NCBI GenBank assembly: GCA_007126575.1
Contig: SLBA01000176.1
Coordinates: 1-56,642 of the forward strand
Length of the DNA stretch: 56,642 bases
Direction: 5' to 3'
DNA from: Gemmatimonadota bacterium
GTDB taxonomy: Bacteria; Gemmatimonadota; Gemmatimonadetes; Longimicrobiales; Gaopeijiaceae
Position numbers and translations under genes: made by a program
Part shown: positions 1 to 56,642 of the stretch, piece by piece
Layout of the letters: each line of letters starts with the position of its first letter
How positions within the stretch are numbered: position 1 is the stretch's first letter
Notes under the pieces: model-generated
Seen by the model: only the letters and a program-made list of their open reading frames with translations
Database searches by the model: none
Told to the model about the DNA's origin: nothing

Positions 1-71
1 GAGTGGGTCGACGAGGCGAAGGCTCCCGAGCGGATGGGCGTTCCCCCCAAGCAGGTGGTCGACTACCTGGC
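1..71 (+). repeat. 71-bp exact duplicate of 385-455 at the contig edge
   Basis: Bases 1-71 match bases 385-455 exactly, an offset of 384 bases that keeps the reading frame. The match ends where both copies read gactacctggc. In normal PolA the residues after this point (VVFDAG) follow the early exonuclease strand, not the WVDEAK segment. The junction therefore looks like a chimeric join at an 11-base microhomology. An assembly or library artefact is more likely than a real rearrangement. Confidence 0.85.
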
Positions 72-2649
72 TGTCGTCTTCGACGCCGGGATGAGTGAGC
101 GCGAGGAGCTCTACCCCGAGTACAAGGCCACCCGCGAGAAGATGCCCGAGGAGCTCGAGGCCTCTCTCCCCCGGATCCGCGAGCTGGTCGCGGGCTTCAA
201 CGACCGCGTGGTCGAGCTCGAGGGGTACGAGGCCGACGATGTCATCGGGACGCTCGCGCGAAAGGCGGTCGAGGAGGGTCTCGAGGCCGTTATCGTCTCC
301 GGCGACAAGGACTTCTACCAGCTCATCGGACCTGGGGTCTCGCTCCTCAACCCGGGCCGTGGAGGACCCGCAGGGGTTGCCGAGGAGTGGGTCGACGAGG
401 CGAAGGCTCCCGAGCGGATGGGCGTTCCCCCCAAGCAGGTGGTCGACTACCTGGCGCTGATCGGGGACTCCTCGGACAACGTTCCCGGTGCGCCCGGGAT
501 CGGCCCCAAGACGGCGGTCAAGCTGCTGGGTGAGTACGGTTCGCTCGACGCCCTTCTCGAGGCGGCCGACGAGATCTCGGGCAAGCGGGCCCGCACGGCC
601 CTTACCGAGCACGCGGAGCAGATTCGACTCTCCCGCCGTCTCGTGACGATCCAGCGGGATCTCGATGTGGAGCTGGACCTCGAGGCCTTCAAGGTCCAGG
701 AGCCCGATCGGCCGCGCCTGAGAGAGCTCTTCCTGGAGCTGGGGTTCCGTTCGCTCATCGAGCGGTTCTCGGACGGGATGGAGGGACCCGAGGCGCCCGA
801 CGGGGGCGAGGTCGACTACCGGGCGGTGACCGACCCATCCGAGATCTCCGGTCTTGTCGACACGATCCGGGCGGCCGGGATCGTTGCGGTCGACACCGAG
901 ACGACGTCGATCGAGCCGATGCGGGCCGACTTGGTCGGGATCTCGCTTTCATGGGAGGTGGGCACGGGGGTGTATCTCCCCTTCGCCCACGAGGTGCCCG
1001 AGGGAGACCTCCTCGACCAGCAGCCGGCGGGACCACCCCCCAACCTGCCCGGACTCGCGCACGAGGCCCTGGAGCCTCTGGTGAGGCTTCTGGAGGATCC
1101 CGACGTCCCAAAGGTCGGCCAGAACCTGAAATACGACCTGCTCGTGCTCCGCCGTGCCGGGGTCGAGCTCAGGGGGGTGGCCTTCGACACGATGGTGGCC
1201 TCGTACGTGCTGGATCCGGGTCGCCGGACGCACGGCCTCGACGCCCTGAGCACCGACCTGCTCGGGTACGCTCCCATCGCCTACTCCGACGTGGTCGGAA
1301 AGGGACGCAAGGAGATCTCCTTCGCGCGGGTTCCCCTCGACCAGGCGGTGCCCTACGCATGCGAGGACGCCGACCTGACCCTTCGGCTGCGGGAGCGATT
1401 TCTGCCGGAGCTGAAGGAACATCGACTCGAGCGCCTCTTCCGTGAGCTCGAGATGCCCCTGGTGTCGGTGCTCGCCCGGATGGAGTGGGAGGGGGTACGG
1501 ATCGACGCCGCCTTCTTCCGCGAGATGAGCGAGCGGCTGAGCCGGGAGCTGCATGCGATCCAGGAGGAGATATGGAAGGAGGCCGGCGAGGAGTTCAACA
1601 TCAACTCCAACCCCCAGCTGCGCGAGATTCTCTTCGAGAAGCTCGAGCTCCCGGTGATCAAGCGTACCAAGACGGGCCCCTCGACCGACGCCTCGGTCCT
1701 CGAGGAGCTGGCCGAACAGGGGCATCGCATTCCGACCCAGCTGCTCGAGTACCGCCAGCTCGAGAAGCTCCGCTCCACCTACGTCGACTCCCTGCCGAAG
1801 CTCGTGCACCCTTCTACGGGCCGGATCCACGCCTCCTTCAACCAGACGGTGGCGGCCACGGGGCGCCTCTCCTCGTCCGACCCCAACCTCCAGAACATCC
1901 CCATCCGCACCGACCTCGGGCGCCAGATCCGCAAGGGCTTCGTGCCCGGCCCCGGCAACCGGTTCCTCACCGCCGATTACTCCCAGATCGAACTGCGAAT
2001 CCTGGCGCACTTCTCGAACGACGAGGCCTTCGTCACCGCCTTTCGGGAGGGGCGCGACGTCCACCGCCAGACGGCGTCGGTGATCTTCGAGGTGCCGCTC
2101 GACGAGGTGACGTCGGAGCAGCGGGCGCGAGCCAAGACGATCAACTTCGGCACGCTGTACGGCCAGGGTGCCTTTTCCCTGGGCCGCCAGCTGGGGATCC
2201 CCCGCGAAGAGGCGCAGGATTTCATCGACGCATACTTCGAGCGCTTCGCCGGGGTGCGACGCTTTCTCGACGAGCAGGTGGAGATGGCGCGGGAACGGGG
2301 CTACGTGGAGACCCTCTCGGGCCGCCGGCGCTACGTGCCCGAGCTCGAGTCGCGAAACTACAATGTGCGCCAGTTCGGCGAGAGGGTCGCGCAGAACACG
2401 CCCATCCAGGGAACCGCCGCCGACCTCATCAAGGAGGCCATGCTCCGGATCGCGGCGGGACTCGACGACCGGCTGCCGACGGCCCGCATGCTGATCCAGG
2501 TCCACGACGAACTCGTCTTCGAAGTCTCGGAGGCCGAACTCGAGGCACTCGAGTCCTTCGTCGTCACGACGATGGAGGGCGCCATGGAGCTCGAGGTGCC
2601 GCTGCGCGTCGATGTCGGTGTCGGAGAGACCTGGTTCGACTGCAAGTAG
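1..2649 (+). CDS. polA: DNA polymerase I, 5'-truncated with scrambled first codons
   Basis: Replicative gap filling and repair polymerase. Genuine PolA sequence starts at about base 61 (DYLAVVFDAG) in the 5'-3' exonuclease domain, which continues through GYEADDVIGTLA, SGDKDFYQL and GIGPKTAVKLLGEYGSL. The proofreading domain keeps its acidic DTETT motif, so it is probably active. The polymerase domain has DYSQIELRILAH and the C-terminal QVHDELVFE. About the first 60 residues, including the first metal-binding Asp of the exonuclease, are absent. The frame stays open to base 1, but bases 1-71 copy bases 385-455, so the apparent ATG at 34 is an internal methionine and not a start. ssb follows on the same strand after 191 bases. 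Confidence 0.95.
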   Translation, partial: EWVDEAKAPERMGVPPKQVVDYLAVVFDAGMSEREELYPEYKATREKMPEELEASLPRIRELVAGFNDRVVELEGYEADDVIGTLARKAVEEGLEAVIVSGDKDFYQLIGPGVSLLNPGRGGPAGVAEEWVDEAKAPERMGVPPKQVVDYLALIGDSSDNVPGAPGIGPKTAVKLLGEYGSLDALLEAADEISGKRARTALTEHAEQIRLSRRLVTIQRDLDVELDLEAFKVQEPDRPRLRELFLELGFRSLIERFSDGMEGPEAPDGGEVDYRAVTDPSEISGLVDTIRAAGIVAVDTETTSIEPMRADLVGISLSWEVGTGVYLPFAHEVPEGDLLDQQPAGPPPNLPGLAHEALEPLVRLLEDPDVPKVGQNLKYDLLVLRRAGVELRGVAFDTMVASYVLDPGRRTHGLDALSTDLLGYAPIAYSDVVGKGRKEISFARVPLDQAVPYACEDADLTLRLRERFLPELKEHRLERLFRELEMPLVSVLARMEWEGVRIDAAFFREMSERLSRELHAIQEEIWKEAGEEFNINSNPQLREILFEKLELPVIKRTKTGPSTDASVLEELAEQGHRIPTQLLEYRQLEKLRSTYVDSLPKLVHPSTGRIHASFNQTVAATGRLSSSDPNLQNIPIRTDLGRQIRKGFVPGPGNRFLTADYSQIELRILAHFSNDEAFVTAFREGRDVHRQTASVIFEVPLDEVTSEQRARAKTINFGTLYGQGAFSLGRQLGIPREEAQDFIDAYFERFAGVRRFLDEQVEMARERGYVETLSGRRRYVPELESRNYNVRQFGERVAQNTPIQGTAADLIKEAMLRIAAGLDDRLPTARMLIQVHDELVFEVSEAELEALESFVVTTMEGAMELEVPLRVDVGVGETWFDCK

Positions 2650-2840
2650 ACGCTGGGAGGGCTTCGTTTCCGGGAGTCCGATCGGCACGCAGACGAAAGT
2701 CCCGGTCCGCCATGGGTGCGCCCGGGGCCATCCCCGAGACTTCCTTCGTACAGGATGGGTCGCTCGCCCCTCCGAACCCGTTCGGTTCCGGGTCGGGCGG
2801 GAGGGCGGCCCCTGACCATCCCCCAACGAAGGAGGGTACG

Positions 2841-3212
2841 ATGAGCCGTTCCGTGAACAAGATCATTCTCGTGGGCCACGTGGGTCGGGATCCTGAGGTT
2901 CGAAAGACCCAGAGTGGCACCCGGGTCGCGAATCTCTCACTCGCGACCAACTACCGATCCGGCGCGGGGACCGAAGAGATGGAGGAGAAGACCGACTGGC
3001 ACCGGATCGTGCTCTGGAACCGACTCGCCCTCTTCGCCCAGGAGTACGTGACGAAGGGAGACCGGGTCTATATCGAGGGGCGGCTCGGGTACGACGAGTA
3101 CGAGCGGGACGGTGTCACGATCCCGACGGCCGAGGTACATGTGCGCGAGCTGGTCCTGCTCTCTCCCCGGAGAACCGAGGTGAACGGCGAGGCGACGAGC
3201 GAGGCGGCCTGA
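2841..3212 (+). CDS. ssb: single-stranded DNA-binding protein
   Basis: A 123-residue OB-fold protein that coats single-stranded DNA in replication, recombination and repair. It opens with NKIILVGHVGRDPEVR and continues with the family's TDWHRIVLWN and KGDRVYIEGRL segments. The OB fold fills about residues 1-105. The usual acidic C-terminal tip (DDDIPF type) is missing; the protein ends in TSEAA, so contacts with partner proteins may differ or belong to a second SSB. A strong Shine-Dalgarno (aaggagggt, 2829-2837) precedes the ATG at 2841. It lies downstream of polA and converges on the sigma-factor gene at 3280. Confidence 0.93.
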   Translation: MSRSVNKIILVGHVGRDPEVRKTQSGTRVANLSLATNYRSGAGTEEMEEKTDWHRIVLWNRLALFAQEYVTKGDRVYIEGRLGYDEYERDGVTIPTAEVHVRELVLLSPRRTEVNGEATSEAA

Positions 3213-3218
3213 GACAGC

Positions 3219-3257
3219 GCCCTCCCCTCTCCCCTGAAGCGTCGGAGGGCGGGAGGG
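3219..3257. terminator. hairpin between convergent ssb and sigma-factor genes
   Basis: CCCTCCC (3220-3226) pairs with GGGAGGG (3251-3257) in the 67-base gap between two convergent genes. The loop is long and there is no clear U-tract, so a bidirectional terminator is plausible but not certain. Confidence 0.35.
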
Positions 3258-3279
3258 TGCGGACCTCGCGACCTTCGGG

Positions 3280-4140
3280 TCAGTTGGCGGTCCAGAAGGC
3301 CGAGAGGGAGTCTCCGTGTGGGCTGTCGCGGAGCTTCTCGAAGGCGCGGTTCCGGATCTGACGGATCCGCTCCCGGGTGACGCCCAGGAGGGTGCCGATC
3401 TCTTCGAGGGTCCGCTCTTCCCCGTCGTCGAGGCCGTAGTACAGGTAGAGGATCTTCCGCTCACGCTCGGTCAGGTAGTTCTCGAACATTGTCTCGAGGA
3501 AGTCCCGGCGGGCCGCTGCCTCGACGTCCTCCTCGATGTCGTCGGACTCCATCCCGGCGAAGCGTTCGCCAAAGGATGCGCTGTCCCGGTCCCCTCGATC
3601 GATCGGGGCATCCAGCGAAAGCTCGCTCGCGGCGACCCGGCGGAGTGCCCGGACCGTGTCGACCGGCTCGTCCATCTCCTCGGCGATCTCCTGCACCGTG
3701 GGAGACCGACCGAGCGACTGTGTGAGCGCCGTGTCGGTCCGTGCCAGGCGGGCGAGGTTGGAATTCTGGTTCAGGGGGATCCGCACGGATCGGGTCTGCT
3801 CGGCCAGCGCCTGCAGGACCGTCTGGCGAATCCACCACACGGCGTAGGAGATGAACTTCACGCCCTTGTCGGGATCGAACTTCTTGACCGCCTTGAGGAG
3901 TCCTTCGTTTCCGATGCACACGAGTTCGGCCAGCCCGAGGCCCCGACCCTGGTACTTCTTCACGTACGAGATCACGAACCGGAGGTTCGCGGTCACGAGT
4001 CGCTCCGCCGCTTCCTTGTCCCCCGCACGAGCCCTGCGGGCCAGGGCCCGCTCTTCCTCGGGGTCCTGGATTAGGGGATATTTTTCAACATCTTGCAGAT
4101 ACTGATCGAAGGAATCCAGACCGCGAGAGGACGAGAACAT
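3280..4140 (-). CDS. RpoD-family sigma factor without region 1.1
   Basis: A 286-residue sigma-70 family protein. Region 1.2 is near residues 10-30, region 2 holds NLRFVISYVKKYQGRGLG and KFISYAVWWIRQ (-10 recognition), region 3 follows, and region 4 ends in TLLGVTRERIRQIRNRAFEKLR (-35 recognition). Region 1.1 is absent. In region 2.2, where most primary sigmas read LIQEGNIGL, this protein reads LVCIGNEGL. That is a non-conservative change at the core-polymerase contact. A second, more canonical RpoD-type factor lies at 19667, so this one is probably an alternative group 2 sigma or one of two short housekeeping-type factors. The gene stands alone, 170 bases from the leftward operon upstream. 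Confidence 0.9.
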   Translation of the reverse strand: MFSSSRGLDSFDQYLQDVEKYPLIQDPEEERALARRARAGDKEAAERLVTANLRFVISYVKKYQGRGLGLAELVCIGNEGLLKAVKKFDPDKGVKFISYAVWWIRQTVLQALAEQTRSVRIPLNQNSNLARLARTDTALTQSLGRSPTVQEIAEEMDEPVDTVRALRRVAASELSLDAPIDRGDRDSASFGERFAGMESDDIEEDVEAAARRDFLETMFENYLTERERKILYLYYGLDDGEERTLEEIGTLLGVTRERIRQIRNRAFEKLRDSPHGDSLSAFWTAN

Positions 4141-4310
4141 TCGTTCCGAAGAACCTCGCTGGAGGGTGGGAAGAGAACCCGGGGAACCGGGTTGAGCACT
4201 GCGTATCTGTTCTCAGGCCGAAAGAATGGTCGGGACTGAGGTTGAACGGAAGATCTGTGACTGTATCGTGAGGAAACGGTCCCAAAAGCTATACACAGCC
4301 ATGGGTCGAG

Positions 4311-5417
4311 TCAAAGGTGGACCCCGTTTTCTCCGGACGGTTCCCGCGGGACGTGGTCCTCGGATTTCACTCCCTTGAGCGGCGCGCTCGAGGGGCCGTC
4401 CTCACCCATGTCGGCGGTGGTGTGCGGGGTGGGCTCCTCGAAGGAGTCGTCGGTGGGGTCGGGAGCGTTTCGGGGGAGCAGGAGGACATGGGGATCCCCC
4501 TCGAGCGTCATCGGGATGCGAACGCCCCAGCTGAGCGATTCCTTCTCGCCCGGGCCCCGGGATGCCGGGCCGAGCTCGACTTCCCACGTGCGAAGGGGCG
4601 ACCGGTAGAAGAAGGCGGGACCGTCCGGTCCGGTCACGAACCACCCGTCCTGAAAGGTCCCACGACCGACGCTGGCACTCCAGCCCGCGGGGGTACCGCG
4701 CAGCAGGCGCTTCCCGCCGTCGGACGGGGGCCGTGGGATCCAGTCGGGAACCGCACGACCCGTCCTCCATCCGAAATCGCCCGCGAGGTGGCGGGCGACC
4801 CCGCTGCCCAGAACGGTGGCGAACCGGCACGCTCGCAGGCGAGGCTTCAGACGAAGCATCGCGAGTAGCCAGAGAACCAGCGCCGGGATCACGAAGAGCC
4901 CGGGGCCGGTCCATGCACCCAGGACCAGCAGGACTGCGAGCGCGGCTCCCGCGCCCTCCTCGCGGGACAGGGGTCCCCGACGAGGCCGCCCAGCGTCCTC
5001 GTCGGTCCCGTCCGACCCCCATGCATTCAGGAGCTCCCCTCCCAACCGCAGCCCCTGCGTGGAGCCCGCCAGGACGACCGCGATCAGGACGGCGCCGACA
5101 TGGCTCCATCCGCTCCGACCGGGGTCCAGCGCCAGAACCGGCAGGATCAACGCGGTCGGCAGGACCGAGAGGGCGAGCACCCCGCGCCAGAGCTGACGGA
5201 CCCCCGGGGCGGCTCTCACCAGGAGCCCCGTCAGCAGGAGCAGGGTTCCGAGCGCTGCCGGGGCGGAGGTGGCGAGAAGCCCGATCCCACCTGCGGGTGG
5301 GGCGAGCGGGAGGAGCACGGTCAGCGCCAGGGGCACGACGAGAAGGAGAGGAAGGCTGATTCCCGCGGCGAGCGACAGGAGGATCAGTACGGCCCAGTCG
5401 GCGGGGATCCAGGTCAT
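4311..5417 (-). CDS. membrane protein of unknown function
   Basis: 368 residues with no recognised family. The N-terminal 120 residues contain four or five hydrophobic helices rich in Leu, Val and Ala. A charged linker follows near residues 130-150, then two more helices near 155-190. The C-terminal 180 residues are soluble, with Trp-rich strands and a Pro/Asp/Glu-rich tail. It starts 2 bases after the stop of the flavoprotein gene (5420-6706) and is the last gene of a four-gene leftward operon. A role alongside the methyltransferase and flavoprotein is inferred only from position. Confidence 0.75.
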   Translation of the reverse strand: MTWIPADWAVLILLSLAAGISLPLLLVVPLALTVLLPLAPPAGGIGLLATSAPAALGTLLLLTGLLVRAAPGVRQLWRGVLALSVLPTALILPVLALDPGRSGWSHVGAVLIAVVLAGSTQGLRLGGELLNAWGSDGTDEDAGRPRRGPLSREEGAGAALAVLLVLGAWTGPGLFVIPALVLWLLAMLRLKPRLRACRFATVLGSGVARHLAGDFGWRTGRAVPDWIPRPPSDGGKRLLRGTPAGWSASVGRGTFQDGWFVTGPDGPAFFYRSPLRTWEVELGPASRGPGEKESLSWGVRIPMTLEGDPHVLLLPRNAPDPTDDSFEEPTPHTTADMGEDGPSSAPLKGVKSEDHVPREPSGENGVHL

Positions 5418-5419
5418 GC

Positions 5420-6706
5420 TCAGCCCATCCAGTGGGTCGAGGGGGATGGCTCACCGGGGGTTCCGAGGGCCTTGTCGCTCCACGCCGATGGGGTGAAGAG
5501 CGCCCGGGGCGAGAGGCGATCACCGGTGATTCCCACGAGGGTATCCGCGCCGGCCGCACGTCGGCTCAGGATCGTCACACCGAATCGGCGAAGGAGGGGG
5601 GAATCGAGCCCCCGGTCCAGAATCTTCTGAATCCTCCGGCCCGGAGTGAAGGCACGCCGGATCGATCGGTCGTACTGCTGCATCATCGCGGCCAGGGTGT
5701 CCGGGGCATCCAGCCCCCGGCGAAGCAGGGGAGCGGCGAGTTCGGCGCTGCGGAGGGCCCGATAGATCCCCTGCCCGGTCAGGGGGTCGTAGTATCCGGC
5801 TGCGTCACCGACCAGCAGCACCCGTCCCCGGGCGGCCCAGCGGACCGGAGAATCGAAGGGGCCGCTGGCGCGGGGCGGGCCGAGAGGATCGAATCGATCC
5901 GCATCGTCGGGGAGCAGGGCATGCAGCGCTTCCCGCCCGAGCCCCTCCGGGTCGGCGCGCAGCCGATCCGCGTAGCGGCGGGGGTCCACCACCACGGTAT
6001 GACTCCAGATCGACCGACCCGGTACGGAGCCTTCGTCCGCATGGGGGGCCGAGCGCGCGACCGGAGCGAGCCCTGAGGTGAATGGGCCGCCGAGAAGGAG
6101 GTGGCCGAGGGGTTCGGTCGGAGGCGGCCCTTCGAGGTGCCAGGAGAGCGATGCCTTGATTCGCCGTGCGGGCCGGGACCGCGCTCCAGCCGAGCGCGCC
6201 ACCACCGACCGGAGCCCGTCGGCCCCGACCACGATGCGGGGTTGCATCTCCCATACCCGGTCGGAGCCCACCTCCCGGCCTCGCACGAGGGGGATGCCCC
6301 TGCCGAGTTCCAGCCCCTGAAGGTGGAAACCCTCGAGGACCCTGACCCCGCTGGCGCGGGCCCGGTCGAGGAGGGCGTGGTCAAAGGCTCCCCTCCGGAT
6401 TCCGAGCGCGTGGCCCACCCCAGAGCCGAAGTGTCCCACGGCGCTCGGGCCTTCGGGGGTCCCGAGTCGCCAGCCCCGCAGTTCGACCGGGCGGGTAGCG
6501 AGAACGGTCTCGAGCAGACCGAGGCGCTCGAGGGTCGCCACTCCCCCGGGATTCAGACACTCCCCGCAGGCTTTCTCCCGTGGGAAGCGGGCCCGGTCCA
6601 CCAGGGTGACTCGGAGTCCGCCGGCGCCGAGCAGGCCGGCCAGGGTGCTCCCGGCCGGCCCCCCTCCCACCACCAGCACGTCGGGCTCTCCGGTCGCGGG
6701 CGTCAA
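5420..6706 (-). CDS. FAD-dependent oxidoreductase, geranylgeranyl-reductase family
   Basis: A 428-residue flavoprotein of the group that includes geranylgeranyl reductases and UbiH-like hydroxylases. The FAD-binding Rossmann motif DVLVVGGGPAGST is at residues 9-21. CGECLNPGG follows at about 47-55, as in geranylgeranyl reductases. The second FAD motif, VLLVGDAAGYYDPLTGQG, lies near residue 300. The likely start is TTG at 6706, because TTGA overlaps the stop of the upstream methyltransferase gene by 4 bases. Substrates of this family are isoprenoid or polyketide lipids. The pairing with a methyltransferase suggests modification of a membrane lipid or quinone-like compound, but the substrate cannot be read from the sequence. 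Confidence 0.88.
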   Translation of the reverse strand: MTPATGEPDVLVVGGGPAGSTLAGLLGAGGLRVTLVDRARFPREKACGECLNPGGVATLERLGLLETVLATRPVELRGWRLGTPEGPSAVGHFGSGVGHALGIRRGAFDHALLDRARASGVRVLEGFHLQGLELGRGIPLVRGREVGSDRVWEMQPRIVVGADGLRSVVARSAGARSRPARRIKASLSWHLEGPPPTEPLGHLLLGGPFTSGLAPVARSAPHADEGSVPGRSIWSHTVVVDPRRYADRLRADPEGLGREALHALLPDDADRFDPLGPPRASGPFDSPVRWAARGRVLLVGDAAGYYDPLTGQGIYRALRSAELAAPLLRRGLDAPDTLAAMMQQYDRSIRRAFTPGRRIQKILDRGLDSPLLRRFGVTILSRRAAGADTLVGITGDRLSPRALFTPSAWSDKALGTPGEPSPSTHWMG

Positions 6707-7491
6707 GACGGGACTCCATCGAGGAGGAGCCGGAAGGGAAAGTGCCTGCGGATCTGCACGCTTTCGAAGCCACCGGCGTCGGCCAGAGTCGCGAGCTCGG
6801 CGCGGGTGTGGGAGCGCAGAACCGAGAGTGGACCGTCGATCCGGGTGACGGGGTCGGCTCGCCAGAGGGTGGAGCCAAGGAGCCGGGCGCCGGCATAGTG
6901 AAGCGGATGGCGTTCGAGATCGCTCACCAGCACCCGCCGCCTCGCGACGCGCGAGAGCTCCCGGAGAAACCCCCGGGCCTCTTCGTCGGAGAGGTGATGA
7001 AGGGTGAGCGAGGAGATGATCACATCGATGCTCGAGTCGTCGAAGGGGAGGGCGAGCGCGGTTCCCTGCAGGAGTCGGCCCCTCGTCCCGGCCCCGGGGG
7101 ACGCACGACCCTCGCGGTCGCGGGAAGGGGGGCTTCTCTCACCCGCCTGCCGCGCCAACTTCAGGACCCGGTGGTTCAGGTCCAGCCCGGCCCACTCCAG
7201 CGTGTGCCCTCGACGAGACAGCGCGTCGGCCAGCGATCGAGGCAGTGATGCGTTTCCCGTCCCCACGTCCAGAAGGGTGACGGGTCTGCCGAGGGAACGG
7301 GCCACCGAGACCAGGGGGCCGACGAGACCTCGCCGGCCGCCCAGGTGGCGGTTCACCGCAGCCATCGCGTCGAGCGAGCGCTCGAGGTCCTCGGACGACA
7401 CGCCCTCTCCATCCAGGATCTCCGGTTCGGAGGATCGGCCGGGGAGCCGCAACCGGACCGGAGGGAGAGTGGGACGTTCCCGGGTCGCCAT
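6703..7491 (-). CDS. SAM-dependent class I methyltransferase
   Basis: 262 residues. Motif I is VTLLDVGTGNASLPRSLA (about residues 70-87). An acidic residue follows at the end of strand 2 (WAGLDLN), then ALPFDDSSIDVIISSLTLHH as motifs II and III. This is the methyltransferase-11 pattern. A Ser/Arg/Gly-rich insertion sits between motifs I and II. The ATG at 7491 overlaps the stop of the outer-membrane protein gene in a TGATG arrangement, so translation is probably coupled. The 3' end overlaps the flavoprotein start by 4 bases. In several phyla this methyltransferase and geranylgeranyl-reductase pair goes with a type III polyketide synthase; none is visible here. Confidence 0.87.
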   Translation of the reverse strand: MATRERPTLPPVRLRLPGRSSEPEILDGEGVSSEDLERSLDAMAAVNRHLGGRRGLVGPLVSVARSLGRPVTLLDVGTGNASLPRSLADALSRRGHTLEWAGLDLNHRVLKLARQAGERSPPSRDREGRASPGAGTRGRLLQGTALALPFDDSSIDVIISSLTLHHLSDEEARGFLRELSRVARRRVLVSDLERHPLHYAGARLLGSTLWRADPVTRIDGPLSVLRSHTRAELATLADAGGFESVQIRRHFPFRLLLDGVPS

Positions 7492-9317
7492 CAGCGCCTG
7501 CCCTCCCGACCCACGCCCGGAAACTCCGACATGACCCCGCTTCGGCGGGTCCGCTCGAGTTCGCTGCTCCGAAATTCGCCGAGGATCCCGAGCCACTCCC
7601 GGGCGTGGATTCGGAAGACCGGCTCCCGGGGGGCGTCGCGGCCCAGGGGCATCGCCAGATCCGCGCGAATCACGGCCGAGCTTCCGGCCGGAAACCCGAT
7701 CCGGAGCCCGGCTCCGACCGAACCCTGCCAGCCTGAATCCCTGCCGAACGGGACATCCGCCGCATACATTCTGCCCACATCTCCAAAGAGGGTGACGCCC
7801 AGATCCATCAGCTCCGGGAAGGGGCCGGGGAGGAGAATCCGGTCCTCGATCGATACCAGGAACCTCCGACCCCCGGGCCAGGCGTCCTCGCGGTGCCCGC
7901 GGAGTCCGTCCGGTCCTCCCAATGTAAACTGAAATGGCCCTTCGACTCTCCAGCCGGCCTGCAGGGCCGCCCGCATGACGAGAGTCTGGGGGAGCCCCAC
8001 CTCGATAGGACGGTAGAGAAAGGTATGCAGTTCGGCGAGGACATCGCGACTCCCACCCCCGGAGTCCTGCAGCTGGCGCCCCTCGACCGAAGCGTACAGC
8101 TGGCCGACCGCCTGGCTCCCCGCGAACCCACCGAAGAGATCCAGTCGCCCGAACAGGTCGCCCGGTTGATTCAGACTCTGGCCGAGGGTAACAACGACCT
8201 CGCGGCCGGTGGGAACGTCCTGAAGCCCCCGGAGGGCATCCAGCCCCCGTCGCTGAGCGAACTCGATCCTGCGAACTCCCGCCATCACGTTGACCCGGAC
8301 CGTTCTGCGGTCGGTGAGCTGTCCGGAAAGGGAAGTGGAGTGCTCGGGGGAAACGTCGAACTGTGTACCGAAATCCCGGCCGACGATTCCTCCCGCACTG
8401 CCGACCGGATCGGTTCGGACCCATTCCGTCGACAGCCCGGTCCCCAGCATCAGGAGGTGGCCGGGAACCCCGAAGCGGCGAGCGACGGTGGCCTCGGCGT
8501 ACCCCTCGGTCACGGGAAGCACGATGTGCGAGAACTCCCCGTCGTCCGGCACCACCCAGTTGTAGAGGTCCGTGCGGGTCGAGATCCGTTGTCGGAAGGC
8601 GTGTGTCCCCACCTCTCCGAGGAACGGGTGTTCGAACATCTGGGTGCCCGATGACCCGACCCTCGTGCGGGATCCCGACAGCTCCAGGTCCCACCCGCTG
8701 CGCCCGAGCCGGGGAATCTCCAGCCGCGCTCCGGTCGCCTTATGTTCCATCCGCTCCCGATGGAAGACGCCGACGGCGGCCCCCCGCCCCAGGAAGTTCT
8801 CTTCGACGAGCGAGGCGCCGTCGAAGAGGAGCCCCTCCTCGAAGCGAATGCCGATCGAAAGCTTCGTGGTCCACTCGTCTCGGGTGTCGACCAGGACGTG
8901 CCGCGTCCCGTCCGGTTGCGGAACCGAGAAGACGTCCGCCGAAGCGATGAACCGGAAGCGACGGAGAATCCGAGCGGACTCCTGCAGCATCAGGGGGTTG
9001 TAGCAGTCCCCCTCGGAGAAGAGCAGTTCGCGGGCGATGAAGGACTCCCGAGTGCGAACATGGATCCGGTTCGCCGCTCGATAGGCCCAGCGAAGCCGCC
9101 CGTCTTCGGGGATCGAGGCAGGGTCGAAGATCGAGTGATTGTCGATGAAGATCTCCGAGATCCGACCCTCGGGACAGGGCCCGGCGATCTCGGCATCGTC
9201 GGGTGGGGTCTGGGCCCCGGCCGACGATGCCGACACCAGTGCGAGGCCCAGAAGGAGCAGGGCGACGCACGGCATCTTCGATGTGGAGCCTGGTTCGGTC
9301 GGCGGATTCGGACGCAT
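7491..9317 (-). CDS. Omp85/BamA-type outer-membrane barrel with one POTRA-like domain
   Basis: About 608 residues from the chosen ATG at 9317. A second possible start at 9275 gives the compact signal peptide MPCVALLLLGLALVS, cleaved after AGA. A POTRA-like domain (ISEIFIDNH to VLVDTRDEW) covers roughly residues 50-150. The rest is a barrel of alternating strands. The C-terminal part has DGLRGHREDAW, matching the conserved RGY/RGF lid motif of Omp85 proteins, then strands ending in FRIHARE. A single POTRA and a barrel of about 450 residues suggest a surface-antigen or TamA-like protein rather than BamA itself. It is the first gene of the operon with the methyltransferase and flavoprotein. Confidence 0.8.
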   Translation of the reverse strand: MRPNPPTEPGSTSKMPCVALLLLGLALVSASSAGAQTPPDDAEIAGPCPEGRISEIFIDNHSIFDPASIPEDGRLRWAYRAANRIHVRTRESFIARELLFSEGDCYNPLMLQESARILRRFRFIASADVFSVPQPDGTRHVLVDTRDEWTTKLSIGIRFEEGLLFDGASLVEENFLGRGAAVGVFHRERMEHKATGARLEIPRLGRSGWDLELSGSRTRVGSSGTQMFEHPFLGEVGTHAFRQRISTRTDLYNWVVPDDGEFSHIVLPVTEGYAEATVARRFGVPGHLLMLGTGLSTEWVRTDPVGSAGGIVGRDFGTQFDVSPEHSTSLSGQLTDRRTVRVNVMAGVRRIEFAQRRGLDALRGLQDVPTGREVVVTLGQSLNQPGDLFGRLDLFGGFAGSQAVGQLYASVEGRQLQDSGGGSRDVLAELHTFLYRPIEVGLPQTLVMRAALQAGWRVEGPFQFTLGGPDGLRGHREDAWPGGRRFLVSIEDRILLPGPFPELMDLGVTLFGDVGRMYAADVPFGRDSGWQGSVGAGLRIGFPAGSSAVIRADLAMPLGRDAPREPVFRIHAREWLGILGEFRSSELERTRRSGVMSEFPGVGREGRR

Positions 9318-9381
9318 GGAAAGGATCGGTACCCCGGCTCCGACCGGGGCGGTCCCGCCCCTCGTGGGGCGAAGGGACGAT

Positions 9382-9410
9382 TTGACACCCTCGTGACTCT
9401 GGAATACCGT
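9382..9410 (+). promoter_or_regulatory. sigma-70-type promoter for the malic enzyme gene
   Basis: A perfect -35 TTGACA (9382-9387) stands 17 bases before TACCGT (9405-9410). The 10-base palindrome ATTCCGGAAT (9415-9424) lies where transcription would begin and could be an operator. The malic enzyme ATG is about 100 bases downstream. Confidence 0.5.
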
Positions 9411-9514
9411 TCCCATTCCGGAATTTCAGAACTGGAGCGCCGAGGATCGTCGCCCCCCGGTGCGGGCGACCCTGTCGCTCGCGCACCGGCTCCCCCAGAG
9501 TGAGCAGAGGACGC

Positions 9515-11782
9515 ATGAATCGTCGCCGCCAGGCGGCCCTGGACTACCATTCCGAAGGTCGTCCGGGGAAGATCGAAGTGATTCCCACAAAGCCCGTCGC
9601 GACGCAGAGTGAACTCTCGCTTGCCTACTCCCCGGGCGTGGCGGAACCCTGTCTCGAGATCGAGAAGAATCCGGACGAAGCGTTCCGGTACACCGCTCGT
9701 GCGAACCTCGTCGCGGTGGTCTCGAACGGAACGGCCGTCCTGGGGCTGGGGAACATCGGGGCCCTCGCCTCGAAGCCGGTGATGGAGGGCAAGGGCGTCC
9801 TCTTCAAGCGGTTCGCCGGGATCGACGTCTTCGACATCGAGGTCGACACCGAGGATCCGGAGGAGCTGATCCGCTTCTGCGAACTTCTCGAACCGACGGT
9901 CGGTGGGATCAACCTCGAGGACATCCGCGCGCCGGACTGTTTCATCGTCGAGGAGCGCCTGAAGGCGTCGCTCGACATTCCGGTCTTCCACGATGACCAG
10001 CATGGCACCGCGATCATCGCGGGAGCGGGCCTCATCAACGCACTCGAGCTGGTCGGCAAGTCGGTCGATGAGATCCGGGTGGTCTTCACGGGGGCCGGTG
10101 CGTCCGCCCTTTCGACGGCCGAGCACTTCACCCGGCTCGGGGTGCCGCGCGAGAACATCTTCCAGGTGGATTCCACCGGGGTCATCCACAGCGGGCGGAC
10201 CGAGGGCATGAACGAGTACAAGGCCCGGTTCGCGCACGATACCGACTATCGGACCCTCTCGGATGTGCTCTCCGGAGCCGACGTCTTCGTGGGTCTGTCG
10301 GTGAAGGGGGCGGTCACGGCGGAGCAGATCGCGAGCATGGCGGACCGCCCGATCGTCTTCGCACTCGCGAACCCCGATCCCGAGATCCTCCCCGAAGAGA
10401 TCCTGGAGGTGCGCTCGGACGCCATCATCGCGACCGGGCGGTCGGATTATCCGAACCAGGTCAACAACGTCCTCGGGTTCCCCTTTCTCTTCCGGGGCGC
10501 CCTCGATGTGCGAGCCCGCGAGATCAACCACGAGATGATGCTCGCCGCGACGCGGGCCCTGGCCGGCCTGGCGCGGGCCGAGGTGCCCGAGGCGGTCGCC
10601 AGTGCCTATTCGGGCGAGGAATTCCAGTTCGGACCGGAATACATCATTCCGAAACCCTTCGATCCGAGGGTTCTCTTCTACGTGGCCCCGGCGGTGGCCC
10701 GGGCGGCGATGAGTTCGGGCGTGGCTCGGACCACGGTCGAGCTCGATGCCTATCGGGACCGGCTGATGGCATCCCTCGGACCGGGCCGGGAAGTCATGCG
10801 CTTCCTGACCAGCCGGGCGCGGCGCAACCCGCCGCGCGTGGTGCTCACCGACGGGCAGAGTGAAAAGGTGATCCGGGCTGCGGCCCAGATCGTCGAAGAG
10901 GGAGTGGCGCGTCCGGTTCTCCTGGGAAAGCCGCACAAGATCAACCCCAGGGCCGAGGCGCTCGGTGTGGACCTGACGGGGGTCGAGATCGTGCATCCGA
11001 CCCTCGAGGACGAGAAGCGATACTCCTACGCCGACGAGCTCTTCGAACTCCGACGCCGCAAGGGCCTCACCCTGGCCGAGGCTCGATCGAATCTGTACAA
11101 GACGATCTACTACGGCTCGATGATGGTGCGCAGGGGAGATGCCGCCGCACTGGTGGCCGGGGTGGAGTCGAACTATCCGGAGGTGCTCCGCCCGGCACTC
11201 GAGGTCGTGGGCACGGCCGACGGCGTGTCCAGGGTCGCCGGCCTCTACATGGTCGCGCTTCGCGATCGCGATCCCCTCTTCTTCGCCGACACGACGGTGA
11301 ACATCGACCCCACCGCCGAGACCCTCGCCGAGGTGGCGATCCTCTCCGCGCGGTTCGTCCGCGACCTGGGGATCTCTCCGCGAATCGCGATGCTCTCCTT
11401 CTCGAACTTCGGCTCGGCCCGCCACGCGGCGTCGCTCAAGGTGCGGGCGGCGGTCGAGCGGGTGAAACAGCGGTCGCCCGAACTCGAGGTCGATGGCGAG
11501 ATGCAGGCCGACACCGCCGTGAACCAGTCGATCCTCCAGGGGACCTACCCGTTCAGCGACCTCAAGAAGGCCGCCAACGTCCTGGTATTTCCGAACCTCG
11601 CGGCAGCGAATGTCTCGTACAAGCTGCTCACCCAGCTGGGGGGAGCCGAGGGAATCGGTCCGGTCCTTCTCGGGATGGCGGAGCCGGTGCACGTGCTCCA
11701 GCGAGGCAGTACGGTTCAGGACGTCGTGAACCTCGTGACGGTCGCCTCGGTAGACGCACAGCGCCGCTCGCCCCAAACTTAA
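9515..11782 (+). CDS. maeB: NADP-type malic enzyme with C-terminal phosphotransacetylase-like domain
   Basis: 755 residues. The N-terminal half is malic enzyme: [37 protein letters not shown], the metal-binding FHDDQHGTA and the nucleotide-binding [13 protein letters not shown]. The C-terminal 330 residues resemble phosphate acetyltransferase and act as a regulatory and oligomerisation domain in MaeB proteins. The enzyme turns malate to pyruvate with reduction of NADP. I chose ATG 9515 over GTG 9500 because GAGGA lies 3 bases before 9515. PEP carboxykinase follows on the same strand, so the pair covers both exits from the C4-acid pool. Confidence 0.95.
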
Positions 11783-11788
11783 GGGTCT

Positions 11789-11847
11789 GTCCCCGGACCT
11801 CGGACGATCTCGAGACCGGGGACCCGGAACCCGTCGAGTGGGGTTCC
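11789..11847 (+). terminator. two tandem hairpins between maeB and pckA
   Basis: GTCCCCGG (11789-11796) pairs with CCGGGGAC (11816-11823), extended inside by CTCG/CGAG. A second stem follows at once: GGAACCC (11826-11832) with GGGTTCC (11841-11847). Neither has a U-tract. They may end or weaken maeB transcription, or form the folded leader of pckA, which starts 42 bases later. Confidence 0.5.
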
Positions 11848-11888
11848 TGCATCACTTCCTACAACGTCCCCAGAAAGGACCTGGCGCA

Positions 11889-13514
11889 ATGTCGACACAG
11901 GTAAAGGATATTCCGGCCACCACGATGATCGGGGTGGAGAACCGTCACGGACTCGACCAGCACGGGCTCACGCCCTCCGGTCCGGTCCACTGGAATCTGT
12001 CACCGGCACAGCTCTACGAGCAGGCTCTCGCCCGCGGCGAGGGGCGCCTGGCGCACATGGGGGGGTTCACCGCCGTGACCGCCCCGCACACCGGACGCTC
12101 GCCGAACGACAAGTACACGGTCCGGGAGCCCACCACCGCCGACACGGTCGACTGGGGCCCCGTGAACGTGCCGATGGACCCGGCGCACTTCGAGCAGCTG
12201 CGCAGCGAGGTGATCGAACACCTGAACCCGAAGGAGCTCTACGTTCGTGACGCACGGGCCGGAGAAGACCCGGCGGCGGGATTGAACGTGCGCGTGGTGA
12301 CCCCGAGCGCGTGGCACAGCCTCTTCGCCTACAACATGTTCCTGCGGCCCGACGACGCGACACTGGCCGAGCAGAGCCCGGAGTTCACGGTCCTGCATGC
12401 CCCGGAGTTCAAGGCGGACCCCGAACGTCACGGGACCCGTTCATCCACCTTCGTGGTGGTGAATTTCGCCGAGCGTCAGGTGCTGGTCGGAGGCACGCGA
12501 TACGCGGGTGAGATCAAGAAGTCGATCTTCTCGGTCCTCAACTACATGCTTCCCGCGCAGGACATCCTCCCGATGCACTGCTCCGCGAATGTCGGCGACG
12601 AGGGCGATGTGGCCCTCTTCTTCGGGCTCTCGGGGACCGGAAAGACCACGCTGTCGGCGGATCCGGACCGGGGCCTGATCGGCGATGACGAGCACGGATG
12701 GGGGCCCGATGGAATCTTCAACTTCGAGGGTGGATGCTACGCCAAGGCGATCCGCCTTTCTCCCGAGGGCGAGCCCGAGATCTACCAGGCGACCCAGATG
12801 TTCGGAACGATCCTCGAAAACGTGATCCTTCACCCGTCGAACCGGACCATCGATTTCGACGATGCCGAGATCACCGAGAACACCCGCGCGTCCTACCCGA
12901 TCCACTACATCCCGAATGCGGTGCTCCCGGGCCGCGGCACGCATCCGCGTACGGTGATCTTCCTGACCTGTGATGCCTTCGGGGTCCTGCCTCCCCTCTC
13001 GAAGCTGACGCCCGAGCAGGCCATGTACCACTTCCTGTCGGGGTACACGGCGAAGGTGGCCGGGACCGAGCGGGGGATCACCGAGCCCAAGGCCGCATTC
13101 TCGGCCTGCTTCGGAGCCCCCTTCCTTCCGCGTCACCCCGGTGAGTACGCCCGCATGCTGGGAGATCGCCTTCGGGAACACGAAGCCGACGTCTGGCTCG
13201 TCAACACCGGGTGGTCGGGCGGGGGCCACGGCGTGGGCTCGCGAATCAAGCTGGCGCACACGCGAACCATGGTTCGTGCCGCGCTCTCGGGTCGTCTGGA
13301 CTCGGTCGCCACGCACGAGGACCCGTTCTTCGGGCTTCACATCCCCGAAGCCGTCCCGGGCGTGCCCGATGCGATCCTGACGCCCCGAAACACCTGGTCC
13401 AGTGATCTTGCGTACGATCAGGCCGCCACGAGACTCGCCGGGATGTTCCGCGAGAACTTCGAGAAGTATGCGAGCGAACTCCCCGAAGCGGTGCGCGCCG
13501 CGGGCCCGAAGTAG
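11889..13514 (+). CDS. pckA: phosphoenolpyruvate carboxykinase (ATP)
   Basis: A 541-residue enzyme making PEP from oxaloacetate and ATP, the first step of gluconeogenesis. The sequence shows TGRSPNDKY near the N-terminus, GTRYAGEIKKSIFS, the P-loop GLSGTGKTTLSAD (near residue 245), the metal-binding LIGDDEHGW and NFEGGCYAK. Length and motifs match the ATP-dependent bacterial family. The ATG at 11889 is preferred to an upstream one at 11838 because agaaaggac lies just before it and the protein then starts at the family's usual position. It is downstream of maeB behind two hairpins. Confidence 0.96.
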   Translation: MSTQVKDIPATTMIGVENRHGLDQHGLTPSGPVHWNLSPAQLYEQALARGEGRLAHMGGFTAVTAPHTGRSPNDKYTVREPTTADTVDWGPVNVPMDPAHFEQLRSEVIEHLNPKELYVRDARAGEDPAAGLNVRVVTPSAWHSLFAYNMFLRPDDATLAEQSPEFTVLHAPEFKADPERHGTRSSTFVVVNFAERQVLVGGTRYAGEIKKSIFSVLNYMLPAQDILPMHCSANVGDEGDVALFFGLSGTGKTTLSADPDRGLIGDDEHGWGPDGIFNFEGGCYAKAIRLSPEGEPEIYQATQMFGTILENVILHPSNRTIDFDDAEITENTRASYPIHYIPNAVLPGRGTHPRTVIFLTCDAFGVLPPLSKLTPEQAMYHFLSGYTAKVAGTERGITEPKAAFSACFGAPFLPRHPGEYARMLGDRLREHEADVWLVNTGWSGGGHGVGSRIKLAHTRTMVRAALSGRLDSVATHEDPFFGLHIPEAVPGVPDAILTPRNTWSSDLAYDQAATRLAGMFRENFEKYASELPEAVRAAGPK

Positions 13515-13533
13515 ACCCGCAGTTCGTCTCGAC

Positions 13534-16182
13534 TCATTCCGGTACGGGGAGGTCGTACCGGAGGCTGCGGACTCCGTCGGAGAGCTCCACCGTCAGGGAC
13601 TCCCCGGCGGCCGACAGCTGCGCGCTGCCGCCCCGGGCAATCGTGAGGATCGCCCCGTCGCGATCCCTCACCACGGCGAGCGGTCGAGCGGCTGCATCCC
13701 ATTCGAGTCGAATCCGGCCGTCGGGAAGAGTCCTCGCCTCGGGGGCGGGCGGATCGATTCTCCGCGCTGCCGGGGTGCGCGGATCGAGCGAGGATTCCAT
13801 CGACCAGACCTCGGAGCCACGCCGCAGTTCGATACGGTGGAGCCGATCCCGGTCGGTGGGGCTCAGGGGGACGCGAAAGGCGAAGTGACGCTCCGATGGG
13901 TCGGGAGCGTGGTCGACCGGCACGCCCTCGAAGCTCAGATCGAAGAGAGGCTCCGAGTCGACGGAGAGCCCCACCACCCGAAGGGAACCCGCCCGATCGG
14001 GCAGGGACGGAGGCCCATGGGAAGCGAATGCCGGCTCCAGGTGGAGCCGCTGGTCACTTGCCCGTCCCCAGACCATGATTCCGTCCTGCGGGGCCGCCGC
14101 CATCATGATGGCCGGGGGGCGAAGCTGCTCGATCCACTCGAGGAGCGCGCCGAAGGTGTAGTCGCTCGACCACTCCGGCCGGCAGTAGCTCATGATGTCC
14201 CGGTGGCTGACCGTCGAGCGAAGTTCTCTCGCTTCGATGTCCCACCCGGGCGAGCCGATCCGCGCCTCGGAGTGAGGGTAGTTCTGGTCCACCCCGGCGG
14301 GTCCCCCGCACGGCGCATGGCGTCTCCCCATGTTGTGGCCGAGTTCGTGGGCCGCAATGTATGCCCAGGTGTTCGGCCGGTCCCAGCCCACCGAGACCTT
14401 CTCCGGTCGTTCGGGGGCCGGTGGGATGAAGCCGATCCCGGCGATCCCGGTCGTGTACTCCACATGCACGACGCCGTAGTAGAACGCGTCCCTGTCTTCC
14501 TCGTCGATCCGGAGGGCCAGGAGTTCGTGCACCAGGTCGGACCAGCGATCGAAGTTGTTGATCAGCTCGACCTGGGTCTCGTACGGGGTGCGGATCCGCC
14601 AGGTGAGCTCCTCGAGGGGGAAGAGCCGACGGGTCAGGGACAGAAGGTCGTCGACATTGCTCTCGCTGACCTGACCGAGACGCCCGTTCGGCACCTGCAG
14701 GATCGGAATCACCACGACCTCGACTGGATCCACCTGACGCACCTGCACGGGTGCGATCCCACCGGATTCCGGGTACACGTAGCCGGTCTGCCCTGAACCG
14801 TCGAGCTCGCCGTCGGGGTCCAGGGTGGCCCGCACTCCCAGACCCGGCTGAATCATCGAACCAGGAAGCTCCACGTTCCAGCTCCGGTCGAGCCGGTCCG
14901 GGTCCAGGATGGGAAGAATCCGGCTCGACTCGGCAGAGAGCCGGTACCGTTCGATCAGGGCGCCGTCGGAAAACAGCTCCACCTCGATGTCCGGCTCGAG
15001 CTCGAGGGAGTCGGGGGAGCTCACGAAGACGCGCAGCAGCCCGTCTCTTCCCGCCACGAGGTCGATGCTGCCCGAAAGGGTCTGCGAACCCTGGTTCACG
15101 TGCACGGCGTCGATCCGGAGCTGAGGTCCCGGAGCCGACGTCCCCGCGTTGGCAGTGAAGGTCGTGGTGATCGAGCCGGCCGTGGCCGTGAGCGTCTGCT
15201 CGCCGACGTCCGGGCCCATCGTCCACTCCGAGACCGCGGCGATCCCGGTCGAGTCCGTGACCACGGACTCCGGAGAGACGGTGCCCCCGCCCGAGGTGAC
15301 CTCGAAGGTGACCTCGACGCCCTCGAGCGGGTTCTCGAGCCGGTCCTGGGCGCGGACCCGGGGCGGAAACACGACTCCTTCGGAGATCTGCGCGGTCTGG
15401 ACCGGGGGGGTCTGCGGGGCCAGCGCATCGAGGGGGCCGACCACCGCCAGGGCGTCGTGGATCCGCGAGGGCAGGATGTCGGACCGGATTGCGATCCGGT
15501 TCAGCCCCGGGCGATCACCCAGGGTCCAGAGAACCGAGACCCAGCCGTCGGCGCCGGTACGTTGGACCGAGGCGGAGGGCTGTCCCGGAGCTCCTCCCTC
15601 GCCGGCAACTCCTCCCCCCGCGAGGGGCAGGAAGAGGATCGGCGCATTCCGGATCGGGTTGCCGTACCGGTCCGTGAAGCGGGCGGACACCGGGGTGGAG
15701 AGCGTGGTCCCGACCTCGGCTTCACCCAGGAAGGTGGATTCGTTGCCCGGGATCAGGCGCTCGAGGCGCCCCGGAGTCCCTTCGATCTCGACATCGTGGG
15801 AGCCCAGGCCCCGGGGCGAGAAGCGAAGGCGGTTCGTCCCGGCGATCGTGTCCAGCGTGAAGGCCGGCGCGACGACGCGCCCCTGGGGATCGGACACCGC
15901 CAGCGAGTCCTCCAGGGTACCGTCGCCCCCGACGACCTCGACCGGGACCCTCACCCCCGGAACCCGGTTGCCGTAGCGGTCCTCGAGAATGAACACCGGC
16001 CCGAGGTTGATGGTCGTGCCCACTTCGGCTCCGGGTGTCCCCTCCAGGAGTGGGACCAACCCTTCGGCCGGCGGAAAGAGCAGGGGACCCTCATCCGTGC
16101 ACCCGAGCAGGGCGAGGCAGAAGAGGGCGAGGATGGCTCGTCGAAGCATCGGGCCGGGCGAGTGGGAGGAGCGGGAGCGCAT
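13534..16182 (-). CDS. metzincin-type metalloprotease lipoprotein with Ig-like repeats
   Basis: About 882 residues from ATG 16182; a second start at 16149 gives MLRRAILALFCLALLGC. The lipobox LLGC puts the protein on a membrane or the cell surface. Three invasin/Big-type Ig-like domains follow, each with a DRYGNPI-like signature, over about residues 35-330. After a beta-rich linker comes the catalytic domain: HELGHNMGRRH at about residue 612 (HExxHxxGxxH zinc motif) and the Met-turn DIMSYC about 50 residues later. It resembles M66/StcE-like or other metzincin peptidases, but the subfamily is uncertain. A longer reading from 16389 would run over the divergent EVE gene and is rejected. It converges on pckA. 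Confidence 0.82.
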   Translation of the reverse strand: MRSRSSHSPGPMLRRAILALFCLALLGCTDEGPLLFPPAEGLVPLLEGTPGAEVGTTINLGPVFILEDRYGNRVPGVRVPVEVVGGDGTLEDSLAVSDPQGRVVAPAFTLDTIAGTNRLRFSPRGLGSHDVEIEGTPGRLERLIPGNESTFLGEAEVGTTLSTPVSARFTDRYGNPIRNAPILFLPLAGGGVAGEGGAPGQPSASVQRTGADGWVSVLWTLGDRPGLNRIAIRSDILPSRIHDALAVVGPLDALAPQTPPVQTAQISEGVVFPPRVRAQDRLENPLEGVEVTFEVTSGGGTVSPESVVTDSTGIAAVSEWTMGPDVGEQTLTATAGSITTTFTANAGTSAPGPQLRIDAVHVNQGSQTLSGSIDLVAGRDGLLRVFVSSPDSLELEPDIEVELFSDGALIERYRLSAESSRILPILDPDRLDRSWNVELPGSMIQPGLGVRATLDPDGELDGSGQTGYVYPESGGIAPVQVRQVDPVEVVVIPILQVPNGRLGQVSESNVDDLLSLTRRLFPLEELTWRIRTPYETQVELINNFDRWSDLVHELLALRIDEEDRDAFYYGVVHVEYTTGIAGIGFIPPAPERPEKVSVGWDRPNTWAYIAAHELGHNMGRRHAPCGGPAGVDQNYPHSEARIGSPGWDIEARELRSTVSHRDIMSYCRPEWSSDYTFGALLEWIEQLRPPAIMMAAAPQDGIMVWGRASDQRLHLEPAFASHGPPSLPDRAGSLRVVGLSVDSEPLFDLSFEGVPVDHAPDPSERHFAFRVPLSPTDRDRLHRIELRRGSEVWSMESSLDPRTPAARRIDPPAPEARTLPDGRIRLEWDAAARPLAVVRDRDGAILTIARGGSAQLSAAGESLTVELSDGVRSLRYDLPVPE

Positions 16183-16306
16183 GAGACCGCACGGTTTCAG
16201 AGTAGTCGGGCAGGCAGAGGGTGTCCAGAACGGTCCGTCCGGAACGAGGCCCCACCCCTCGGGGTTTGCGGACGGGACCGAGTTTCGATCACCCCGATCC
16301 GAAGAG

Positions 16307-16780
16307 ATGGCGATGGCGCGGAAGCATTGGCTCATGAAGAGTGAAGAGGACGAGTATTCGATCGACCACCTCCAGTCCGACGGGACCACCCGCTGGGTGG
16401 GCGTGCGGAATTACGAGGCACGAAATCTGATGCGCGACGAGATGTCCCCCGGTGACCGGATCCTCTACTACCATTCGAACGCCAAGCCCTCCGGGGTGGC
16501 GGGAATCGCCGAGGTCGCTTCGGAGTCGTACCCCGATCCCACCCAGTTCGACCCGGACAGCCGCTACCATGACCCGAAGGCGTCGAAAGAGGAGCCGCGC
16601 TGGTTCCTGGTCGATGTCCGCTTCGTCGAGCGATTCCCACGGGTGGTGCCCCTGAGCGAGATCAAGGCCGACGAGGGCCTCTCCGAAATGGTTCTCGTGA
16701 AACGGATGCGACTCTCGGTTCAGCCCGTTCGCAAAGCCGAGTTCGAAAAGGTGCGGGAGATGGCCGAGCAGGGGGACTGA
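16307..16780 (+). CDS. EVE-domain protein
   Basis: A 157-residue protein made of one EVE domain. It has KHWLMKSEEDEYSIDHL at the start, then WVGVRNYEARNLMRD, GDRILYYHSN and GVAGIAEV, and ends after KRMRLSVQPV. EVE domains are PUA-like folds that bind modified bases in DNA or RNA. Free-standing ones are conserved, but their bacterial function is mostly unknown. Two ATGs lie at 16307 and 16313, with gaagag just before the first. The gene is divergent from the metalloprotease and converges on the UvrC-like nuclease with a 15-base gap. Confidence 0.85.
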   Translation: MAMARKHWLMKSEEDEYSIDHLQSDGTTRWVGVRNYEARNLMRDEMSPGDRILYYHSNAKPSGVAGIAEVASESYPDPTQFDPDSRYHDPKASKEEPRWFLVDVRFVERFPRVVPLSEIKADEGLSEMVLVKRMRLSVQPVRKAEFEKVREMAEQGD

Positions 16781-16795
16781 CCGCTTCGCCCGGGG

Positions 16796-17956
16796 TCAAC
16801 CCAGGTACGCCGCAGGGGGACATCCGCGCGCCAACTCCTCGGGCCGGCGACGAAACCAGCGGGCCACCAGGAACAGTTCCTCGCGGGCTTCCTCGTCGAG
16901 GGGAAGGGGGACCTCGTTCTCGGCTCGGTCCAGCGCGCCGGCGATCTGCGACCTCCGGAGCTCGTCCAACGAAGGTGGCGGGTTTCCGGGAAGCGAGGGG
17001 GCTTCGTCGAAGGTCAGCCGTACCCGCCCACCGATGATCAGATAGACTCGATGAGCGCGGGCCACCGGCGCGTCGTCGGAGTCCTGTCGGGGTAGATCGG
17101 GGCCCGTCGGAACCCGGTAGAGAAACCGGAGCGAGTCCAGGTATCGGCGGTGATCGACGAGGGTCTCCCTGAGCCGCTCGATCCCTTCCATCCGGTCGCG
17201 CCAGAGCGCGGCCACCTCGAAGGCCCGGTCCGAGGATGCGCGTTCGATCCTGCGCCGTGCCCGCTGGACCGGCTCGTCGGTCTCTCCGCGGAGGAAGGCC
17301 TCTGCCTCCTCTACTCCCTGCAGGTACGCCTTCCGGGAGACCAGTGCCGCGCAGGGCGCCGGACAGCTCCCCAGCTCGGCCCGTGCGCACCGCGGCGTAC
17401 GGGGCGGAGCCAGAAGGTCGAGCTGGTCGGAGTAGTGCATCGGTGTACGGGCCGGGCAGTCGCGGACTCCCAGGAGGTGGGCGAGGTCCCGCACGGTGCG
17501 AGGCAGAGCGCGGGTCGCCGGAAAGGGACCGAAGTATCGGGCCCCGTCGGCGATCGGCCGCCGGGTTGCCAGGAGTCGTGGGGCGATCTCGCGGGTGAGC
17601 TTGATCCAGGCGAAGCGCCGGTCCCGGCGGTGGTGGACGTTGAATCGGGGGCGAAAGGCCCGAATCAGGCGAAACTCCCTGAGGAGCGCCTCGAACTCCG
17701 TGGGCACGTACTCCCATTCCAGCTGCCGGGCCACCCGGAGGATCTCGAGCGGTTTTCCCTTTCGCGCCCGGAAGTACGAGAGGAGCCGGGAGCGGACCCG
17801 GACCGATTTGCCAATGTAGAGGAGTTCTCCGCGAGGCCCGATGAAGCGGTAGATCCCCGGACGGTTCTCGGCCCCTGCGCGAACCTGTTCCCGGAGCTCG
17901 GGAGCGGGGTCGGGCCGTGGCGGCGCTGGTGCGGTGGGCTCGGCGAAGTCGGGCAT
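16796..17956 (-). CDS. GIY-YIG nuclease, Cho / UvrC N-terminal type
   Basis: 386 residues. The GIY-YIG domain is near residues 32-115: PGIYRF, LLYIGKSV, the following Arg and the catalytic Glu in PTEFEALLREF. NVHHRRDRRFAWIKLT and YFGPFP are typical of UvrC. A cysteine-containing segment (CARAELGSCPAPC) and a UVR-like helical part follow. The C-terminal RNase H-like nuclease and HhH domains of full UvrC are missing. Cho proteins have this layout and make the 3' incision in nucleotide excision repair. The N-terminal 20 residues are Pro-rich. The gene is divergent from the HD phosphohydrolase. Confidence 0.85.
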   Translation of the reverse strand: MPDFAEPTAPAPPRPDPAPELREQVRAGAENRPGIYRFIGPRGELLYIGKSVRVRSRLLSYFRARKGKPLEILRVARQLEWEYVPTEFEALLREFRLIRAFRPRFNVHHRRDRRFAWIKLTREIAPRLLATRRPIADGARYFGPFPATRALPRTVRDLAHLLGVRDCPARTPMHYSDQLDLLAPPRTPRCARAELGSCPAPCAALVSRKAYLQGVEEAEAFLRGETDEPVQRARRRIERASSDRAFEVAALWRDRMEGIERLRETLVDHRRYLDSLRFLYRVPTGPDLPRQDSDDAPVARAHRVYLIIGGRVRLTFDEAPSLPGNPPPSLDELRRSQIAGALDRAENEVPLPLDEEAREELFLVARWFRRRPEELARGCPPAAYLG

Positions 17957-18112
17957 CGGAGGAAGGGGCGCATGTTCGCTTTTTGTTCGGTATGGATTCT
18001 ACCGCGCCTCCTCGCCGGCGGCAAGGCGACCGACCGGCTCGCGATCCGGCCTTCCCGGGCGAGGGCCGCTCCTCGCATTGCCCCGCCCCGCGCACCCGGA
18101 TAGACTCGGAGC

Positions 18113-19402
18113 ATGGATGAAGCCCAGCGAACCCGAATCGTGCGAGACCCCCTCTGGAATACGATCCGGGTCGACCCGATCGCGCTCAGGATCCTCGACA
18201 CCGAGGCCTTCCAGCGACTCCGCTACATCCGGCAGCTCGGATTCGCCCACCTGGTCTATCCCGGTGCCACCCATACCCGGTTCGACCACGCCCTGGGGGT
18301 CTATCATCTGACCGGCGTGGCCATCCGGCTCCTCGACGATCGGGGTGCGCTGCCTGCCGGGGCCCGGAAGGGAGTCGACCTTCTGCCCTACGCCGCCCTT
18401 CTGCACGACATCGGCCACTACGCCTTTTCACATGCCCTCGAAGAGCTCGAGGCCGACCGACTTCCCGGCGACCATGAGGCCGTGAGCGCCCGATTTTTCG
18501 AGTCACCCGAGCTCGCTGCGGCCCTGGAGCCGCTGGGCCCCGGGGCCCCGGAGAAGATCTTTGCCCTGATCAAGGGAGAGTCCGGGCATCCGCTGCGGGG
18601 GCTCGTGAGCGGGAGTCTGGATCTCGACAAGATGGAGTATCTTCGCCGGGATGCCCGGTTCTGCGGCGTCCCCTACGGCGAGGTGGACGTGGATCGGCTC
18701 CTGCAGGGCCTGGTGCTGCTCGAGGATCCGCAGAGTGGGGCGATGGAGGTCGGGATCCACGAGAAGGCGGTGAGTGCCCTCGAGTCGCTTCTGTTCGCCA
18801 AGTATCAGATGTTCCGAAACGTCTACTGGCACCACGCGGTGCGAGCGGCGACCGCCCTCTACAAGCGGATCGTGAGCGAGGCGGTGCAACTCGGGCTTCT
18901 GGACTCCGCCGAACTGGTGGGACCCACCGACGAGCAGCTCCTGTACGAGATCCGGCGGCGCGCAGAGGCCTTCGACCACCCCGTGGCCGACCGGATCGCC
19001 TCGCGCTGGATTCCGGCGCTTCGGAACCGACGCCTGCCCAAGCGGGCATGCGAGCTCACCTCGGAGACGCTCTCGGGGTTCGACCTTCCCTCCTGGGCCG
19101 GCCGGGACTCGGTGGAACGACGGACCGTCGAGGACGCCCTGGCCCGGGAGCTCGGACTCGAGTCGGGTGAGGTGTTCCTCGACTACCCGGGGAAATCCAG
19201 GATGCTGCGACTGGACCTCCTCGTTCGTCGCCGTCACGGAGCGGTCGAGCGGATCACCGACCGGGGCCTTCCGGGGCTGATCGACCTGCCCCGACTGGCC
19301 GAGGAGCTCTATGCCACGACGCGGGTCATGCGCGTCTTCACGCTCGAGCGTCGAGAGCTTGGACCGGAACAGGTTCTGGAACGGATCGAAGCGGCGCGTT
19401 GA
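18113..19402 (+). CDS. HD-domain phosphohydrolase, dNTPase-like
   Basis: 429 residues. It begins with IVRDPLWNTIRVDPIALRI, typical of the YwfO/SAMHD1-like branch. The metal-binding HD residues follow in ATHTRFDHALGVYH and LLHDIGHYAFSHALEE, with DLDKMEYLRRDA as the distal Asp motif. Members hydrolyse dNTPs or other nucleoside phosphates; the substrate here is not certain. The likely SD is cggag at 18107-18111. The sigma-factor gene follows after 264 bases, so it is probably a separate transcript. Confidence 0.9.
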   Translation: MDEAQRTRIVRDPLWNTIRVDPIALRILDTEAFQRLRYIRQLGFAHLVYPGATHTRFDHALGVYHLTGVAIRLLDDRGALPAGARKGVDLLPYAALLHDIGHYAFSHALEELEADRLPGDHEAVSARFFESPELAAALEPLGPGAPEKIFALIKGESGHPLRGLVSGSLDLDKMEYLRRDARFCGVPYGEVDVDRLLQGLVLLEDPQSGAMEVGIHEKAVSALESLLFAKYQMFRNVYWHHAVRAATALYKRIVSEAVQLGLLDSAELVGPTDEQLLYEIRRRAEAFDHPVADRIASRWIPALRNRRLPKRACELTSETLSGFDLPSWAGRDSVERRTVEDALARELGLESGEVFLDYPGKSRMLRLDLLVRRRHGAVERITDRGLPGLIDLPRLAEELYATTRVMRVFTLERRELGPEQVLERIEAAR

Positions 19403-19666
19403 TCAGGAACAAGCGAGCAAAGGGGGGTTAGGAAGAGCGCAGTCGTAACTGGAGGGTCACACCCCCGGGCTGGACATTGGAATCAGCCACCCATACCTTC
19501 AAGGGCTGCGGACCTTGCGAATGCCTTGCGGGGTACTCAATCGGCTCACAACACCCCGGCACACTACGTGGTCCGGTGGTGAAGAAATATGAGAAGTGCA
19601 CGACGTCGGAGTCGTTCGAGGCAAACGCGCCTTCACTCCGCTGTCCAGGAAGAGGAATAGATCGAG

Positions 19667-20578
19667 ATGGCCAGCACCGCCCAGAAGAAGGGCCGCCGAA
19701 AGAAGAAGAGTCGCTCCGGGAGTTCTCTCGGGGGATTCGATGCGAGCCTCGACGAGCAGTCTGCGCTCGATCAGTACCTGCGCGACGTCAGTCGGCACGA
19801 ACTGATCACGCCGGACCGTGAGAAGGAGCTCGGGGCGCTGGCGCAGGCCGGCGACGAGGACGCCGTGCAGGAGCTCGCCCGGGCGAACCTGCGCTTCGTG
19901 ATCAGCGTGGCGAAGAAGTACCAGAACCGCGGCGTCTCGCTCACCGACCTCATCCAGGAGGGCAACGTCGGCCTGGTCACCGCAGCTCGGAAGTTTGATC
20001 CCGAGCAGGGGGTCAAGTTCATCTCGTACGCCGTCTGGTGGATTCGTCAGGCGATCCTCGCCGCGCTTGCGAACCACGGTCGCTCGGTCCGGGTCCCGCT
20101 CAATCGCGCCTCCGACCTCGCCCGCATCTTCCGTGAGAAGGAGCGGCTCAAGCAGGAGCTCGGACGGGAGCCGAATCCCGAGGAGCTCTCTGCCGCCACC
20201 GATCTCACTCCGGAGTTGATCGAGTCCCTGCAGACGCTCAACGCGGCCGAGATCCGGCTGGACGCGCCGATCGGCGACAGCGAGGATTCGCAGCTCGTGG
20301 AGCGCTTCATCAACGAAGAGGCTGCCGAGCCCGAGCAGGACGTGGAATCGCGCCTCCTCACCGAGGCCGTCAAGGGGGCCCTCGAGACGCTGGAGCCGCG
20401 AGACGCCAAGGTGCTCAGGCTCTATTTCGGACTCGAGGGGGAGCGCGAGCATACCCTCGAAGAGATCGGCAACATGCTGGGGGTCACCCGGGAGCGGATC
20501 CGACAGCTCCGGGACCGCGCGCTGCGCCGTCTCCGTGAGGGGGGCAAGGGCGATGCACTGGAGTCTTTCGCCGCCTGA
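19667..20578 (+). CDS. RpoD-family sigma factor, canonical region 2.2
   Basis: 303 residues. A Lys/Arg-rich N-terminus (residues 6-18) is followed by region 1.2 (LDQYLRDVSRHELITP). Region 2 has NLRFVISVAKKYQNRG, DLIQEGNVGLVTAARKFD and KFISYAVWWIRQA. Region 4 ends in NMLGVTRERIRQLRDRALRRLR. Region 1.1 is absent. It keeps the LIQEGN core-contact motif that the factor at 3280 lacks, so it is the better housekeeping candidate of the two. An SD (aggaagaggaa) lies about 10-20 bases before the ATG. The 264-base upstream gap is less GC-rich than the genes around it and probably carries the promoter, though I see no clear -35/-10 pair. rsgA follows after 45 bases. Confidence 0.92.
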   Translation: MASTAQKKGRRKKKSRSGSSLGGFDASLDEQSALDQYLRDVSRHELITPDREKELGALAQAGDEDAVQELARANLRFVISVAKKYQNRGVSLTDLIQEGNVGLVTAARKFDPEQGVKFISYAVWWIRQAILAALANHGRSVRVPLNRASDLARIFREKERLKQELGREPNPEELSAATDLTPELIESLQTLNAAEIRLDAPIGDSEDSQLVERFINEEAAEPEQDVESRLLTEAVKGALETLEPRDAKVLRLYFGLEGEREHTLEEIGNMLGVTRERIRQLRDRALRRLREGGKGDALESFAA

Positions 20579-20623
20579 TGGCGGACTCGACCGGATGACC
20601 GATTTCCAACTCGGCCCGGACCG

Positions 20624-21550
20624 GTGACGGCTCCAGAGGACACGGAAGCGCAGCGCCTACCGGGGGTCGTTCTAGAGACCGTGGGGGGGATCTATCAGGT
20701 CGGACTCGACGAGGGTTCGACGATCCAGGCATCGCTTCGGGGCCGACTGAAGCAGGAGTTCCGCCTTGGGGACCGGGTCGTGGCGGGGGACCGGGTCGAG
20801 GTGGAGCGCGGCGACGACGGCAGCCTCACGATCGAAGCGGTCCATCCACGCCGCACCCGCCTGGTGCGTGCCGGTCCGGGGGGGCGAAAGCCCAAGGTCG
20901 TGGCCGCCAACGTCGATCGTCTCGCCGCCGTGATGGCGGCAGATCACCCTGCGTTTCGTCCGGAGACCGCCGATCGCTTTCTGGTGCTCGGCGAGGTCTG
21001 CGGCCTCGAGCCCGTTCTGGTCATCAACAAGATGGACCTTCCGGGCGCCGATGCCCTCGGGCCCTCGCTCGAGGAACGGTACCGAGCGGCCGGCTACCCG
21101 ATCCTCCTGGCATCGGTCGAGTCCGGGCGGGGGATCCCCGAGTTCCGCGACCTGCTCTCCCGCGGGATCACGATCCTCGCCGGGCCGTCGGGAGTGGGGA
21201 AGTCCTCGCTCCTCAACGCGATCGCGCCGGGGCTGAAGCTCCGGACGGGTGAAGTCAGCCGGCGGGAGGGACGGGGAAAGCACACCACCGTGAGTGCCCG
21301 CCTCCTGGAGCTGCCCGGCGGTGGATGGGTGGTTGATACGCCCGGCTTCTCCGAGGTGGAGTTCTGGAGCCTCGAGCCCATGGATCTGGCTCGCGCCTTC
21401 CCCGAGTTCAGGGACCTCGCACACGAGTGCCGGTTTCGAAGCTGCACGCACCTGCACGAACCGGATTGTGCGGTGCAGGAGGCTCTCGAAGTCGGAGCGG
21501 TCGACGCCTCCCGGTTCGCGAGCTACCGGCAGCTCAGCTCTTCGGCGTGA
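20624..21550 (+). CDS. rsgA: ribosome small subunit-dependent GTPase A
   Basis: A 308-residue circularly permuted GTPase that matures the 30S subunit. An N-terminal OB-like domain (GGIYQVGL) leads into G4 NKMDLP before G1 GPSGVGKSSLLN, then G3 DTPGF. The C-terminal zinc site is C-x5-C-x-H-x5-C (CRFRSCTHLHEPDC). Order and length match RsgA/YjeQ. It begins with GTG at 20624, 45 bases after the sigma-factor gene, and may be cotranscribed with it. Its last 17 bases overlap the end of the convergent ABC ATPase gene. Confidence 0.95.
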   Translation: MTAPEDTEAQRLPGVVLETVGGIYQVGLDEGSTIQASLRGRLKQEFRLGDRVVAGDRVEVERGDDGSLTIEAVHPRRTRLVRAGPGGRKPKVVAANVDRLAAVMAADHPAFRPETADRFLVLGEVCGLEPVLVINKMDLPGADALGPSLEERYRAAGYPILLASVESGRGIPEFRDLLSRGITILAGPSGVGKSSLLNAIAPGLKLRTGEVSRREGRGKHTTVSARLLELPGGGWVVDTPGFSEVEFWSLEPMDLARAFPEFRDLAHECRFRSCTHLHEPDCAVQEALEVGAVDASRFASYRQLSSSA

Positions 21551-22310
21551 CCCGGGGCGTTCCGGTCTCGGGATCCGCGCGCACACTCACCGGCCATCCG
21601 TAGACGCGCTCCAGCGTCTCTTCGACCAGGACCTCCTCGGCCGACCCTTCCGCCGCGACCTGTCCGCAGCTCATGAGCAGGAGCCGATCGGCGAACCGGG
21701 CGGCCAGGTTCAGGTGATGTGTGATCAGGAGCACCGTGATGCCCTCGTCCGCGGACCGTCGCAGGAGCCGCAGGATCTCCATTTCGTGCCGAATGTCGAG
21801 GCTGGCCGTTGGCTCGTCGAGGATCAGCGCCCTCGGCTCCTGAGCCAGCGCCCGGGCCACGCGCACCCGCTGGAACTCACCCCCCGAAAGGGTGCCGACC
21901 TCACGGTCGGCCAGCCGGATCGCATCGCAGCGCTCGAGTGCCGCGTCGATGGCGCGCCGGTCCTCGGTGCGCACGGGGCGCAGGGGACCGAGGTGGGGGT
22001 ACCGCCCCATCGCGACCAGCTCTCGAACGGTGATCGGGAAGGCGACGGACTCCTGCTGCCCGACCGCGCCCACCTTCCGCGCCAGCTCCTTGCGGGTCCA
22101 CTCCTCCAGACGGCGCCCGTCGATCGCGATCGACCCCGAGACGAGGGGGACGGTCCCGAGCACGGCCTTCATGAGCGTCGATTTCCCCGAGCCGTTGGGG
22201 CCCAGGACCGCGTACAGGGTGCCAGAGGGGACCTCCATCGAGACCCCGTCGAGCGCGGGGACCGACTGCCCGGGGTAGCGGGCGGTCACCGAGGAGGCCG
22301 AGAGCTTCAT
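21534..22310 (-). CDS. ABC transporter ATP-binding protein, cobalamin/siderophore type
   Basis: 258 residues. Walker A GPNGSGKST is at residues 37-45, signature LSGGEFQRVRVA, Walker B ALILDEPTASLD and the H-loop in LLITHHLNLA. It belongs to the BtuD/FecE class powering type II importers. The ATG at 22310 overlaps the permease stop by 4 bases. It is the last gene of the importer operon and ends tail-to-tail inside rsgA. Cobalamin, heme and ferric siderophores all fit, and no cobalamin riboswitch was recognised upstream. Confidence 0.92.
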   Translation of the reverse strand: MKLSASSVTARYPGQSVPALDGVSMEVPSGTLYAVLGPNGSGKSTLMKAVLGTVPLVSGSIAIDGRRLEEWTRKELARKVGAVGQQESVAFPITVRELVAMGRYPHLGPLRPVRTEDRRAIDAALERCDAIRLADREVGTLSGGEFQRVRVARALAQEPRALILDEPTASLDIRHEMEILRLLRRSADEGITVLLITHHLNLAARFADRLLLMSCGQVAAEGSAEEVLVEETLERVYGWPVSVRADPETGTPRVTPKS

Positions 22311-23302
22311 CCGCGAAGGCTCCGGCGAAGGAGGATCAGGAAGAAGGGGACACCGACGAAGGCGGTGATCACCCCGATCGGGATCTCGGTGGGCGAGAGG
22401 AGGGTGCGGGCCCCCAGGTCGGCGAGCACGAGAAAGCCGGCGCCGGCAATGAAGGAGAGGGGCAGGAGAGTGCGATGGTCCGGTCCCGTGAGGAGCCGGA
22501 CGGTGTGGGGGACCACCAGGCCCACGAAGCCGATGACCCCTGAAAACGCCACTCCGGCAGCCGCGATGAGCGAGGCCACACCGTAGGCCACCCGCTTGGT
22601 CTGCTCCACCTCGGTCCCGAGGTAGGAGGCGGTCTCTTCGCCGATCGCCATGACGTTCAGGGAACGGGCGAGGGTGAGCAGGAGCAGGGCCGCCGGGAGC
22701 GTGTAGGCGGCAACGATCGCGACGGTGCGCCAGCTCGCACCGGAGAGGCTCCCCATCATCCAGAGGATCGCCTCGCGCATCGTCGGGGCGTCCGAGAGCG
22801 CAAGGATCAGCGCGATGCAGGCCGAGAAGAAGGCGCCCACGACCACGCCGGAAAGCAGGAGCACCCGCACGTCGAGCCGGCGATCGGCCGACGACGCCAC
22901 GCCGAAGACGAGCGCGATCGCGACCAGCGCACCCCCGAAGGCGGCCGCGGGAAGGAGCCACGAGGTCACCGAGGCCAGCCCCAGCGCCAGAACGCCCACG
23001 GCCCCGGCGGCGGCCCCTCCCGAGATCCCCAGGATATAGGGCTCCGCGAGGGGGTTCCGGAGGAGGGCCTGGAAGACCGCTCCCGCCAGTGCCAGCCCTC
23101 CTCCGACCAGGATTCCCATCAGCATCCGGGGAACCCGCAGCTCCCACAGCACGTACCGATCCCACTCCGATCCTCCTCCCGAGAGCACCGCCAGGAACTC
23201 CGCGTTCGAGAAGGGAGAGCTTCCGAAGCGCACCGCCAGGATCGCCACCACGACGGTTCCGAGCCCCAGCAGCGCCCCGGGGAGGAGCACCCCCCGTCTC
23301 AC
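22307..23302 (-). CDS. ABC transporter permease, BtuC/FecCD family
   Basis: A 331-residue inner-membrane protein with about ten helices. Family landmarks are LRVPRMLMGILVGGGLALAG, QALLRNPLAEPYILGISGGA and GFVGLVVPHTVRLLTGPDHR. The last is the coupling segment that docks with the ATPase. The start is GTG at 23302, overlapping the stop of the binding-protein gene by 4 bases (GTGA). It forms the channel of a BtuFCD-type importer. Confidence 0.93.
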   Translation of the reverse strand: MRRGVLLPGALLGLGTVVVAILAVRFGSSPFSNAEFLAVLSGGGSEWDRYVLWELRVPRMLMGILVGGGLALAGAVFQALLRNPLAEPYILGISGGAAAGAVGVLALGLASVTSWLLPAAAFGGALVAIALVFGVASSADRRLDVRVLLLSGVVVGAFFSACIALILALSDAPTMREAILWMMGSLSGASWRTVAIVAAYTLPAALLLLTLARSLNVMAIGEETASYLGTEVEQTKRVAYGVASLIAAAGVAFSGVIGFVGLVVPHTVRLLTGPDHRTLLPLSFIAGAGFLVLADLGARTLLSPTEIPIGVITAFVGVPFFLILLRRSLRG

Positions 23303-24207
23303 CGGAAGGCCTCGGGGTGGAGGATCCGGGCGAGGCTCTCCGCCGACCGGCCGATATCGACCCCCGGGCTCTGGACCGACTCCGGCACCCGTCGGACGGA
23401 GAGTCGCTCGAGCGATCCGGGAATTCGTGCGCCCTCGGTCAGCAGGAGGAAGTCGGGCTCGCGCCGGATGATTTCCTCGACGCTCATGGGGGCATAGAGC
23501 GGGCCCTCGTCTCCGAACACGTTCTCGCCCCCCGCGATCGAGAGGAGTTCGTCGAGAAAGGTGCCGCTCGCCGCGACCCAGGGTGGGTCGCCCCCGAGCA
23601 GGAAGGCGACCCTCGGAGGCGGCAGCCCCTCGACCGACCGGCGCACCGCGTCGAGCTCCGCCATCAACTCGCGTTGGAGCTCCGCACCTCGTTCCGGCTC
23701 GCCCACCGCCGCCGCCAGGAGTCCGATGATCCGGTGAATGTCACCGATGGTATCCGGCCGAACCGCCAGGTGGGTGACGCCCAGGTTGTCGAGGGTCTCG
23801 GGGGTGGCGCGGTCCGAGGGGCCCTCGAAGCGGACCACCAGCTCCGGTCGAACACCAAGGAGCCGCTCCAGCGAGGGGTTCAGCCCCCCTCCGACCGAGG
23901 GGAGGCCGGCAAGGGCCTCGTCCCGATCGAAGTCGGTGCGGGCCACCAAGCGGTCGCGCACGCCGAGGGCGATCAGGATCCCGGTGGCCGAGGGCACGAG
24001 CGAGACGATGCGTTCGGGGGGATGACCGAGGTCCCAGCTTCGGCCCGCGTCGTCGACGAGTTCGACATCGTCCTCGACCGAGCGGGTGTCCGCCTCGGCC
24101 GACTTCTCGTCCACTCCGCCACAGCCGCCAAGGACCCAGAGGATGCCGATCAGGCACGAGACGAGGGCGGTGCGCCCGGGCCCCAGCCGGGGCCGCGTCG
24201 ACCTCAG
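23299..24207 (-). CDS. ABC transporter substrate-binding lipoprotein, BtuF-like; probable CTG start
   Basis: The mature part (PPERIVSLVPSATGILIALG, LGVRPELVV, AGGENVFGD) matches BtuF/FepB-type binding proteins. The first ATG/GTG/TTG in frame is GTG 24114, but starting there leaves no signal peptide. In-frame codons upstream encode Arg residues, a hydrophobic stretch and the lipobox LGGC at about 24132-24121, so the protein is probably a lipoprotein begun at a non-standard codon. The best placed is CTG 24207, which overlaps the upstream gene's TGA in a CTGA arrangement; CTG 24186 is an alternative. It delivers substrate to the permease and ATPase encoded next. Confidence 0.8.
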   Translation of the reverse strand: MRSTRPRLGPGRTALVSCLIGILWVLGGCGGVDEKSAEADTRSVEDDVELVDDAGRSWDLGHPPERIVSLVPSATGILIALGVRDRLVARTDFDRDEALAGLPSVGGGLNPSLERLLGVRPELVVRFEGPSDRATPETLDNLGVTHLAVRPDTIGDIHRIIGLLAAAVGEPERGAELQRELMAELDAVRRSVEGLPPPRVAFLLGGDPPWVAASGTFLDELLSIAGGENVFGDEGPLYAPMSVEEIIRREPDFLLLTEGARIPGSLERLSVRRVPESVQSPGVDIGRSAESLARILHPEAFR

Positions 24208-25250
24208 GGCCAGGCCCGGGCCGCACCGGAGGCCGGGGCGGGCGCGCAGGCGTCCCGGTACTGAAGCGACCAGTCGGCATCCTCGCCCCGCGCACCGAGA
24301 ATCGCGAGCCCCCGGGTTTCGGCGCCGAAGATCTCGAGGATCAGCTCCGGCGCCCGCTCGTCGATCACCGGACCCGAGGCGAGAACCCGCGGAACCGCCT
24401 TCGAATCACTGACACTCTGATACCAGAGCCAGAAGGGGGACCACCCGTCCCCGTCGTCACGGGCCAGGGCCAGGAAGGCGTACGCACTCTGCATCGCTCG
24501 CCCGACCTCGGGCGCGTCGCCGAAGACGAAGGTGGTGGCGAGAGCCGGGAATCCGGCCACATCGCCGATCTGCCGCTGATCATCGAGGATGTCGGGAATC
24601 GAAGGGGGCCAGGGGATCTCGGCCCGGGGGATGAGGTAGCGGCCCACCGAGAGAGCGGCCTCCCTCAGCGGGGTCGCCGCGATCGGGTCCGGGAAGGTCC
24701 CGGAGCGCAGCGCCCATCCGGGAAGGAGCCCCGCATCGATATCGGCCTTGCGCACCGCGACGAAGCGCGTCGCGTTCGTGGCCGCTCCTCTGAGTTCGAC
24801 TCGCCCCATCCCCGCCGGTCGCACCAGGCAGGTGGCCTCATCGCGCTCCACGGACCCGTCGGCGATCAGGGTGCCGGCCCGAAAGCCGCGGTGGAGCAGC
24901 ACGAATTCCGTGCCATCGTCCCAGCGGTCGAGGGGGAACCGTTCGACCAGATCGGGGGTGTCCTCCTCGTCCGGAAGGGCGTGGTATGCCCCGTCCCGCC
25001 ATTCGGCGACCGGGATCATCCGGGCCTCGTCCCCACTCCGCTCGGCCAGATAGACGAGGGGGCCCAGCGCGAGCGGCTCGAGAGGGCGCTCCTCGGCATC
25101 CCCTTCGGCCTCGACCTCGACGAGGGCCGAAGGAGGGGGCTCCGGGGGGCGAAGCTCCATCTCGAGCCCTCCCCATTCGACGTTGTCGCACCCGGGGAGT
25201 GCGGTTAGAATCACGCAGAGGGTGACGAGGGAAAAACCCTTGAAACGCAT
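24204..25250 (-). CDS. lipoprotein of unknown function upstream of the importer
   Basis: 348 residues from ATG 25250. The signal peptide MRFKGFSLVTLCVILTALPG ends in lipobox LPGC. The mature protein is a mixed alpha/beta sequence with many Trp, Asp and Pro residues. I recognise no domain. Its stop overlaps the probable CTG start of the importer's binding protein, so it is likely cotranscribed with the importer and may serve the same substrate. That is inference from gene order. A reading extended to 25793 would run into the divergent flavin reductase gene and is rejected. Confidence 0.75.
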   Translation of the reverse strand: MRFKGFSLVTLCVILTALPGCDNVEWGGLEMELRPPEPPPSALVEVEAEGDAEERPLEPLALGPLVYLAERSGDEARMIPVAEWRDGAYHALPDEEDTPDLVERFPLDRWDDGTEFVLLHRGFRAGTLIADGSVERDEATCLVRPAGMGRVELRGAATNATRFVAVRKADIDAGLLPGWALRSGTFPDPIAATPLREAALSVGRYLIPRAEIPWPPSIPDILDDQRQIGDVAGFPALATTFVFGDAPEVGRAMQSAYAFLALARDDGDGWSPFWLWYQSVSDSKAVPRVLASGPVIDERAPELILEIFGAETRGLAILGARGEDADWSLQYRDACAPAPASGAARAWP

Positions 25251-25386
25251 GGTGGTTCGTAGCTGGTCGGCGGGGAAGGGACGGGCCCCGGACGGGGGCC
25301 GGATGCCGGAGCCTGCCGGCGGCTGGAAGCTACCGAAGCCGCGGGCCGAATGCAAAGCTTTCAGGGGACGCAAAGGGGGAGGGGGG

Positions 25387-25866
25387 ATGAAAGAGGCGGA
25401 GCGTTTTCGCAGCGTGATGAGCCATTTCGCCACGGGAATCACCGTGGTGACCGGTGCCGACGCCGAGGGACAGGGAGTTGGGCTCACCGCGAACGCCTTC
25501 ACCTCGGTGAGCCTCCGGCCTCCACTGATTCTGGTCTGCCTCGCCAACGAGTCGCGTTCCAGGGAGGTCTTTCTCGCCACCTCCCGCTTCGCCGTCGGGA
25601 TCCTCCGGAGCGGAGACGAAGCGCTGGCCCATCGCTTCGCCGGCGACACGCGCGACGCCCGGTTCGACGACCTCGCCTTTCGCACCGAGGTGACCGGGGC
25701 GCCCGTGCTGGATCGGGCGCTAGCCTGGCTCGACTGCCGGCTCTGGGACTCGGTCGAGGCCGGAGACCACACCGTTCTGTTCGGCGAGGTCATGGCGTGT
25801 GGGGTGAGCGGAGACGCCGATCCGCTCGTCTTCTTCCAGGGGAGCTATCGTACGGTGACCCCGTGA
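25387..25866 (+). CDS. flavin reductase-like FMN-binding protein
   Basis: A 159-residue protein of the flavin-reductase split-barrel family. Landmarks are MSHFATGITVVTG, GLTANAFTSVSLRPPLILVCL, the SRSREVFLATSRFAVGIL segment and a C-terminal DPLVFFQGSYR. Such proteins reduce FMN with NAD(P)H for a monooxygenase partner or act alone. No partner monooxygenase is beside it. A purine-rich SD (aaagggggagg) precedes ATG 25387. Confidence 0.9.
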   Translation: MKEAERFRSVMSHFATGITVVTGADAEGQGVGLTANAFTSVSLRPPLILVCLANESRSREVFLATSRFAVGILRSGDEALAHRFAGDTRDARFDDLAFRTEVTGAPVLDRALAWLDCRLWDSVEAGDHTVLFGEVMACGVSGDADPLVFFQGSYRTVTP

Positions 25867-25908
25867 GGACGAGATGACCGGAAGTCACCGATCGGACGGG
25901 CGCGCCGC

Positions 25909-27366
25909 ATGAACTCGGCGTCGAACTGGCGTGGTGGGGTCCCGGCGTTCATGACCGGGCTCGCACTGCTCATGCTGGGTGAGGTGGCCGCGGGGCTCCT
26001 CCTCTACGGGGGGCCGGGATTCCTGCCTGCCCTCTCCGTGATCCTTGCGGTGCTCTTCGTTTCGCTGGCGGTCGGGGTGATGACCGACGACGGGGCGCGC
26101 GGAAGTGCCGCCGTCGAAAACGCCCGACGCCTTTGGCTCGCCCTGCTCTTCTCCTTCAGCCTGGCCGCCGTGTTCGCGGTCGGGTGGGAGATCTTCCGGG
26201 GATTCGGAGCGCTCGGACTCAGCCAGGGAATCGGGCTGGCGGTCCTGGTCGCGCTCCCCTTCTATTTCGGCGGCCGAATGCTCGGCCACCTGGCGGGACT
26301 CCCCGGAACCCGGGGGCGAGGGCGAGTGGCCGCCTCGGCCCTGCTGGGAGCCGCGGTCGGCGCCCTGGTCGTCGGCTACCTTTTCTTCCCGAACCTCTCG
26401 CCCACGGCGGTCATCCTGCTGTCTCTGGTCGCGGTTTCGGGGGGAGCGCTGGTTCATGGGTGGGCGCTCGACGAGGTCTTCTGGGTCGACCGCTCGGAAC
26501 GCCATGTCGGACGGTCCGGCATCATCGAAGTCGAACGATGGCTCCGGGGGAACCCGCGTACAGCCCACCGTGCGATCCTCGAAAACTCCCGACTTCGAGC
26601 GCTGGTCGACGGGCGGGGTGAGCCGGTGACCGCCGAGGAGCGGGCGGTGCTCTCCTTCGCCGAGTCGGTCCGACGGCCGGTCGTCGACCCGGTGGACTCC
26701 GCGGCGCCCGTGCCCCCCGAGAAGATCCTTTCGGTGGGGCTGGGCGCCGGGGTCCTGGGAGAGGCGATGCGTCGCCGATTCGGGACGGCGACCCACGACG
26801 TTCTGGCGGCCGACGCGGCGGGGATGCGCTTGGTACTCGACGAGCTCGAGGGGGTCGAGGGGGTCGAGGGCGAGGCCGGCTCCCATTCGAATCGCCCAGC
26901 GAAGGTGATCCAGCTCGACCCGACGGTGTTTCTCCACCAGGCGACGTCGCCCTTCGGGTCGGGTCCCGCCGACTGGATCCTGGTCGACCTGCTGAGCCTC
27001 CCGGGCGCCCCGGCGGGCGCCGATCTGCCCCCGGGGGCATTCGCCCGGCTGCGGGACCACCTTCGCCCGGGAGGGCTCCTGATCCTCTTTCCCCTCCTGG
27101 AACTCCCCGGTGGACCGGACCTCACGACCTCGGTCCTCGAAGCGGGGGGGGTCTTCCGGGAGTCCAGCCTCTACGTGGGGGGACGGGAAGTGGTCCCATC
27201 GGCGGATCTTCCCCGAGATCGCGGCTATCCCCGACTCCCCGCCCCGGCCGGGTCGAGAGGGGCCTTCCTCGTGGCCCGAGACCGACCCGGAGATCAGCCG
27301 TGGCCGGAGTCCGTCGAGGGGTTCCTTCGCGTCCCCCGGCTCGGAAGCCCGGGCCGGGCGTCATGA
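25909..27366 (+). CDS. six-helix membrane protein with degenerate spermidine-synthase-like domain
   Basis: 485 residues. The first 200 hold about six transmembrane helices (for example LALLMLGEVAAGLLLYG and VAASALLGAAVGALVVGYLFF). The last 250 form a Rossmann-like soluble domain: KILSVGLGAGVLGEAM, an acidic strand end (VLAADAAGM), VIQLDP, DWILVDLLSLPG and RLRDHLRPGGLLIL. This is the order seen in membrane-linked polyamine aminopropyltransferase-like proteins, but the glycine loop and catalytic Asp pattern are weak, so enzymatic activity is doubtful. Its TGA overlaps the ATG of the next gene (ATGA), which ties it to the Mre11/Rad50-like fusion. Confidence 0.72.
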   Translation: MNSASNWRGGVPAFMTGLALLMLGEVAAGLLLYGGPGFLPALSVILAVLFVSLAVGVMTDDGARGSAAVENARRLWLALLFSFSLAAVFAVGWEIFRGFGALGLSQGIGLAVLVALPFYFGGRMLGHLAGLPGTRGRGRVAASALLGAAVGALVVGYLFFPNLSPTAVILLSLVAVSGGALVHGWALDEVFWVDRSERHVGRSGIIEVERWLRGNPRTAHRAILENSRLRALVDGRGEPVTAEERAVLSFAESVRRPVVDPVDSAAPVPPEKILSVGLGAGVLGEAMRRRFGTATHDVLAADAAGMRLVLDELEGVEGVEGEAGSHSNRPAKVIQLDPTVFLHQATSPFGSGPADWILVDLLSLPGAPAGADLPPGAFARLRDHLRPGGLLILFPLLELPGGPDLTTSVLEAGGVFRESSLYVGGREVVPSADLPRDRGYPRLPAPAGSRGAFLVARDRPGDQPWPESVEGFLRVPRLGSPGRAS

Positions 27367-29612
27367 AGGTCGCTCACCTCTCCGACCTGCAGCTGGGGCT
27401 GCGCGTCTTTCCAAAGGTCGAGCGGGGATGGAATCTCAGGGAGCGGGACCTGGCGGCGATCTTTCACACTGCTGTCCAGGAGCTGGCGCGACTGGGACCC
27501 GACCTGGTGCTCCTGAGCGGAAACGTTTTCGATCGCCCCGACCCCCCCTCCACCGCCTTTCTGACGATCACTCGCGGGATCCGGACCCTTCAGGATCTCC
27601 TCCCCGGCGTTCCGATCCTCGCGATCGCGGGGGAGCGGGACACCCCCAGGGCCCCCGCGGACCCGGGTCCCGTGGCCGTGCTCGACGCCCTGCCCGGAGT
27701 CGAGGCGGCGTCGGGAGCTCCCCGCGCGGTGCACCTGAAGGCCCTCGGGGCCCACGTCCTCATGGTTCCCTACCGGGCCGCGATCCGCCCTCCCTTTCCT
27801 CAGCTCCGCCCCGATCCGTCGGCCCGCTGGAATCTCCTCCTCCTCAGGGGGAACCCCGGGGATCGACCGGGTGCCCTCGCACTCGATCCCGAGGGGTGGG
27901 ACTACGTGGCACTCGGGGGAGGACGCTCCGCGCGGGTCTGGGGACCCGAGCCGGGCCGAGTCCGTACGGCGGGATCCCTCGAGCGCCTGGGGGTCGACCC
28001 CTGGCGGGAGTCCGCGGTCGAGAAGGGGTTCTGGACCTTCGACCTGGTCTCGCACGAGGGCGAGTTTCACCCCCTTCCCGCGCGGCCGGTGATCGATCTG
28101 GCTCCGGTCCGCGTCGAAGAGGATTCCGGGGAGGGCACGCGGCGCCTCCGGGAGCTCCTCGAGGGCCTCCCCGGGGGGATCGAGGGCAAGATCCTCCGGG
28201 TCCGGCTTCGCGGCCCCCGGGCCGGGATCGAGGAGGGGGTCTCACCCGGACTCCTTTCGGCGATCCGGCGTCGCGCCGCGCATCTCGAGCTCCAGGCGGG
28301 GCCCGGTGACGAGCGGCTCCCGGAATCTCTGGCAGAGCGACCCGCCGCGGGCCCGGCGAGCAGGGGGGATCTCGTCTGGACCCCCACGGGACGGGAGCCT
28401 GGGGTCGAGTCCGAGGTGCGCCTCACGCCGGGACTGCTGGGCGTGATCGGCGAACGTCCCGAGGATCGCCTCCTCCTGAGCGAGCATTTCGGAGACCCAT
28501 CGGGCGATCCGCACCCCCGTCTCCTCTCCCTGCGGCTTCGGTGGCCGTCGCCCGAAGACCTCCCCTCTTCGGCCTTCCGCCCCTGGCGCTCCGGTCCGAG
28601 CCCCGATCCCGCCCGGCCCGGGGGCGTGGTCGCTCCCCGCATCGCCACGCGCGACCCGGCGCGCCTGCAGACGCTCAGGGCCGACTGGATCGAGGCGGTG
28701 GGCGACCTCGAGGCCATGAACCTCGAGTGGGTACGCGAACGTCAGGAGGCGGATTCGCGGCTGACCGCCTACCGGGATCGCGCCCGGGAGCTGCGGGGTC
28801 GGCTTCGAGCCGTCGAGGAGGCCGGGGCCGAGGCCGAATGCCCCACGTGCGGTCGTCCACTTGCCGAGGCTCATCCCGAGTTTCGCGATGCGCTGCGGGA
28901 GGAGTGGGAGGACGTGGTTCAGGACGGACAGTGGTGGAAACGGAGGAGGGAGCAGCTCGAGGAGAAGCCCGACACCCTGCGCGATCTGGACCGCCGGGTG
29001 CTGGAGCTGCAGTCCGAGCTCGAGGAGGCGGCCGAGGGGATCTTCCCTTCCGATCCGGAGGGCTCGTCCACCGCTGGAGATTCCCCGGCCACGGGAGATC
29101 CCGGCTCCGACACAGGTCCCCCGCCATCGCCCACATCCGCCTTTCTGCCACACGACCCGTTCGGTCTGGCCGGTGACCTTCTCGGCCGAATCACCGGGGG
29201 GCGCATCCAGGCGCTGGTCCCGGAGCCCGACACCGGGGCCTGGTTCGTCCGGAGTCTCGCGGGAGAGGTTCGGCGACCCGCCCCCGGCGACCTACCCCTC
29301 GTATCGGCGGCGATGCAGCTTGCGGTGGCGACCCGGGAGCGCGCGCCCTTCATCGTCCTCCGCCAGTTCGCGGCGACCACCGACGACGACGAGGTGGTGA
29401 GCCTCCTTCAGCTCCTGGGGGCGACCCGGTTGGCGATCCCCGTGCTGGTCCTGCTCACCCCCGCGCTCGCGGAGCGCATCCCGGAGCTCCTGGTCGGCGC
29501 GATCGAAGTCCAGCGCGACGACGATGGACGTGCCCGGATCCGGGAATCGGGCTCCGGACGGCCGGTCGTCACGGTTCCGGCGACAATTCGAGCAGCTCGC
29601 CCTCCAGCCTGA
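27363..29612 (+). CDS. single-chain pseudo-SbcD/SbcC (Mre11-Rad50-like) fusion with retained zinc hook
   Basis: 749 residues. Residues 1-240 follow the SbcD/Mre11 phosphoesterase order, but its metal ligands are changed: DxH reads DLQ (8-10), GD reads GN (53-54), GNHD reads GERD (90-93), the conserved His is Arg 162, and GHxH reads GGGR (185-188). Residues 350-385 resemble the Rad50 N-lobe with a lost P-loop (VIGERPEDRLLL). A charged helical arm (about 432-490) leads to the zinc-hook motif CPTCG at 493-497 and a return arm to 555. A Pro/Ser linker precedes a Rad50 C-lobe-like end: RITGGRI (609-615), signature replaced by APGDL, Walker B replaced by FIVLRQF. Hydrolytic activity looks lost; a structural, hook-mediated role is inferred. 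It overlaps the convergent hyuA end by 44 bases. Confidence 0.75.
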   Translation: MKVAHLSDLQLGLRVFPKVERGWNLRERDLAAIFHTAVQELARLGPDLVLLSGNVFDRPDPPSTAFLTITRGIRTLQDLLPGVPILAIAGERDTPRAPADPGPVAVLDALPGVEAASGAPRAVHLKALGAHVLMVPYRAAIRPPFPQLRPDPSARWNLLLLRGNPGDRPGALALDPEGWDYVALGGGRSARVWGPEPGRVRTAGSLERLGVDPWRESAVEKGFWTFDLVSHEGEFHPLPARPVIDLAPVRVEEDSGEGTRRLRELLEGLPGGIEGKILRVRLRGPRAGIEEGVSPGLLSAIRRRAAHLELQAGPGDERLPESLAERPAAGPASRGDLVWTPTGREPGVESEVRLTPGLLGVIGERPEDRLLLSEHFGDPSGDPHPRLLSLRLRWPSPEDLPSSAFRPWRSGPSPDPARPGGVVAPRIATRDPARLQTLRADWIEAVGDLEAMNLEWVRERQEADSRLTAYRDRARELRGRLRAVEEAGAEAECPTCGRPLAEAHPEFRDALREEWEDVVQDGQWWKRRREQLEEKPDTLRDLDRRVLELQSELEEAAEGIFPSDPEGSSTAGDSPATGDPGSDTGPPPSPTSAFLPHDPFGLAGDLLGRITGGRIQALVPEPDTGAWFVRSLAGEVRRPAPGDLPLVSAAMQLAVATRERAPFIVLRQFAATTDDDEVVSLLQLLGATRLAIPVLVLLTPALAERIPELLVGAIEVQRDDDGRARIRESGSGRPVVTVPATIRAARPPA

Positions 29613-31611
29613 GCACCCGCCACCCCGGTGGGACCCAGAGGGTTGACGAGTACTCCAGCACGAGGGCTGGACCGGGGAGCGCTTCGGCCGGGAGCGCACT
29701 GCGCCAGTATACCGGGGTGTCGAGCGTGCGGCCGCGCCAACGGACCTGCGCCCGCTCATGGGCCCTCCGTTCGGGTTCCGGGGAGAGCGTCGAGGGGGGA
29801 GAGAGCCCGGGGGCGCTCACCCGGACCCGAGCGGTGACGGCCTCGACCACCGCCCCTTCGCGCCGATAGCCGTAGCGCGCTTCGTGCTCCTCGTGAAAGG
29901 CCTCGATCCAGCGCTCGGCGGGCACTTCGAGCTCCCAGCTCTGACCCCGATAGCGGGCGTCGATCCGGGCGGTCACCGAGAGGGAGTCCGGATCCAGTCC
30001 CTCGGCTTCGAGCTCGGCTCGGCCCACACGCTCGATTTCGCGCACCGCCTCGGCCACGTCGGACTCGGCAGCGGGGTCGTCGGAGCTTCGCAGGAGGGTG
30101 CGCGTCCGGTCCCTCACGACCGGGGCGGCGAGCATCCCCCAGGCCGAGGCGAGCCCCGGGTCGGGCGGGACCAGGACGCCCCGGGCCCCCAGTCGTCCCG
30201 CGAGCTCGGCGGCATGCAGGCCCCCGGCCCCCCCGAACGAGAAGAGATGGAAGTCGTCGGGGTCCACCCCGCGCTCCACCGAGATCACCCGGAGGGCCCG
30301 CTCCATCGTGGCGTCGGCCACCTCGATCACCCCCTCGGCCGCCGCGTCGGGATCCGTTCCGAGCTCACGGGCCAGCGCCTCGAGCGGCTCCCGCACGGCG
30401 TCGCGATCGAGCCGGGCCGTCCCTCCCAGGAAGCCCTCGGGGCGCAGGCGTCCCAGCCACAGGTTCGCGTCGGTCACGGTCACTTCGGTGCCCCCCCGCC
30501 CGTAGCTGATCGGGCCGGGCTGGGCACCCGCGCTTTCCGGGCCGACCCGAAGTGCGCCGCCGGCGTCGACTCGGGCGATCGAACCACCCCCGGCCCCCAC
30601 GGTGTGAATATCCATCAGGGGGATCGCCACCGGCTGATCCCCGACCCTCCCTTCCCGGGTCGTCAGCAGGCGGTCCGGGACCATGGACACATCGGTCGAG
30701 GTCCCGCCCATGTCGAAGCTGAGCAGCCGGGTACGTCCCACGCGACGCCCATGCTCCAGGGCGCCCGCCACCCCGCCGGCGGGACCCGAGAGGACCGTTC
30801 GAACCGGCTCCGAAATGGCCCGCGAGAGCGGAAGGGCCCCCCCGGCGGATCCCATCACCCGGATCTCGGTCGCTTCGGCGCCCTCCCGAAGGCGGGTCAG
30901 GTATCGAGCCATGCGGGGCGCGACGAAGGCGTTCACCACGGTCGTCGAACACCGCTCGTATTCCCGAAACTCGGGAAGGATGCGCGACGAGACACTGACC
31001 GGGGGGCGGGCGGGGTGGGGCGGGGCGCTTCCGTCCTCGCCGCCCTCTCCGTCATTTCCGCCGGTGAGGGCCGAGGCGACCGCCTCCTCGTGGCGGTCCG
31101 AGGCGTAGCTGTGTAGCAGGCAGATCGCGATCGACTCCACCGCACCGAGTGCCTCGGCCAGGCGCGCGAGCTCGTCGGGCTCGACCGGGGTGACCTCGCG
31201 ACCCTCGGTGTCGAGTCGGCCGGCGATCCCGTGCCGGTCTTCGCGCGAGACGAGCGGGGGGGGCCGGTGCCCGACGAGTGCGTAGAGCTGGGGGCGGTCC
31301 TGCCGGCCGATCTCGACCACATCCTCGAATCCCCGATTCGTGATCAGCCCGACCCGGGCGCCCTTTCGCTCGAGCACCGCATTGGTGGCGACGGTGGTCC
31401 CGTGAATCAGGAGGAGCTCCTCGCCCCCGGTGCGCTCGCCCAGGAGCGTCCGTAGCCCCTCGAGCACGGCACGCGACGGGTCGTCGGGGGTCGAAGGGAC
31501 CTTGAGCGCCGTGAGGGACTCGCCGCGCAGCAGGAGCAGGTCGGTGAACGTCCCTCCCGCGTCGGCGGCAACCACGACGGCCGTTGACTTTTGTCCGTGC
31601 GGACGGGACAT
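29569..31611 (-). CDS. hyuA: hydantoinase A / 5-oxoprolinase-family protein
   Basis: A 680-residue ASKHA-fold ATPase of the HyuA family. It shows VVVAADAGGTFTDLLLL near the N-terminus, HGTTVATNAVLERKG, RILPEFREYERCSTTVVNA, LLSFDMGGTSTDVSM and LFSFGGAGGLHA. HyuA proteins cleave hydantoins or 5-oxoproline with ATP, usually with a HyuB subunit; none is in the window. A Gly/Glu/Pro-rich insertion lies at about residues 165-185. ATG 31611 follows a purine-rich stretch; ATG 31647 is an alternative. It is divergent from trpE, with 48 bases between starts. Confidence 0.92.
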   Translation of the reverse strand: MSRPHGQKSTAVVVAADAGGTFTDLLLLRGESLTALKVPSTPDDPSRAVLEGLRTLLGERTGGEELLLIHGTTVATNAVLERKGARVGLITNRGFEDVVEIGRQDRPQLYALVGHRPPPLVSREDRHGIAGRLDTEGREVTPVEPDELARLAEALGAVESIAICLLHSYASDRHEEAVASALTGGNDGEGGEDGSAPPHPARPPVSVSSRILPEFREYERCSTTVVNAFVAPRMARYLTRLREGAEATEIRVMGSAGGALPLSRAISEPVRTVLSGPAGGVAGALEHGRRVGRTRLLSFDMGGTSTDVSMVPDRLLTTREGRVGDQPVAIPLMDIHTVGAGGGSIARVDAGGALRVGPESAGAQPGPISYGRGGTEVTVTDANLWLGRLRPEGFLGGTARLDRDAVREPLEALARELGTDPDAAAEGVIEVADATMERALRVISVERGVDPDDFHLFSFGGAGGLHAAELAGRLGARGVLVPPDPGLASAWGMLAAPVVRDRTRTLLRSSDDPAAESDVAEAVREIERVGRAELEAEGLDPDSLSVTARIDARYRGQSWELEVPAERWIEAFHEEHEARYGYRREGAVVEAVTARVRVSAPGLSPPSTLSPEPERRAHERAQVRWRGRTLDTPVYWRSALPAEALPGPALVLEYSSTLWVPPGWRVLRLEGELLELSPEP

Positions 31612-31659
31612 TCCCGCCCTTCCCGCCTCTTGTTTCCCGTCGGTCATCGAGTCTGATCC

Positions 31660-33165
31660 ATGGAACTGGTCCCTTCCTTCGAAGAGTTCGTGACGTTGGC
31701 GCGTGGGGCCCGGGTGGTCCCGCTCCGCGGCGAGTTTCTTTTCGATATCGATACGGCGGTCACCGCCTACCACAAGCTGGCGCGTCCCCCCTTCGGCTTC
31801 CTTCTCGAGTCCGTGGTCGGAGGTGAAACCTGGGCCCGCTACTCCTTCCTGGGAACCTCGCCCGCCGCGGCCTGGCGTCTGCAGGGCGACCGGGTGTCGT
31901 GGTGGACCCCCGAAGACGGGTGGACTCCGGTCGAGACCGGCGACCCCCTCTCGGACCTCGATCGCCGACTCCAGGAACGGACTCCCGCCGAGGTACCGGG
32001 CCTGCCCCGCTTCTGGGGCGGCGCCGTAGGGTACTTCGGGTACGACGTGGTGCGCCAGATCGAGCACCTTCCCGACGCCCCCGTCGACGGGGGCGACCTG
32101 CCGGATGCACTGATGGTCTTCACCGATGTGGTGCTGGCGATCGACAACCTCAAGGGGCGGGCGATGGCGATCCGGGCGGTCCCGGTCGAGCCCGGGCTGG
32201 ATCGGACCGAGCTTCGCCGGCGCTACGAGGCGTCGCGGGCGGCGATCGAGAGCACGGTCGAGACCCTTCGGACGGCACCGGGCCCCTCTCCCCTCTCCCT
32301 GGGCCGGGAGCCCGAGGGCGACCCTCCCTTCCGGAGCACCTTCGAGCGGGCCGATTTCGAAGGGGCGGTCGAGCGCGTCCGGGAGTACATCCTGGCCGGC
32401 GACGCCTTCCAGGTGGTGCTGAGCCAGCGCCTCGAGATGGAACTGCGCGCCGAGCCCTTCGATCTGTACCGGGCGCTGCGCACCCTGAACCCTTCGCCGT
32501 ATCTCTACTTTCTCGAGATGGACGGCGTACGCCTGGTGGGATCCTCACCCGAGGTGCTCACCCGGGTCGAAGACGGCCGGGTGACGCTGCGCCCGATCGC
32601 CGGTACCCGGCGCCGTGGTGCCACACCCGAGGAGGATCGCGCGCTCGCCGAGGATCTGCGGGCCGACGAGAAGGAGCTGGCCGAGCACCGCATGCTCGTG
32701 GACCTGGGTCGCAACGACGTGGGGCGGGTGGCTCGCTACGGCACCGTCACGGTTCCCGACCTGATGGTGATCGAGCGCTACTCGCACGTCATGCACATCG
32801 TGTCGCAGGTCGAGGGCGAGCTGCGCGATGGGCTCTCGGCGCTCGACGTCCTGCGCGCCTCCTTCCCGGCCGGAACGGTCTCGGGCGCCCCGAAGATCCG
32901 CGCCATGGAGATCATCGACGAACTCGAACCGGTACGACGCGGTCCCTACGCGGGGGCGGTGGGCTACCTCGGCTACGGCGGCCGAACGATGGATACCGCG
33001 ATCGCGATCCGAACGGTCCTCGCTCACGAGGGGCGAGCGTACGTTCAGGCGGGTGCGGGCATCGTGGCCGACTCCGACCCCGGCCGGGAGTACGAAGAGA
33101 CCCTGAACAAGGCGCGCGCCCTCCTGAGGGCAGCCGTGATGGTCGGAGAGGGGAGCGGGGACTGA
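31660..33165 (+). CDS. trpE: anthranilate synthase component I
   Basis: A 501-residue chorismate-using enzyme making anthranilate for tryptophan synthesis. The N-terminal domain keeps the LLES motif (FGFLLESV) of the tryptophan feedback site, so it is probably end-product inhibited. The catalytic domain has LNPSPYLYFLEMDG, GSSPEVL, RPIAGTRRRGATPEED, DLGRNDVGRV, FPAGTVSGAPKIRAMEII and a C-terminal AGIVADSDPGREYEET. PIAGT, with Ala where PabB has Lys, marks it as TrpE. No glutaminase gene adjoins it; PabA at 54293 could supply ammonia to both enzymes. Confidence 0.95.
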   Translation: MELVPSFEEFVTLARGARVVPLRGEFLFDIDTAVTAYHKLARPPFGFLLESVVGGETWARYSFLGTSPAAAWRLQGDRVSWWTPEDGWTPVETGDPLSDLDRRLQERTPAEVPGLPRFWGGAVGYFGYDVVRQIEHLPDAPVDGGDLPDALMVFTDVVLAIDNLKGRAMAIRAVPVEPGLDRTELRRRYEASRAAIESTVETLRTAPGPSPLSLGREPEGDPPFRSTFERADFEGAVERVREYILAGDAFQVVLSQRLEMELRAEPFDLYRALRTLNPSPYLYFLEMDGVRLVGSSPEVLTRVEDGRVTLRPIAGTRRRGATPEEDRALAEDLRADEKELAEHRMLVDLGRNDVGRVARYGTVTVPDLMVIERYSHVMHIVSQVEGELRDGLSALDVLRASFPAGTVSGAPKIRAMEIIDELEPVRRGPYAGAVGYLGYGGRTMDTAIAIRTVLAHEGRAYVQAGAGIVADSDPGREYEETLNKARALLRAAVMVGEGSGD

Positions 33166-33189
33166 AGCGGACCCGAACCCGCAACGGGA

Positions 33190-34557
33190 TCAGCGCTGAC
33201 CGGCTCGCTGCATGAAGTTCATGATCGTCTCGATCCCCAGCTCGAGGTGCGCCTCGGGGAACCACTCGTCCGGCGCGTGCATGTTGGCCCCGGGAAGCGC
33301 GAAGCCGAGCAGGATGGCGGGCGCGCCGAGCTCCCGCTCGAACTCTCCGACGATCGGGATCGATCCGCCCTCACCGGTGAGCACCGGCTCCACGTCGAAG
33401 GCGTCGCGCAGCGCCGCCCGGGCCGCCTCGAAGAAGGGGCCCGCGAGGCGGGCGCGCCACGGATGGCCTCCGTGGAGCTCGACCACCTCGGCGACCACGC
33501 CGGGTGAGGCGACGGCCGCCACATGGCTGCGAAGCAGCTCGATGGTCCGGTCGGGGTCCTGGTCGGGGACCAGCCGACAGCTCACCTTCGCCATCGCTTC
33601 GGCCGGGAGCACCGTCTTCGCTCCCTCGCCCGTGTACCCGGAGAGCAGGCCGTTCACCTCGCAGGTGGGGCGGATCCAGAGCCGCTCCAGCGTCGAGTAT
33701 CCCGACTCGCCCGCCAGGCGCGGGGACCCCACGCCTTCACGGAACTCCTCGTCGGAGAAGGGGAGCGAGGCGATTCCGTCCCGGGTCTCGGTGCCCCAGT
33801 CCACCACGGCGTCGTAGAAGCCCGGGATCGCCACCCGCCCCTCCGCGTCGTGCAGGGTGGCCAGGATGCGGGCGAGTTCGGTGGCCGCGTTTGGGACCGC
33901 CCCCCCGTAGGCTCCGGAGTGCAGGTCGGAGCGCGCGCCCCGGATCCGGATCTCGGCGTATGCGAGTCCCCGGAGCGAGAAGAGCAGGGAGGGCTGGCCG
34001 GGCGCGAACATCGCCGAATCCGAGATCACCACGGCGTCGGCCCCGAGGCGCTCGCGGTACTTCTGGACGAAGCCGAGCAGGTTCGGCGACCCGATCTCCT
34101 CCTCTCCCTCGGCCAGGACCACCACGTTGACCGGGAGCGACCCCCGGGTACGGAGGATCACGTCGAGAGCGGCCAGGTGCAGGAAGAGCTGGCCCTTGTC
34201 GTCGGCCGCCCCCCGGGCGTAGATGCGCCCGTCCCGAATCTCGGGCTCGAAGGGAGGGGAGCTCCACAGGTCGAGCGGCTCGGGGGGCTGCACGTCGTAG
34301 TGCCCGTAGATCAGGAGCGTGGGGGCGTCGGGGCCGGCCCCACGCCAGCTGCCGAGCGCGACCGGGTGCCCGCCCGTCTCGAGGATCTCGGACTCGAGGC
34401 CGGAGCGTCGCATGTGATCTCGGACCCACTCGGCCGCGGCGCGCGTGTCCGTGGCATGCTCGGAACGGGCGCTCACCGAGGGAATCCGAAGCAACTCGAA
34501 GAGCTCTTCGCGCAGGCGATCGAGTTCGACGGTGAGGGTCGCGCGCAGATCATTCAT
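33190..34557 (-). CDS. M20-family metallopeptidase (dipeptidase)
   Basis: 455 residues. Zinc ligands appear in YGHYDVQPP (His and Asp), GAADDKGQ, the catalytic LAEGEEEIGSPNL and ISDSAMF, with the last His in the C-terminal GANMHAPDEWF. The central dimerisation domain begins near ARSDLHSGAYGGAVPN. This layout is the carnosinase/CPG2-like dipeptidase branch. There is no signal peptide, so it is probably cytoplasmic. It converges on trpE with a 24-base gap. Confidence 0.93.
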   Translation of the reverse strand: MNDLRATLTVELDRLREELFELLRIPSVSARSEHATDTRAAAEWVRDHMRRSGLESEILETGGHPVALGSWRGAGPDAPTLLIYGHYDVQPPEPLDLWSSPPFEPEIRDGRIYARGAADDKGQLFLHLAALDVILRTRGSLPVNVVVLAEGEEEIGSPNLLGFVQKYRERLGADAVVISDSAMFAPGQPSLLFSLRGLAYAEIRIRGARSDLHSGAYGGAVPNAATELARILATLHDAEGRVAIPGFYDAVVDWGTETRDGIASLPFSDEEFREGVGSPRLAGESGYSTLERLWIRPTCEVNGLLSGYTGEGAKTVLPAEAMAKVSCRLVPDQDPDRTIELLRSHVAAVASPGVVAEVVELHGGHPWRARLAGPFFEAARAALRDAFDVEPVLTGEGGSIPIVGEFERELGAPAILLGFALPGANMHAPDEWFPEAHLELGIETIMNFMQRAGQR

Positions 34558-34608
34558 GCCGGAGACTCCGGAAACTCGGGAAGGGCTCGAGAAGGGGGTC
34601 GTGCGGGG

Positions 34609-34887
34609 TCAGATCAGGGTGCGCAGGCCCCAGCGGTAGATCCAGGTGAGGAGCGCGGCGAGCAGCACGGCGCTGATCATCCCACCCAGGCTGAGCGCCA
34701 CGGGATCGTAGAAATGGAAGAGCCCGACGCCGAGCATCCCCCCGATGACCGCACCGAAGGCGCCCAGGACGGCCAGCAGGACGTCGTGCCCCGGCTGCGC
34801 TTCGGGCCGCTTGACGAGGAATTTCATCGAGAGCCCGACCACGGCGCCCAGCACGATCCAGATGCCCACTCCGATCCAGTTTTCCAT
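34609..34887 (-). CDS. GlsB/YeaQ/YmgE-family small membrane protein
   Basis: 92 residues with three hydrophobic helices and the glycine-rich patterns of this family: IWIVLGAVVGLSMKFLV, LLAVLGAFGAVIGGMLG and LSLGGMISAVLLAALL. The family, also called transglycosylase-associated, is small, integral and often stress-induced, with unknown activity. It lies downstream of the PspA-like gene on the same strand, which supports an envelope-stress setting. Confidence 0.85.
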   Translation of the reverse strand: MENWIGVGIWIVLGAVVGLSMKFLVKRPEAQPGHDVLLAVLGAFGAVIGGMLGVGLFHFYDPVALSLGGMISAVLLAALLTWIYRWGLRTLI

Positions 34888-34980
34888 CGATGCTCCACTC
34901 CGTGCGATCCGTTGATTCGTCGGGGTGCGCCGAAGGGCGCGCCCGAGAAGGACAATCTATGAAACCATGGCTGCGTAAAC

Positions 34981-35018
34981 CACCCCGGGTGTGTCGAGGT
35001 TCCACCCACCCCGGGTGG
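34981..35018 (-). repeat. direct repeat of CACCCCGGGTG; possible terminator of the PspA-like gene
   Basis: CACCCCGGGTG occurs at 34981-34991 and 35007-35017. Each copy is nearly self-complementary and the two can also pair with each other. They lie 20-57 bases beyond the PspA-like stop. There is no U-tract, so termination is only a suggestion. Confidence 0.35.
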
Positions 35019-35037
35019 GCCGCGGGGCCCGCCGAGG

Positions 35038-35709
35038 CTATCGGTCCCGACCCATCCTCCGCTTGAGTTCTTCGAGGCGGGCGTCTACGTCGGCCCGAGC
35101 GGCTTCCTCGGAGCGCTCCCGGTCCCAGGTCGAGGCCTCGACCCCGTCCAGGTTCATCTCTCCGAACTCCTGTGCCGCCTGCGCCCGGGCATCGAAGTCG
35201 GAGATCCGCTCCGCCATCTCGTCCATGCGGGCGAAGAGGTCGTCGGCCTCCTCAATCCGATCACGGGCCCCGGTGCGCCCCGCCGTAGCGGTCAGGGAGT
35301 CGCGGCGGGTCCGCGCCTCCTTGAGCTGCTCGGTCATCGCCTGCATCTCGTCGCGCCGGTCGGCCAGCTCCTTCTCGAGGACGGCGACCTTCTCTTCGAG
35401 CAAGTCCCGACGCCGCAGGTGCCGCGCCGCGAACTCCGCCGCCACCCGAGCGGTCTCGTCGTCGCCGATCCGGCGGGCCATCTCCTCGCGTCTCAGGCAG
35501 GTCCGAAGCTCCCCGTCCTCGGACTCGAGCTCGGCGCGGGTCCGCTCGAGCTGGTCCGAGAGCTCGCCGAGCCGGACCCGGGAATCGACCAACTCCTGGT
35601 TCATCGCACGAAGGAGCTTGTCGGCCGCCTCGGGCACGGCGTCGCGGTTGAGCTCCTTCTTGAAGTTCTCGGTGGCCTCCCGGAAGGCCTCTCTCAGCGA
35701 TTCGAACAT
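35038..35709 (-). CDS. PspA/IM30-like coiled-coil protein
   Basis: 223 residues, almost entirely charged coiled coil. An amphipathic N-terminus (MFESLREAFREATENF) precedes helices with the PspA order: a long hairpin (about 40-150), a Gly/Ala break near GRTGARD, and a last helix ending DVDARLEELKRRMG. PspA proteins bind and protect the inner membrane under stress. Similarity is by pattern and not by a diagnostic motif, so a different coiled-coil family is possible. It sits downstream of the ECF sigma gene, behind a strong terminator. Confidence 0.7.
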   Translation of the reverse strand: MFESLREAFREATENFKKELNRDAVPEAADKLLRAMNQELVDSRVRLGELSDQLERTRAELESEDGELRTCLRREEMARRIGDDETARVAAEFAARHLRRRDLLEEKVAVLEKELADRRDEMQAMTEQLKEARTRRDSLTATAGRTGARDRIEEADDLFARMDEMAERISDFDARAQAAQEFGEMNLDGVEASTWDRERSEEAARADVDARLEELKRRMGRDR

Positions 35710-35750
35710 CGATGCGCCCCTGCGTTCCGGCCTCTCGGCCCTCCATTGAA

Positions 35751-35780
35751 AACGGCGGACCCCGTCCGGAGTCCGCCGTT
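35751..35780 (-). terminator. intrinsic terminator after the ECF sigma gene
   Basis: AACGGCGGAC (35751-35760) and GTCCGCCGTT (35771-35780) form a perfect 10-bp stem with a 10-base loop. On the minus strand the stem is followed by TTCAATGG, so with the stem's last bases the transcript gains a short U-run (GTTTTCAAT). Confidence 0.75.
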
Positions 35781-35810
35781 CAATCTATCTCGCTTTGCCC
35801 GAACGCGCGT

Positions 35811-35826
35811 CCCCTCACTCGAGGGG
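35811..35826 (-). terminator. short hairpin just past the ECF sigma stop
   Basis: CCCCTC (35811-35816), loop ACTC, GAGGGG (35821-35826): a perfect 6-bp stem 12 bases beyond the ECF sigma stop codon. It has no U-tract and may help the stronger terminator downstream or protect the mRNA end. Confidence 0.45.
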
Positions 35827-35837
35827 AGGGACCCCGA

Positions 35838-36485
35838 TCAGTTGAGCGAGTGCTCGATTCGCTGAGCGAAGGAGTTGCGTGCCCGGTGCAGGCGGCTCTT
35901 CACGGTGCCCAGGTTGACTCCGGTGATCTCCGCGATCTCCTCGTAGCTCTTCCCCTCGAGCTCACGCAGCCGGAAAACCAGGCGATGGTGCTCGGGAAGC
36001 TCCTCGACCGTATCCTCGACCAGCCGGCGGAGGAACCGCTTCTGGTACAGGTCGTCGGGCTGCATCGTCAGGTCCTCGAACTGCAGGGGGCGATGATCGT
36101 CGTCCCAGTTCGAGGTCAGCTTCTGGAAGAGCACGAGCGGGCTGCGCGAGCGGTTGCGGAGCTCGTTCTTCGCCAAGTTGCTGGCGATCGTGTACACCCA
36201 GGTCGAAAACTTCTTCGAGGTGTCGAAACGGTGCAGGTGGCGCGTCACGCGGATGAATGCTTCCTGCACCAGATCCTGGGCCCGATCGCTGTCTCCCGTC
36301 TTGCGGGTGATGAAGTAGACGAGGCGATCGCGATAGCGCGAGAAGAGCTCCTGGAATGCACCCTGACGACCGTCGAGGTGGGCGGTCACGAGAGACTCGT
36401 CACTCAGCTCGGCAAGCGGAGTGCGATCGCTCTGGGACGTGCGGGAGCCGTTCGGATTCGGAGCTCTGGAAGCGTCGTCGTTCAT
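35838..36485 (-). CDS. ECF-family (RpoE-like) sigma factor
   Basis: 215 residues. Region 2 spans DGRQGAFQELFSRYRDRLVY, DRAQDLVQEAFIRV and KKFSTWVYTIASNLAKNELR. Region 4 spans LPEHHRLVFRLRELEGKSY and EIAEITGVNLGTVKSRLHRAR. The N-terminal 25 residues are a flexible Asn/Ser-rich extension. No anti-sigma gene adjoins it, so control may act through transcription, the extension or a distant partner. The nearest downstream genes encode a PspA-like and a GlsB-like membrane-stress protein, but a terminator separates them. Confidence 0.93.
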   Translation of the reverse strand: MNDDASRAPNPNGSRTSQSDRTPLAELSDESLVTAHLDGRQGAFQELFSRYRDRLVYFITRKTGDSDRAQDLVQEAFIRVTRHLHRFDTSKKFSTWVYTIASNLAKNELRNRSRSPLVLFQKLTSNWDDDHRPLQFEDLTMQPDDLYQKRFLRRLVEDTVEELPEHHRLVFRLRELEGKSYEEIAEITGVNLGTVKSRLHRARNSFAQRIEHSLN

Positions 36486-36534
36486 GGTCGCGTCTCATCC
36501 CGGTCTGTGGGGGTACGTCTCTGATTGCTCAAAT

Positions 36535-36563
36535 AATGTACAGGGTTTTGTTCAATTGTTCAA
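36535..36563 (-). promoter_or_regulatory. sigma-70-type promoter of the ECF sigma gene, in a repeat-rich region
   Basis: On the minus strand, TTGAAC (36563-36558) and TACATT (36540-36535) are 17 bases apart. The -35 box lies inside a tandem TTGTTCAA pair (36548-36555 and 36556-36563), and the -10 box touches TGTACAGG (36537-36544), whose inverted partner CCTGTACA is at 36592-36599. The region is markedly AT-rich compared with its surroundings. Confidence 0.5.
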
Positions 36564-36661
36564 GGGCGCGTCGAACTTTTCTGCCCAAATACCTGTACAC
36601 CCCTTGTACGAGAGGTGAACAAGCCTACACGTCCCCGCTCTCAACCGCTCTCCCGGCGGGA

Positions 36662-37780
36662 TCAGACGGGCCGACTTTCGAGTCCCGCGAGGACCCCGCC
36701 GGTACTGAATCCCGGGTAGAGCGCCGCCTCGGGGCTCGGCAGCTCGTCCCGAGAGGACAATGCCGCCTCGGCCGCCGCATCCACCTCGGCCACCACCTCG
36801 TCCTCGATGCGGGCCAGCCGCGATTCGTCGATGCCCTCTTCCACAAGGTACGTCTCGAAGAGCCCGACCGGATCACGGCGTCCCCAGATCCGGAAGAGCT
36901 CGGCCGAGAACGTCTCCCGCGCCTCGCGCTCGTCGTGCGTGGCGTGCCCGCCCATCCGGAAGGTCCGCGCGTGAAGCAGCTGCGGACCCTCGCCCCGTCG
37001 GCAGCGCTCCACCGCGAGCGAGGTGGCGGCGGCCATGTCGAGCAGGTGGTTGCCGTCGACCCGCACGGTCTGCAGTCCGTAGATCTCTCCCCAGCGGTCG
37101 AGACGACCCGCTCCGTGCTGGCTGGCCCGTGTGCCGAGCGCAACCTGGTTGTCCTGAAGGATGAACACCGCCGGCAGGTTCTGGACGGCCGCGAGGGTGA
37201 GGCCCTCATGGCATTCGCCGGTCTTCGTCGCGCCGTCGCCGATGAAGGTGAGGGCGACCCCCCCCCTTCCTTCGCGAGCCAGCCCCAGCGCCACGCCGGC
37301 CATGACCGGCACGTTCGTGCCCATGTGCGAGATCGGCTGCAGGACGCGTCGCGAGGTGTCTCCCACATGGAGGTCCCGCCCGCCCGTCGGGCCGTCGGCG
37401 GTCGCCAGGTACCCTCGGAAGAGATCGGCGATGGGCATCCCCATCATGAAACAGGCGCCCGCATTGCGGATCATCGGGCACACCCAGTCGCGGGCCGGAT
37501 CGAGGGCCGCGACCGCTCCGACCGTGACCGCCTCCTCTCCGGTGCCGAGCCAGGCCTTCGAAATCACCCCCTGCCGCACCCAGCGCTTCAGACCGATGTC
37601 GAGGAGTCGAGTGCGCAGAAGATCCCTGTACAGGCTCAGCAGGTCGGCGTCGGAGCGACCCTCGATCCACTCGGCCCGCTCCGGTCGGGCGTGGAGCGTG
37701 TCCCGCCACCGTGCCATCTCGTCGGCGTCGGGGGCCCAGTCGAGGTACTCCGGAGGGTCGTAGGCGGCGAAGCGGCGCAC
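36662..37780 (-). CDS. 2-oxoacid dehydrogenase E1 component, alpha subunit
   Basis: 372 residues, GTG start at 37780. The thiamine-diphosphate motif runs from FIGDGATKTGECHEG to LQDNQVALGT. Other landmarks are ISKAWLGTGEEAVTVGA, GGRDLHVGD, SHMGTNVPVMAGVALG and the phosphorylation-loop-like RMGGHATHDE. The first 45 residues and GLKRWVRQG resemble branched-chain 2-oxoacid dehydrogenases more than pyruvate dehydrogenase. No E1-beta, E2 or E3 gene is nearby, so the rest of the complex must be elsewhere. Confidence 0.9.
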   Translation of the reverse strand: MRRFAAYDPPEYLDWAPDADEMARWRDTLHARPERAEWIEGRSDADLLSLYRDLLRTRLLDIGLKRWVRQGVISKAWLGTGEEAVTVGAVAALDPARDWVCPMIRNAGACFMMGMPIADLFRGYLATADGPTGGRDLHVGDTSRRVLQPISHMGTNVPVMAGVALGLAREGRGGVALTFIGDGATKTGECHEGLTLAAVQNLPAVFILQDNQVALGTRASQHGAGRLDRWGEIYGLQTVRVDGNHLLDMAAATSLAVERCRRGEGPQLLHARTFRMGGHATHDEREARETFSAELFRIWGRRDPVGLFETYLVEEGIDESRLARIEDEVVAEVDAAAEAALSSRDELPSPEAALYPGFSTGGVLAGLESRPV

Positions 37781-37979
37781 GGTGTCGGCTCGGCATTCGG
37801 GGGCAGGAAGGGCTGCTCATGAAGCTAGGGCCGCCCGCCCCGCCCGGCCAGAGCGGGGAGCCGCCCTGCGGCACCTCCCCCGCGAACCCGATCGGACAAT
37901 CTGTCAAGTCATTGCACGTGCGGGGGGCGCGGCCCAAACTAGAAGATACCCGTACCCGTGTCCTCTCCGTCCATAGACC

Positions 37980-38621
37980 GTGTCGAAGACTCAGAGCTCA
38001 TCCTCCGTCTCCACTGGCTCCAGCCGCCGGGTTCAGGCCCGAGTGGCGCTGGTGCTGCTCGAGACCCTGCGAACCCAGGACCTCCCCGTGGAGATTCTCG
38101 ACGACGAGAATGTCACGCTGACGCTGCCCCGTCGGCTGGGTCTTTCCGACGTGGTCGATGCGCAGATCCGTCGCTATCGCGCCGAGGCGCGCCGCCGCCG
38201 CCGGGTGCCCGAGAGCGAGGTCCTCGACCTGATGCGCCTCGTACTTCGACGGCCCGATGCCGACGAGGTCTTCTTTCGCGTGGGCGAACTTCTCCACGGA
38301 GACCATGCCCGCAGGGGGCTGCGTCGCCTCCTGCCGCGGGGGCTTGCCATCTCTCGGGCCCGCCGCCGGGCCCGTCGCCGCCTGGCCAGCTACTTCGGGG
38401 GGTCGGTGGTGCGCGGAGTCGGAAAGAAGTTCGTCCTCGAGGCCGACCCCGGCCTCCTCCTCCACGAAGATGCGCCCGGCGAGGCGTGTGCCCTGATCAC
38501 CGGGTTCGCCAATCGCGCCCTGGCGATGTACGTGCCCGATCCCGCTCCGGTGCTCCACGTGGAGTGCCGTCGCACCGGGGGCGAAGTCTGCCGGTGGGCG
38601 CTCCTGGAGCGCGAAGACTGA
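37980..38621 (+). CDS. V4R (4-vinyl reductase)-like domain protein
   Basis: 213 residues from GTG 37980. The N-terminal half is Arg-rich and helical (VVDAQIRRYRAEARRRRR, ISRARRRARRRLASYFGGS). The C-terminal half has GEACALITGFANRALAMY and ends HVECRRTGGEVCRWALLE. The spacing of Gly and Cys in that end fits the small-molecule-binding V4R domain of XylR/BchJ-like proteins, where the cysteines can bind metal. No helix-turn-helix or enzyme domain is attached. Function is unknown; ligand sensing is a guess from the fold. Confidence 0.6.
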   Translation: MSKTQSSSSVSTGSSRRVQARVALVLLETLRTQDLPVEILDDENVTLTLPRRLGLSDVVDAQIRRYRAEARRRRRVPESEVLDLMRLVLRRPDADEVFFRVGELLHGDHARRGLRRLLPRGLAISRARRRARRRLASYFGGSVVRGVGKKFVLEADPGLLLHEDAPGEACALITGFANRALAMYVPDPAPVLHVECRRTGGEVCRWALLERED

Positions 38622-38699
38622 GCTGGATCCCGGCCTGCAATTCCGGGTAGCGAAGTCCCCGAAACCGACTTCGATTTCCACCCAACCGAGGACCAGCCG

Positions 38700-39170
38700 A
38701 TGGCGAAGGACGCAGACGTGGTGCAGGAAGGTGATCAGGCCCCCGACTTCACGCTCCCCGCAGATGATGGAATCGAGCATTCGCTCGCCGATTACCGGGG
38801 GAAGCGGGTGATCCTCTACTTCTACCCGAAGGACGACACCTCGGGGTGCACCACGCAGGCGTGCGACCTGCGTGACGCCCTTCCCCGGATCGAGGAGGCC
38901 GGCGCGGTGGTGCTCGGCGTCTCCCCCGACCCCGTCTCGTCGCACGAGAAGTTTCGCGACAAATACGACCTGAACTTCCCCCTGCTCGCCGACGAGGACC
39001 AGGAGGTCTGCAAGGCCTACGGCGTCTGGAAGGAGAAGTCGATGTACGGCCGCAAGTACTGGGGCGTCGAGCGGAGCACCTTCATCATCGACGAGGGCGG
39101 GGTGATCACCGAAGCCTGGCGGAAGGTGCGGCCCAAGGGACACGCCGACCGGGTGGTCGAGGCGGTCTGA
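38700..39170 (+). CDS. bcp: peroxiredoxin, Bcp/PrxQ type
   Basis: A 156-residue thiol peroxidase. It has GDQAPDFTLPADDG, VILYFYPKDDTSGCTTQACDL with the peroxidatic Cys in SGCTTQ and a resolving Cys five residues later, and FPLLADEDQEVCKAYGVW. A C-terminal VERSTFIIDEGGVI completes the thioredoxin fold. It reduces hydroperoxides in the cytoplasm. It lies 78 bases downstream of the V4R-like gene in the same direction. Confidence 0.95.
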   Translation: MAKDADVVQEGDQAPDFTLPADDGIEHSLADYRGKRVILYFYPKDDTSGCTTQACDLRDALPRIEEAGAVVLGVSPDPVSSHEKFRDKYDLNFPLLADEDQEVCKAYGVWKEKSMYGRKYWGVERSTFIIDEGGVITEAWRKVRPKGHADRVVEAV

Positions 39171-39212
39171 CCCGGAGCGCGTGCGGGCGGAGGCGGACAA
39201 GTCGTCTGCTCC

Positions 39213-39746
39213 CTACCTGCGGGATTCGGTCCTCCGGTCCGAGGTCTCGCCGGAGGGGACTCGGGTCACGATCGGGTCCGGGCGATTCTCCCGCAGGCAG
39301 CGGTGCGCCTTGAAGAGACACAGGTCCTGCACCACCGTCCGACCCGAGGCGCGGGCCCGGGTCGCGGCCTCGTCGTCGCGAATCCCCTCCTGCAGCCAGA
39401 GCGCGGGTCGCTCCGAACGCTCGCTGCCCTCGCGGATCAGCGCCCCGGCCTCTTCGGAGGGGCGGAAGACGAGGACGAGGTCGACGGCCTCCGAGACCGT
39501 GGAGAGTGCGGGGCGGGCTCGCCGGCCGAGGATCCACGAGGCGTTCGGGTTCACCGGAATGATCTCGAGGCCCTTGGCCGCCAGGTACGACGGCACCCGG
39601 CGCGCCGGCTTCTGAGGGTCTCGCGAGGCACCGACCACGGCCAGCGTCGACAACCGGCTGATCAGGCTCGCGAGCTTCTCCGGCGAAGGGTTGTTCGGGT
39701 CTGAGCTCTCCGCGAGGAGGCGGGTCAGGCGATCCAGGTCGGACAT
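39213..39746 (-). CDS. CoA-binding-domain protein, YccU type
   Basis: 177 residues. A short N-terminal helix region precedes a Rossmann CoA-binding domain: LAVVGASRDPQKPARRVPSY, LEIIPVNPNASWILGRRA, VDLVLVFRPSEEAGALI, ALWLQEGIRDDEAA and VVQDLCLFKAHRCL. This is the free-standing CoA-binding family related to succinyl-CoA synthetase alpha; its physiological role is not established. ATG 39746 places the domain at its usual distance. It ends in TAG at 39213 and converges on bcp. Confidence 0.88.
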   Translation of the reverse strand: MSDLDRLTRLLAESSDPNNPSPEKLASLISRLSTLAVVGASRDPQKPARRVPSYLAAKGLEIIPVNPNASWILGRRARPALSTVSEAVDLVLVFRPSEEAGALIREGSERSERPALWLQEGIRDDEAATRARASGRTVVQDLCLFKAHRCLRENRPDPIVTRVPSGETSDRRTESRR

Positions 39747-39972
39747 CCGTTGCAGGGGCTTCGAACGACCCGCGCAACGGTCGGGTATGACGCGTGGGCA
39801 GAGCCGGACTGTGAGTCTGAAGCCACAATACCTCGCAGCCCCGCTCCTGGGCAACCCGCACGGCCCGACGATTGCCCGCACGCCCGGATGAGGCCATCAT
39901 GGTGCGCCGGACGGGACGTCAGAGCGGCGTCTCCCCCGGCCCCGAACCATATACGTCTGGAGGTTCAGTTTT

Positions 39973-40851
39973 ATGGAGGTACTCGCCTGGTCGTTGGTCG
40001 TGCTCCTCTCGATCGTCGTCGTCGTGCTTCTCCTGAAGCGGAAGAGCGCCGCGGTACCGGTCGGAAGCTCGGTTCGGGACCTGTCGACGGGGGAAACGTC
40101 GACGGCCCACGGGAGCCCCTCCGTTCCGGCGGGCTCCCCGGGCTCGGGAGCCGGCACCCCGGCCCCGGCTCCGGCGGTGGGGACGGACGCTTCGGCGTCC
40201 CGCGTCGCCGACGCGCCTCGCACCGGGGGGAGCGAGGTGGCGAAGACCCGGGCGATGCTCGAGTCCGTCCTGGGCTTCCTCGAGCGGGGTCCCCTCGCCG
40301 ACCTGCGCGAGGCCGAGTCCGGGGGCAGCCTCCCGGGCCCCGTGCTCGATGCGCTCGACGCACTCGAGGATCTGGCCTTCTACGGAAGGGTCCCCGACCC
40401 AGCGACCTCGAAGCAGAGCCTCGAGCACCTGGTTCGCGACGTCACACGTGAATACACCGACGAGCATGGGGTTCGGATACGGGTGAGCGGGCCGGAGCGC
40501 CTGGTGAGCTTTACCGTCGCTCCGGAGTGGTTCAAGGACGTCCTGTACCTGATCCTGGCCAATGCCCATCACTATGGCGGAGACGGCCAGATCGAGGTCC
40601 GCCTGAGCGGTGGCGCGGCGGTCCCCGCCCTCGTCGAGGTGCGCGACGAGGGGGACGGCTTCTCGGACGAGGCGCTCGAGCATGCCTTCGAGCCCTTCTG
40701 GACGAGCGATGATCGGGCGCCGGGGCTGGGGCTCTTCCACAGCCGGATCCTCGTCGAGCGCATGGGCGGAGAGCTCGAGATCGACAACCATCCCGAGGGC
40801 GGGGGCCGCGTCCGGCTCCTCCTTCCCGAGGCTCCACCGACCGGCGACTGA
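39973..40851 (+). CDS. membrane-anchored HATPase lacking a phospho-acceptor histidine
   Basis: 292 residues. One N-terminal helix (WSLVVLLSIVVVVLLL) is followed by a Ser/Pro/Ala/Gly linker to about residue 75 and a helical pair at about 85-170. A complete HATPase domain ends the protein: N box LILANAHHYG, G1 RDEGDGFSDE, F box HAFEPFWTSDD and G2 GLGLFHSRILVERMGG. The helical pair sits where a kinase has its dimerisation and phosphotransfer His, but it contains no HE/HD/HN-type motif. It is probably not a standard autokinase and could be a pseudokinase or GHKL-type regulator. No response regulator gene is adjacent. Confidence 0.82.
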   Translation: MEVLAWSLVVLLSIVVVVLLLKRKSAAVPVGSSVRDLSTGETSTAHGSPSVPAGSPGSGAGTPAPAPAVGTDASASRVADAPRTGGSEVAKTRAMLESVLGFLERGPLADLREAESGGSLPGPVLDALDALEDLAFYGRVPDPATSKQSLEHLVRDVTREYTDEHGVRIRVSGPERLVSFTVAPEWFKDVLYLILANAHHYGGDGQIEVRLSGGAAVPALVEVRDEGDGFSDEALEHAFEPFWTSDDRAPGLGLFHSRILVERMGGELEIDNHPEGGGRVRLLLPEAPPTGD

Positions 40852-40908
40852 GCGGAGTACCTGCGGCACCCTACCCGGCCGGCGACTGAGCGGAGTACCC
40901 GCGGCGCC

Positions 40909-41841
40909 CTACCCGACCGGCGAAGTCGGCGGCCGGCGGGTGGGCCCGGCGGCGTAGGCCCCGGCCACCCCGACCACGAGGATCACGAGCCCCACCCACC
41001 CCTGGGCCGTGAGCGTCTGGTCGAGCAGAAGAACGGCCAGAAGGGCCGCCACGAAGGGCTCCACCGTGGTCCCGATCGAGGCCCGCCCCGCCTCGAGGGT
41101 GCGCATGGCGTTGAAGAGGAGAAGCGCGGCCACCGCCATCGTCAGAAGTCCGAAGAGGAGAAGGAGCGCCCACCCCGCCGCCGAGGGGGGCAGCACCACC
41201 GGCTCCCGCCGCACGATCCAGGTGACCGCCAGAAGGATGGTCCCGCCCAGCGTGCTCCAGAAGAGGGGCACCAGGGGCCCGTGCTCCTTGCCGTAGTGCT
41301 TGCCGAAGAGCGTGTAGGTGCCGTAGGAAAGCCCGCAGGCACACCCCCACAGGATCCCGCCCAGGGTGAGATCCACGTCGACCCCCCGTGCGCCGAACAC
41401 CGTCAGCCACACCCCCACGACCGACAGCACCGCGAGCCCTACCCGCGTCGGGGTCAGGCGCTCCCGGAACAGAATCGCCGACATGCCCACCACGAAGGCC
41501 GGCGCCAGGTACAGGAGCGCCACCGTCGCCGGTACCCCGACCGCGTCGGTCGACATCTGGTAGGCCAGCTGGAAGATCCCGACCACGACCCCGCCCGCCA
41601 CGAAGAGCGAGAGGACGGCCCGTCGCGGAAGGAGAAAGGCCCCCCGACCCCGCAGCGCCATCAGGAAGAGCGCCAGAAAGACGGTTCCGACGAGGGGTCG
41701 AAGGAGCGCCACCGAGGTCGGCGGCACCCCCATCCGGTAGAGCGCCACGCTGAACGGCCCCGAGGTCGCCCAGAGGGTGCCGGCCAGAATCACCTGAAGG
41801 TAGGCCAGGGCCGTGGCGCGGGTCTCGGGGTCGCTGAGCAT
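40909..41841 (-). CDS. EamA-type drug/metabolite transporter
   Basis: A 310-residue inner-membrane protein with ten predicted helices in two EamA repeats. The first begins LAYLQVILAGTLWATSGPFS, and the second begins near LGGILWGCACGLSYGTYTLFGKHY. The second repeat ends with SIGTTVEPFVAALLAVLLL, typical of the family. Substrate is not predictable; amino acids or related metabolites are common. ATG 41841 starts at the first helix. The gene is divergent from the ABC exporter at 41957. Confidence 0.9.
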   Translation of the reverse strand: MLSDPETRATALAYLQVILAGTLWATSGPFSVALYRMGVPPTSVALLRPLVGTVFLALFLMALRGRGAFLLPRRAVLSLFVAGGVVVGIFQLAYQMSTDAVGVPATVALLYLAPAFVVGMSAILFRERLTPTRVGLAVLSVVGVWLTVFGARGVDVDLTLGGILWGCACGLSYGTYTLFGKHYGKEHGPLVPLFWSTLGGTILLAVTWIVRREPVVLPPSAAGWALLLLFGLLTMAVAALLLFNAMRTLEAGRASIGTTVEPFVAALLAVLLLDQTLTAQGWVGLVILVVGVAGAYAAGPTRRPPTSPVG

Positions 41842-41956
41842 TCCACAAACTAAACCCCCGCCCCAGGGGGTGGTACCGGCAGCGCGCCGGCCCACGTATC
41901 TTCGAACGGTCCGAACTCGCCGCAGGATTCCTTGTCCCGCCACCCCACCCCAGCTC

Positions 41957-43837
41957 ATGACGCTTTCCGGCTCGGCGCCGGGCTCCGACGACGCGGAACC
42001 CGAAACCCGCGAGACGCGCGACTCCCGCTACCGGTTCCTCATCCGGCTCTGGCCCCGGATCCGCCCGCATCGCCCGGCGCTGATCGGCGCGATCGTCCTG
42101 ATCATACTGGGAACGATCATCGGTCTCGCCTTCCCCCTGATCGTGCGGGACCTTCTCGACGCCGCCTTCGAGGTCGGGGACCGCGGGATGCTGAACCGGA
42201 TCGCCCTCTTCCTGATGGGGCTCTTCCTTTTGCAGGCGGTGGTGAACTTCGGACAGAGCTACCTGGCGGCGGCGGTCTCGGAGCGGATCGTCGCGCGTCT
42301 TCGAAAGGACCTCTTCTCGCACCTCATGGCCCAGCCCCCGGGCTTCTTCGCGCGCCGGCGGGTCGGAGAGCTCTCGTCGCGCCTGGCCTCCGACGCGGGG
42401 CTCATCCAGAGCATCCTCCGCTTCGGGATTCCGGAGCTGGTGCGGCAGGGCCTCTTCCTGCTCGGCGCCCTCGTCCTGGTGACGATTGCCCACCCACGCC
42501 TGACCCTCGTGACCATGATCGCGATCCCCCCGACGGTGGTGGCCGGCTGGCTCCTGGGCCGCCGGGTCCGGCGCCTCTCGACGGGCATCCAGGATCGCCT
42601 GGCCGACGCCGTCTCGCGCGCCGAACAGGTCTTCACCCAGATCACCACGGTGCAGAGCTTCACCCGCGAGGGCTGGGAGGAGGAACGCTTCTCCACCGAC
42701 GTGAACGCGACCCGCGACATCGGCCTGCACCGCGCCGTCGCCCGGGCGCTGCTGACCGGCACCGTGAGCTTCACCGCCTTCGGCGCCATCGCCCTCGTCC
42801 TGTGGGAGGGAGGCCGACTGGTGCTCGAAGGCGCCCTCACCCCGGGCACCCTGGTCGCCTTCCTCCTCTACGCGGTTCTGATCGCGGGCGCGGTGACCTC
42901 GCTCGCCGGCTTCTGGGGCAACCTTCAGGAGGCCTCGGGCGCGGCCCGCCGGATCTTCGGGCTCCTCGACCTGAAGGTGGAGCTCCAGGAGCCCGCCGAG
43001 CCCCGCAGCCTTCCGACCCCCCTCGAAGGGAGGGTCCGCTACCGGGATGTCCAGTTCCGCTATGGCCCCGATCTACCCCGGGTGCTCCACGGGATCGAGC
43101 TCGAGATCCAGCCGGGCGAGACGGTGGCGCTGGTGGGGGCGTCGGGCGCCGGAAAGAGCACGCTCGCCGCCCTTCTTCCGCGCTTCTACGATGTGGAAGG
43201 GGGCACCGTCCAGGTCGATGGCATCGATGTCAGGGAGGTCCGTCTCGCCGATCTGCGGGCCCGGATCGGCCTCGTCCCCCAGGAACCGATGCTCTTCGCC
43301 GGGACGGTCCGCGAGAACCTGCGCTACGGGAACCCGGATGCCGGCGACGACGAGGTGGAGACCGCGGCCCGCGAGGCCCACGCGCACGAGTTCATCTCAC
43401 GGCTGCCGAAGGGCTACGACGCCGTGATCGGCGAGCGGGGCATCACCCTCTCGGCCGGCCAGCGCCAGCGGATGGCGATCGCCAGGGTGATGCTCAAGGC
43501 TCCCACGATCCTGATCCTCGACGAGGCCTCGAGCGCCCTCGACGCCGAGTCCGAGCGACTCGTGCAGGACGCCCTCGATCGCCTGATGGAGGGCCGGACC
43601 ACCCTGGTGATCGCGCACCGCCTCTCGACGATCCTCAGGGCCGACCGGATCCTGGTCCTGGACCAGGGCGAGATCGCGGCCCGCGGGCGTCACCGGGAGC
43701 TGCTGGAGTCGAGCGAACTGTACGCCCGTCTCTACCGCCGTCAGTTCGACGACGCCATGGCCTCCTCGTCGGCTCCCACGCCCGACTCGGGATCGTCCGA
43801 GCCCGCGGTCTCCGTCTCGGAGGTCTCGGACGGATAG
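41957..43837 (+). CDS. ABC exporter, fused permease and ATPase (MsbA/multidrug type)
   Basis: 626 residues. Six helices lie within about residues 35-310 (first: ALIGAIVLIILGTIIGLAF), then an ATPase domain: Walker A GASGAGKST, Q-loop VPQEPMLF, signature LSAGQRQRMAIARV, Walker B ILILDEASSALD and H-loop IAHRLSTI. The signature has Ala in place of the first Gly of LSGGQ, a tolerated variant. Such half-transporters form homodimers moving lipids or drugs outward. The C-terminal 35 residues after LYARLYRRQF are a Ser/Pro/Asp-rich extension. The 3' end overlaps the convergent acyl-CoA dehydrogenase gene by 97 bases. Confidence 0.94.
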   Translation: MTLSGSAPGSDDAEPETRETRDSRYRFLIRLWPRIRPHRPALIGAIVLIILGTIIGLAFPLIVRDLLDAAFEVGDRGMLNRIALFLMGLFLLQAVVNFGQSYLAAAVSERIVARLRKDLFSHLMAQPPGFFARRRVGELSSRLASDAGLIQSILRFGIPELVRQGLFLLGALVLVTIAHPRLTLVTMIAIPPTVVAGWLLGRRVRRLSTGIQDRLADAVSRAEQVFTQITTVQSFTREGWEEERFSTDVNATRDIGLHRAVARALLTGTVSFTAFGAIALVLWEGGRLVLEGALTPGTLVAFLLYAVLIAGAVTSLAGFWGNLQEASGAARRIFGLLDLKVELQEPAEPRSLPTPLEGRVRYRDVQFRYGPDLPRVLHGIELEIQPGETVALVGASGAGKSTLAALLPRFYDVEGGTVQVDGIDVREVRLADLRARIGLVPQEPMLFAGTVRENLRYGNPDAGDDEVETAAREAHAHEFISRLPKGYDAVIGERGITLSAGQRQRMAIARVMLKAPTILILDEASSALDAESERLVQDALDRLMEGRTTLVIAHRLSTILRADRILVLDQGEIAARGRHRELLESSELYARLYRRQFDDAMASSSAPTPDSGSSEPAVSVSEVSDG

Positions 43838-45762
43838 AGCGGCGCCTCCATCGGGCGGGGGTCGTCGACCACCGAGACGATCCCCTCTTCGAGCCACGCG
43901 TAGCGGCCCTCCATCGCCTGGCGGGCGACCCCGTAGGCGGTCACGTCGTCGTTGCGGAAGACGTCGCGGAAGTGATCGCGGATCCGGCGGCGCGCCTGGC
44001 GGCAGAAGAGGTCGGCCAGCTCCTCGGGGCTCCGGTCGGAAGGGTTCTCCTGCACGAGCATCCGGGCCCGGACGCACGACGCGGTCATCATGAAGGCCTC
44101 GGTCCCGATGTCGACCACCCGACCCAGCACGGCCTGGCGCTTCTCGAGCCCACCCCCGTGGCGGATCATGCAGTAGAAGATCGTCCGGGCGAGCTTGCGC
44201 GAGGTGCGCTCGACGAAGCGCAGGTGCTTCGCCAGGGGCCCGAACTCCGAGTAGCGGGGCCAGAGGCCCCATCCCAGCCACCGGGTCGGGTACCACCAGG
44301 CGTAGTGCAGCCCCCCGCGCACGGCGGCCGCGATCCGCCTGCCTGTCGGGGCCCTCGGATCGACCATGTCTCCCGCGACCTTCAGGTGGGTGTCGACGGC
44401 CTCGCGGGCGATGAAGAGCCGCATGATCTCCGAGGAGCCCTCGAAGATCAGGTTGATCCTCAGGTCCCGCAGTGCCCGCTCCACCGGGATCGGGTTCTCG
44501 CCGCGGTCGCGGAGCGAATCGGCGGTCTCGTAGCCTCGTCCCCCCCGGATCTGCAGCGCCTCGTTGCCCGCGTCCCAGGCGACCTCGGAGTGCCACATCT
44601 TGGCGGCAGCGGCCTCGATCCGGATGTCGAACTGCTTGGAGTCGGACATCGAGGCCGTCAGCTCGGCTCCGGCCTCCATGGCGAAGGTATCGGCCGCCAT
44701 CTTCGCCAGCTTCTGCGCGATGGCGTCGTGCTTCCCGATCGCCTGGCCCCACTGCACCCGCTCCGCCGCCCACTTCCGCGAGGCCTCGAGCGAGGCCTTT
44801 CCGGCCGCCGCGCAGAAGGCGGGCAGCGAGAGCCGCCCGGTGTTGAGGGTGATGAGCGCGAGCTTCAGCCCCTGGCCTTCGCCCCAGATCACGTTCTCGG
44901 CGGGAACCTTCACGTTCTCGAAGCGGATCACCCCGTTCGAGAGCCCCCGCAGCCCCATGAAGTGGCAGTGGTGCACGACCTCGACCCCGTCCCAGTCCGC
45001 CTCGACGATGAAGGCGGTGATGGGGCGCTTCGACTTGACCCCTTCGCGCGGCGGAGTCCGGGCCATGACGACCATGAGCTCGGCGCGCGGACCATTCGTG
45101 CACCACAGCTTCCGGCCGCTCAGGATCCAGTGCGAGCCGTCGTCGGAGAGCTCGGCGTGGGTGGCCAGATTGGCCGGGTCGGAGCCCACCTCGGCCTCGG
45201 TCAGGGCGAAGGCCGACAGGGCTCCTTTGGCGATGCGCGGCAGGTACTTCTGCTTCTGCTCGTCGGTCCCGAAGAGCGCGAGGGGCTGGGGCACTCCGAT
45301 CGACTGATGCGCCGAGAGGAAGGCCCCGGTCGAGGCGCAGCGCGAGGAGACGATCGCGAGCGCCCGGTTGTAGGTGACCTGCGAGAGCCCGAGCCCCCCG
45401 TACTCCTGCGGGATCTTGATCCCGAAGGCGCCGAGCTCCCGGAGTCCGTCGAGGACCTCGTCGGGCACCCACCCCTCGCGGTCGATCGCGTCCCCGTCGA
45501 TGGTCTCCCGGGCGAATTCCGTCAGCTTCTCGAGGAAGGCCTCGCCACGGGCGGACTCCTCGGGATCCGACTTCGGGTGCGGGTGGAGCATCTCAAGTCG
45601 GAAGCGCCCCTCGAAGAAGGCCCGCATGAAGCTCGCCTTCTCCCACTCCTTCTCGCGGGCGCCCTCGGCGACGTCGCGCGCCTCCTGTTCGGTGGCGTGG
45701 CGGGGAGCGGACGAGGACGTCTCGGCCGGCGGGGTGGGGGACGAGGCGGACGACTGAGTCAT
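43741..45762 (-). CDS. acyl-CoA dehydrogenase with long C-terminal extension (VLCAD/ACAD9-like)
   Basis: A 673-residue flavoenzyme of fatty-acid beta-oxidation. The core has GIKIPQEYGGLGLSQVTYNR, ALTEAEVGSDPANLATHAEL, RKLWCTNGPRAELMVVMAR, RITLNTGRL-like substrate contacts, QIRGGRGYETADSL and RINLIFEGSSEIMRLFIARE. After the core a helical domain of about 180 residues extends the protein, as in very-long-chain enzymes that bind the membrane. The N-terminal 40 residues are Ser/Thr/Pro-rich. The last 30 residues are acidic and Ser-rich and are encoded opposite the ABC exporter's tail. Confidence 0.92.
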   Translation of the reverse strand: MTQSSASSPTPPAETSSSAPRHATEQEARDVAEGAREKEWEKASFMRAFFEGRFRLEMLHPHPKSDPEESARGEAFLEKLTEFARETIDGDAIDREGWVPDEVLDGLRELGAFGIKIPQEYGGLGLSQVTYNRALAIVSSRCASTGAFLSAHQSIGVPQPLALFGTDEQKQKYLPRIAKGALSAFALTEAEVGSDPANLATHAELSDDGSHWILSGRKLWCTNGPRAELMVVMARTPPREGVKSKRPITAFIVEADWDGVEVVHHCHFMGLRGLSNGVIRFENVKVPAENVIWGEGQGLKLALITLNTGRLSLPAFCAAAGKASLEASRKWAAERVQWGQAIGKHDAIAQKLAKMAADTFAMEAGAELTASMSDSKQFDIRIEAAAAKMWHSEVAWDAGNEALQIRGGRGYETADSLRDRGENPIPVERALRDLRINLIFEGSSEIMRLFIAREAVDTHLKVAGDMVDPRAPTGRRIAAAVRGGLHYAWWYPTRWLGWGLWPRYSEFGPLAKHLRFVERTSRKLARTIFYCMIRHGGGLEKRQAVLGRVVDIGTEAFMMTASCVRARMLVQENPSDRSPEELADLFCRQARRRIRDHFRDVFRNDDVTAYGVARQAMEGRYAWLEEGIVSVVDDPRPMEAPLYPSETSETETAGSDDPESGVGADEEAMASSN

Positions 45763-45805
45763 GGCGCACCTCCGAAACAATGGGGAGAAGCTCGGTTCTA
45801 ACCGG

Positions 45806-47104
45806 CTAAATATCGAAGATTCCGGTCCGGGGGACCAGTCCGCCGCCCGACCCGGAAGGCCTTCCGGGCCGCTCGTGCGCCCCGCGCGGCCGACGGCCTT
45901 CGGGTGCCGGGGGTGGCGGTGGGCGGGCGCGATCGGGGTCCACGAGGGCCTCGATTTCACCCATTCGGCTCTCGGCGTCACGCCGGCCCACCTCGATCAT
46001 CCGACGCAGGTAGTCGGGCTGGAAGAGGAGAAAGGAGAGGAGATCCTGACTACGGGCCTCGCGGGTTCCCAGGCCGCGCACCAGGAAGCGGAAGGTGCGC
46101 GGGAGCTGCAACTCGAACTCGTTGGCGAGCTGGCCCAGGTCGACCGAGGGACGGAGGGTCATGATCTCGACGATCCGGTAGGGGGATCGCTCCCCGGGGG
46201 GGACCCGTCGAAGCAGTCGGTTCAAGCGCTCGACCCGCCAGGCGTCCTGATCGACCAGGTCCAGGAAGACCGCGTTGAGCATCTGGCCGATGACCTGGGC
46301 GGGCGGGGGGTAGCCGTCGACGACCGGACGCTCGGCTTCGGCGGTGGTGCGATCGAAGCGGGTCGAGATGGCGAGGAGCCGGGTGGCGCCCAGGTGGAGG
46401 GCCGGCGAGAGGGGGGCCGAGAGGCGGATGCCCCCATCGCCGTACCACTGCCCCTCGATCTCGACCGCCGGGAAGAAGAGGGGGATCGACGACGAGGCCA
46501 GGACGTGGGCGAGCGACATGCGGGTGCGCCGGGAGCGTCGCTGGGGGCGCTCCCACTCCTCGATGTCGGGCGAGGTCTGGATCCAGGTGACCGACTGGCC
46601 GGTGCTGTACGACGAGGTGCTGATCGCGAGTGCCCGCAGGCGGCCGGACTCGATCTTCTCCTCGATGCCGGGGATGGGGCCGTCGGGAGCATTCAGCTTC
46701 GCGCCCAGGAAGGTGCTCAGGGGGGTGGCGTCCATCAGGCTCCGCATCTGCGGGGCGCCGATGAGTCCGCCGGAGCCGAGCTGGAGACCCCAGCGAAGGG
46801 TGTTCAGGATCAGGGTGCGGGGTTCGACGCGGAAGACCTGGTCGACGGTGAGATCCCCCCACAGGCGCGCCAGGTCGTCGACGGCCTCGGCGAAGGTGCC
46901 CGGGTGCGCGGCCAGGTGAACGGCGTTGATCGCACCGGCCGAGACGCCGGTGATGATCGGAAACTCGAGATTCGGGAACCGTTCGGCCACGGCCTGCAGC
47001 ATTCCCACCTGGTAGGCGGCGCGGGCGCCTCCTCCTCCCATGACGAGCCCCAGCCGGTCCGGGGCGGACGGCGAAGAGCCCTGCGATGGAGGGGGTGCGA
47101 CCAT
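45806..47104 (-). CDS. patatin-like phospholipase
   Basis: 432 residues. The oxyanion loop VMGGGGARAAYQVGML is at about residues 21-36, the nucleophile is in GVSAGAINA (GxSxG) and the catalytic Asp in WYGDGGIR. These make the Ser-Asp dyad of bacterial patatins, which deacylate phospholipids. The region between carries LAHVLASSSIPLFFPAVEI, as in YlbK/RssA-like members. The last 50 residues are Pro/Arg/Gly-rich and probably disordered. No signal peptide is present. It starts at ATG 47104 and is divergent from the amidohydrolase pair. Confidence 0.92.
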   Translation of the reverse strand: MVAPPPSQGSSPSAPDRLGLVMGGGGARAAYQVGMLQAVAERFPNLEFPIITGVSAGAINAVHLAAHPGTFAEAVDDLARLWGDLTVDQVFRVEPRTLILNTLRWGLQLGSGGLIGAPQMRSLMDATPLSTFLGAKLNAPDGPIPGIEEKIESGRLRALAISTSSYSTGQSVTWIQTSPDIEEWERPQRRSRRTRMSLAHVLASSSIPLFFPAVEIEGQWYGDGGIRLSAPLSPALHLGATRLLAISTRFDRTTAEAERPVVDGYPPPAQVIGQMLNAVFLDLVDQDAWRVERLNRLLRRVPPGERSPYRIVEIMTLRPSVDLGQLANEFELQLPRTFRFLVRGLGTREARSQDLLSFLLFQPDYLRRMIEVGRRDAESRMGEIEALVDPDRARPPPPPAPEGRRPRGAHERPGRPSGSGGGLVPRTGIFDI

Positions 47105-47252
47105 GGTGGGCTCTCTTGCCTGGGGTTCGGGGAGCTTCTACTCTCTGACGGCTCCGGGGGTCGGTCGGATTCCCGGAGGGAGACTCCTGCCCGCCGGGAG
47201 ACCCCCACGCTCCGGCACGATCCCGGCTCGGGACGGTGATGGAGCCACCAGT

Positions 47253-47280
47253 TTAACAGTAGGGGGTTCGGTGGTATCGA
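47253..47280 (+). promoter_or_regulatory. weak candidate promoter for the amidohydrolase operon
   Basis: TTAACA (47253-47258), 16 bases, TATCGA (47275-47280), in the 282-base gap between divergent genes. The -35 matches the consensus at 5 of 6 positions and the -10 at 3 of 6. An SD is not obvious; the gene starts at 47387. Confidence 0.3.
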
Positions 47281-47342
47281 TCCACCTGTCGACGGTTGCG
47301 CAGAGGCGGATGCCTGCCCGCCGAATGCCGACCATCGAATCC

Positions 47343-47367
47343 GTTCGATCACACCTGTTCGATCACA
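47343..47367 (+). repeat. two direct copies of GTTCGATCACA upstream of the amidohydrolases
   Basis: GTTCGATCACA at 47343-47353 and again at 47357-47367, 14 bases apart, ending 20 bases before the first ATG. ATCGAA at 47334-47339 forms an inverted partner to the first copy's TTCGAT. The spacing suits a regulator site or a translation-level control element. Confidence 0.45.
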
Positions 47368-47386
47368 TCCAGACCCGGTTGAAGCC

Positions 47387-49090
47387 ATGAGAGGTCGAAT
47401 CTCGCGTTGTCGCGCCGTATTGCCGGCGCTCCTTATGCCTGCCCTGTTCCTTCTGGGCGCCCCTTCTGCGGTCGCCCAGTACGACGAGGCGCCGCCTCCG
47501 GCCGCCTGGGCGCTCGAAAATGTGACGGTCGTGCACGCCGATGGCGAGCGGGCCGAGGGGATGACGCTCGTGGTGCGCGGCGGGCTCATCGAGACGCTGG
47601 CGGCCGGGGCCGCGGTGCCCTCCGACGCCCGGCGGATCGCGTGGGACGAGGGGGTCTTCCATGTCTATCCGGGGATCATCGACGCCCATGGCGATGTCGA
47701 TGTTTCGCTTCCGACGCCGGACCGGGACGGGGTGGAGTCGTGGAGTCCGACCCGCGAGGTGCAGTTTTTCACCCCGCACCGGGTTACGGCGGATTTTCTG
47801 GCGGTCAGGGGCGAGGACCTCGCTGCCCACAGGCGACGGGGGATGGTCGCTTCGGCGGTCTACCCCGGGCGGGGGATCATGCCCGGTCAGCCCTCCCTGA
47901 TCCTGCATCGGCTCGATGCCCGCACTCCGAGGGAGCTGGTGCTGCGTCCCTCGATCGGGGTGGCGATGGCCTTCCAGGGCGCGCAGGGTGCGTACCCCGG
48001 GACGCTGATGGCCCAGCACGCCTTCATCCGGCAGAGCGTGCTCGACGCCCGGCATCACGCCGCGCGGACCGAGGCGTTCCGGAGTGACCCGCGCGGCCTT
48101 CCCATGGCGACGGTCGACTCCGACATGGAATGGGTGCAGCGGATGGCCGCGGGGGACGTGCCGGTGCTCTTTCAGGTCGATGGGGCCGAGGACATCCGGC
48201 GGGTCTTTGCACTCTCGGACGAACTCGGCTTCGCGCCCGTGATCGTGGGGGGAGCGGGCGCGGGTGAGGTCGCCGAGGAGCTGAGGGAGCGGGGGATTCC
48301 GGTGCTGCTGAGCGCCCGGATGCCCGAGACCTCGGACTGGGACCCCGAAGCCGACGAGGACGAGGAGCTCTCGCCCGCGGCCTTCCGGGAGCGGCAGCGG
48401 CTGGAGCCGATCTTCCGGACGCCGGCGCTGCTGGCCGAGCACGGGGTGCCCTTTGCCTTCACCTCCGGCGGTCAGGGTGCGGTGGACCTGCTCGCGGGGG
48501 TGCGTCGCGCGATCGAGTTCGGGCTCGAGCCCGCCGACGCGCTGCGAGCGCTGACCGCATGGCCGGCGGAGTATCTCGAAGTGCCGCAGCTGGCGCGGAT
48601 CGAAGAGGGGATGGCCGCCACCTTCATGGTGACCGATCGCTCCCTGTTCGAAGAGGGCGCCTCGGTGAACTGGACCTTCGTGAACGGGCTGGCCGAAAAG
48701 GGGAGTGATCCGCGGACGGCCGCCGAGGCCGCCGAAGACGCCGACGCCGAGCCCGTCGACGCCGATGCGCTCGTCGGCCGATGGGAGGGGTCGCTGAACG
48801 TTCAGGGCCAGGAGATGCCGGCGGAGCTCACCCTGCGCATGGTCGACGGACAGCTGCGGGGGAGCATGGGGGCCGGGCCCGGGCCGAGTGTTGATATCGA
48901 AAGTGTGAGCTACGACGACGGCACCCTCGGGTTCTCGATCCCGGTGCCCGAGATGGGCGGGGCCCGCGCGAGCTTCAACGGAAACGTCCGCGGCGATCAG
49001 ATGTCGGGCACCGGCAGCATCACCAGTGCCGAGGGATCCTTCAACTTCACCTTCGAGTTCCGGCGGACGCCGGCGGGAGACCACCGATGA
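47387..49090 (+). CDS. secreted amidohydrolase-like protein, metal site degenerate
   Basis: 567 residues. The signal peptide (MRGRISRCRAVLPALLMPAL, cleaved after AVAQ region) directs it to the periplasm or outside. An amidohydrolase-type fold follows: LENVTVVHADGERAEGM, VYPGIIDAHGDVDVS, GVPFAFTSGGQGAVDLLAGV and a C-terminal composite sheet. The HxH metal motif reads HGD, and equivalents of the later His residues (FQVDGAEDI, VGGAGAGEV) are also lost, so hydrolysis is unlikely. The last 100 residues (LVGRWEGSLNV onward) form a lipocalin-like beta domain. It overlaps the second amidohydrolase gene by 4 bases (ATGA). Confidence 0.85.
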   Translation: MRGRISRCRAVLPALLMPALFLLGAPSAVAQYDEAPPPAAWALENVTVVHADGERAEGMTLVVRGGLIETLAAGAAVPSDARRIAWDEGVFHVYPGIIDAHGDVDVSLPTPDRDGVESWSPTREVQFFTPHRVTADFLAVRGEDLAAHRRRGMVASAVYPGRGIMPGQPSLILHRLDARTPRELVLRPSIGVAMAFQGAQGAYPGTLMAQHAFIRQSVLDARHHAARTEAFRSDPRGLPMATVDSDMEWVQRMAAGDVPVLFQVDGAEDIRRVFALSDELGFAPVIVGGAGAGEVAEELRERGIPVLLSARMPETSDWDPEADEDEELSPAAFRERQRLEPIFRTPALLAEHGVPFAFTSGGQGAVDLLAGVRRAIEFGLEPADALRALTAWPAEYLEVPQLARIEEGMAATFMVTDRSLFEEGASVNWTFVNGLAEKGSDPRTAAEAAEDADAEPVDADALVGRWEGSLNVQGQEMPAELTLRMVDGQLRGSMGAGPGPSVDIESVSYDDGTLGFSIPVPEMGGARASFNGNVRGDQMSGTGSITSAEGSFNFTFEFRRTPAGDHR

Positions 49091-51963
49091 AGGCGCGTAT
49101 TTTCGGGAGCGTCGTGAGCCTCTTCCTCTTCCTTCTCGTCTGGTCTCCGGCGGCCGAGGCGCAGCTGCAGCTCCAGATGCCGGCCGACGAGGTCCACTAT
49201 CCGCAGGGCGATCTGTTCATCGAGAATCTCGACGTGGTGTGGACCGCGGCGGGAGAGAGGCTCGAGAATGTCTCGATCCTGATCCGTGACGGGGTGATCG
49301 TCGAGATCGGGGCGGGGATCTCGGCGCCGTCCGGGGTGCAGATCATCGATGGGACGGGGCGCAGCGCGATCCCCGGGATCGTCGATGAGCACTCCCACAC
49401 CGCGATGATCGGGACGAACGAGGGGAGTGCGCCGATCGTGCCCGAGGTCCGGGTGCTCGACGCGCTCAACCCGGGCGCCTTCCAGATCTACCAGGCCCTG
49501 TCGGGTGGGGTCACCTCGGCCCGCATCATGCACGGCAGCTCGAACCCGATCGGGGGCCAGAGCGCGATCATCAAGATGCGCTGGCAGATGAACGAGGCCC
49601 GGGAGCTCCTCGTACCGGGTGCGCCGCGCGCCGTGAAGTTCGCCCTGGGCGAGAACGTGACGCGGATGGCGGCGCAGGCTCGTGGGCCGGCGACCCGGTT
49701 CCCGGCCTCGCGCCCCGGGGTCGAGTCGATCTACGTGCAGGCTTTCACGGCCGCGCAGGAGTATCGGGAGCTGTGGGATCGCTACGAGGCCGATCCGGGC
49801 TCGTTCCGGGCGCCGCCGCGCCGGGATCTGAGGCTCGAGGCGCTCGTCGACATCATGGAGGACCGGATCCTGATCCACGCCCACTCGTACCGCAACGACG
49901 AGATCCTGATGCTGATGCGGGTGGCGGAGCGGTTCGGGTTCAAGATCGACGCCTTCACCCACATCCTCGAGGGCTTCCGGATCGCCGACGAGCTGCGTGA
50001 GCACGGTGCCCACGCCTCGACCTTCTCCGACTGGTGGCAGTACAAGCTCGAGGCGTACGACGCCATCCCGCACAATGCCGCGCTGATGGCCGAGCGGGGC
50101 GTGCTGACCGCCCTGAACTCCGACCTCACCTGGCTGCAGCCCTTCATGACCTGGGAGATTCCGAAGCCGGTCCAGTACGGAGGCGCCTCGCCGGAGGAAG
50201 CGCTCCGGATGCTGACGCTGAACCCGGCGATCATGCTGGGAATCGAGGATCGGGTCGGTTCGCTCGAGGTGGGCAAGGACGGAGATGTGGTGATCCTGAC
50301 GGGCGATCCCTTCAACGCCTTCAGCCGGGTCGAGTACACGGTGATCGACGGGATCGTCTACTACGACTCCAACCGCGAGGTCGAGACCCGCGGGGAGCCG
50401 GTGCTGGAGCTGCCGGAGACCGCGTCGGACCGCTACGTGGCCGAGGCCGACGCGACGCGCACCCTCGGCACGGGCAGTGTGCAGACGACCGACCTGGCCG
50501 AGCTGGACCCGGTGAACCCGGGTGTGGAGACGGTCGCGCTGGTCGGAGCCACGATCCATCCGGTCTCGCGTGCGTCCTTCGAGGACGGGGTCCTGGTGAT
50601 GGCCGAAGGCCGGATTCAGGCCGTGGGGCCGCGCGGACAGGTCGAGATCCCGAGCGGGGCCCGACAGATCGATGTCTCGGGGCAGCACCTGTTCCCGGGA
50701 ATGATCGATCCGGTGACCTACCTGGGGCTCTTCGAGATCGGGTCGATCTCGCAGGCCTCGGCCGACCGGTCCGACATCGGCGACTTCAATCCCCACATCC
50801 GGGCGCTGGGCGCCTATCAGCCGCACGGCCGTGCGCCCTTCGTGGCGCGGGCCCGGGGGATCACCTCGGTGCTGACCGCGCAGACCGGCGGGATCATCCA
50901 GGGGATGGGCTCGGTGGTGGACCTGGGTGGGGACACCTTCGAGCGGGCGGCGATCCTGGGCGAGGGCGCACTCATGGTGAATCTGCCCGTGCCCACCAAT
51001 CCGCCGAGCGGGGGCGGGGGGGGACGCGGCGGGAACTGGCAGCCCTTCCATGACCATCACCACGAGGGCCGGGATCTGGTCTGGGCGGGAGACGAGTTCT
51101 TCCAGGCCGGAGGGATGTCGGACGCCGACCACATGGCCGGTGGGGCCGGGCACGCGCACGGTGCGGAGCCGGCCGGTACGATCACCTTCGGAGCCTGGAC
51201 CCGGCAGGCGCGGCAGGCCCGCAACAATGGGCCGCAGCCGGCACTCGACGGCGAGAACATGCAGCGCTTCACCGCCTTCCTGGATCGCGCCCGGGAATAC
51301 CGCGAGACGGGGACGCTGGCGCGGCCCGCCGACCACCCCTTCGAGGCGAACCTGTGGAGTGGGGACCGGGCGGTGCTCGAGTCGATGCTCCCCGTGCTCG
51401 CGGGCGAGATCCCGGTCTTCTTCCGGGCGGACTCGGAGTGGCAGATCCGGCATCTCTTCCTTCTGCTCGACGAGTACCCGGAGCTGCAGGGCGTGCTGGT
51501 CGGCGGGGCCGAGGCGCACCGAATGGCCGGCGAGATCGCGGCCCGGGATCTGCCCGTGATCCTGACGCGGACCCGGCGTCCCACCCCGGATCGCGACGAT
51601 TCGGTGGTGGCGATCTTCCGGGCGGCGAACATCCTGCACGAGGCCGGAGTCCGGATCGCCTTCGCGACCGACGAGTCCGCCGACGTGCGGAACCTGCCGG
51701 AGCATGTGGCGGTGGCGATCTCGCACGGGCTCCCGGCCGAGGTGGGCCTGCAGGGTGTGACGATGCGCCCGGCGGAGTTTCTCGGCCTGGGCGACCAGAT
51801 GGGGGCGCTCGACGCGGGGATGAGGGCCGATGTGGTCGTGACCGACGGCCATATCCTGCAGCCGCTGACCCGCATCGAGACCATGTTCATCGCGGGGGCC
51901 CAGGTGGATCCGCGCGACAACGACCACGACCGCGCCTACGAGAAGTTCCGGGATCGCGACTGA
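49087..51963 (+). CDS. secreted double amidohydrolase, first domain intact, second degenerate
   Basis: 958 residues with signal peptide MKARIFGSVVSLFLFLLVW ending near AEAQ. Domain 1 (about 40-430) keeps the metal ligands: HSH in GIVDEHSHTAM, RILIHAHSYR, AFTHILEG and the Asp of LNSDLTW. Domain 2 (about 480-950) starts again at VETVALVGATIHPVSR but reads GMIDPVTYLG in place of HxH and FFRADSEW in place of HAHS. ATDES keeps an acidic residue. A His-rich loop (PFHDHHHEGRD, HMAGGAGHAHG) interrupts domain 2 at about residues 645-690. The substrate is unknown; secreted relatives are often called imidazolonepropionase-like or peptidase-like. It is coupled to the gene upstream. Confidence 0.88.
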   Translation: MKARIFGSVVSLFLFLLVWSPAAEAQLQLQMPADEVHYPQGDLFIENLDVVWTAAGERLENVSILIRDGVIVEIGAGISAPSGVQIIDGTGRSAIPGIVDEHSHTAMIGTNEGSAPIVPEVRVLDALNPGAFQIYQALSGGVTSARIMHGSSNPIGGQSAIIKMRWQMNEARELLVPGAPRAVKFALGENVTRMAAQARGPATRFPASRPGVESIYVQAFTAAQEYRELWDRYEADPGSFRAPPRRDLRLEALVDIMEDRILIHAHSYRNDEILMLMRVAERFGFKIDAFTHILEGFRIADELREHGAHASTFSDWWQYKLEAYDAIPHNAALMAERGVLTALNSDLTWLQPFMTWEIPKPVQYGGASPEEALRMLTLNPAIMLGIEDRVGSLEVGKDGDVVILTGDPFNAFSRVEYTVIDGIVYYDSNREVETRGEPVLELPETASDRYVAEADATRTLGTGSVQTTDLAELDPVNPGVETVALVGATIHPVSRASFEDGVLVMAEGRIQAVGPRGQVEIPSGARQIDVSGQHLFPGMIDPVTYLGLFEIGSISQASADRSDIGDFNPHIRALGAYQPHGRAPFVARARGITSVLTAQTGGIIQGMGSVVDLGGDTFERAAILGEGALMVNLPVPTNPPSGGGGGRGGNWQPFHDHHHEGRDLVWAGDEFFQAGGMSDADHMAGGAGHAHGAEPAGTITFGAWTRQARQARNNGPQPALDGENMQRFTAFLDRAREYRETGTLARPADHPFEANLWSGDRAVLESMLPVLAGEIPVFFRADSEWQIRHLFLLLDEYPELQGVLVGGAEAHRMAGEIAARDLPVILTRTRRPTPDRDDSVVAIFRAANILHEAGVRIAFATDESADVRNLPEHVAVAISHGLPAEVGLQGVTMRPAEFLGLGDQMGALDAGMRADVVVTDGHILQPLTRIETMFIAGAQVDPRDNDHDRAYEKFRDRD

Positions 51964-51984
51964 TCTTCGGTTGTGACATATTTT

Positions 51985-52026
51985 GAGGGTCCCCCCTCCC
52001 GCACGGTGCGGTGAGGGGGGACCCTC
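51985..52026. terminator. strong bidirectional hairpin terminator
   Basis: A perfect 14-bp stem, GAGGGTCCCCCCTC (51985-51998) with GAGGGGGGACCCTC (52013-52026), and a loop that itself pairs (CCGCA/TGCGG). It lies 21 bases after the amidohydrolase stop and before the end of the convergent membrane-protein gene. TTTT precedes it and gatccttt follows it on the plus strand. Confidence 0.8.
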
Positions 52027-52067
52027 GATCCTTTGGGTCGGGCGGCGGGGCCGGGTGGCCCCGCGGG

Positions 52068-52475
52068 TCAGAACCCCCGGGTTTCGAAGAGTCCGATCCC
52101 CATGGTCCGGATCCCGAGCCAGATCAGGAGCATGGCCAGGACGATCGTGACCAGGTGCGGCAGGAAGGTGCGCTGTTCGGGGGCACGCCGTCGGAACACC
52201 GAGAGGGGGATCTGGACGGCGGCCGCGGCGGCCAGCATGAGTCCCATGTGTCCGATCAGGTGCGTGCCGAAGCGGTCGGCCGAGACCAGAAGGATGAAAC
52301 CGAGGAGCACCTGAAGATGGAGCAGCCCCGCGAAGGCGGTGGCGGTGATCCGCATCGGTTTGTCGTAGTCGCGGCGGGTGACGACGCCGTAGAGGGCATA
52401 GAGGAGAGCGACGATTCCGGCCAGGATGACGAGGTAGCGAAGGCCGGAGTGGGCGTGCAGGAGTCCGGTATACAT
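52068..52475 (-). CDS. four-helix membrane protein of unknown function
   Basis: 135 residues with four hydrophobic helices: SGLRYLVILAGIVALLYALYG, a second with LLHLQVLLGFILLVS, LMLAAAAAVQIPLSVF and LVTIVLAMLLIWLGIRTM. A conserved-looking LLHAHSGLRY opens the protein, and His residues recur at the helix ends (LLHLQ, HLIGHMG). This would suit a small quinone- or heme-associated membrane protein, but no family is assigned. The likely start is the ATG at 52475, matching the first helix. It is divergent from pabB. Confidence 0.75.
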   Translation of the reverse strand: MYTGLLHAHSGLRYLVILAGIVALLYALYGVVTRRDYDKPMRITATAFAGLLHLQVLLGFILLVSADRFGTHLIGHMGLMLAAAAAVQIPLSVFRRRAPEQRTFLPHLVTIVLAMLLIWLGIRTMGIGLFETRGF

Positions 52476-52558
52476 GGCGTCTGGGAGTGAGAGGCGAAAC
52501 GGTGGGAACCCGGCACAAGATACGACGTTCAGGCGCGGATAACGAGTCGGAGGGCGAG

Positions 52559-54241
52559 GTGCGCCGCAGACGGCTGCCCGAGCCCCTTGCACCGACCGAG
52601 GCCTTCCGCCGGCTCGCGCCCCTTCCGGGCCGCGTGCTCCTCGAAACCGTGCCCCCCTGGAGCGGCCGCACCCTGCTGACCGCCGCACCGCGGGCCCTGG
52701 TCCGGGGAATGACCGGTCGGACCGAGCTTCTGGCGGAATCGTGGATCCGCTGGGGGGGAGGGGTGGCGCCGGGCTCCTGCGGGGGGCGCGGGGGTATCGC
52801 GCTGCTCGGCGCGGCGATCGAAGGGCTCGCGGCGGCCCGCCCTGAGTCGTCCGGCCTGCACGATGCCGGCGGCTGGTTCGGGTTCCTCGGATACGAACTC
52901 GGCGCAGAGGTCGAGACCCTTCCTCCTCCCCCTCCGGGAGGCCTGACTCCGGATCTCTGGTTCGGAGCCTACGACTGGACACTCGCCTGGCCGGACGGGC
53001 GCTCTGCTCCTCCGCTGCTCTCGGGGGCGCCCCTTCCCGGCGACGCCGACGGAATGCGGCTCGATGCCCTCCTCTCCAGGGTCGAGGCGCTGCTCGTGGA
53101 GCCGGCCCCCGCCCCTCGATCGACCACTTCCCCTGCCAGCGTGTGGTGGCCCGAGGACCGTCGTCACGCGGGGGGGGACGCCACTGGCACCCCAGGCGTT
53201 CCGGCCTCTCGTGATGCATCGGGTTCTCGGGGCTCTCGGAGTGGTTCGGGCCCCCCGAGCCGTCCGGATTCCTCGACCTTCACGGGCTGGGCTCCCCTCG
53301 ATGGCCGAGCCGGTGTCCGGGTCTCGCTGGGGCACGAGGCCTACCTGGCCGCGGTTCAGCGGATTCGGGAGTACATTCGGGCCGGCGATCTCTTTCAGGC
53401 GAACCTGACCTGCCATCTGGAGCGCCGGATCGACGTGCCCGCCGGGGAGGGGGAGCCACGGGAGGACACCGCGCTGCCCCTCTATCGTGCGATGCGGGAG
53501 CGCAGCCCCGCTCCCTACGCGGCGCTGCTCGACCTGGGAGAGGCGACGGTCGTATCGATCTCTCCCGAGAGCTTCCTCGAGCGCGACGGGGCGACGCTCC
53601 GGACCCGTCCGATCAAGGGGACGCGGCCCCGGGGGGCCACGCCCGACGAAGACCGGGCGCTGGCCGCCGAACTGACGGCGAGCGAGAAGGATCGGGCCGA
53701 GAACGTGATGATCGTCGACCTGCTGCGAAATGATCTCTCGCGGATAGCGAAACAGAATTCGGTTTCGGTTTTTCAGCTTCTCGAGCATGAGGTGCACCCG
53801 ACCGTGCACCACCTGGTCTCCGGGATCGAAGCCAGGCTCCGCCCCGAGGTCGGGTGGGCCGAGATCCTCGGGGCGCTCTTCCCCGGAGGATCGATCACCG
53901 GAGCCCCGAAGATCCGGGCAATGCAGATCCTGGCCGAGCTCGAGTCCCTGCCCCGCGGGCCGTACACGGGCGCGATCGGGCGGGTGGGCTTCGACGATAC
54001 CGCCACCCTCTCGATCGCGATTCGCACCGCGGTCGTGAGTGACGGCGTGGCCCGCTACGGAGCCGGGGGGGGCATCACCCTGGCTTCGTCGGCCGAGGCC
54101 GAATGGAGCGAACTCCTCGACAAGGCCAAGGCCTTCCTCGACGCGACCGAGCTCGCGTCCACGTTGGACCCTGAGGGCGGCCCGAGAGCGGGGGACCCCG
54201 AAACCCGTCGAAGCCCACCCACCTATAATGAATACGCATAA
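52559..54241 (+). CDS. pabB: aminodeoxychorismate synthase component I
   Basis: About 560 residues. It turns chorismate and ammonia to 4-amino-4-deoxychorismate for folate synthesis. The catalytic domain has YIRAGDLFQANLTCHLERR, SISPESFLER, RPIKGTRPRGATPDED with the PabB-type Lys, DLLRNDLSRIA and FPGGSITGAPKIRAMQIL. PIKGT separates it from the window's TrpE (PIAGT). A low-complexity Arg/Gly/Ser/Pro insert (about 215-245) divides the N- and C-terminal domains. I chose GTG 52559, 5 bases after ggaggg, over GTG 52487, which would leave only 11 bases to the divergent gene. The 3' end enters an AT-rich patch. Confidence 0.92.
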   Translation: MRRRRLPEPLAPTEAFRRLAPLPGRVLLETVPPWSGRTLLTAAPRALVRGMTGRTELLAESWIRWGGGVAPGSCGGRGGIALLGAAIEGLAAARPESSGLHDAGGWFGFLGYELGAEVETLPPPPPGGLTPDLWFGAYDWTLAWPDGRSAPPLLSGAPLPGDADGMRLDALLSRVEALLVEPAPAPRSTTSPASVWWPEDRRHAGGDATGTPGVPASRDASGSRGSRSGSGPPSRPDSSTFTGWAPLDGRAGVRVSLGHEAYLAAVQRIREYIRAGDLFQANLTCHLERRIDVPAGEGEPREDTALPLYRAMRERSPAPYAALLDLGEATVVSISPESFLERDGATLRTRPIKGTRPRGATPDEDRALAAELTASEKDRAENVMIVDLLRNDLSRIAKQNSVSVFQLLEHEVHPTVHHLVSGIEARLRPEVGWAEILGALFPGGSITGAPKIRAMQILAELESLPRGPYTGAIGRVGFDDTATLSIAIRTAVVSDGVARYGAGGGITLASSAEAEWSELLDKAKAFLDATELASTLDPEGGPRAGDPETRRSPPTYNEYA

Positions 54242-54277
54242 TATGATAAATACGCATACGTATGATGAATTCATGAT
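54224..54277 (+). promoter_or_regulatory. AT-rich island with tandem palindromes between pabB and pabA
   Basis: A sudden AT-rich stretch in about 70% GC surroundings. It contains TATAAT (54224-54229), two direct copies of AATACGCATA (54231-54240 and 54249-54258) and two abutting palindromes, CATACGTATG (54255-54264) and ATGAATTCAT (54265-54274). The pabB stop lies inside it and pabA starts 16 bases after it. It may be an operator with an internal promoter. Confidence 0.5.
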
Positions 54278-54292
54278 AGGCGGCCTCCCGCG

Positions 54293-54889
54293 ATGATCCT
54301 TCTCCTGGATGCGTACGATTCGTTTGTGCATAACCTGGCCCGCTACCTCGCCGAGGCCGGGGCCCGGGTCCGGGTCGAGCGCAGCGACGCCCTCTCGGTC
54401 GATGCCGTGCTGGCGCTCCGGCCGTCGGGGATCGTGCTCTCTCCGGGGCCCTGCACCCCGACCGAGGCAGGGGTCGGGCTGGATCTTGTCCGTGCCCTGG
54501 CCGGTCCCGGGGGTGCCCCGATTCCTCTGCTCGGAGTCTGCCTCGGACATCAGGTAGTGGCCGAAGCGCTCGGCGCCAGCCTCGAGCCGGCACGGCCTCC
54601 CCGACACGGGGTGGCGACCCCCGTGAGCCCGACGGTGCCGAGTCCCCTACTCGCCGGCCTGCCGGATCCCTTCCCCGCCGGACTCTACCACTCTCTCTCG
54701 GTCTCGAGAGAGGGGCTGCCCACGGGTCTGCGGGTGACGGCGGTCGACACCACCGGCCAGATCATGGCGATCGAGGCGGTGGATCGTCCACTGTACGGGG
54801 TGCAGTTTCACCCGGAGTCGATCCTGACTCCCGGAGGCCGGCACCTGATGGCGAACTTCCTGGGGTTCACCCGACGGGCCGCGGCATGA
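54293..54889 (+). CDS. pabA: glutamine amidotransferase of aminodeoxychorismate synthase
   Basis: 198 residues of class I glutaminase supplying ammonia to PabB. It has LLLDAYDSFVHNLARYLA, LSPGPCTPTEAG, the nucleophile Cys 83 in GVCLGHQVVAEALG and the His-Glu pair in GVQFHPESILTPGG. It lies 51 bases behind pabB and overlaps pabC by 4 bases (ATGA). TrpE at 31660 has no glutaminase beside it, so this protein may serve both complexes as in Bacillus; that is inference. Confidence 0.93.
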   Translation: MILLLDAYDSFVHNLARYLAEAGARVRVERSDALSVDAVLALRPSGIVLSPGPCTPTEAGVGLDLVRALAGPGGAPIPLLGVCLGHQVVAEALGASLEPARPPRHGVATPVSPTVPSPLLAGLPDPFPAGLYHSLSVSREGLPTGLRVTAVDTTGQIMAIEAVDRPLYGVQFHPESILTPGGRHLMANFLGFTRRAAA

Positions 54890-55815
54890 GGGGGGCCGAC
54901 CGCGGCCTGCTCCTTGGAGACGGCCTCTTCGAGACGATTCTGGTCCGGGGCGGGGTGCCCTTCCGGCTCGATCGGCACCTAGCGCGACTTCGGCTAGCGG
55001 CCGGTCGGACGGGGATGCCACTGCCCTTCGACCTCGCCGGCGCCGTCCAGGACCGGATCGAGTCGGGGGTGGGCCTGCCGGGCGAAGGCCTGCATGGCGC
55101 GGATCGGGCGGACGTTGATCCATCGGGCGTGGATCGCTCGGGCGCGGATCCATCCGGCTCGGCCCGGTCGAGGGTGGGCGCTCCCCGGCTGACCTCGACC
55201 GCCCGGGCCCGACCGGAGTTCGCAGCCCTCCGGATCACCGCCACCCGTGGCCCCGGAGATGGACTGGCACCACCCACCAGCCCGGTCGGGGCCATGTATC
55301 TGTCCTACCGATCGATCGAGCGCCCCCCACCATCCCAGCGCCCGGGTCTGTCGGCGATGACCGTGGGGCGCGTCGATGAACGCTCCCTGACCGCCGGGCT
55401 CAAGCACACCGGATACCTGGAGCGGATCCTGGCGCTGAAGGCGGCGCGCGACGTGGGGCTCGACGAGGCCGTCCTGCAGAATTCGAGAGGTGCGCTGGTC
55501 GAGGGCAGCGCCTCGAATCTCTTCGCCGTGCAGTCGGGGACCCTCCTGACTCCTGCGGTCGCCGAGGGTGCGCTACCGGGCATCACCCGCCAGGCGATCC
55601 TGGAGCTCGCCGAACTCGCCGGGATTCCGGTCGAGATCCGGGCGCCGGGGCCGGAGGAACCCGTGGACGAGCTCTTCCTGACCTCGGCATTGCGGGGGCC
55701 CATACCCCTGGTCCGACTGGACGAACGGGAGTTCGGTCCCCCGGGCCCGATCTACCTTCGACTGGCCCGTGAGCTCGAGGCGCTCATTGAACGCGAGACC
55801 GCGCCCAGCTCATGA
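54886..55815 (+). CDS. pabC: 4-amino-4-deoxychorismate lyase, class IV PLP enzyme
   Basis: 309 residues. It completes p-aminobenzoate by releasing pyruvate. RGLLLGDGLFETILVRGG opens the fold, the PLP Lys 173 is in TAGLKHTGYLERIL, and EAVLQNSRGALVEGSASNLFAV, LPGITRQAILELA and ELFLTSALRGPIPL follow. A low-complexity insert at about residues 68-100 (DPSGVDRSGADPSG type, from near-repetitive DNA at 55090-55180) separates the two halves and is not usual in the family. The ATG overlaps the pabA stop, completing a pabB-pabA-pabC operon. Confidence 0.9.
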   Translation: MRGADRGLLLGDGLFETILVRGGVPFRLDRHLARLRLAAGRTGMPLPFDLAGAVQDRIESGVGLPGEGLHGADRADVDPSGVDRSGADPSGSARSRVGAPRLTSTARARPEFAALRITATRGPGDGLAPPTSPVGAMYLSYRSIERPPPSQRPGLSAMTVGRVDERSLTAGLKHTGYLERILALKAARDVGLDEAVLQNSRGALVEGSASNLFAVQSGTLLTPAVAEGALPGITRQAILELAELAGIPVEIRAPGPEEPVDELFLTSALRGPIPLVRLDEREFGPPGPIYLRLARELEALIERETAPSS

Positions 55816-56642
55816 TACCGCTTCGGTTCGGAGCGCAGGATGCGCCTTCCCGAACCACAAGTCCCTGAAGGCCAGAAAGACCCTGATGATCCGAACGACC
55901 CGACTGACCCGAGCCACCCGAGCGACCAGAAAGACCCGAAGGGCCCGAGGGACCCGCCCGACCCGGAATCGGCTCGTCACCGGATCCTCCTGCGGTCGGC
56001 GCTTCACCCGTCCGCCGGGCTCATTCGGGGCCCCAAACGCTACAAGCGAGACATTTTCAGCAGTGCCAGGAGGGTTGGGGGTCCTATAGGTCTCCAACCC
56101 TTCAAGGGAACGGACGCGCTCGAAGCGCCTGAAGGATCCGCGACAATTATTGCCCCCAATCCTCCAAGCGCCCAGGAATTCGACGCCCTCGGAGGGTTCG
56201 TGCCGAGGTGGGAGGTCGAACGGGGCACACCATACGTTGCCTTCTTGTGGAGACCCTCCTTCGCTCGCCGTGCTGCAGCTCAGCAGGTGAGGGTGTTCAA
56301 GCTTCCTTTCCTCATCCCACCCCGACCTGAGCGCCGGCCACCCCAGGACCACATGTTCAATCCCCGGCACCGGGCGCGCGCGGACTTGCCGAGTGGGCGC
56401 GCGCGGACTCCGAGGAGCGCACGCCGGCTGGACGAAGGCATAGCCTTGCGCTACGTCGAGGCGAACCAACGACCGAGTGGGGCCCCTGCGGCCCCAACCC
56501 AAAGGGGGACAGGGGGTTGCAGCCCTGGATCTTCGTTGGCCCGCTTCACCGATGCTAGTGCATCGCCTTCAGCGAACCGCCTTGACCCGGGCACACACGC
56601 GCCCCGCGCGTGGGTCGCGCAAGACCCTGTCCCGGTGCGCCC
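55816..56642. other. gene-poor contig edge rich in repeats and hairpins
   Basis: 827 bases without a convincing gene. It contains a 9-bp tandem repeat (55879-55968), a 15-base direct repeat GGGCGCGCGCGGACT (56372-56386 and 56395-56409) and stems TGGGGCC/GGCCCCA (56478-56496), CCAACGA/TCGTTGG (56466-56539), CGATGC/GCATCG (56550-56565) and CACGCGC/GCGCGTG (56596-56612). A plus frame from ATG 55840 stays open to the end, and a minus frame of 230 codons is also open. Neither shows the strong third-position G/C of nearby genes or a known domain. It is probably a dispersed repeat or structured element that broke the assembly. Confidence 0.5.
55879..55968 (+). repeat. ten degenerate copies of a 9-bp unit (gacccgaXX)
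   Basis: Units such as gatccgaac, gacccgact, gacccgagc and gacccgaag follow each other with an exact 9-base period for 90 bases. On the plus strand they would read Asp-Pro-X. The array starts 63 bases after the pabC stop. Confidence 0.7.

Follow-up and report, generated by a model that had tools for sequence, protein, structure and literature searches.

A fused Mre11-Rad50 protein with degenerate active sites and a conserved zinc hook in a family of Gemmatimonadota

Introduction

Mre11-Rad50 (SbcD-SbcC) repairs DNA breaks, and its zinc hook links two such molecules. Whether the hook of Rad50 and its tethering do anything separable from the ATP-driven nuclease is a standing question. So far it has been approached with mutants and with chimaeras, among them one that swaps hook and hinge; in that work the hook behaves as a separable module that dimerises constitutively and can be exchanged for the SMC hinge (PMC6969161). 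Fusions of Mre11 and Rad50 are already known from Mimivirus R555 and its relatives; in R555, Walker A, Walker B and almost the full set of nuclease residues are described as present (PMC3175470). Outside SbcCD, the Rad50/SMC-like protein RloC combines Walker motifs and a tRNase domain with a CxxC hook that serves in regulation (PMC2610378). The archaeal SMC-related ASRP is also Rad50/SMC-like and, as far as the accessible part of its description goes, is not an Mre11-Rad50 protein without both active sites (PMC9389158); it appears among our results as weak NCBIfam matches. In the open-access subset of the literature that could be searched, no paper describes an Mre11-Rad50 that is inactivated but retains its hook, and none names SbcCD and Gemmatimonadota together.

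Here we analyzed a stretch of 56,642 nucleotides (the window) from a Gemmatimonadota bacterium of the GTDB family Gaopeijiaceae, called f1 below (GCA_007126575.1, contig SLBA01000176.1). A previous sequence-only reading had described one of its ORFs as a one-chain Mre11-Rad50 look-alike with erased catalytic sites and a kept zinc hook, and translation of the window confirmed the product as described (Table 1).

Homology and selection

Taken alone, the protein gives only weak matches (Pfam Metallophos, E=0.001; NCBIfam SbcD, 4.8e-6; Rad50 near the hook, 1e-4), and the SbcD HMM scores it at 26.5 bits, below the cut-off of 77.65. It matches an intact SbcD of the related family f3 directly in protein comparison (7.9e-38). 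With hhalign, the profile of the Rad50 half of the inactivated family matches that of intact relatives over the hook and the C-lobe (probability 100%, E=2.5e-43), and the C-lobe of P. furiosus Rad50 was also recovered by profile comparison (1.2e-8). Since the family profile matches are strong despite the weak single-sequence ones, the ORF is not a chance product. An AlphaFold model was obtained with low confidence (mean pLDDT 54, from an alignment of four sequences only, with no information on dimers), and Foldseek on it returned Mre11 (1.8e-10) and the Rad50 ABC half (1f2u_D, 1.7e-5). The SbcD HMM, the f3 match and Foldseek agree on a phosphoesterase fold descended from SbcD/Mre11; the hhalign result and the Rad50 C-lobe structures do the same for an ABC lobe descended from SbcC/Rad50. 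The N-lobe remnant could be placed through the multiple alignment only. A failure to match SbcD or SbcC profiles, or a predicted fold unlike Mre11 plus an ABC half, would have refuted the sequence-only reading, and neither was observed.

Comparing the window gene with an 86%-identical relative gives a dN/dS of 0.14 over the whole gene, with lower values of 0.07-0.10 for its phosphoesterase and hook parts. Whole-gene values range from 0.04 to 0.17 in seven pairs, with the weakest constraint in the segment linking phosphoesterase to hook in 6 of them. The ORF is a genuine gene that evolves under purifying selection and derives from an Mre11(SbcD)-Rad50(SbcC) pair.

Three trivial origins were rejected: a random or antisense ORF by purifying selection and conservation across the family, a frameshifted pseudogene by the open frame in the single-contig genomes G006, G023, G026, G090 and G095, and a convergent look-alike by synteny and profile comparison.

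Genomic context

Flavin reductase, SpdSyn-like membrane protein, Mre11-Rad50 and TrpE follow in the same order in the window and around the intact f3 pairs, the flavin reductase-like gene being the upstream neighbor of intact and inactivated copies alike. We take the last gene to be anthranilate synthase component I (TrpE), a name that comes from reading the sequence, without a family search. Since it occupies the same genomic place, the window gene is the inactivated orthologue of the f3 SbcD-Rad50 genes. The upstream membrane protein is orthologous to the gene at that place in intact relatives, its f3 homologue matching MFS_SpdSyn (8e-30).

Table 1. Features of the window discussed in the text.
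Feature	Coordinates	Strand	Evidence
Flavin reductase-like gene, start codon not settled	25384..25866	+	Pfam PF01613, 5e-42
Gene upstream of, and translationally coupled to, the fused gene; encodes a membrane protein that has a diverged spermidine-synthase-like domain	25909..27366	+	4-nt overlap of its stop with the ATG of the next gene; profile match to f3 homologues, E=9.3e-33
Mre11(SbcD)-Rad50(SbcC) fusion protein of 749 aa, catalytically degenerate	27363..29612	+	Translation, motif alignments, dN/dS, profile comparison
Pseudo-phosphoesterase (Mre11/SbcD) and capping domain, residues ~1-312	27363..28298	+	SbcD HMM, motif alignment, Foldseek
Former motif III GNHD, now GERD, residues 90-93	27630..27641	+	Motif alignment, homologue survey
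Former Walker A/P-loop, now GERPEDRLL, residues 363-371	28449..28475	+	Alignment; GxxxxGK[ST] in 0/67 homologues
Hook module, residues ~432-558, made of an ascending helix, the CPTC loop and descending helices that carry an invariant Q-D-G-x-W-W	28656..29036	+	Column conservation, model helices
CPTC zinc-hook motif, residues 493-496	28839..28850	+	CxxC in 67/67 homologues
Pseudo ABC C-lobe, residues ~599-718	29157..29516	+	Alignment, profile comparison, Foldseek
Downstream neighbor common to the intact f3 pair, read as TrpE	31660..33165	+	Same gene family after the intact pair in L063

In most f1 loci the upstream gene overlaps the Mre11-Rad50 start by 1-4 nt or stops at most 8 nt away, and the two are conserved together, while in several f3 loci the gap exceeds 200 nt. 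This spacing would suit a membrane-associated scaffold, in which the hook clusters a complex with the coupled protein and has no role on DNA. We find this reading improbable, since the same gene already adjoins intact SbcD in f3 and tight coupling is also seen at some f2 loci, so the inactive form is not alone in being coupled; besides, operon partners need not interact.

Active sites

In the phosphoesterase half, D8-L-Q10, G53-N54, G90-E-R-D93, R162 and G185-G-G-R188 align with the DxH, GD, GNHD, H and GHxH motifs of intact relatives. At the motif positions (D8, Q10, N54, E91-R92, R162, G186, R188), 6 of the 7 metal ligands are replaced, as is the catalytic His of motif III, so the protein lacks the ligand set that defines an SbcD/Mre11 nuclease. 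The proposal of an erased nuclease site stands for this protein, although it is an extreme case. Most f1 relatives lose two or three ligands, and the family-wide losses are mainly those of motif III (N84/H85 to x/R) and of H206, seen in all aligned rows except two. Motif III reads GxRD or similar in the inspected f1 homologues (n=67), and NH to xR at this motif is the hallmark of inactivation across the family. The DLQ reading is correct but private to the window genome (G001 reads DLH), and GN at motif II and the loss of H208 are confined to the window genus, except that H208 is also lost in G003. Given that D8, H10 and D49 are retained by most f1 members, residual metal binding may be possible in them.

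The Rad50 half lacks every element of an SbcC/Rad50 ATPase (Walker A, signature, Walker B and His switch). The last three are lost from the pseudo C-lobe, which has RRPAPGDL in place of the signature and VLRQF in place of Walker B, and RITGGRI is kept, aligned with LTDGRYT of intact relatives. The alignment thus bore out the lost P-loop, signature and Walker B next to a kept RITGGRI. Neither Walker A nor the Walker B Asp-Glu was found in any of the 67 inspected f1 homologues. From P-loop to hook there are 373 residues in the intact form and 128 in the window protein.

The chromosomal SbcCD pairs of other Gemmatimonadota (families f2, f3, f4, f5 and f9) share the domain order and a homologous hook module, and homology is certain; the f3 pairs also share the genomic location. 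Unlike the window protein, they keep phosphoesterase and ABC motifs, long arms and two genes. As in R555, Mre11 is N-terminal and Rad50 C-terminal in one chain, but the motifs working there are lost in f1, whose fusion came from a local gene pair. The Walker motifs and tRNase domain of RloC likewise have no counterpart in the f1 protein.

Other Mre11-Rad50-type genes

A normal sbcCD pair in the same genomes had been suggested as a check. The window genome yielded neither such a pair nor a canonical SbcC, but it carries elsewhere an intact-looking YhaO/YhaN-type pair, presumably COG0420/COG4717. It resembles the window protein in having a phosphoesterase beside an AAA_27 coiled-coil ATPase, but it keeps its active-site motifs, lies at a separate locus and has no visible CxxC hook in its YhaN-like sequence. 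YhaO-like matches occur in 76 of the 121 f1 genomes, and additional apparently intact SbcC sequences in some (C160 in G106; ~1030-1070 aa in g25/g26). These genes leave room for a regulator rather than a tether, an inactive protein modulating an active nuclease, for instance by hook-to-hook or head-to-head hetero-dimerisation. This is possible but unlikely: the window genome has no SbcC that we could find and 45 of the 121 genomes have no YhaO-like match at the cut-off used, so none of these active partners would serve for the whole family, and the YhaN-like sequence of the window genome shows no visible hook.

Zinc-hook module

In the low-confidence model, the CPTC motif sits between helices 432-490 and 504-558, which is the CxxC arrangement expected of SbcC/Rad50; zinc binding itself is inferred. 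The CxxC is kept in 67 of 67 inspected f1 homologues, with changes between the cysteines in some (CGGC, CSAC, CRSC), and 18 of the 19 near-invariant columns of the Rad50 half fall within residues 439-536, inside the hook module. For some of its columns, conservation is higher among the dead rows than among the intact ones (W525, 1.00 vs 0.64; W515, 0.98 vs 0.73). The sequence-only reading had asked how the hook cysteines compare with the former catalytic positions, and only the cysteines are conserved. The retention of the hook without active sites suggests that it has a job of its own.

Distribution and phylogeny

Homologues were found in 107 of the 121 f1 genomes, with no significant match in the other 14; the motif survey covered 67 of these homologues. 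Two-gene pairs with working motifs occur in the sampled relatives of families f2, f3, f4, f5 and f9. The inactivated rows (n=47) form one clade (support 100/100), and inactivation, as inferred from residues, maps to a single branch, the ancestor of f1. Outside f1, G054 has lost only the nuclease site and keeps the ATPase. Its gene joins the f1 clade (99/97), and holding f3 together gave a p-AU of 0.037. It is tentatively an intermediate; long-branch attraction is not excluded.

The fused form claimed for the window protein was confirmed, but not as an obligatory trait, since 14 of the 47 aligned f1 rows are two adjacent genes, and a complete genome carries the split form. Fused and split forms interleave in the tree. 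A single obligatory fusion was rejected, as 5-6 changes of the fused label are needed; secondary splitting and repeated fusion cannot be distinguished.

The further ligands lost in the window genus and the 14 genomes without a match could point to a decaying relic, with a hook persisting by chance. We consider this very improbable. The dN/dS range already contradicts decay, frames are open in complete genomes, the hook cysteines are never lost in the homologues inspected, and inactivation arose once, at the root of a family that comprises dozens of genera.

Discussion

Descent, loss of active-site residues, conservation of the hook, purifying selection and synteny are demonstrated here, and the pseudoenzyme status of the f1 Mre11-Rad50 is well supported; catalytic death itself is inferred from residue loss, which is strong but indirect. 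The best explanation, with a probability of roughly 0.6, is a non-catalytic, zinc-joined dimer acting as a tether or scaffold. The ancestor of f1 would have lost the ATPase of Rad50 (Walker A and B, signature and His switch) as well as the nuclease site, where motif III went from GNHD to GxRD, the stretch from P-loop to hook would have been cut to about a third to a half of its ancestral length, and two genes would have become one chain in many f1 lineages. What was retained is the phosphoesterase fold and a hook module of ~100 residues with both zinc-binding cysteines. Most likely, Zn-Cys4 at the apex of the hook would then link two copies constitutively, with a possible further contact between the Mre11-like heads, leaving a short ATP-independent bridge that keeps two bound sites together. 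These sites may lie on DNA or on a partner protein, for which the translationally coupled membrane protein is one possibility. Zinc binding, dimerisation, DNA binding, the tethered object and the role as tether or regulator are all inferred. As a counterpoint, coupling to a membrane protein could also mean a role away from DNA.

We see about even chances that the zinc-hook module carries the selected function of this family-wide pseudoenzyme, with tethering useful without nuclease or ATPase across dozens of genera. If true, it would be natural evidence that hook tethering by an Mre11-Rad50 body is useful without catalysis: a whole bacterial family would have made in evolution the separation of hook and catalysis, with catalytic residues gone, arms short and the hook invariant. 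In these bacteria, an SbcC/SbcD-like annotation need not imply active DNA-end processing.

Loss of both active sites and conservation of the hook

The start codon of the window gene (protein P0001) sits within an ATGA that also holds the stop codon of the upstream gene, and its genome (G000; 3.68 Mb, 96.5% complete) contains a single copy. Among named relatives, a Gemmatimonadales MAG (L031) is closest, at 85% identity. The seven metal ligands of Mre11 (SbcD) are D8, H10, D49, N84, H173, H206 and H208 (P. furiosus numbering). By alignment with intact relatives, P0001 has D, Q, N, E, R, G and R at these sites, the first Asp being the only ligand retained; H85, the motif III catalytic His, is replaced by R. 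In the Rad50 (SbcC) half, the P-loop has become GERPEDRLL, Walker B VLRQF and the signature region RRPAPGDL; no His switch remains, whereas the CPTC of the hook is retained. The sequence-only reading, a one-chain Mre11-Rad50 look-alike with erased catalytic sites and a preserved zinc hook, is thus borne out. As a speculation from the alignment, the Arg at H85 may pair with the remaining Asp and steady the emptied metal site.

Coordinates of the inactivated gene and of related features
Feature	Locus or contig	Position	Strand	Length
Pseudo Mre11-Rad50 gene (P0001)	window	27363-29612	+	749 aa
Upstream coupled gene, membrane protein	window	25909-27366	+	
Phosphoesterase with full ligand set	L045 (G000:C185)	4166-5509		
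AAA_27 coiled-coil ATPase, apparent transmembrane stretch	L045 (G000:C185)	about 5500-8394		
Split copy in genome G003	L072	1236-2489		
Second, phosphoesterase-only copy in genome G011	G011:C209	11573-12553		331 aa
Second SbcCD pair in genome G054	L195 (G054:C23)	about 2857-6599		

Searched alone, P0001 gave only marginal scores, too weak to make the case by themselves; the case rests on the family profile. This profile matched intact Rad50 across the hook and C-lobe (hhalign probability 100%, E=2.5e-43) and the C-lobe structures of P. furiosus Rad50 (E=1.2e-8). Confidence in the AlphaFold model is low (mean pLDDT 54, pTM 0.36); Foldseek searches with this model ranked Mre11 structures at the top (1.8e-10) and recovered a Rad50 ABC half (1f2u_D; TMt 0.67, 1.7e-5), a comparison that is supportive but not decisive.

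Distribution in Gaopeijiaceae

At E <= 0.001, homologues were detected in 107 of the family's 121 genomes; some of them, mainly from genus g12, match only weakly (E about 1e-4 to 1e-5) and are possibly non-members. All 67 members inspected have the CxxC, while none has Walker A or the Walker B Asp-Glu (0/67 for each). The last two residues of motif III are RD in 62 members, SE in 1 and CD in 1, with 3 of the 67 unparsed by the script. H85 is replaced by R in 45 of 47 aligned rows (two rows of genus g10 have S and C) and H206 is lost in 45 of 47; most rows retain H10, D49 and H208, and ligand erosion is furthest in the window genus.

Genomes G003 and G006 carry split inactivated pairs with CPTC; in G003 the DxH is also gone (NPR), a separate additional erosion of the phosphoesterase ligands. 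The second copy in G011 is 69% identical to P0001 across residues 2-315. In G025:C62 (L058 / L114; genus g24), the fused gene is apparently broken into 200- and 709-aa frames; either a sequencing error accounts for this, or the phosphoesterase domain is truly split.

Of the 19 columns of the Rad50 half that are near-invariant (>=97%), 18 fall in P0001 residues 439-536; both cysteines and Q-D-G-x-W-W are among them. Conservation at W515, W525, Q461 and A463 is higher in inactivated than in intact rows, which is suggestive only, since sample sizes (47 and 11) and relatedness differ. The distance from P-loop to hook is 128 residues in P0001, 149-228 in the other family rows measured and 373 in intact rows; from hook to C-lobe it is 114 in P0001 against 267. 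Whole-gene pairwise dN/dS is 0.04-0.17 (Nei-Gojobori; dS saturated in some pairs), with the weakest constraint between phosphoesterase and hook in 6 of 7 pairs.

Origin

Orthologues in the Gemmatimonadota families f2 and f3 are two adjoining genes with all motifs, and the f3 gene order is that of the window locus: flavin reductase, spermidine-synthase-like membrane protein (hhalign 9.3e-33 between Gaopeijiaceae and f3), SbcD, Rad50 and TrpE. A pattern search of pairs sampled from families f4, f5 and f9 recovered Walker A, the hook and Walker B, except for one P-loop falling outside its contig fragment; one f4 SbcD has GSHD in place of GNHD. The hook module occurs in 293 of 370 genomes of the phylum. 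Every inactivated row falls in a single clade (100/100). On the tree, the fused label has to change five to six times. The simplest account starts from a functional pair in the ancestor, inactivated once at the base of Gaopeijiaceae.

The upstream membrane protein contains a Rossmann domain that is spermidine-synthase-like but diverged. In f3 the orthologue of this protein matches MFS_SpdSyn (8e-30), while the window copy has no Pfam or NCBIfam match at the thresholds used, so this gene may have diverged in parallel with the pseudo Mre11-Rad50 gene.

In G054 (f3, genus g49), the SbcD motifs read DLH, GD, GDRD, H and GHHP, with an intact Rad50. This gene clusters with Gaopeijiaceae and not with f3 (99/97; constraint keeping f3 together, p-AU 0.037). 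If the placement is real, the nuclease was lost ahead of the ATPase, a tentative reading because of long branches. The same genome has a second, intact-looking SbcCD at another site, with P-loop, hook and Walker B, surrounded by ORFs phage-like by eye; its GDxHEF motif resembles that of the extra pair of G106 (L123), and it is possibly the SbcCD of a mobile element.

Other nucleases and proposed role

No canonical SbcC above threshold was found in G000. In several genomes of genera g25 and g26 there is an SbcC that is longer and has both P-loop and hook, and G106 has an extra intact pair. In G000, a phosphoesterase with all ligands adjoins an AAA_27 ATPase, presumably a pair of the YhaO/YhaN type; YhaO-like matches occur in 76 of 121 family genomes at E <= 1e-15. 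No one active partner is shared by the whole family, which weakens the model of a pure regulator.

Fusions of Mre11 and Rad50 are already known in Mimivirus R555 and relatives (PMC3175470). R555 is reported to have Walker motifs and most of the nuclease ligands, whereas the present family has lost both sites. RloC is a hooked ABC protein with a different job (PMC2610378). In the open-access subset of the literature, we found no family described with both sites lost and a conserved hook.

Descent, catalytic-residue loss, hook conservation, selection and gene order are established for this gene. The Rad50 hook is a highly stable Zn-mediated dimer, exchangeable with the SMC hinge (PMC6969161). 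We infer that the hook would join two copies into a constitutive short-armed dimer, bridging without ATP gating a client that was not identified, DNA or the coupled membrane protein. Judged by the residues that define the SbcCD nuclease/ATPase, the protein does not belong to it; should the inference hold, it would resemble the tethering part of Mre11-Rad50.

Follow-up and report, generated by a model that had tools for sequence, protein, structure and literature searches.

The window, by which we mean the whole 56,642-nucleotide stretch of DNA analyzed here, corresponds to contig C130 in a Gemmatimonadota MAG of 3.68 Mb. The genes and features considered below lie as follows.

25387 to 25866, + strand: flavin reductase (Pfam Flavin_Reduct, E 1.5e-41; start codon inferred), the upstream neighbor and a conserved synteny marker
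25909 to 27366, + strand: P1, a membrane protein of 485 aa with six helices and a C-terminal spermidine-synthase-like domain
25942 to 26472, + strand: membrane-spanning part of P1, residues 12-188, under constraint (dN/dS 0.068)
26482 to 27336, + strand: P1 beta-strand and Rossmann domain, residues 192-476, spermidine-synthase fold with DxxD lost, relaxed (dN/dS 0.265)
27363 to 27366, + strand: ATGA, in which the P2 start overlaps the P1 stop (gtcATGAag; ATG 27363-27365, TGA 27364-27366)
27363 to 29612, + strand: P2, 749 aa, pseudo-SbcCD, in which one chain joins an SbcD-like domain and a shortened SbcC/Rad50-like part
27363 to 28382, + strand: pseudo-SbcD (Mre11-like) domain, residues 1-340
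27630 to 27641, + strand: degenerate motif III, GERD replacing GNHD, residues 90-93
28383 to 28655, + strand: poorly conserved stretch at the position of the Walker A lobe, with no Walker A
28656 to 28832, + strand: first coiled-coil arm, residues 432-490 (predicted model)
28839 to 28850, + strand: zinc-hook motif CPTC, residues 493-496, with invariant Cys
28863 to 29039, + strand: second coiled-coil arm, residues 501-559, with conserved VVQDGxWWKRRREQL (predicted model)
29157 to 29582, + strand: residual Rad50 C-terminal ATPase lobe, residues 599-740, with degenerate signature and Walker B

Both frames are open and lie on the same strand, and the ATGA overlap which the original prediction described as joining them was confirmed by the sequence. 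The 96 genomes of the host family (f1) were searched for both proteins. A match to P2 was obtained in 79 of the 96 (that in G033 being weak) and a match to P1 in 69 of the 96 by single-sequence search, a profile search finding more distant ones. Sixty stretches were then chosen to span genera rather than to take in every match, and together with the window these provided 54 P2 loci from 53 genomes. At 44 of these 54 loci, the window included, P1 lay directly upstream of P2 on the same strand. The two genes shared a four-base overlap in 33 of the 44 pairs (22 GTGA, 10 ATGA and one TTGA) and were within 10 bp of one another in the remaining 11. Chance overlap of unrelated frames is ruled out by this conserved gene order and overlap. 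The flavin reductase slot upstream was common to most host-family loci and to three loci of sister families (L204, L205 and L237). With respect to the predicted linkage of the two genes in related genomes, no unlinked homologues were found at host-family loci holding both, but 10 of the 54 P2 loci had no P1 within the stretch examined (867 bases upstream in the case of L071), and in genus g12 a short P1 was present and P2 was absent. Five of the loci lacking P1 (L070, L071, L072, L074 and L079) formed one clade in a tree that was built quickly rather than by careful search, and at these the flavin reductase adjoined P2 upstream.

In the predicted model of P1 (pLDDT 87.7), six membrane helices precede a beta-strand and Rossmann domain, in agreement with the six or so helices and aminopropyltransferase-type domain originally proposed. 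The nearest solved folds to the C-terminal domain were spermidine synthases (Foldseek E 4.6e-7, probability 1.00), with a TM-score by target of about 0.5, and a profile comparison of this domain with spermidine synthase gave an E of 1.1e-12. No Pfam match to window P1 was observed at E 1, and its sole NCBIfam match (E 0.17) was not to spermidine synthase. The L204 orthologue of P1 scored 98.5 bits against the NCBIfam model MFS_SpdSyn (NF037959), above its cut-off of 40 bits. P1 resembles the MFS_SpdSyn membrane proteins in its spermidine-synthase fold, but differs in having six helices, in matching no family in the window and in having lost DxxD in the host family. We take this DxxD acidic pair to be a spermidine synthase motif; window P1 reads VDLLS at the site, and among the aligned rows the second Asp was found in L204 and L205 only and in none of the host-family rows having the domain. 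The glycine loop had been called poor, which overstated the case, as the window reads VGLGAG and many relatives GGGA or GGGS; the clearer loss is that of the second Asp. The spermidine-synthase-like domain was missing altogether from P1 of several relatives.

The predicted model of P2 (pLDDT 83.7) has an Mre11-like fold, its best Foldseek match being MjMre11 (E 4.7e-14, probability 1.00), and profile matches were obtained to Mre11 (2.2e-19) and to the Rad50 C-lobe. Matches to the Rad50 hook and to the NCBIfam Mre11/SbcD models (3e-8 and 5e-6) all fell below the curated cut-offs; the score against sbcd was 26.5 bits, the cut-off being 77.65 bits. Metal-site residues were compared between 56 host-family rows and 22 canonical SbcD rows belonging to other families in the phylum, using P. 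furiosus Mre11 numbering, in which D8, H10, D49 and H208 are presumably ligands of metal site 1 and N84 of site 2. While canonical rows retained D8, H10, D49, N84, H85 and H208 in all 22 cases and H206 in 21 of 22, neither N84 nor H85 was present in any of the 56 host-family rows (mostly P, E or A, and R, respectively, instead), and H206, the first His of GHxH, was kept in only four. In the window GHxH is replaced by GGGR. All four of D8, H10, D49 and H208 were present in 51 of the 56 host-family rows. Among the other five rows are the window, the two relatives from its genus and L114, which has unread bases in this stretch; at site 1 the first three all carry D49N, H208 has become R or P, and the window also has H10Q. 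PMC4996933 describes seven conserved metal ligands and an essential H85. Across the SbcD domain, 39 of 73 ancestrally invariant columns were not kept at 90 percent in the host family, and the four catalytic and site-2 columns were not lost significantly beyond this background, 35 of the 69 others having been lost too (Fisher p = 0.076).

For the SbcC part, motifs were compared between 54 host-family rows, three P2 loci having no SbcC-part match being left out, and 17 canonical rows. Every canonical row carried Walker A, the ABC signature and a loose Walker B pattern, whereas these were present in 0, 2 and 6 of the 54 host-family rows, respectively, and the signature was absent in the window. 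In contrast, the CxxC zinc hook, located between the coiled-coil arms, was retained in all 54 host-family and all 17 canonical rows. Canonical SbcC proteins were 708-842 aa in length; the corresponding part in the host family, as cut by script, was mostly 370-570 aa.

Selection was estimated as dN/dS, the window being compared with the relative closest to it (dS about 0.6). Within P2, the hook coil had a ratio of 0.059, the SbcD domain 0.083, the C lobe 0.132 and the stretch where Walker A used to be 0.293; within P1, the helices had 0.068 and the Rossmann part 0.265. The neighboring trpE and flavin reductase genes gave 0.080 and 0.098. Purifying selection on the P1 helices, the SbcD domain and the hook is thus about as strong as on trpE. 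Ratios were higher against a second, nearly saturated relative (dS about 1.1), at 0.21-0.23 for the core parts and 0.43 for the C lobe. The SbcD domain (0.180 and 0.067) and the hook (0.079 and 0.148) remained below 0.2 in two genera that lack P1. This pattern defines a constrained core made up of the P1 helices, the pseudo-nuclease and the hook, with P2 selected even where P1 is missing. P1 is absent from 10 of 54 P2 loci, yet purifying selection on P2 persists at such loci, so that P1 is dispensable in some lineages. Ligand sensing, the polyamine-related role considered in the original prediction, is weakened as a core role because the spermidine-synthase-like domain is both relaxed in comparison with the helices and absent in several relatives.

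Loci of sister families contained an intact system in the same place. In L237 and L204 the order was flavin reductase, P1, intact sbcD, intact sbcC and trpE, as in the window, and the first four of these genes were found in the same order in L205. The SbcD of L237 has intact motifs and scored 80 bits, above the sbcd cut-off. According to search coordinates, P1 and an intact-type sbcD lay on one contig and strand, at most about 2 kb apart, in nine sister-family genomes (G126, G142, G273, G296, G321, G337, G344, G368 and G388). Linkage was looser elsewhere in these families: the distance was about 3.4 kb in G206 and about 14 kb in G101, and in G312, G373 and G403 the two genes were on separate contigs. 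L236, L238 and L203 had no P1 of this kind upstream. The shared gene order indicates that the window genes are positional orthologues whose catalysis was lost in place, and the presence of P1 beside intact sbcCD indicates that the neighborhood predates the decay, so that the proximity of P1 and P2 is partly inherited. It is very probable that P1 is the positional orthologue of a membrane spermidine-synthase-like protein and P2 that of SbcD plus SbcC, and that, in the host family, loss of the nuclease and ATPase motifs, shortening, frequent fusion and translational coupling to P1 all took place. The proposal of two degraded enzymes in one coupled unit is supported by these data, and the linkage is conserved across the host family.

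Loss of the cutting and motor parts with retention of the zinc-linked hinge, in a protein whose gene is usually joined to that of P1, suggests conversion into a structural or regulatory component at the membrane. Our preferred reading, to which we assign a probability of roughly 0.42 with its mechanism included, is that P1-P2 is a conserved pseudo-SbcCD, dimerized through the hook, usually partnered at the membrane, and kept as a scaffold. Coupled translation would produce P1 and P2 together. Two P2 chains may bind zinc and be joined via the hook, with P1, where present, presumably contacting the P2 pair and holding it at the inner face of the membrane, while the dead Mre11-like head could retain a binding role, for DNA or protein, without cutting. 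A more specific version, in which a clade-wide class of dead SbcCD, zinc-hooked and anchored in the membrane, serves as a tether or clamp together with a partner of six helices derived from a decayed spermidine-synthase-like protein, and in which end processing has passed to another SbcD-like/AAA pair, is doubtful. The repeated loss of P1 while P2 is still selected argues against an obligate complex, and it weighs most heavily against the idea that a membrane role is compulsory.

The other pair is encoded elsewhere in the host genome (G000:C185), where a phosphoesterase with intact GNHD and GHxH adjoins an AAA_27 ATPase; we refer to this type of pair (L256) as YhaO/YhaN-like. As at the P2 locus, an SbcD-like phosphoesterase goes with an ATPase-type partner, here AAA_27, but the pair keeps both motifs, matches P2 weakly and sits at a different locus. 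Its SbcD is not the orthologue of P2, the profile match being only at E 6e-8 and the branch very long in the quick tree. The intact type is nearly confined to the host family, being found in 22 of 35 host-family genomes versus 2 of 115 others in the phylum sample, among the matches listed. It was present in 55 of the 96 host-family genomes, namely 53 of 79 with P2 versus 2 of 17 without; counted by genus, it was found in 27 of 32 with P2 versus 2 of 8 without (p = 0.0026, uncorrected for ancestry or completeness). This co-occurrence fits replacement of the lost activity, or partnership. If the latter, P2 might regulate or partner the intact pair, for instance through mixed hook dimers, with P1 of secondary importance. 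We consider this improbable, as no intact-type match was obtained in 26 of the 79 genomes with P2, including five whole genera, despite its presence in the host itself.

P2 may instead act alone in the cytosol or on DNA, the coupling to P1 being an inherited neighborhood tightened by genome compaction with no complex formed. Such an explanation would account for P1 adjoining intact sbcCD in sister families and for the continued constraint on P2 where P1 was lost, but less readily for an overlap of exactly four bases in three quarters of the pairs across many genera or for the strong constraint on the P1 helices; we regard it as unlikely, though somewhat less so than the regulation of the intact pair. 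That the SbcD-like domain is a one-metal protein which binds nucleotide or performs other chemistry would agree with the joint retention of D8, H10, D49 and H208 in most host-family rows beside the near-complete loss of N84, H85 and H206. Nevertheless, part of site 1 is missing from the window and both of its relatives in the genus, all of which remain constrained, and this makes the explanation very unlikely. The fast evolution of the P2 middle and the P1 Rossmann domain might be expected of a decaying relic heading for loss. Such a relic is the least credible of the alternatives and is already contradicted by open frames in about 40 genera, the invariant hook and core dN/dS ratios near that of trpE.

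In comparison with known systems, P2 is like SbcCD/Mre11-Rad50 in its Mre11-like fold, in the similarity of its C lobe and hook to Rad50, and in occupying the slot of intact sbcD-sbcC. Unlike these complexes it has no catalytic His, site-2 Asn, Walker A or signature, its coil is short, and it is often one fused chain. The phosphoesterase B-subunits of eukaryotic DNA polymerases are inactivated, and like P2 they retain the Mre11-like fold as a structural part, but they are polymerase components with no zinc hook and no membrane partner. These B-subunits are described in PMC4996933 as related to the Mre11-like DP1. A mobile or viral origin of P1-P2 was rejected, as no relative was found in plasmids and none of 29 pattern matches in viral contigs was confirmed. 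Membership of a known defense system was likewise rejected, the PADLOC matches of P2 being weak and confined to the coil and hook (LmuB, best 1.4e-4). Searches of the literature for dead SbcD/Mre11, for YhaO/YhaN with SbcD and for SbcCD in Gemmatimonadota found nothing on the subject. Each component is of a kind already described; within the reach of these searches, a dead SbcCD that extends across a family and is coupled to a membrane protein is a new variant.

Few DNA-repair machines are as conserved as Mre11-Rad50, and the relative importance of its structural and cutting roles is an open issue. The P2 family represents a natural separation of function, in which the head chemistry and the ATP motor motifs have been lost while the hook and coil have been selected in dozens of genera. 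Since the change occurred in place and intact orthologues exist in sister families, the system is testable. If the membrane partnership holds true, an SMC-like repair complex would have been recruited to the envelope.

Where the SbcD-like and SbcC-like parts of the pseudo-SbcCD protein (P2) were encoded by separate genes, the accompanying membrane protein (P1) was mostly short and was without the Rossmann domain (loci L093, L095, L097, L101, L102, L104, L105, L107 and L122). Exceptions to this pattern were observed in L108, L110 and L112, which carried a long P1, and in L103 and L106, where the SbcD-like and SbcC-like parts were fused and P1 was short. In g12, a family genus with P1 and without P2, the expected P2 slot held a lipoprotein-like gene of 246-247 aa which overlapped the end of a short P1 (L118, L124). 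A further SbcD-like gene with an intact GNHD motif was found in family genome G037 (L123, G037:C160), which has P2 too.

Two further features of the window are as follows.

24207-25250, minus strand: lipoprotein-like protein without family match
28866-28970: VVQDGxWWKRRREQL stretch of P2, after the zinc hook

The lipoprotein-like gene adjoins the flavin reductase gene divergently, an arrangement kept in most family loci and also present in the sister-family loci L204, L205 and L237. The flavin reductase-P1-P2 locus occurred twice in the G009 MAG, on two contigs (L068, L069), which would reflect either duplication of the locus or a bin that combines two strains. The VVQDGxWWKRRREQL stretch, one of the best-conserved segments of P2, occurs in the intact SbcC of sister families as well.
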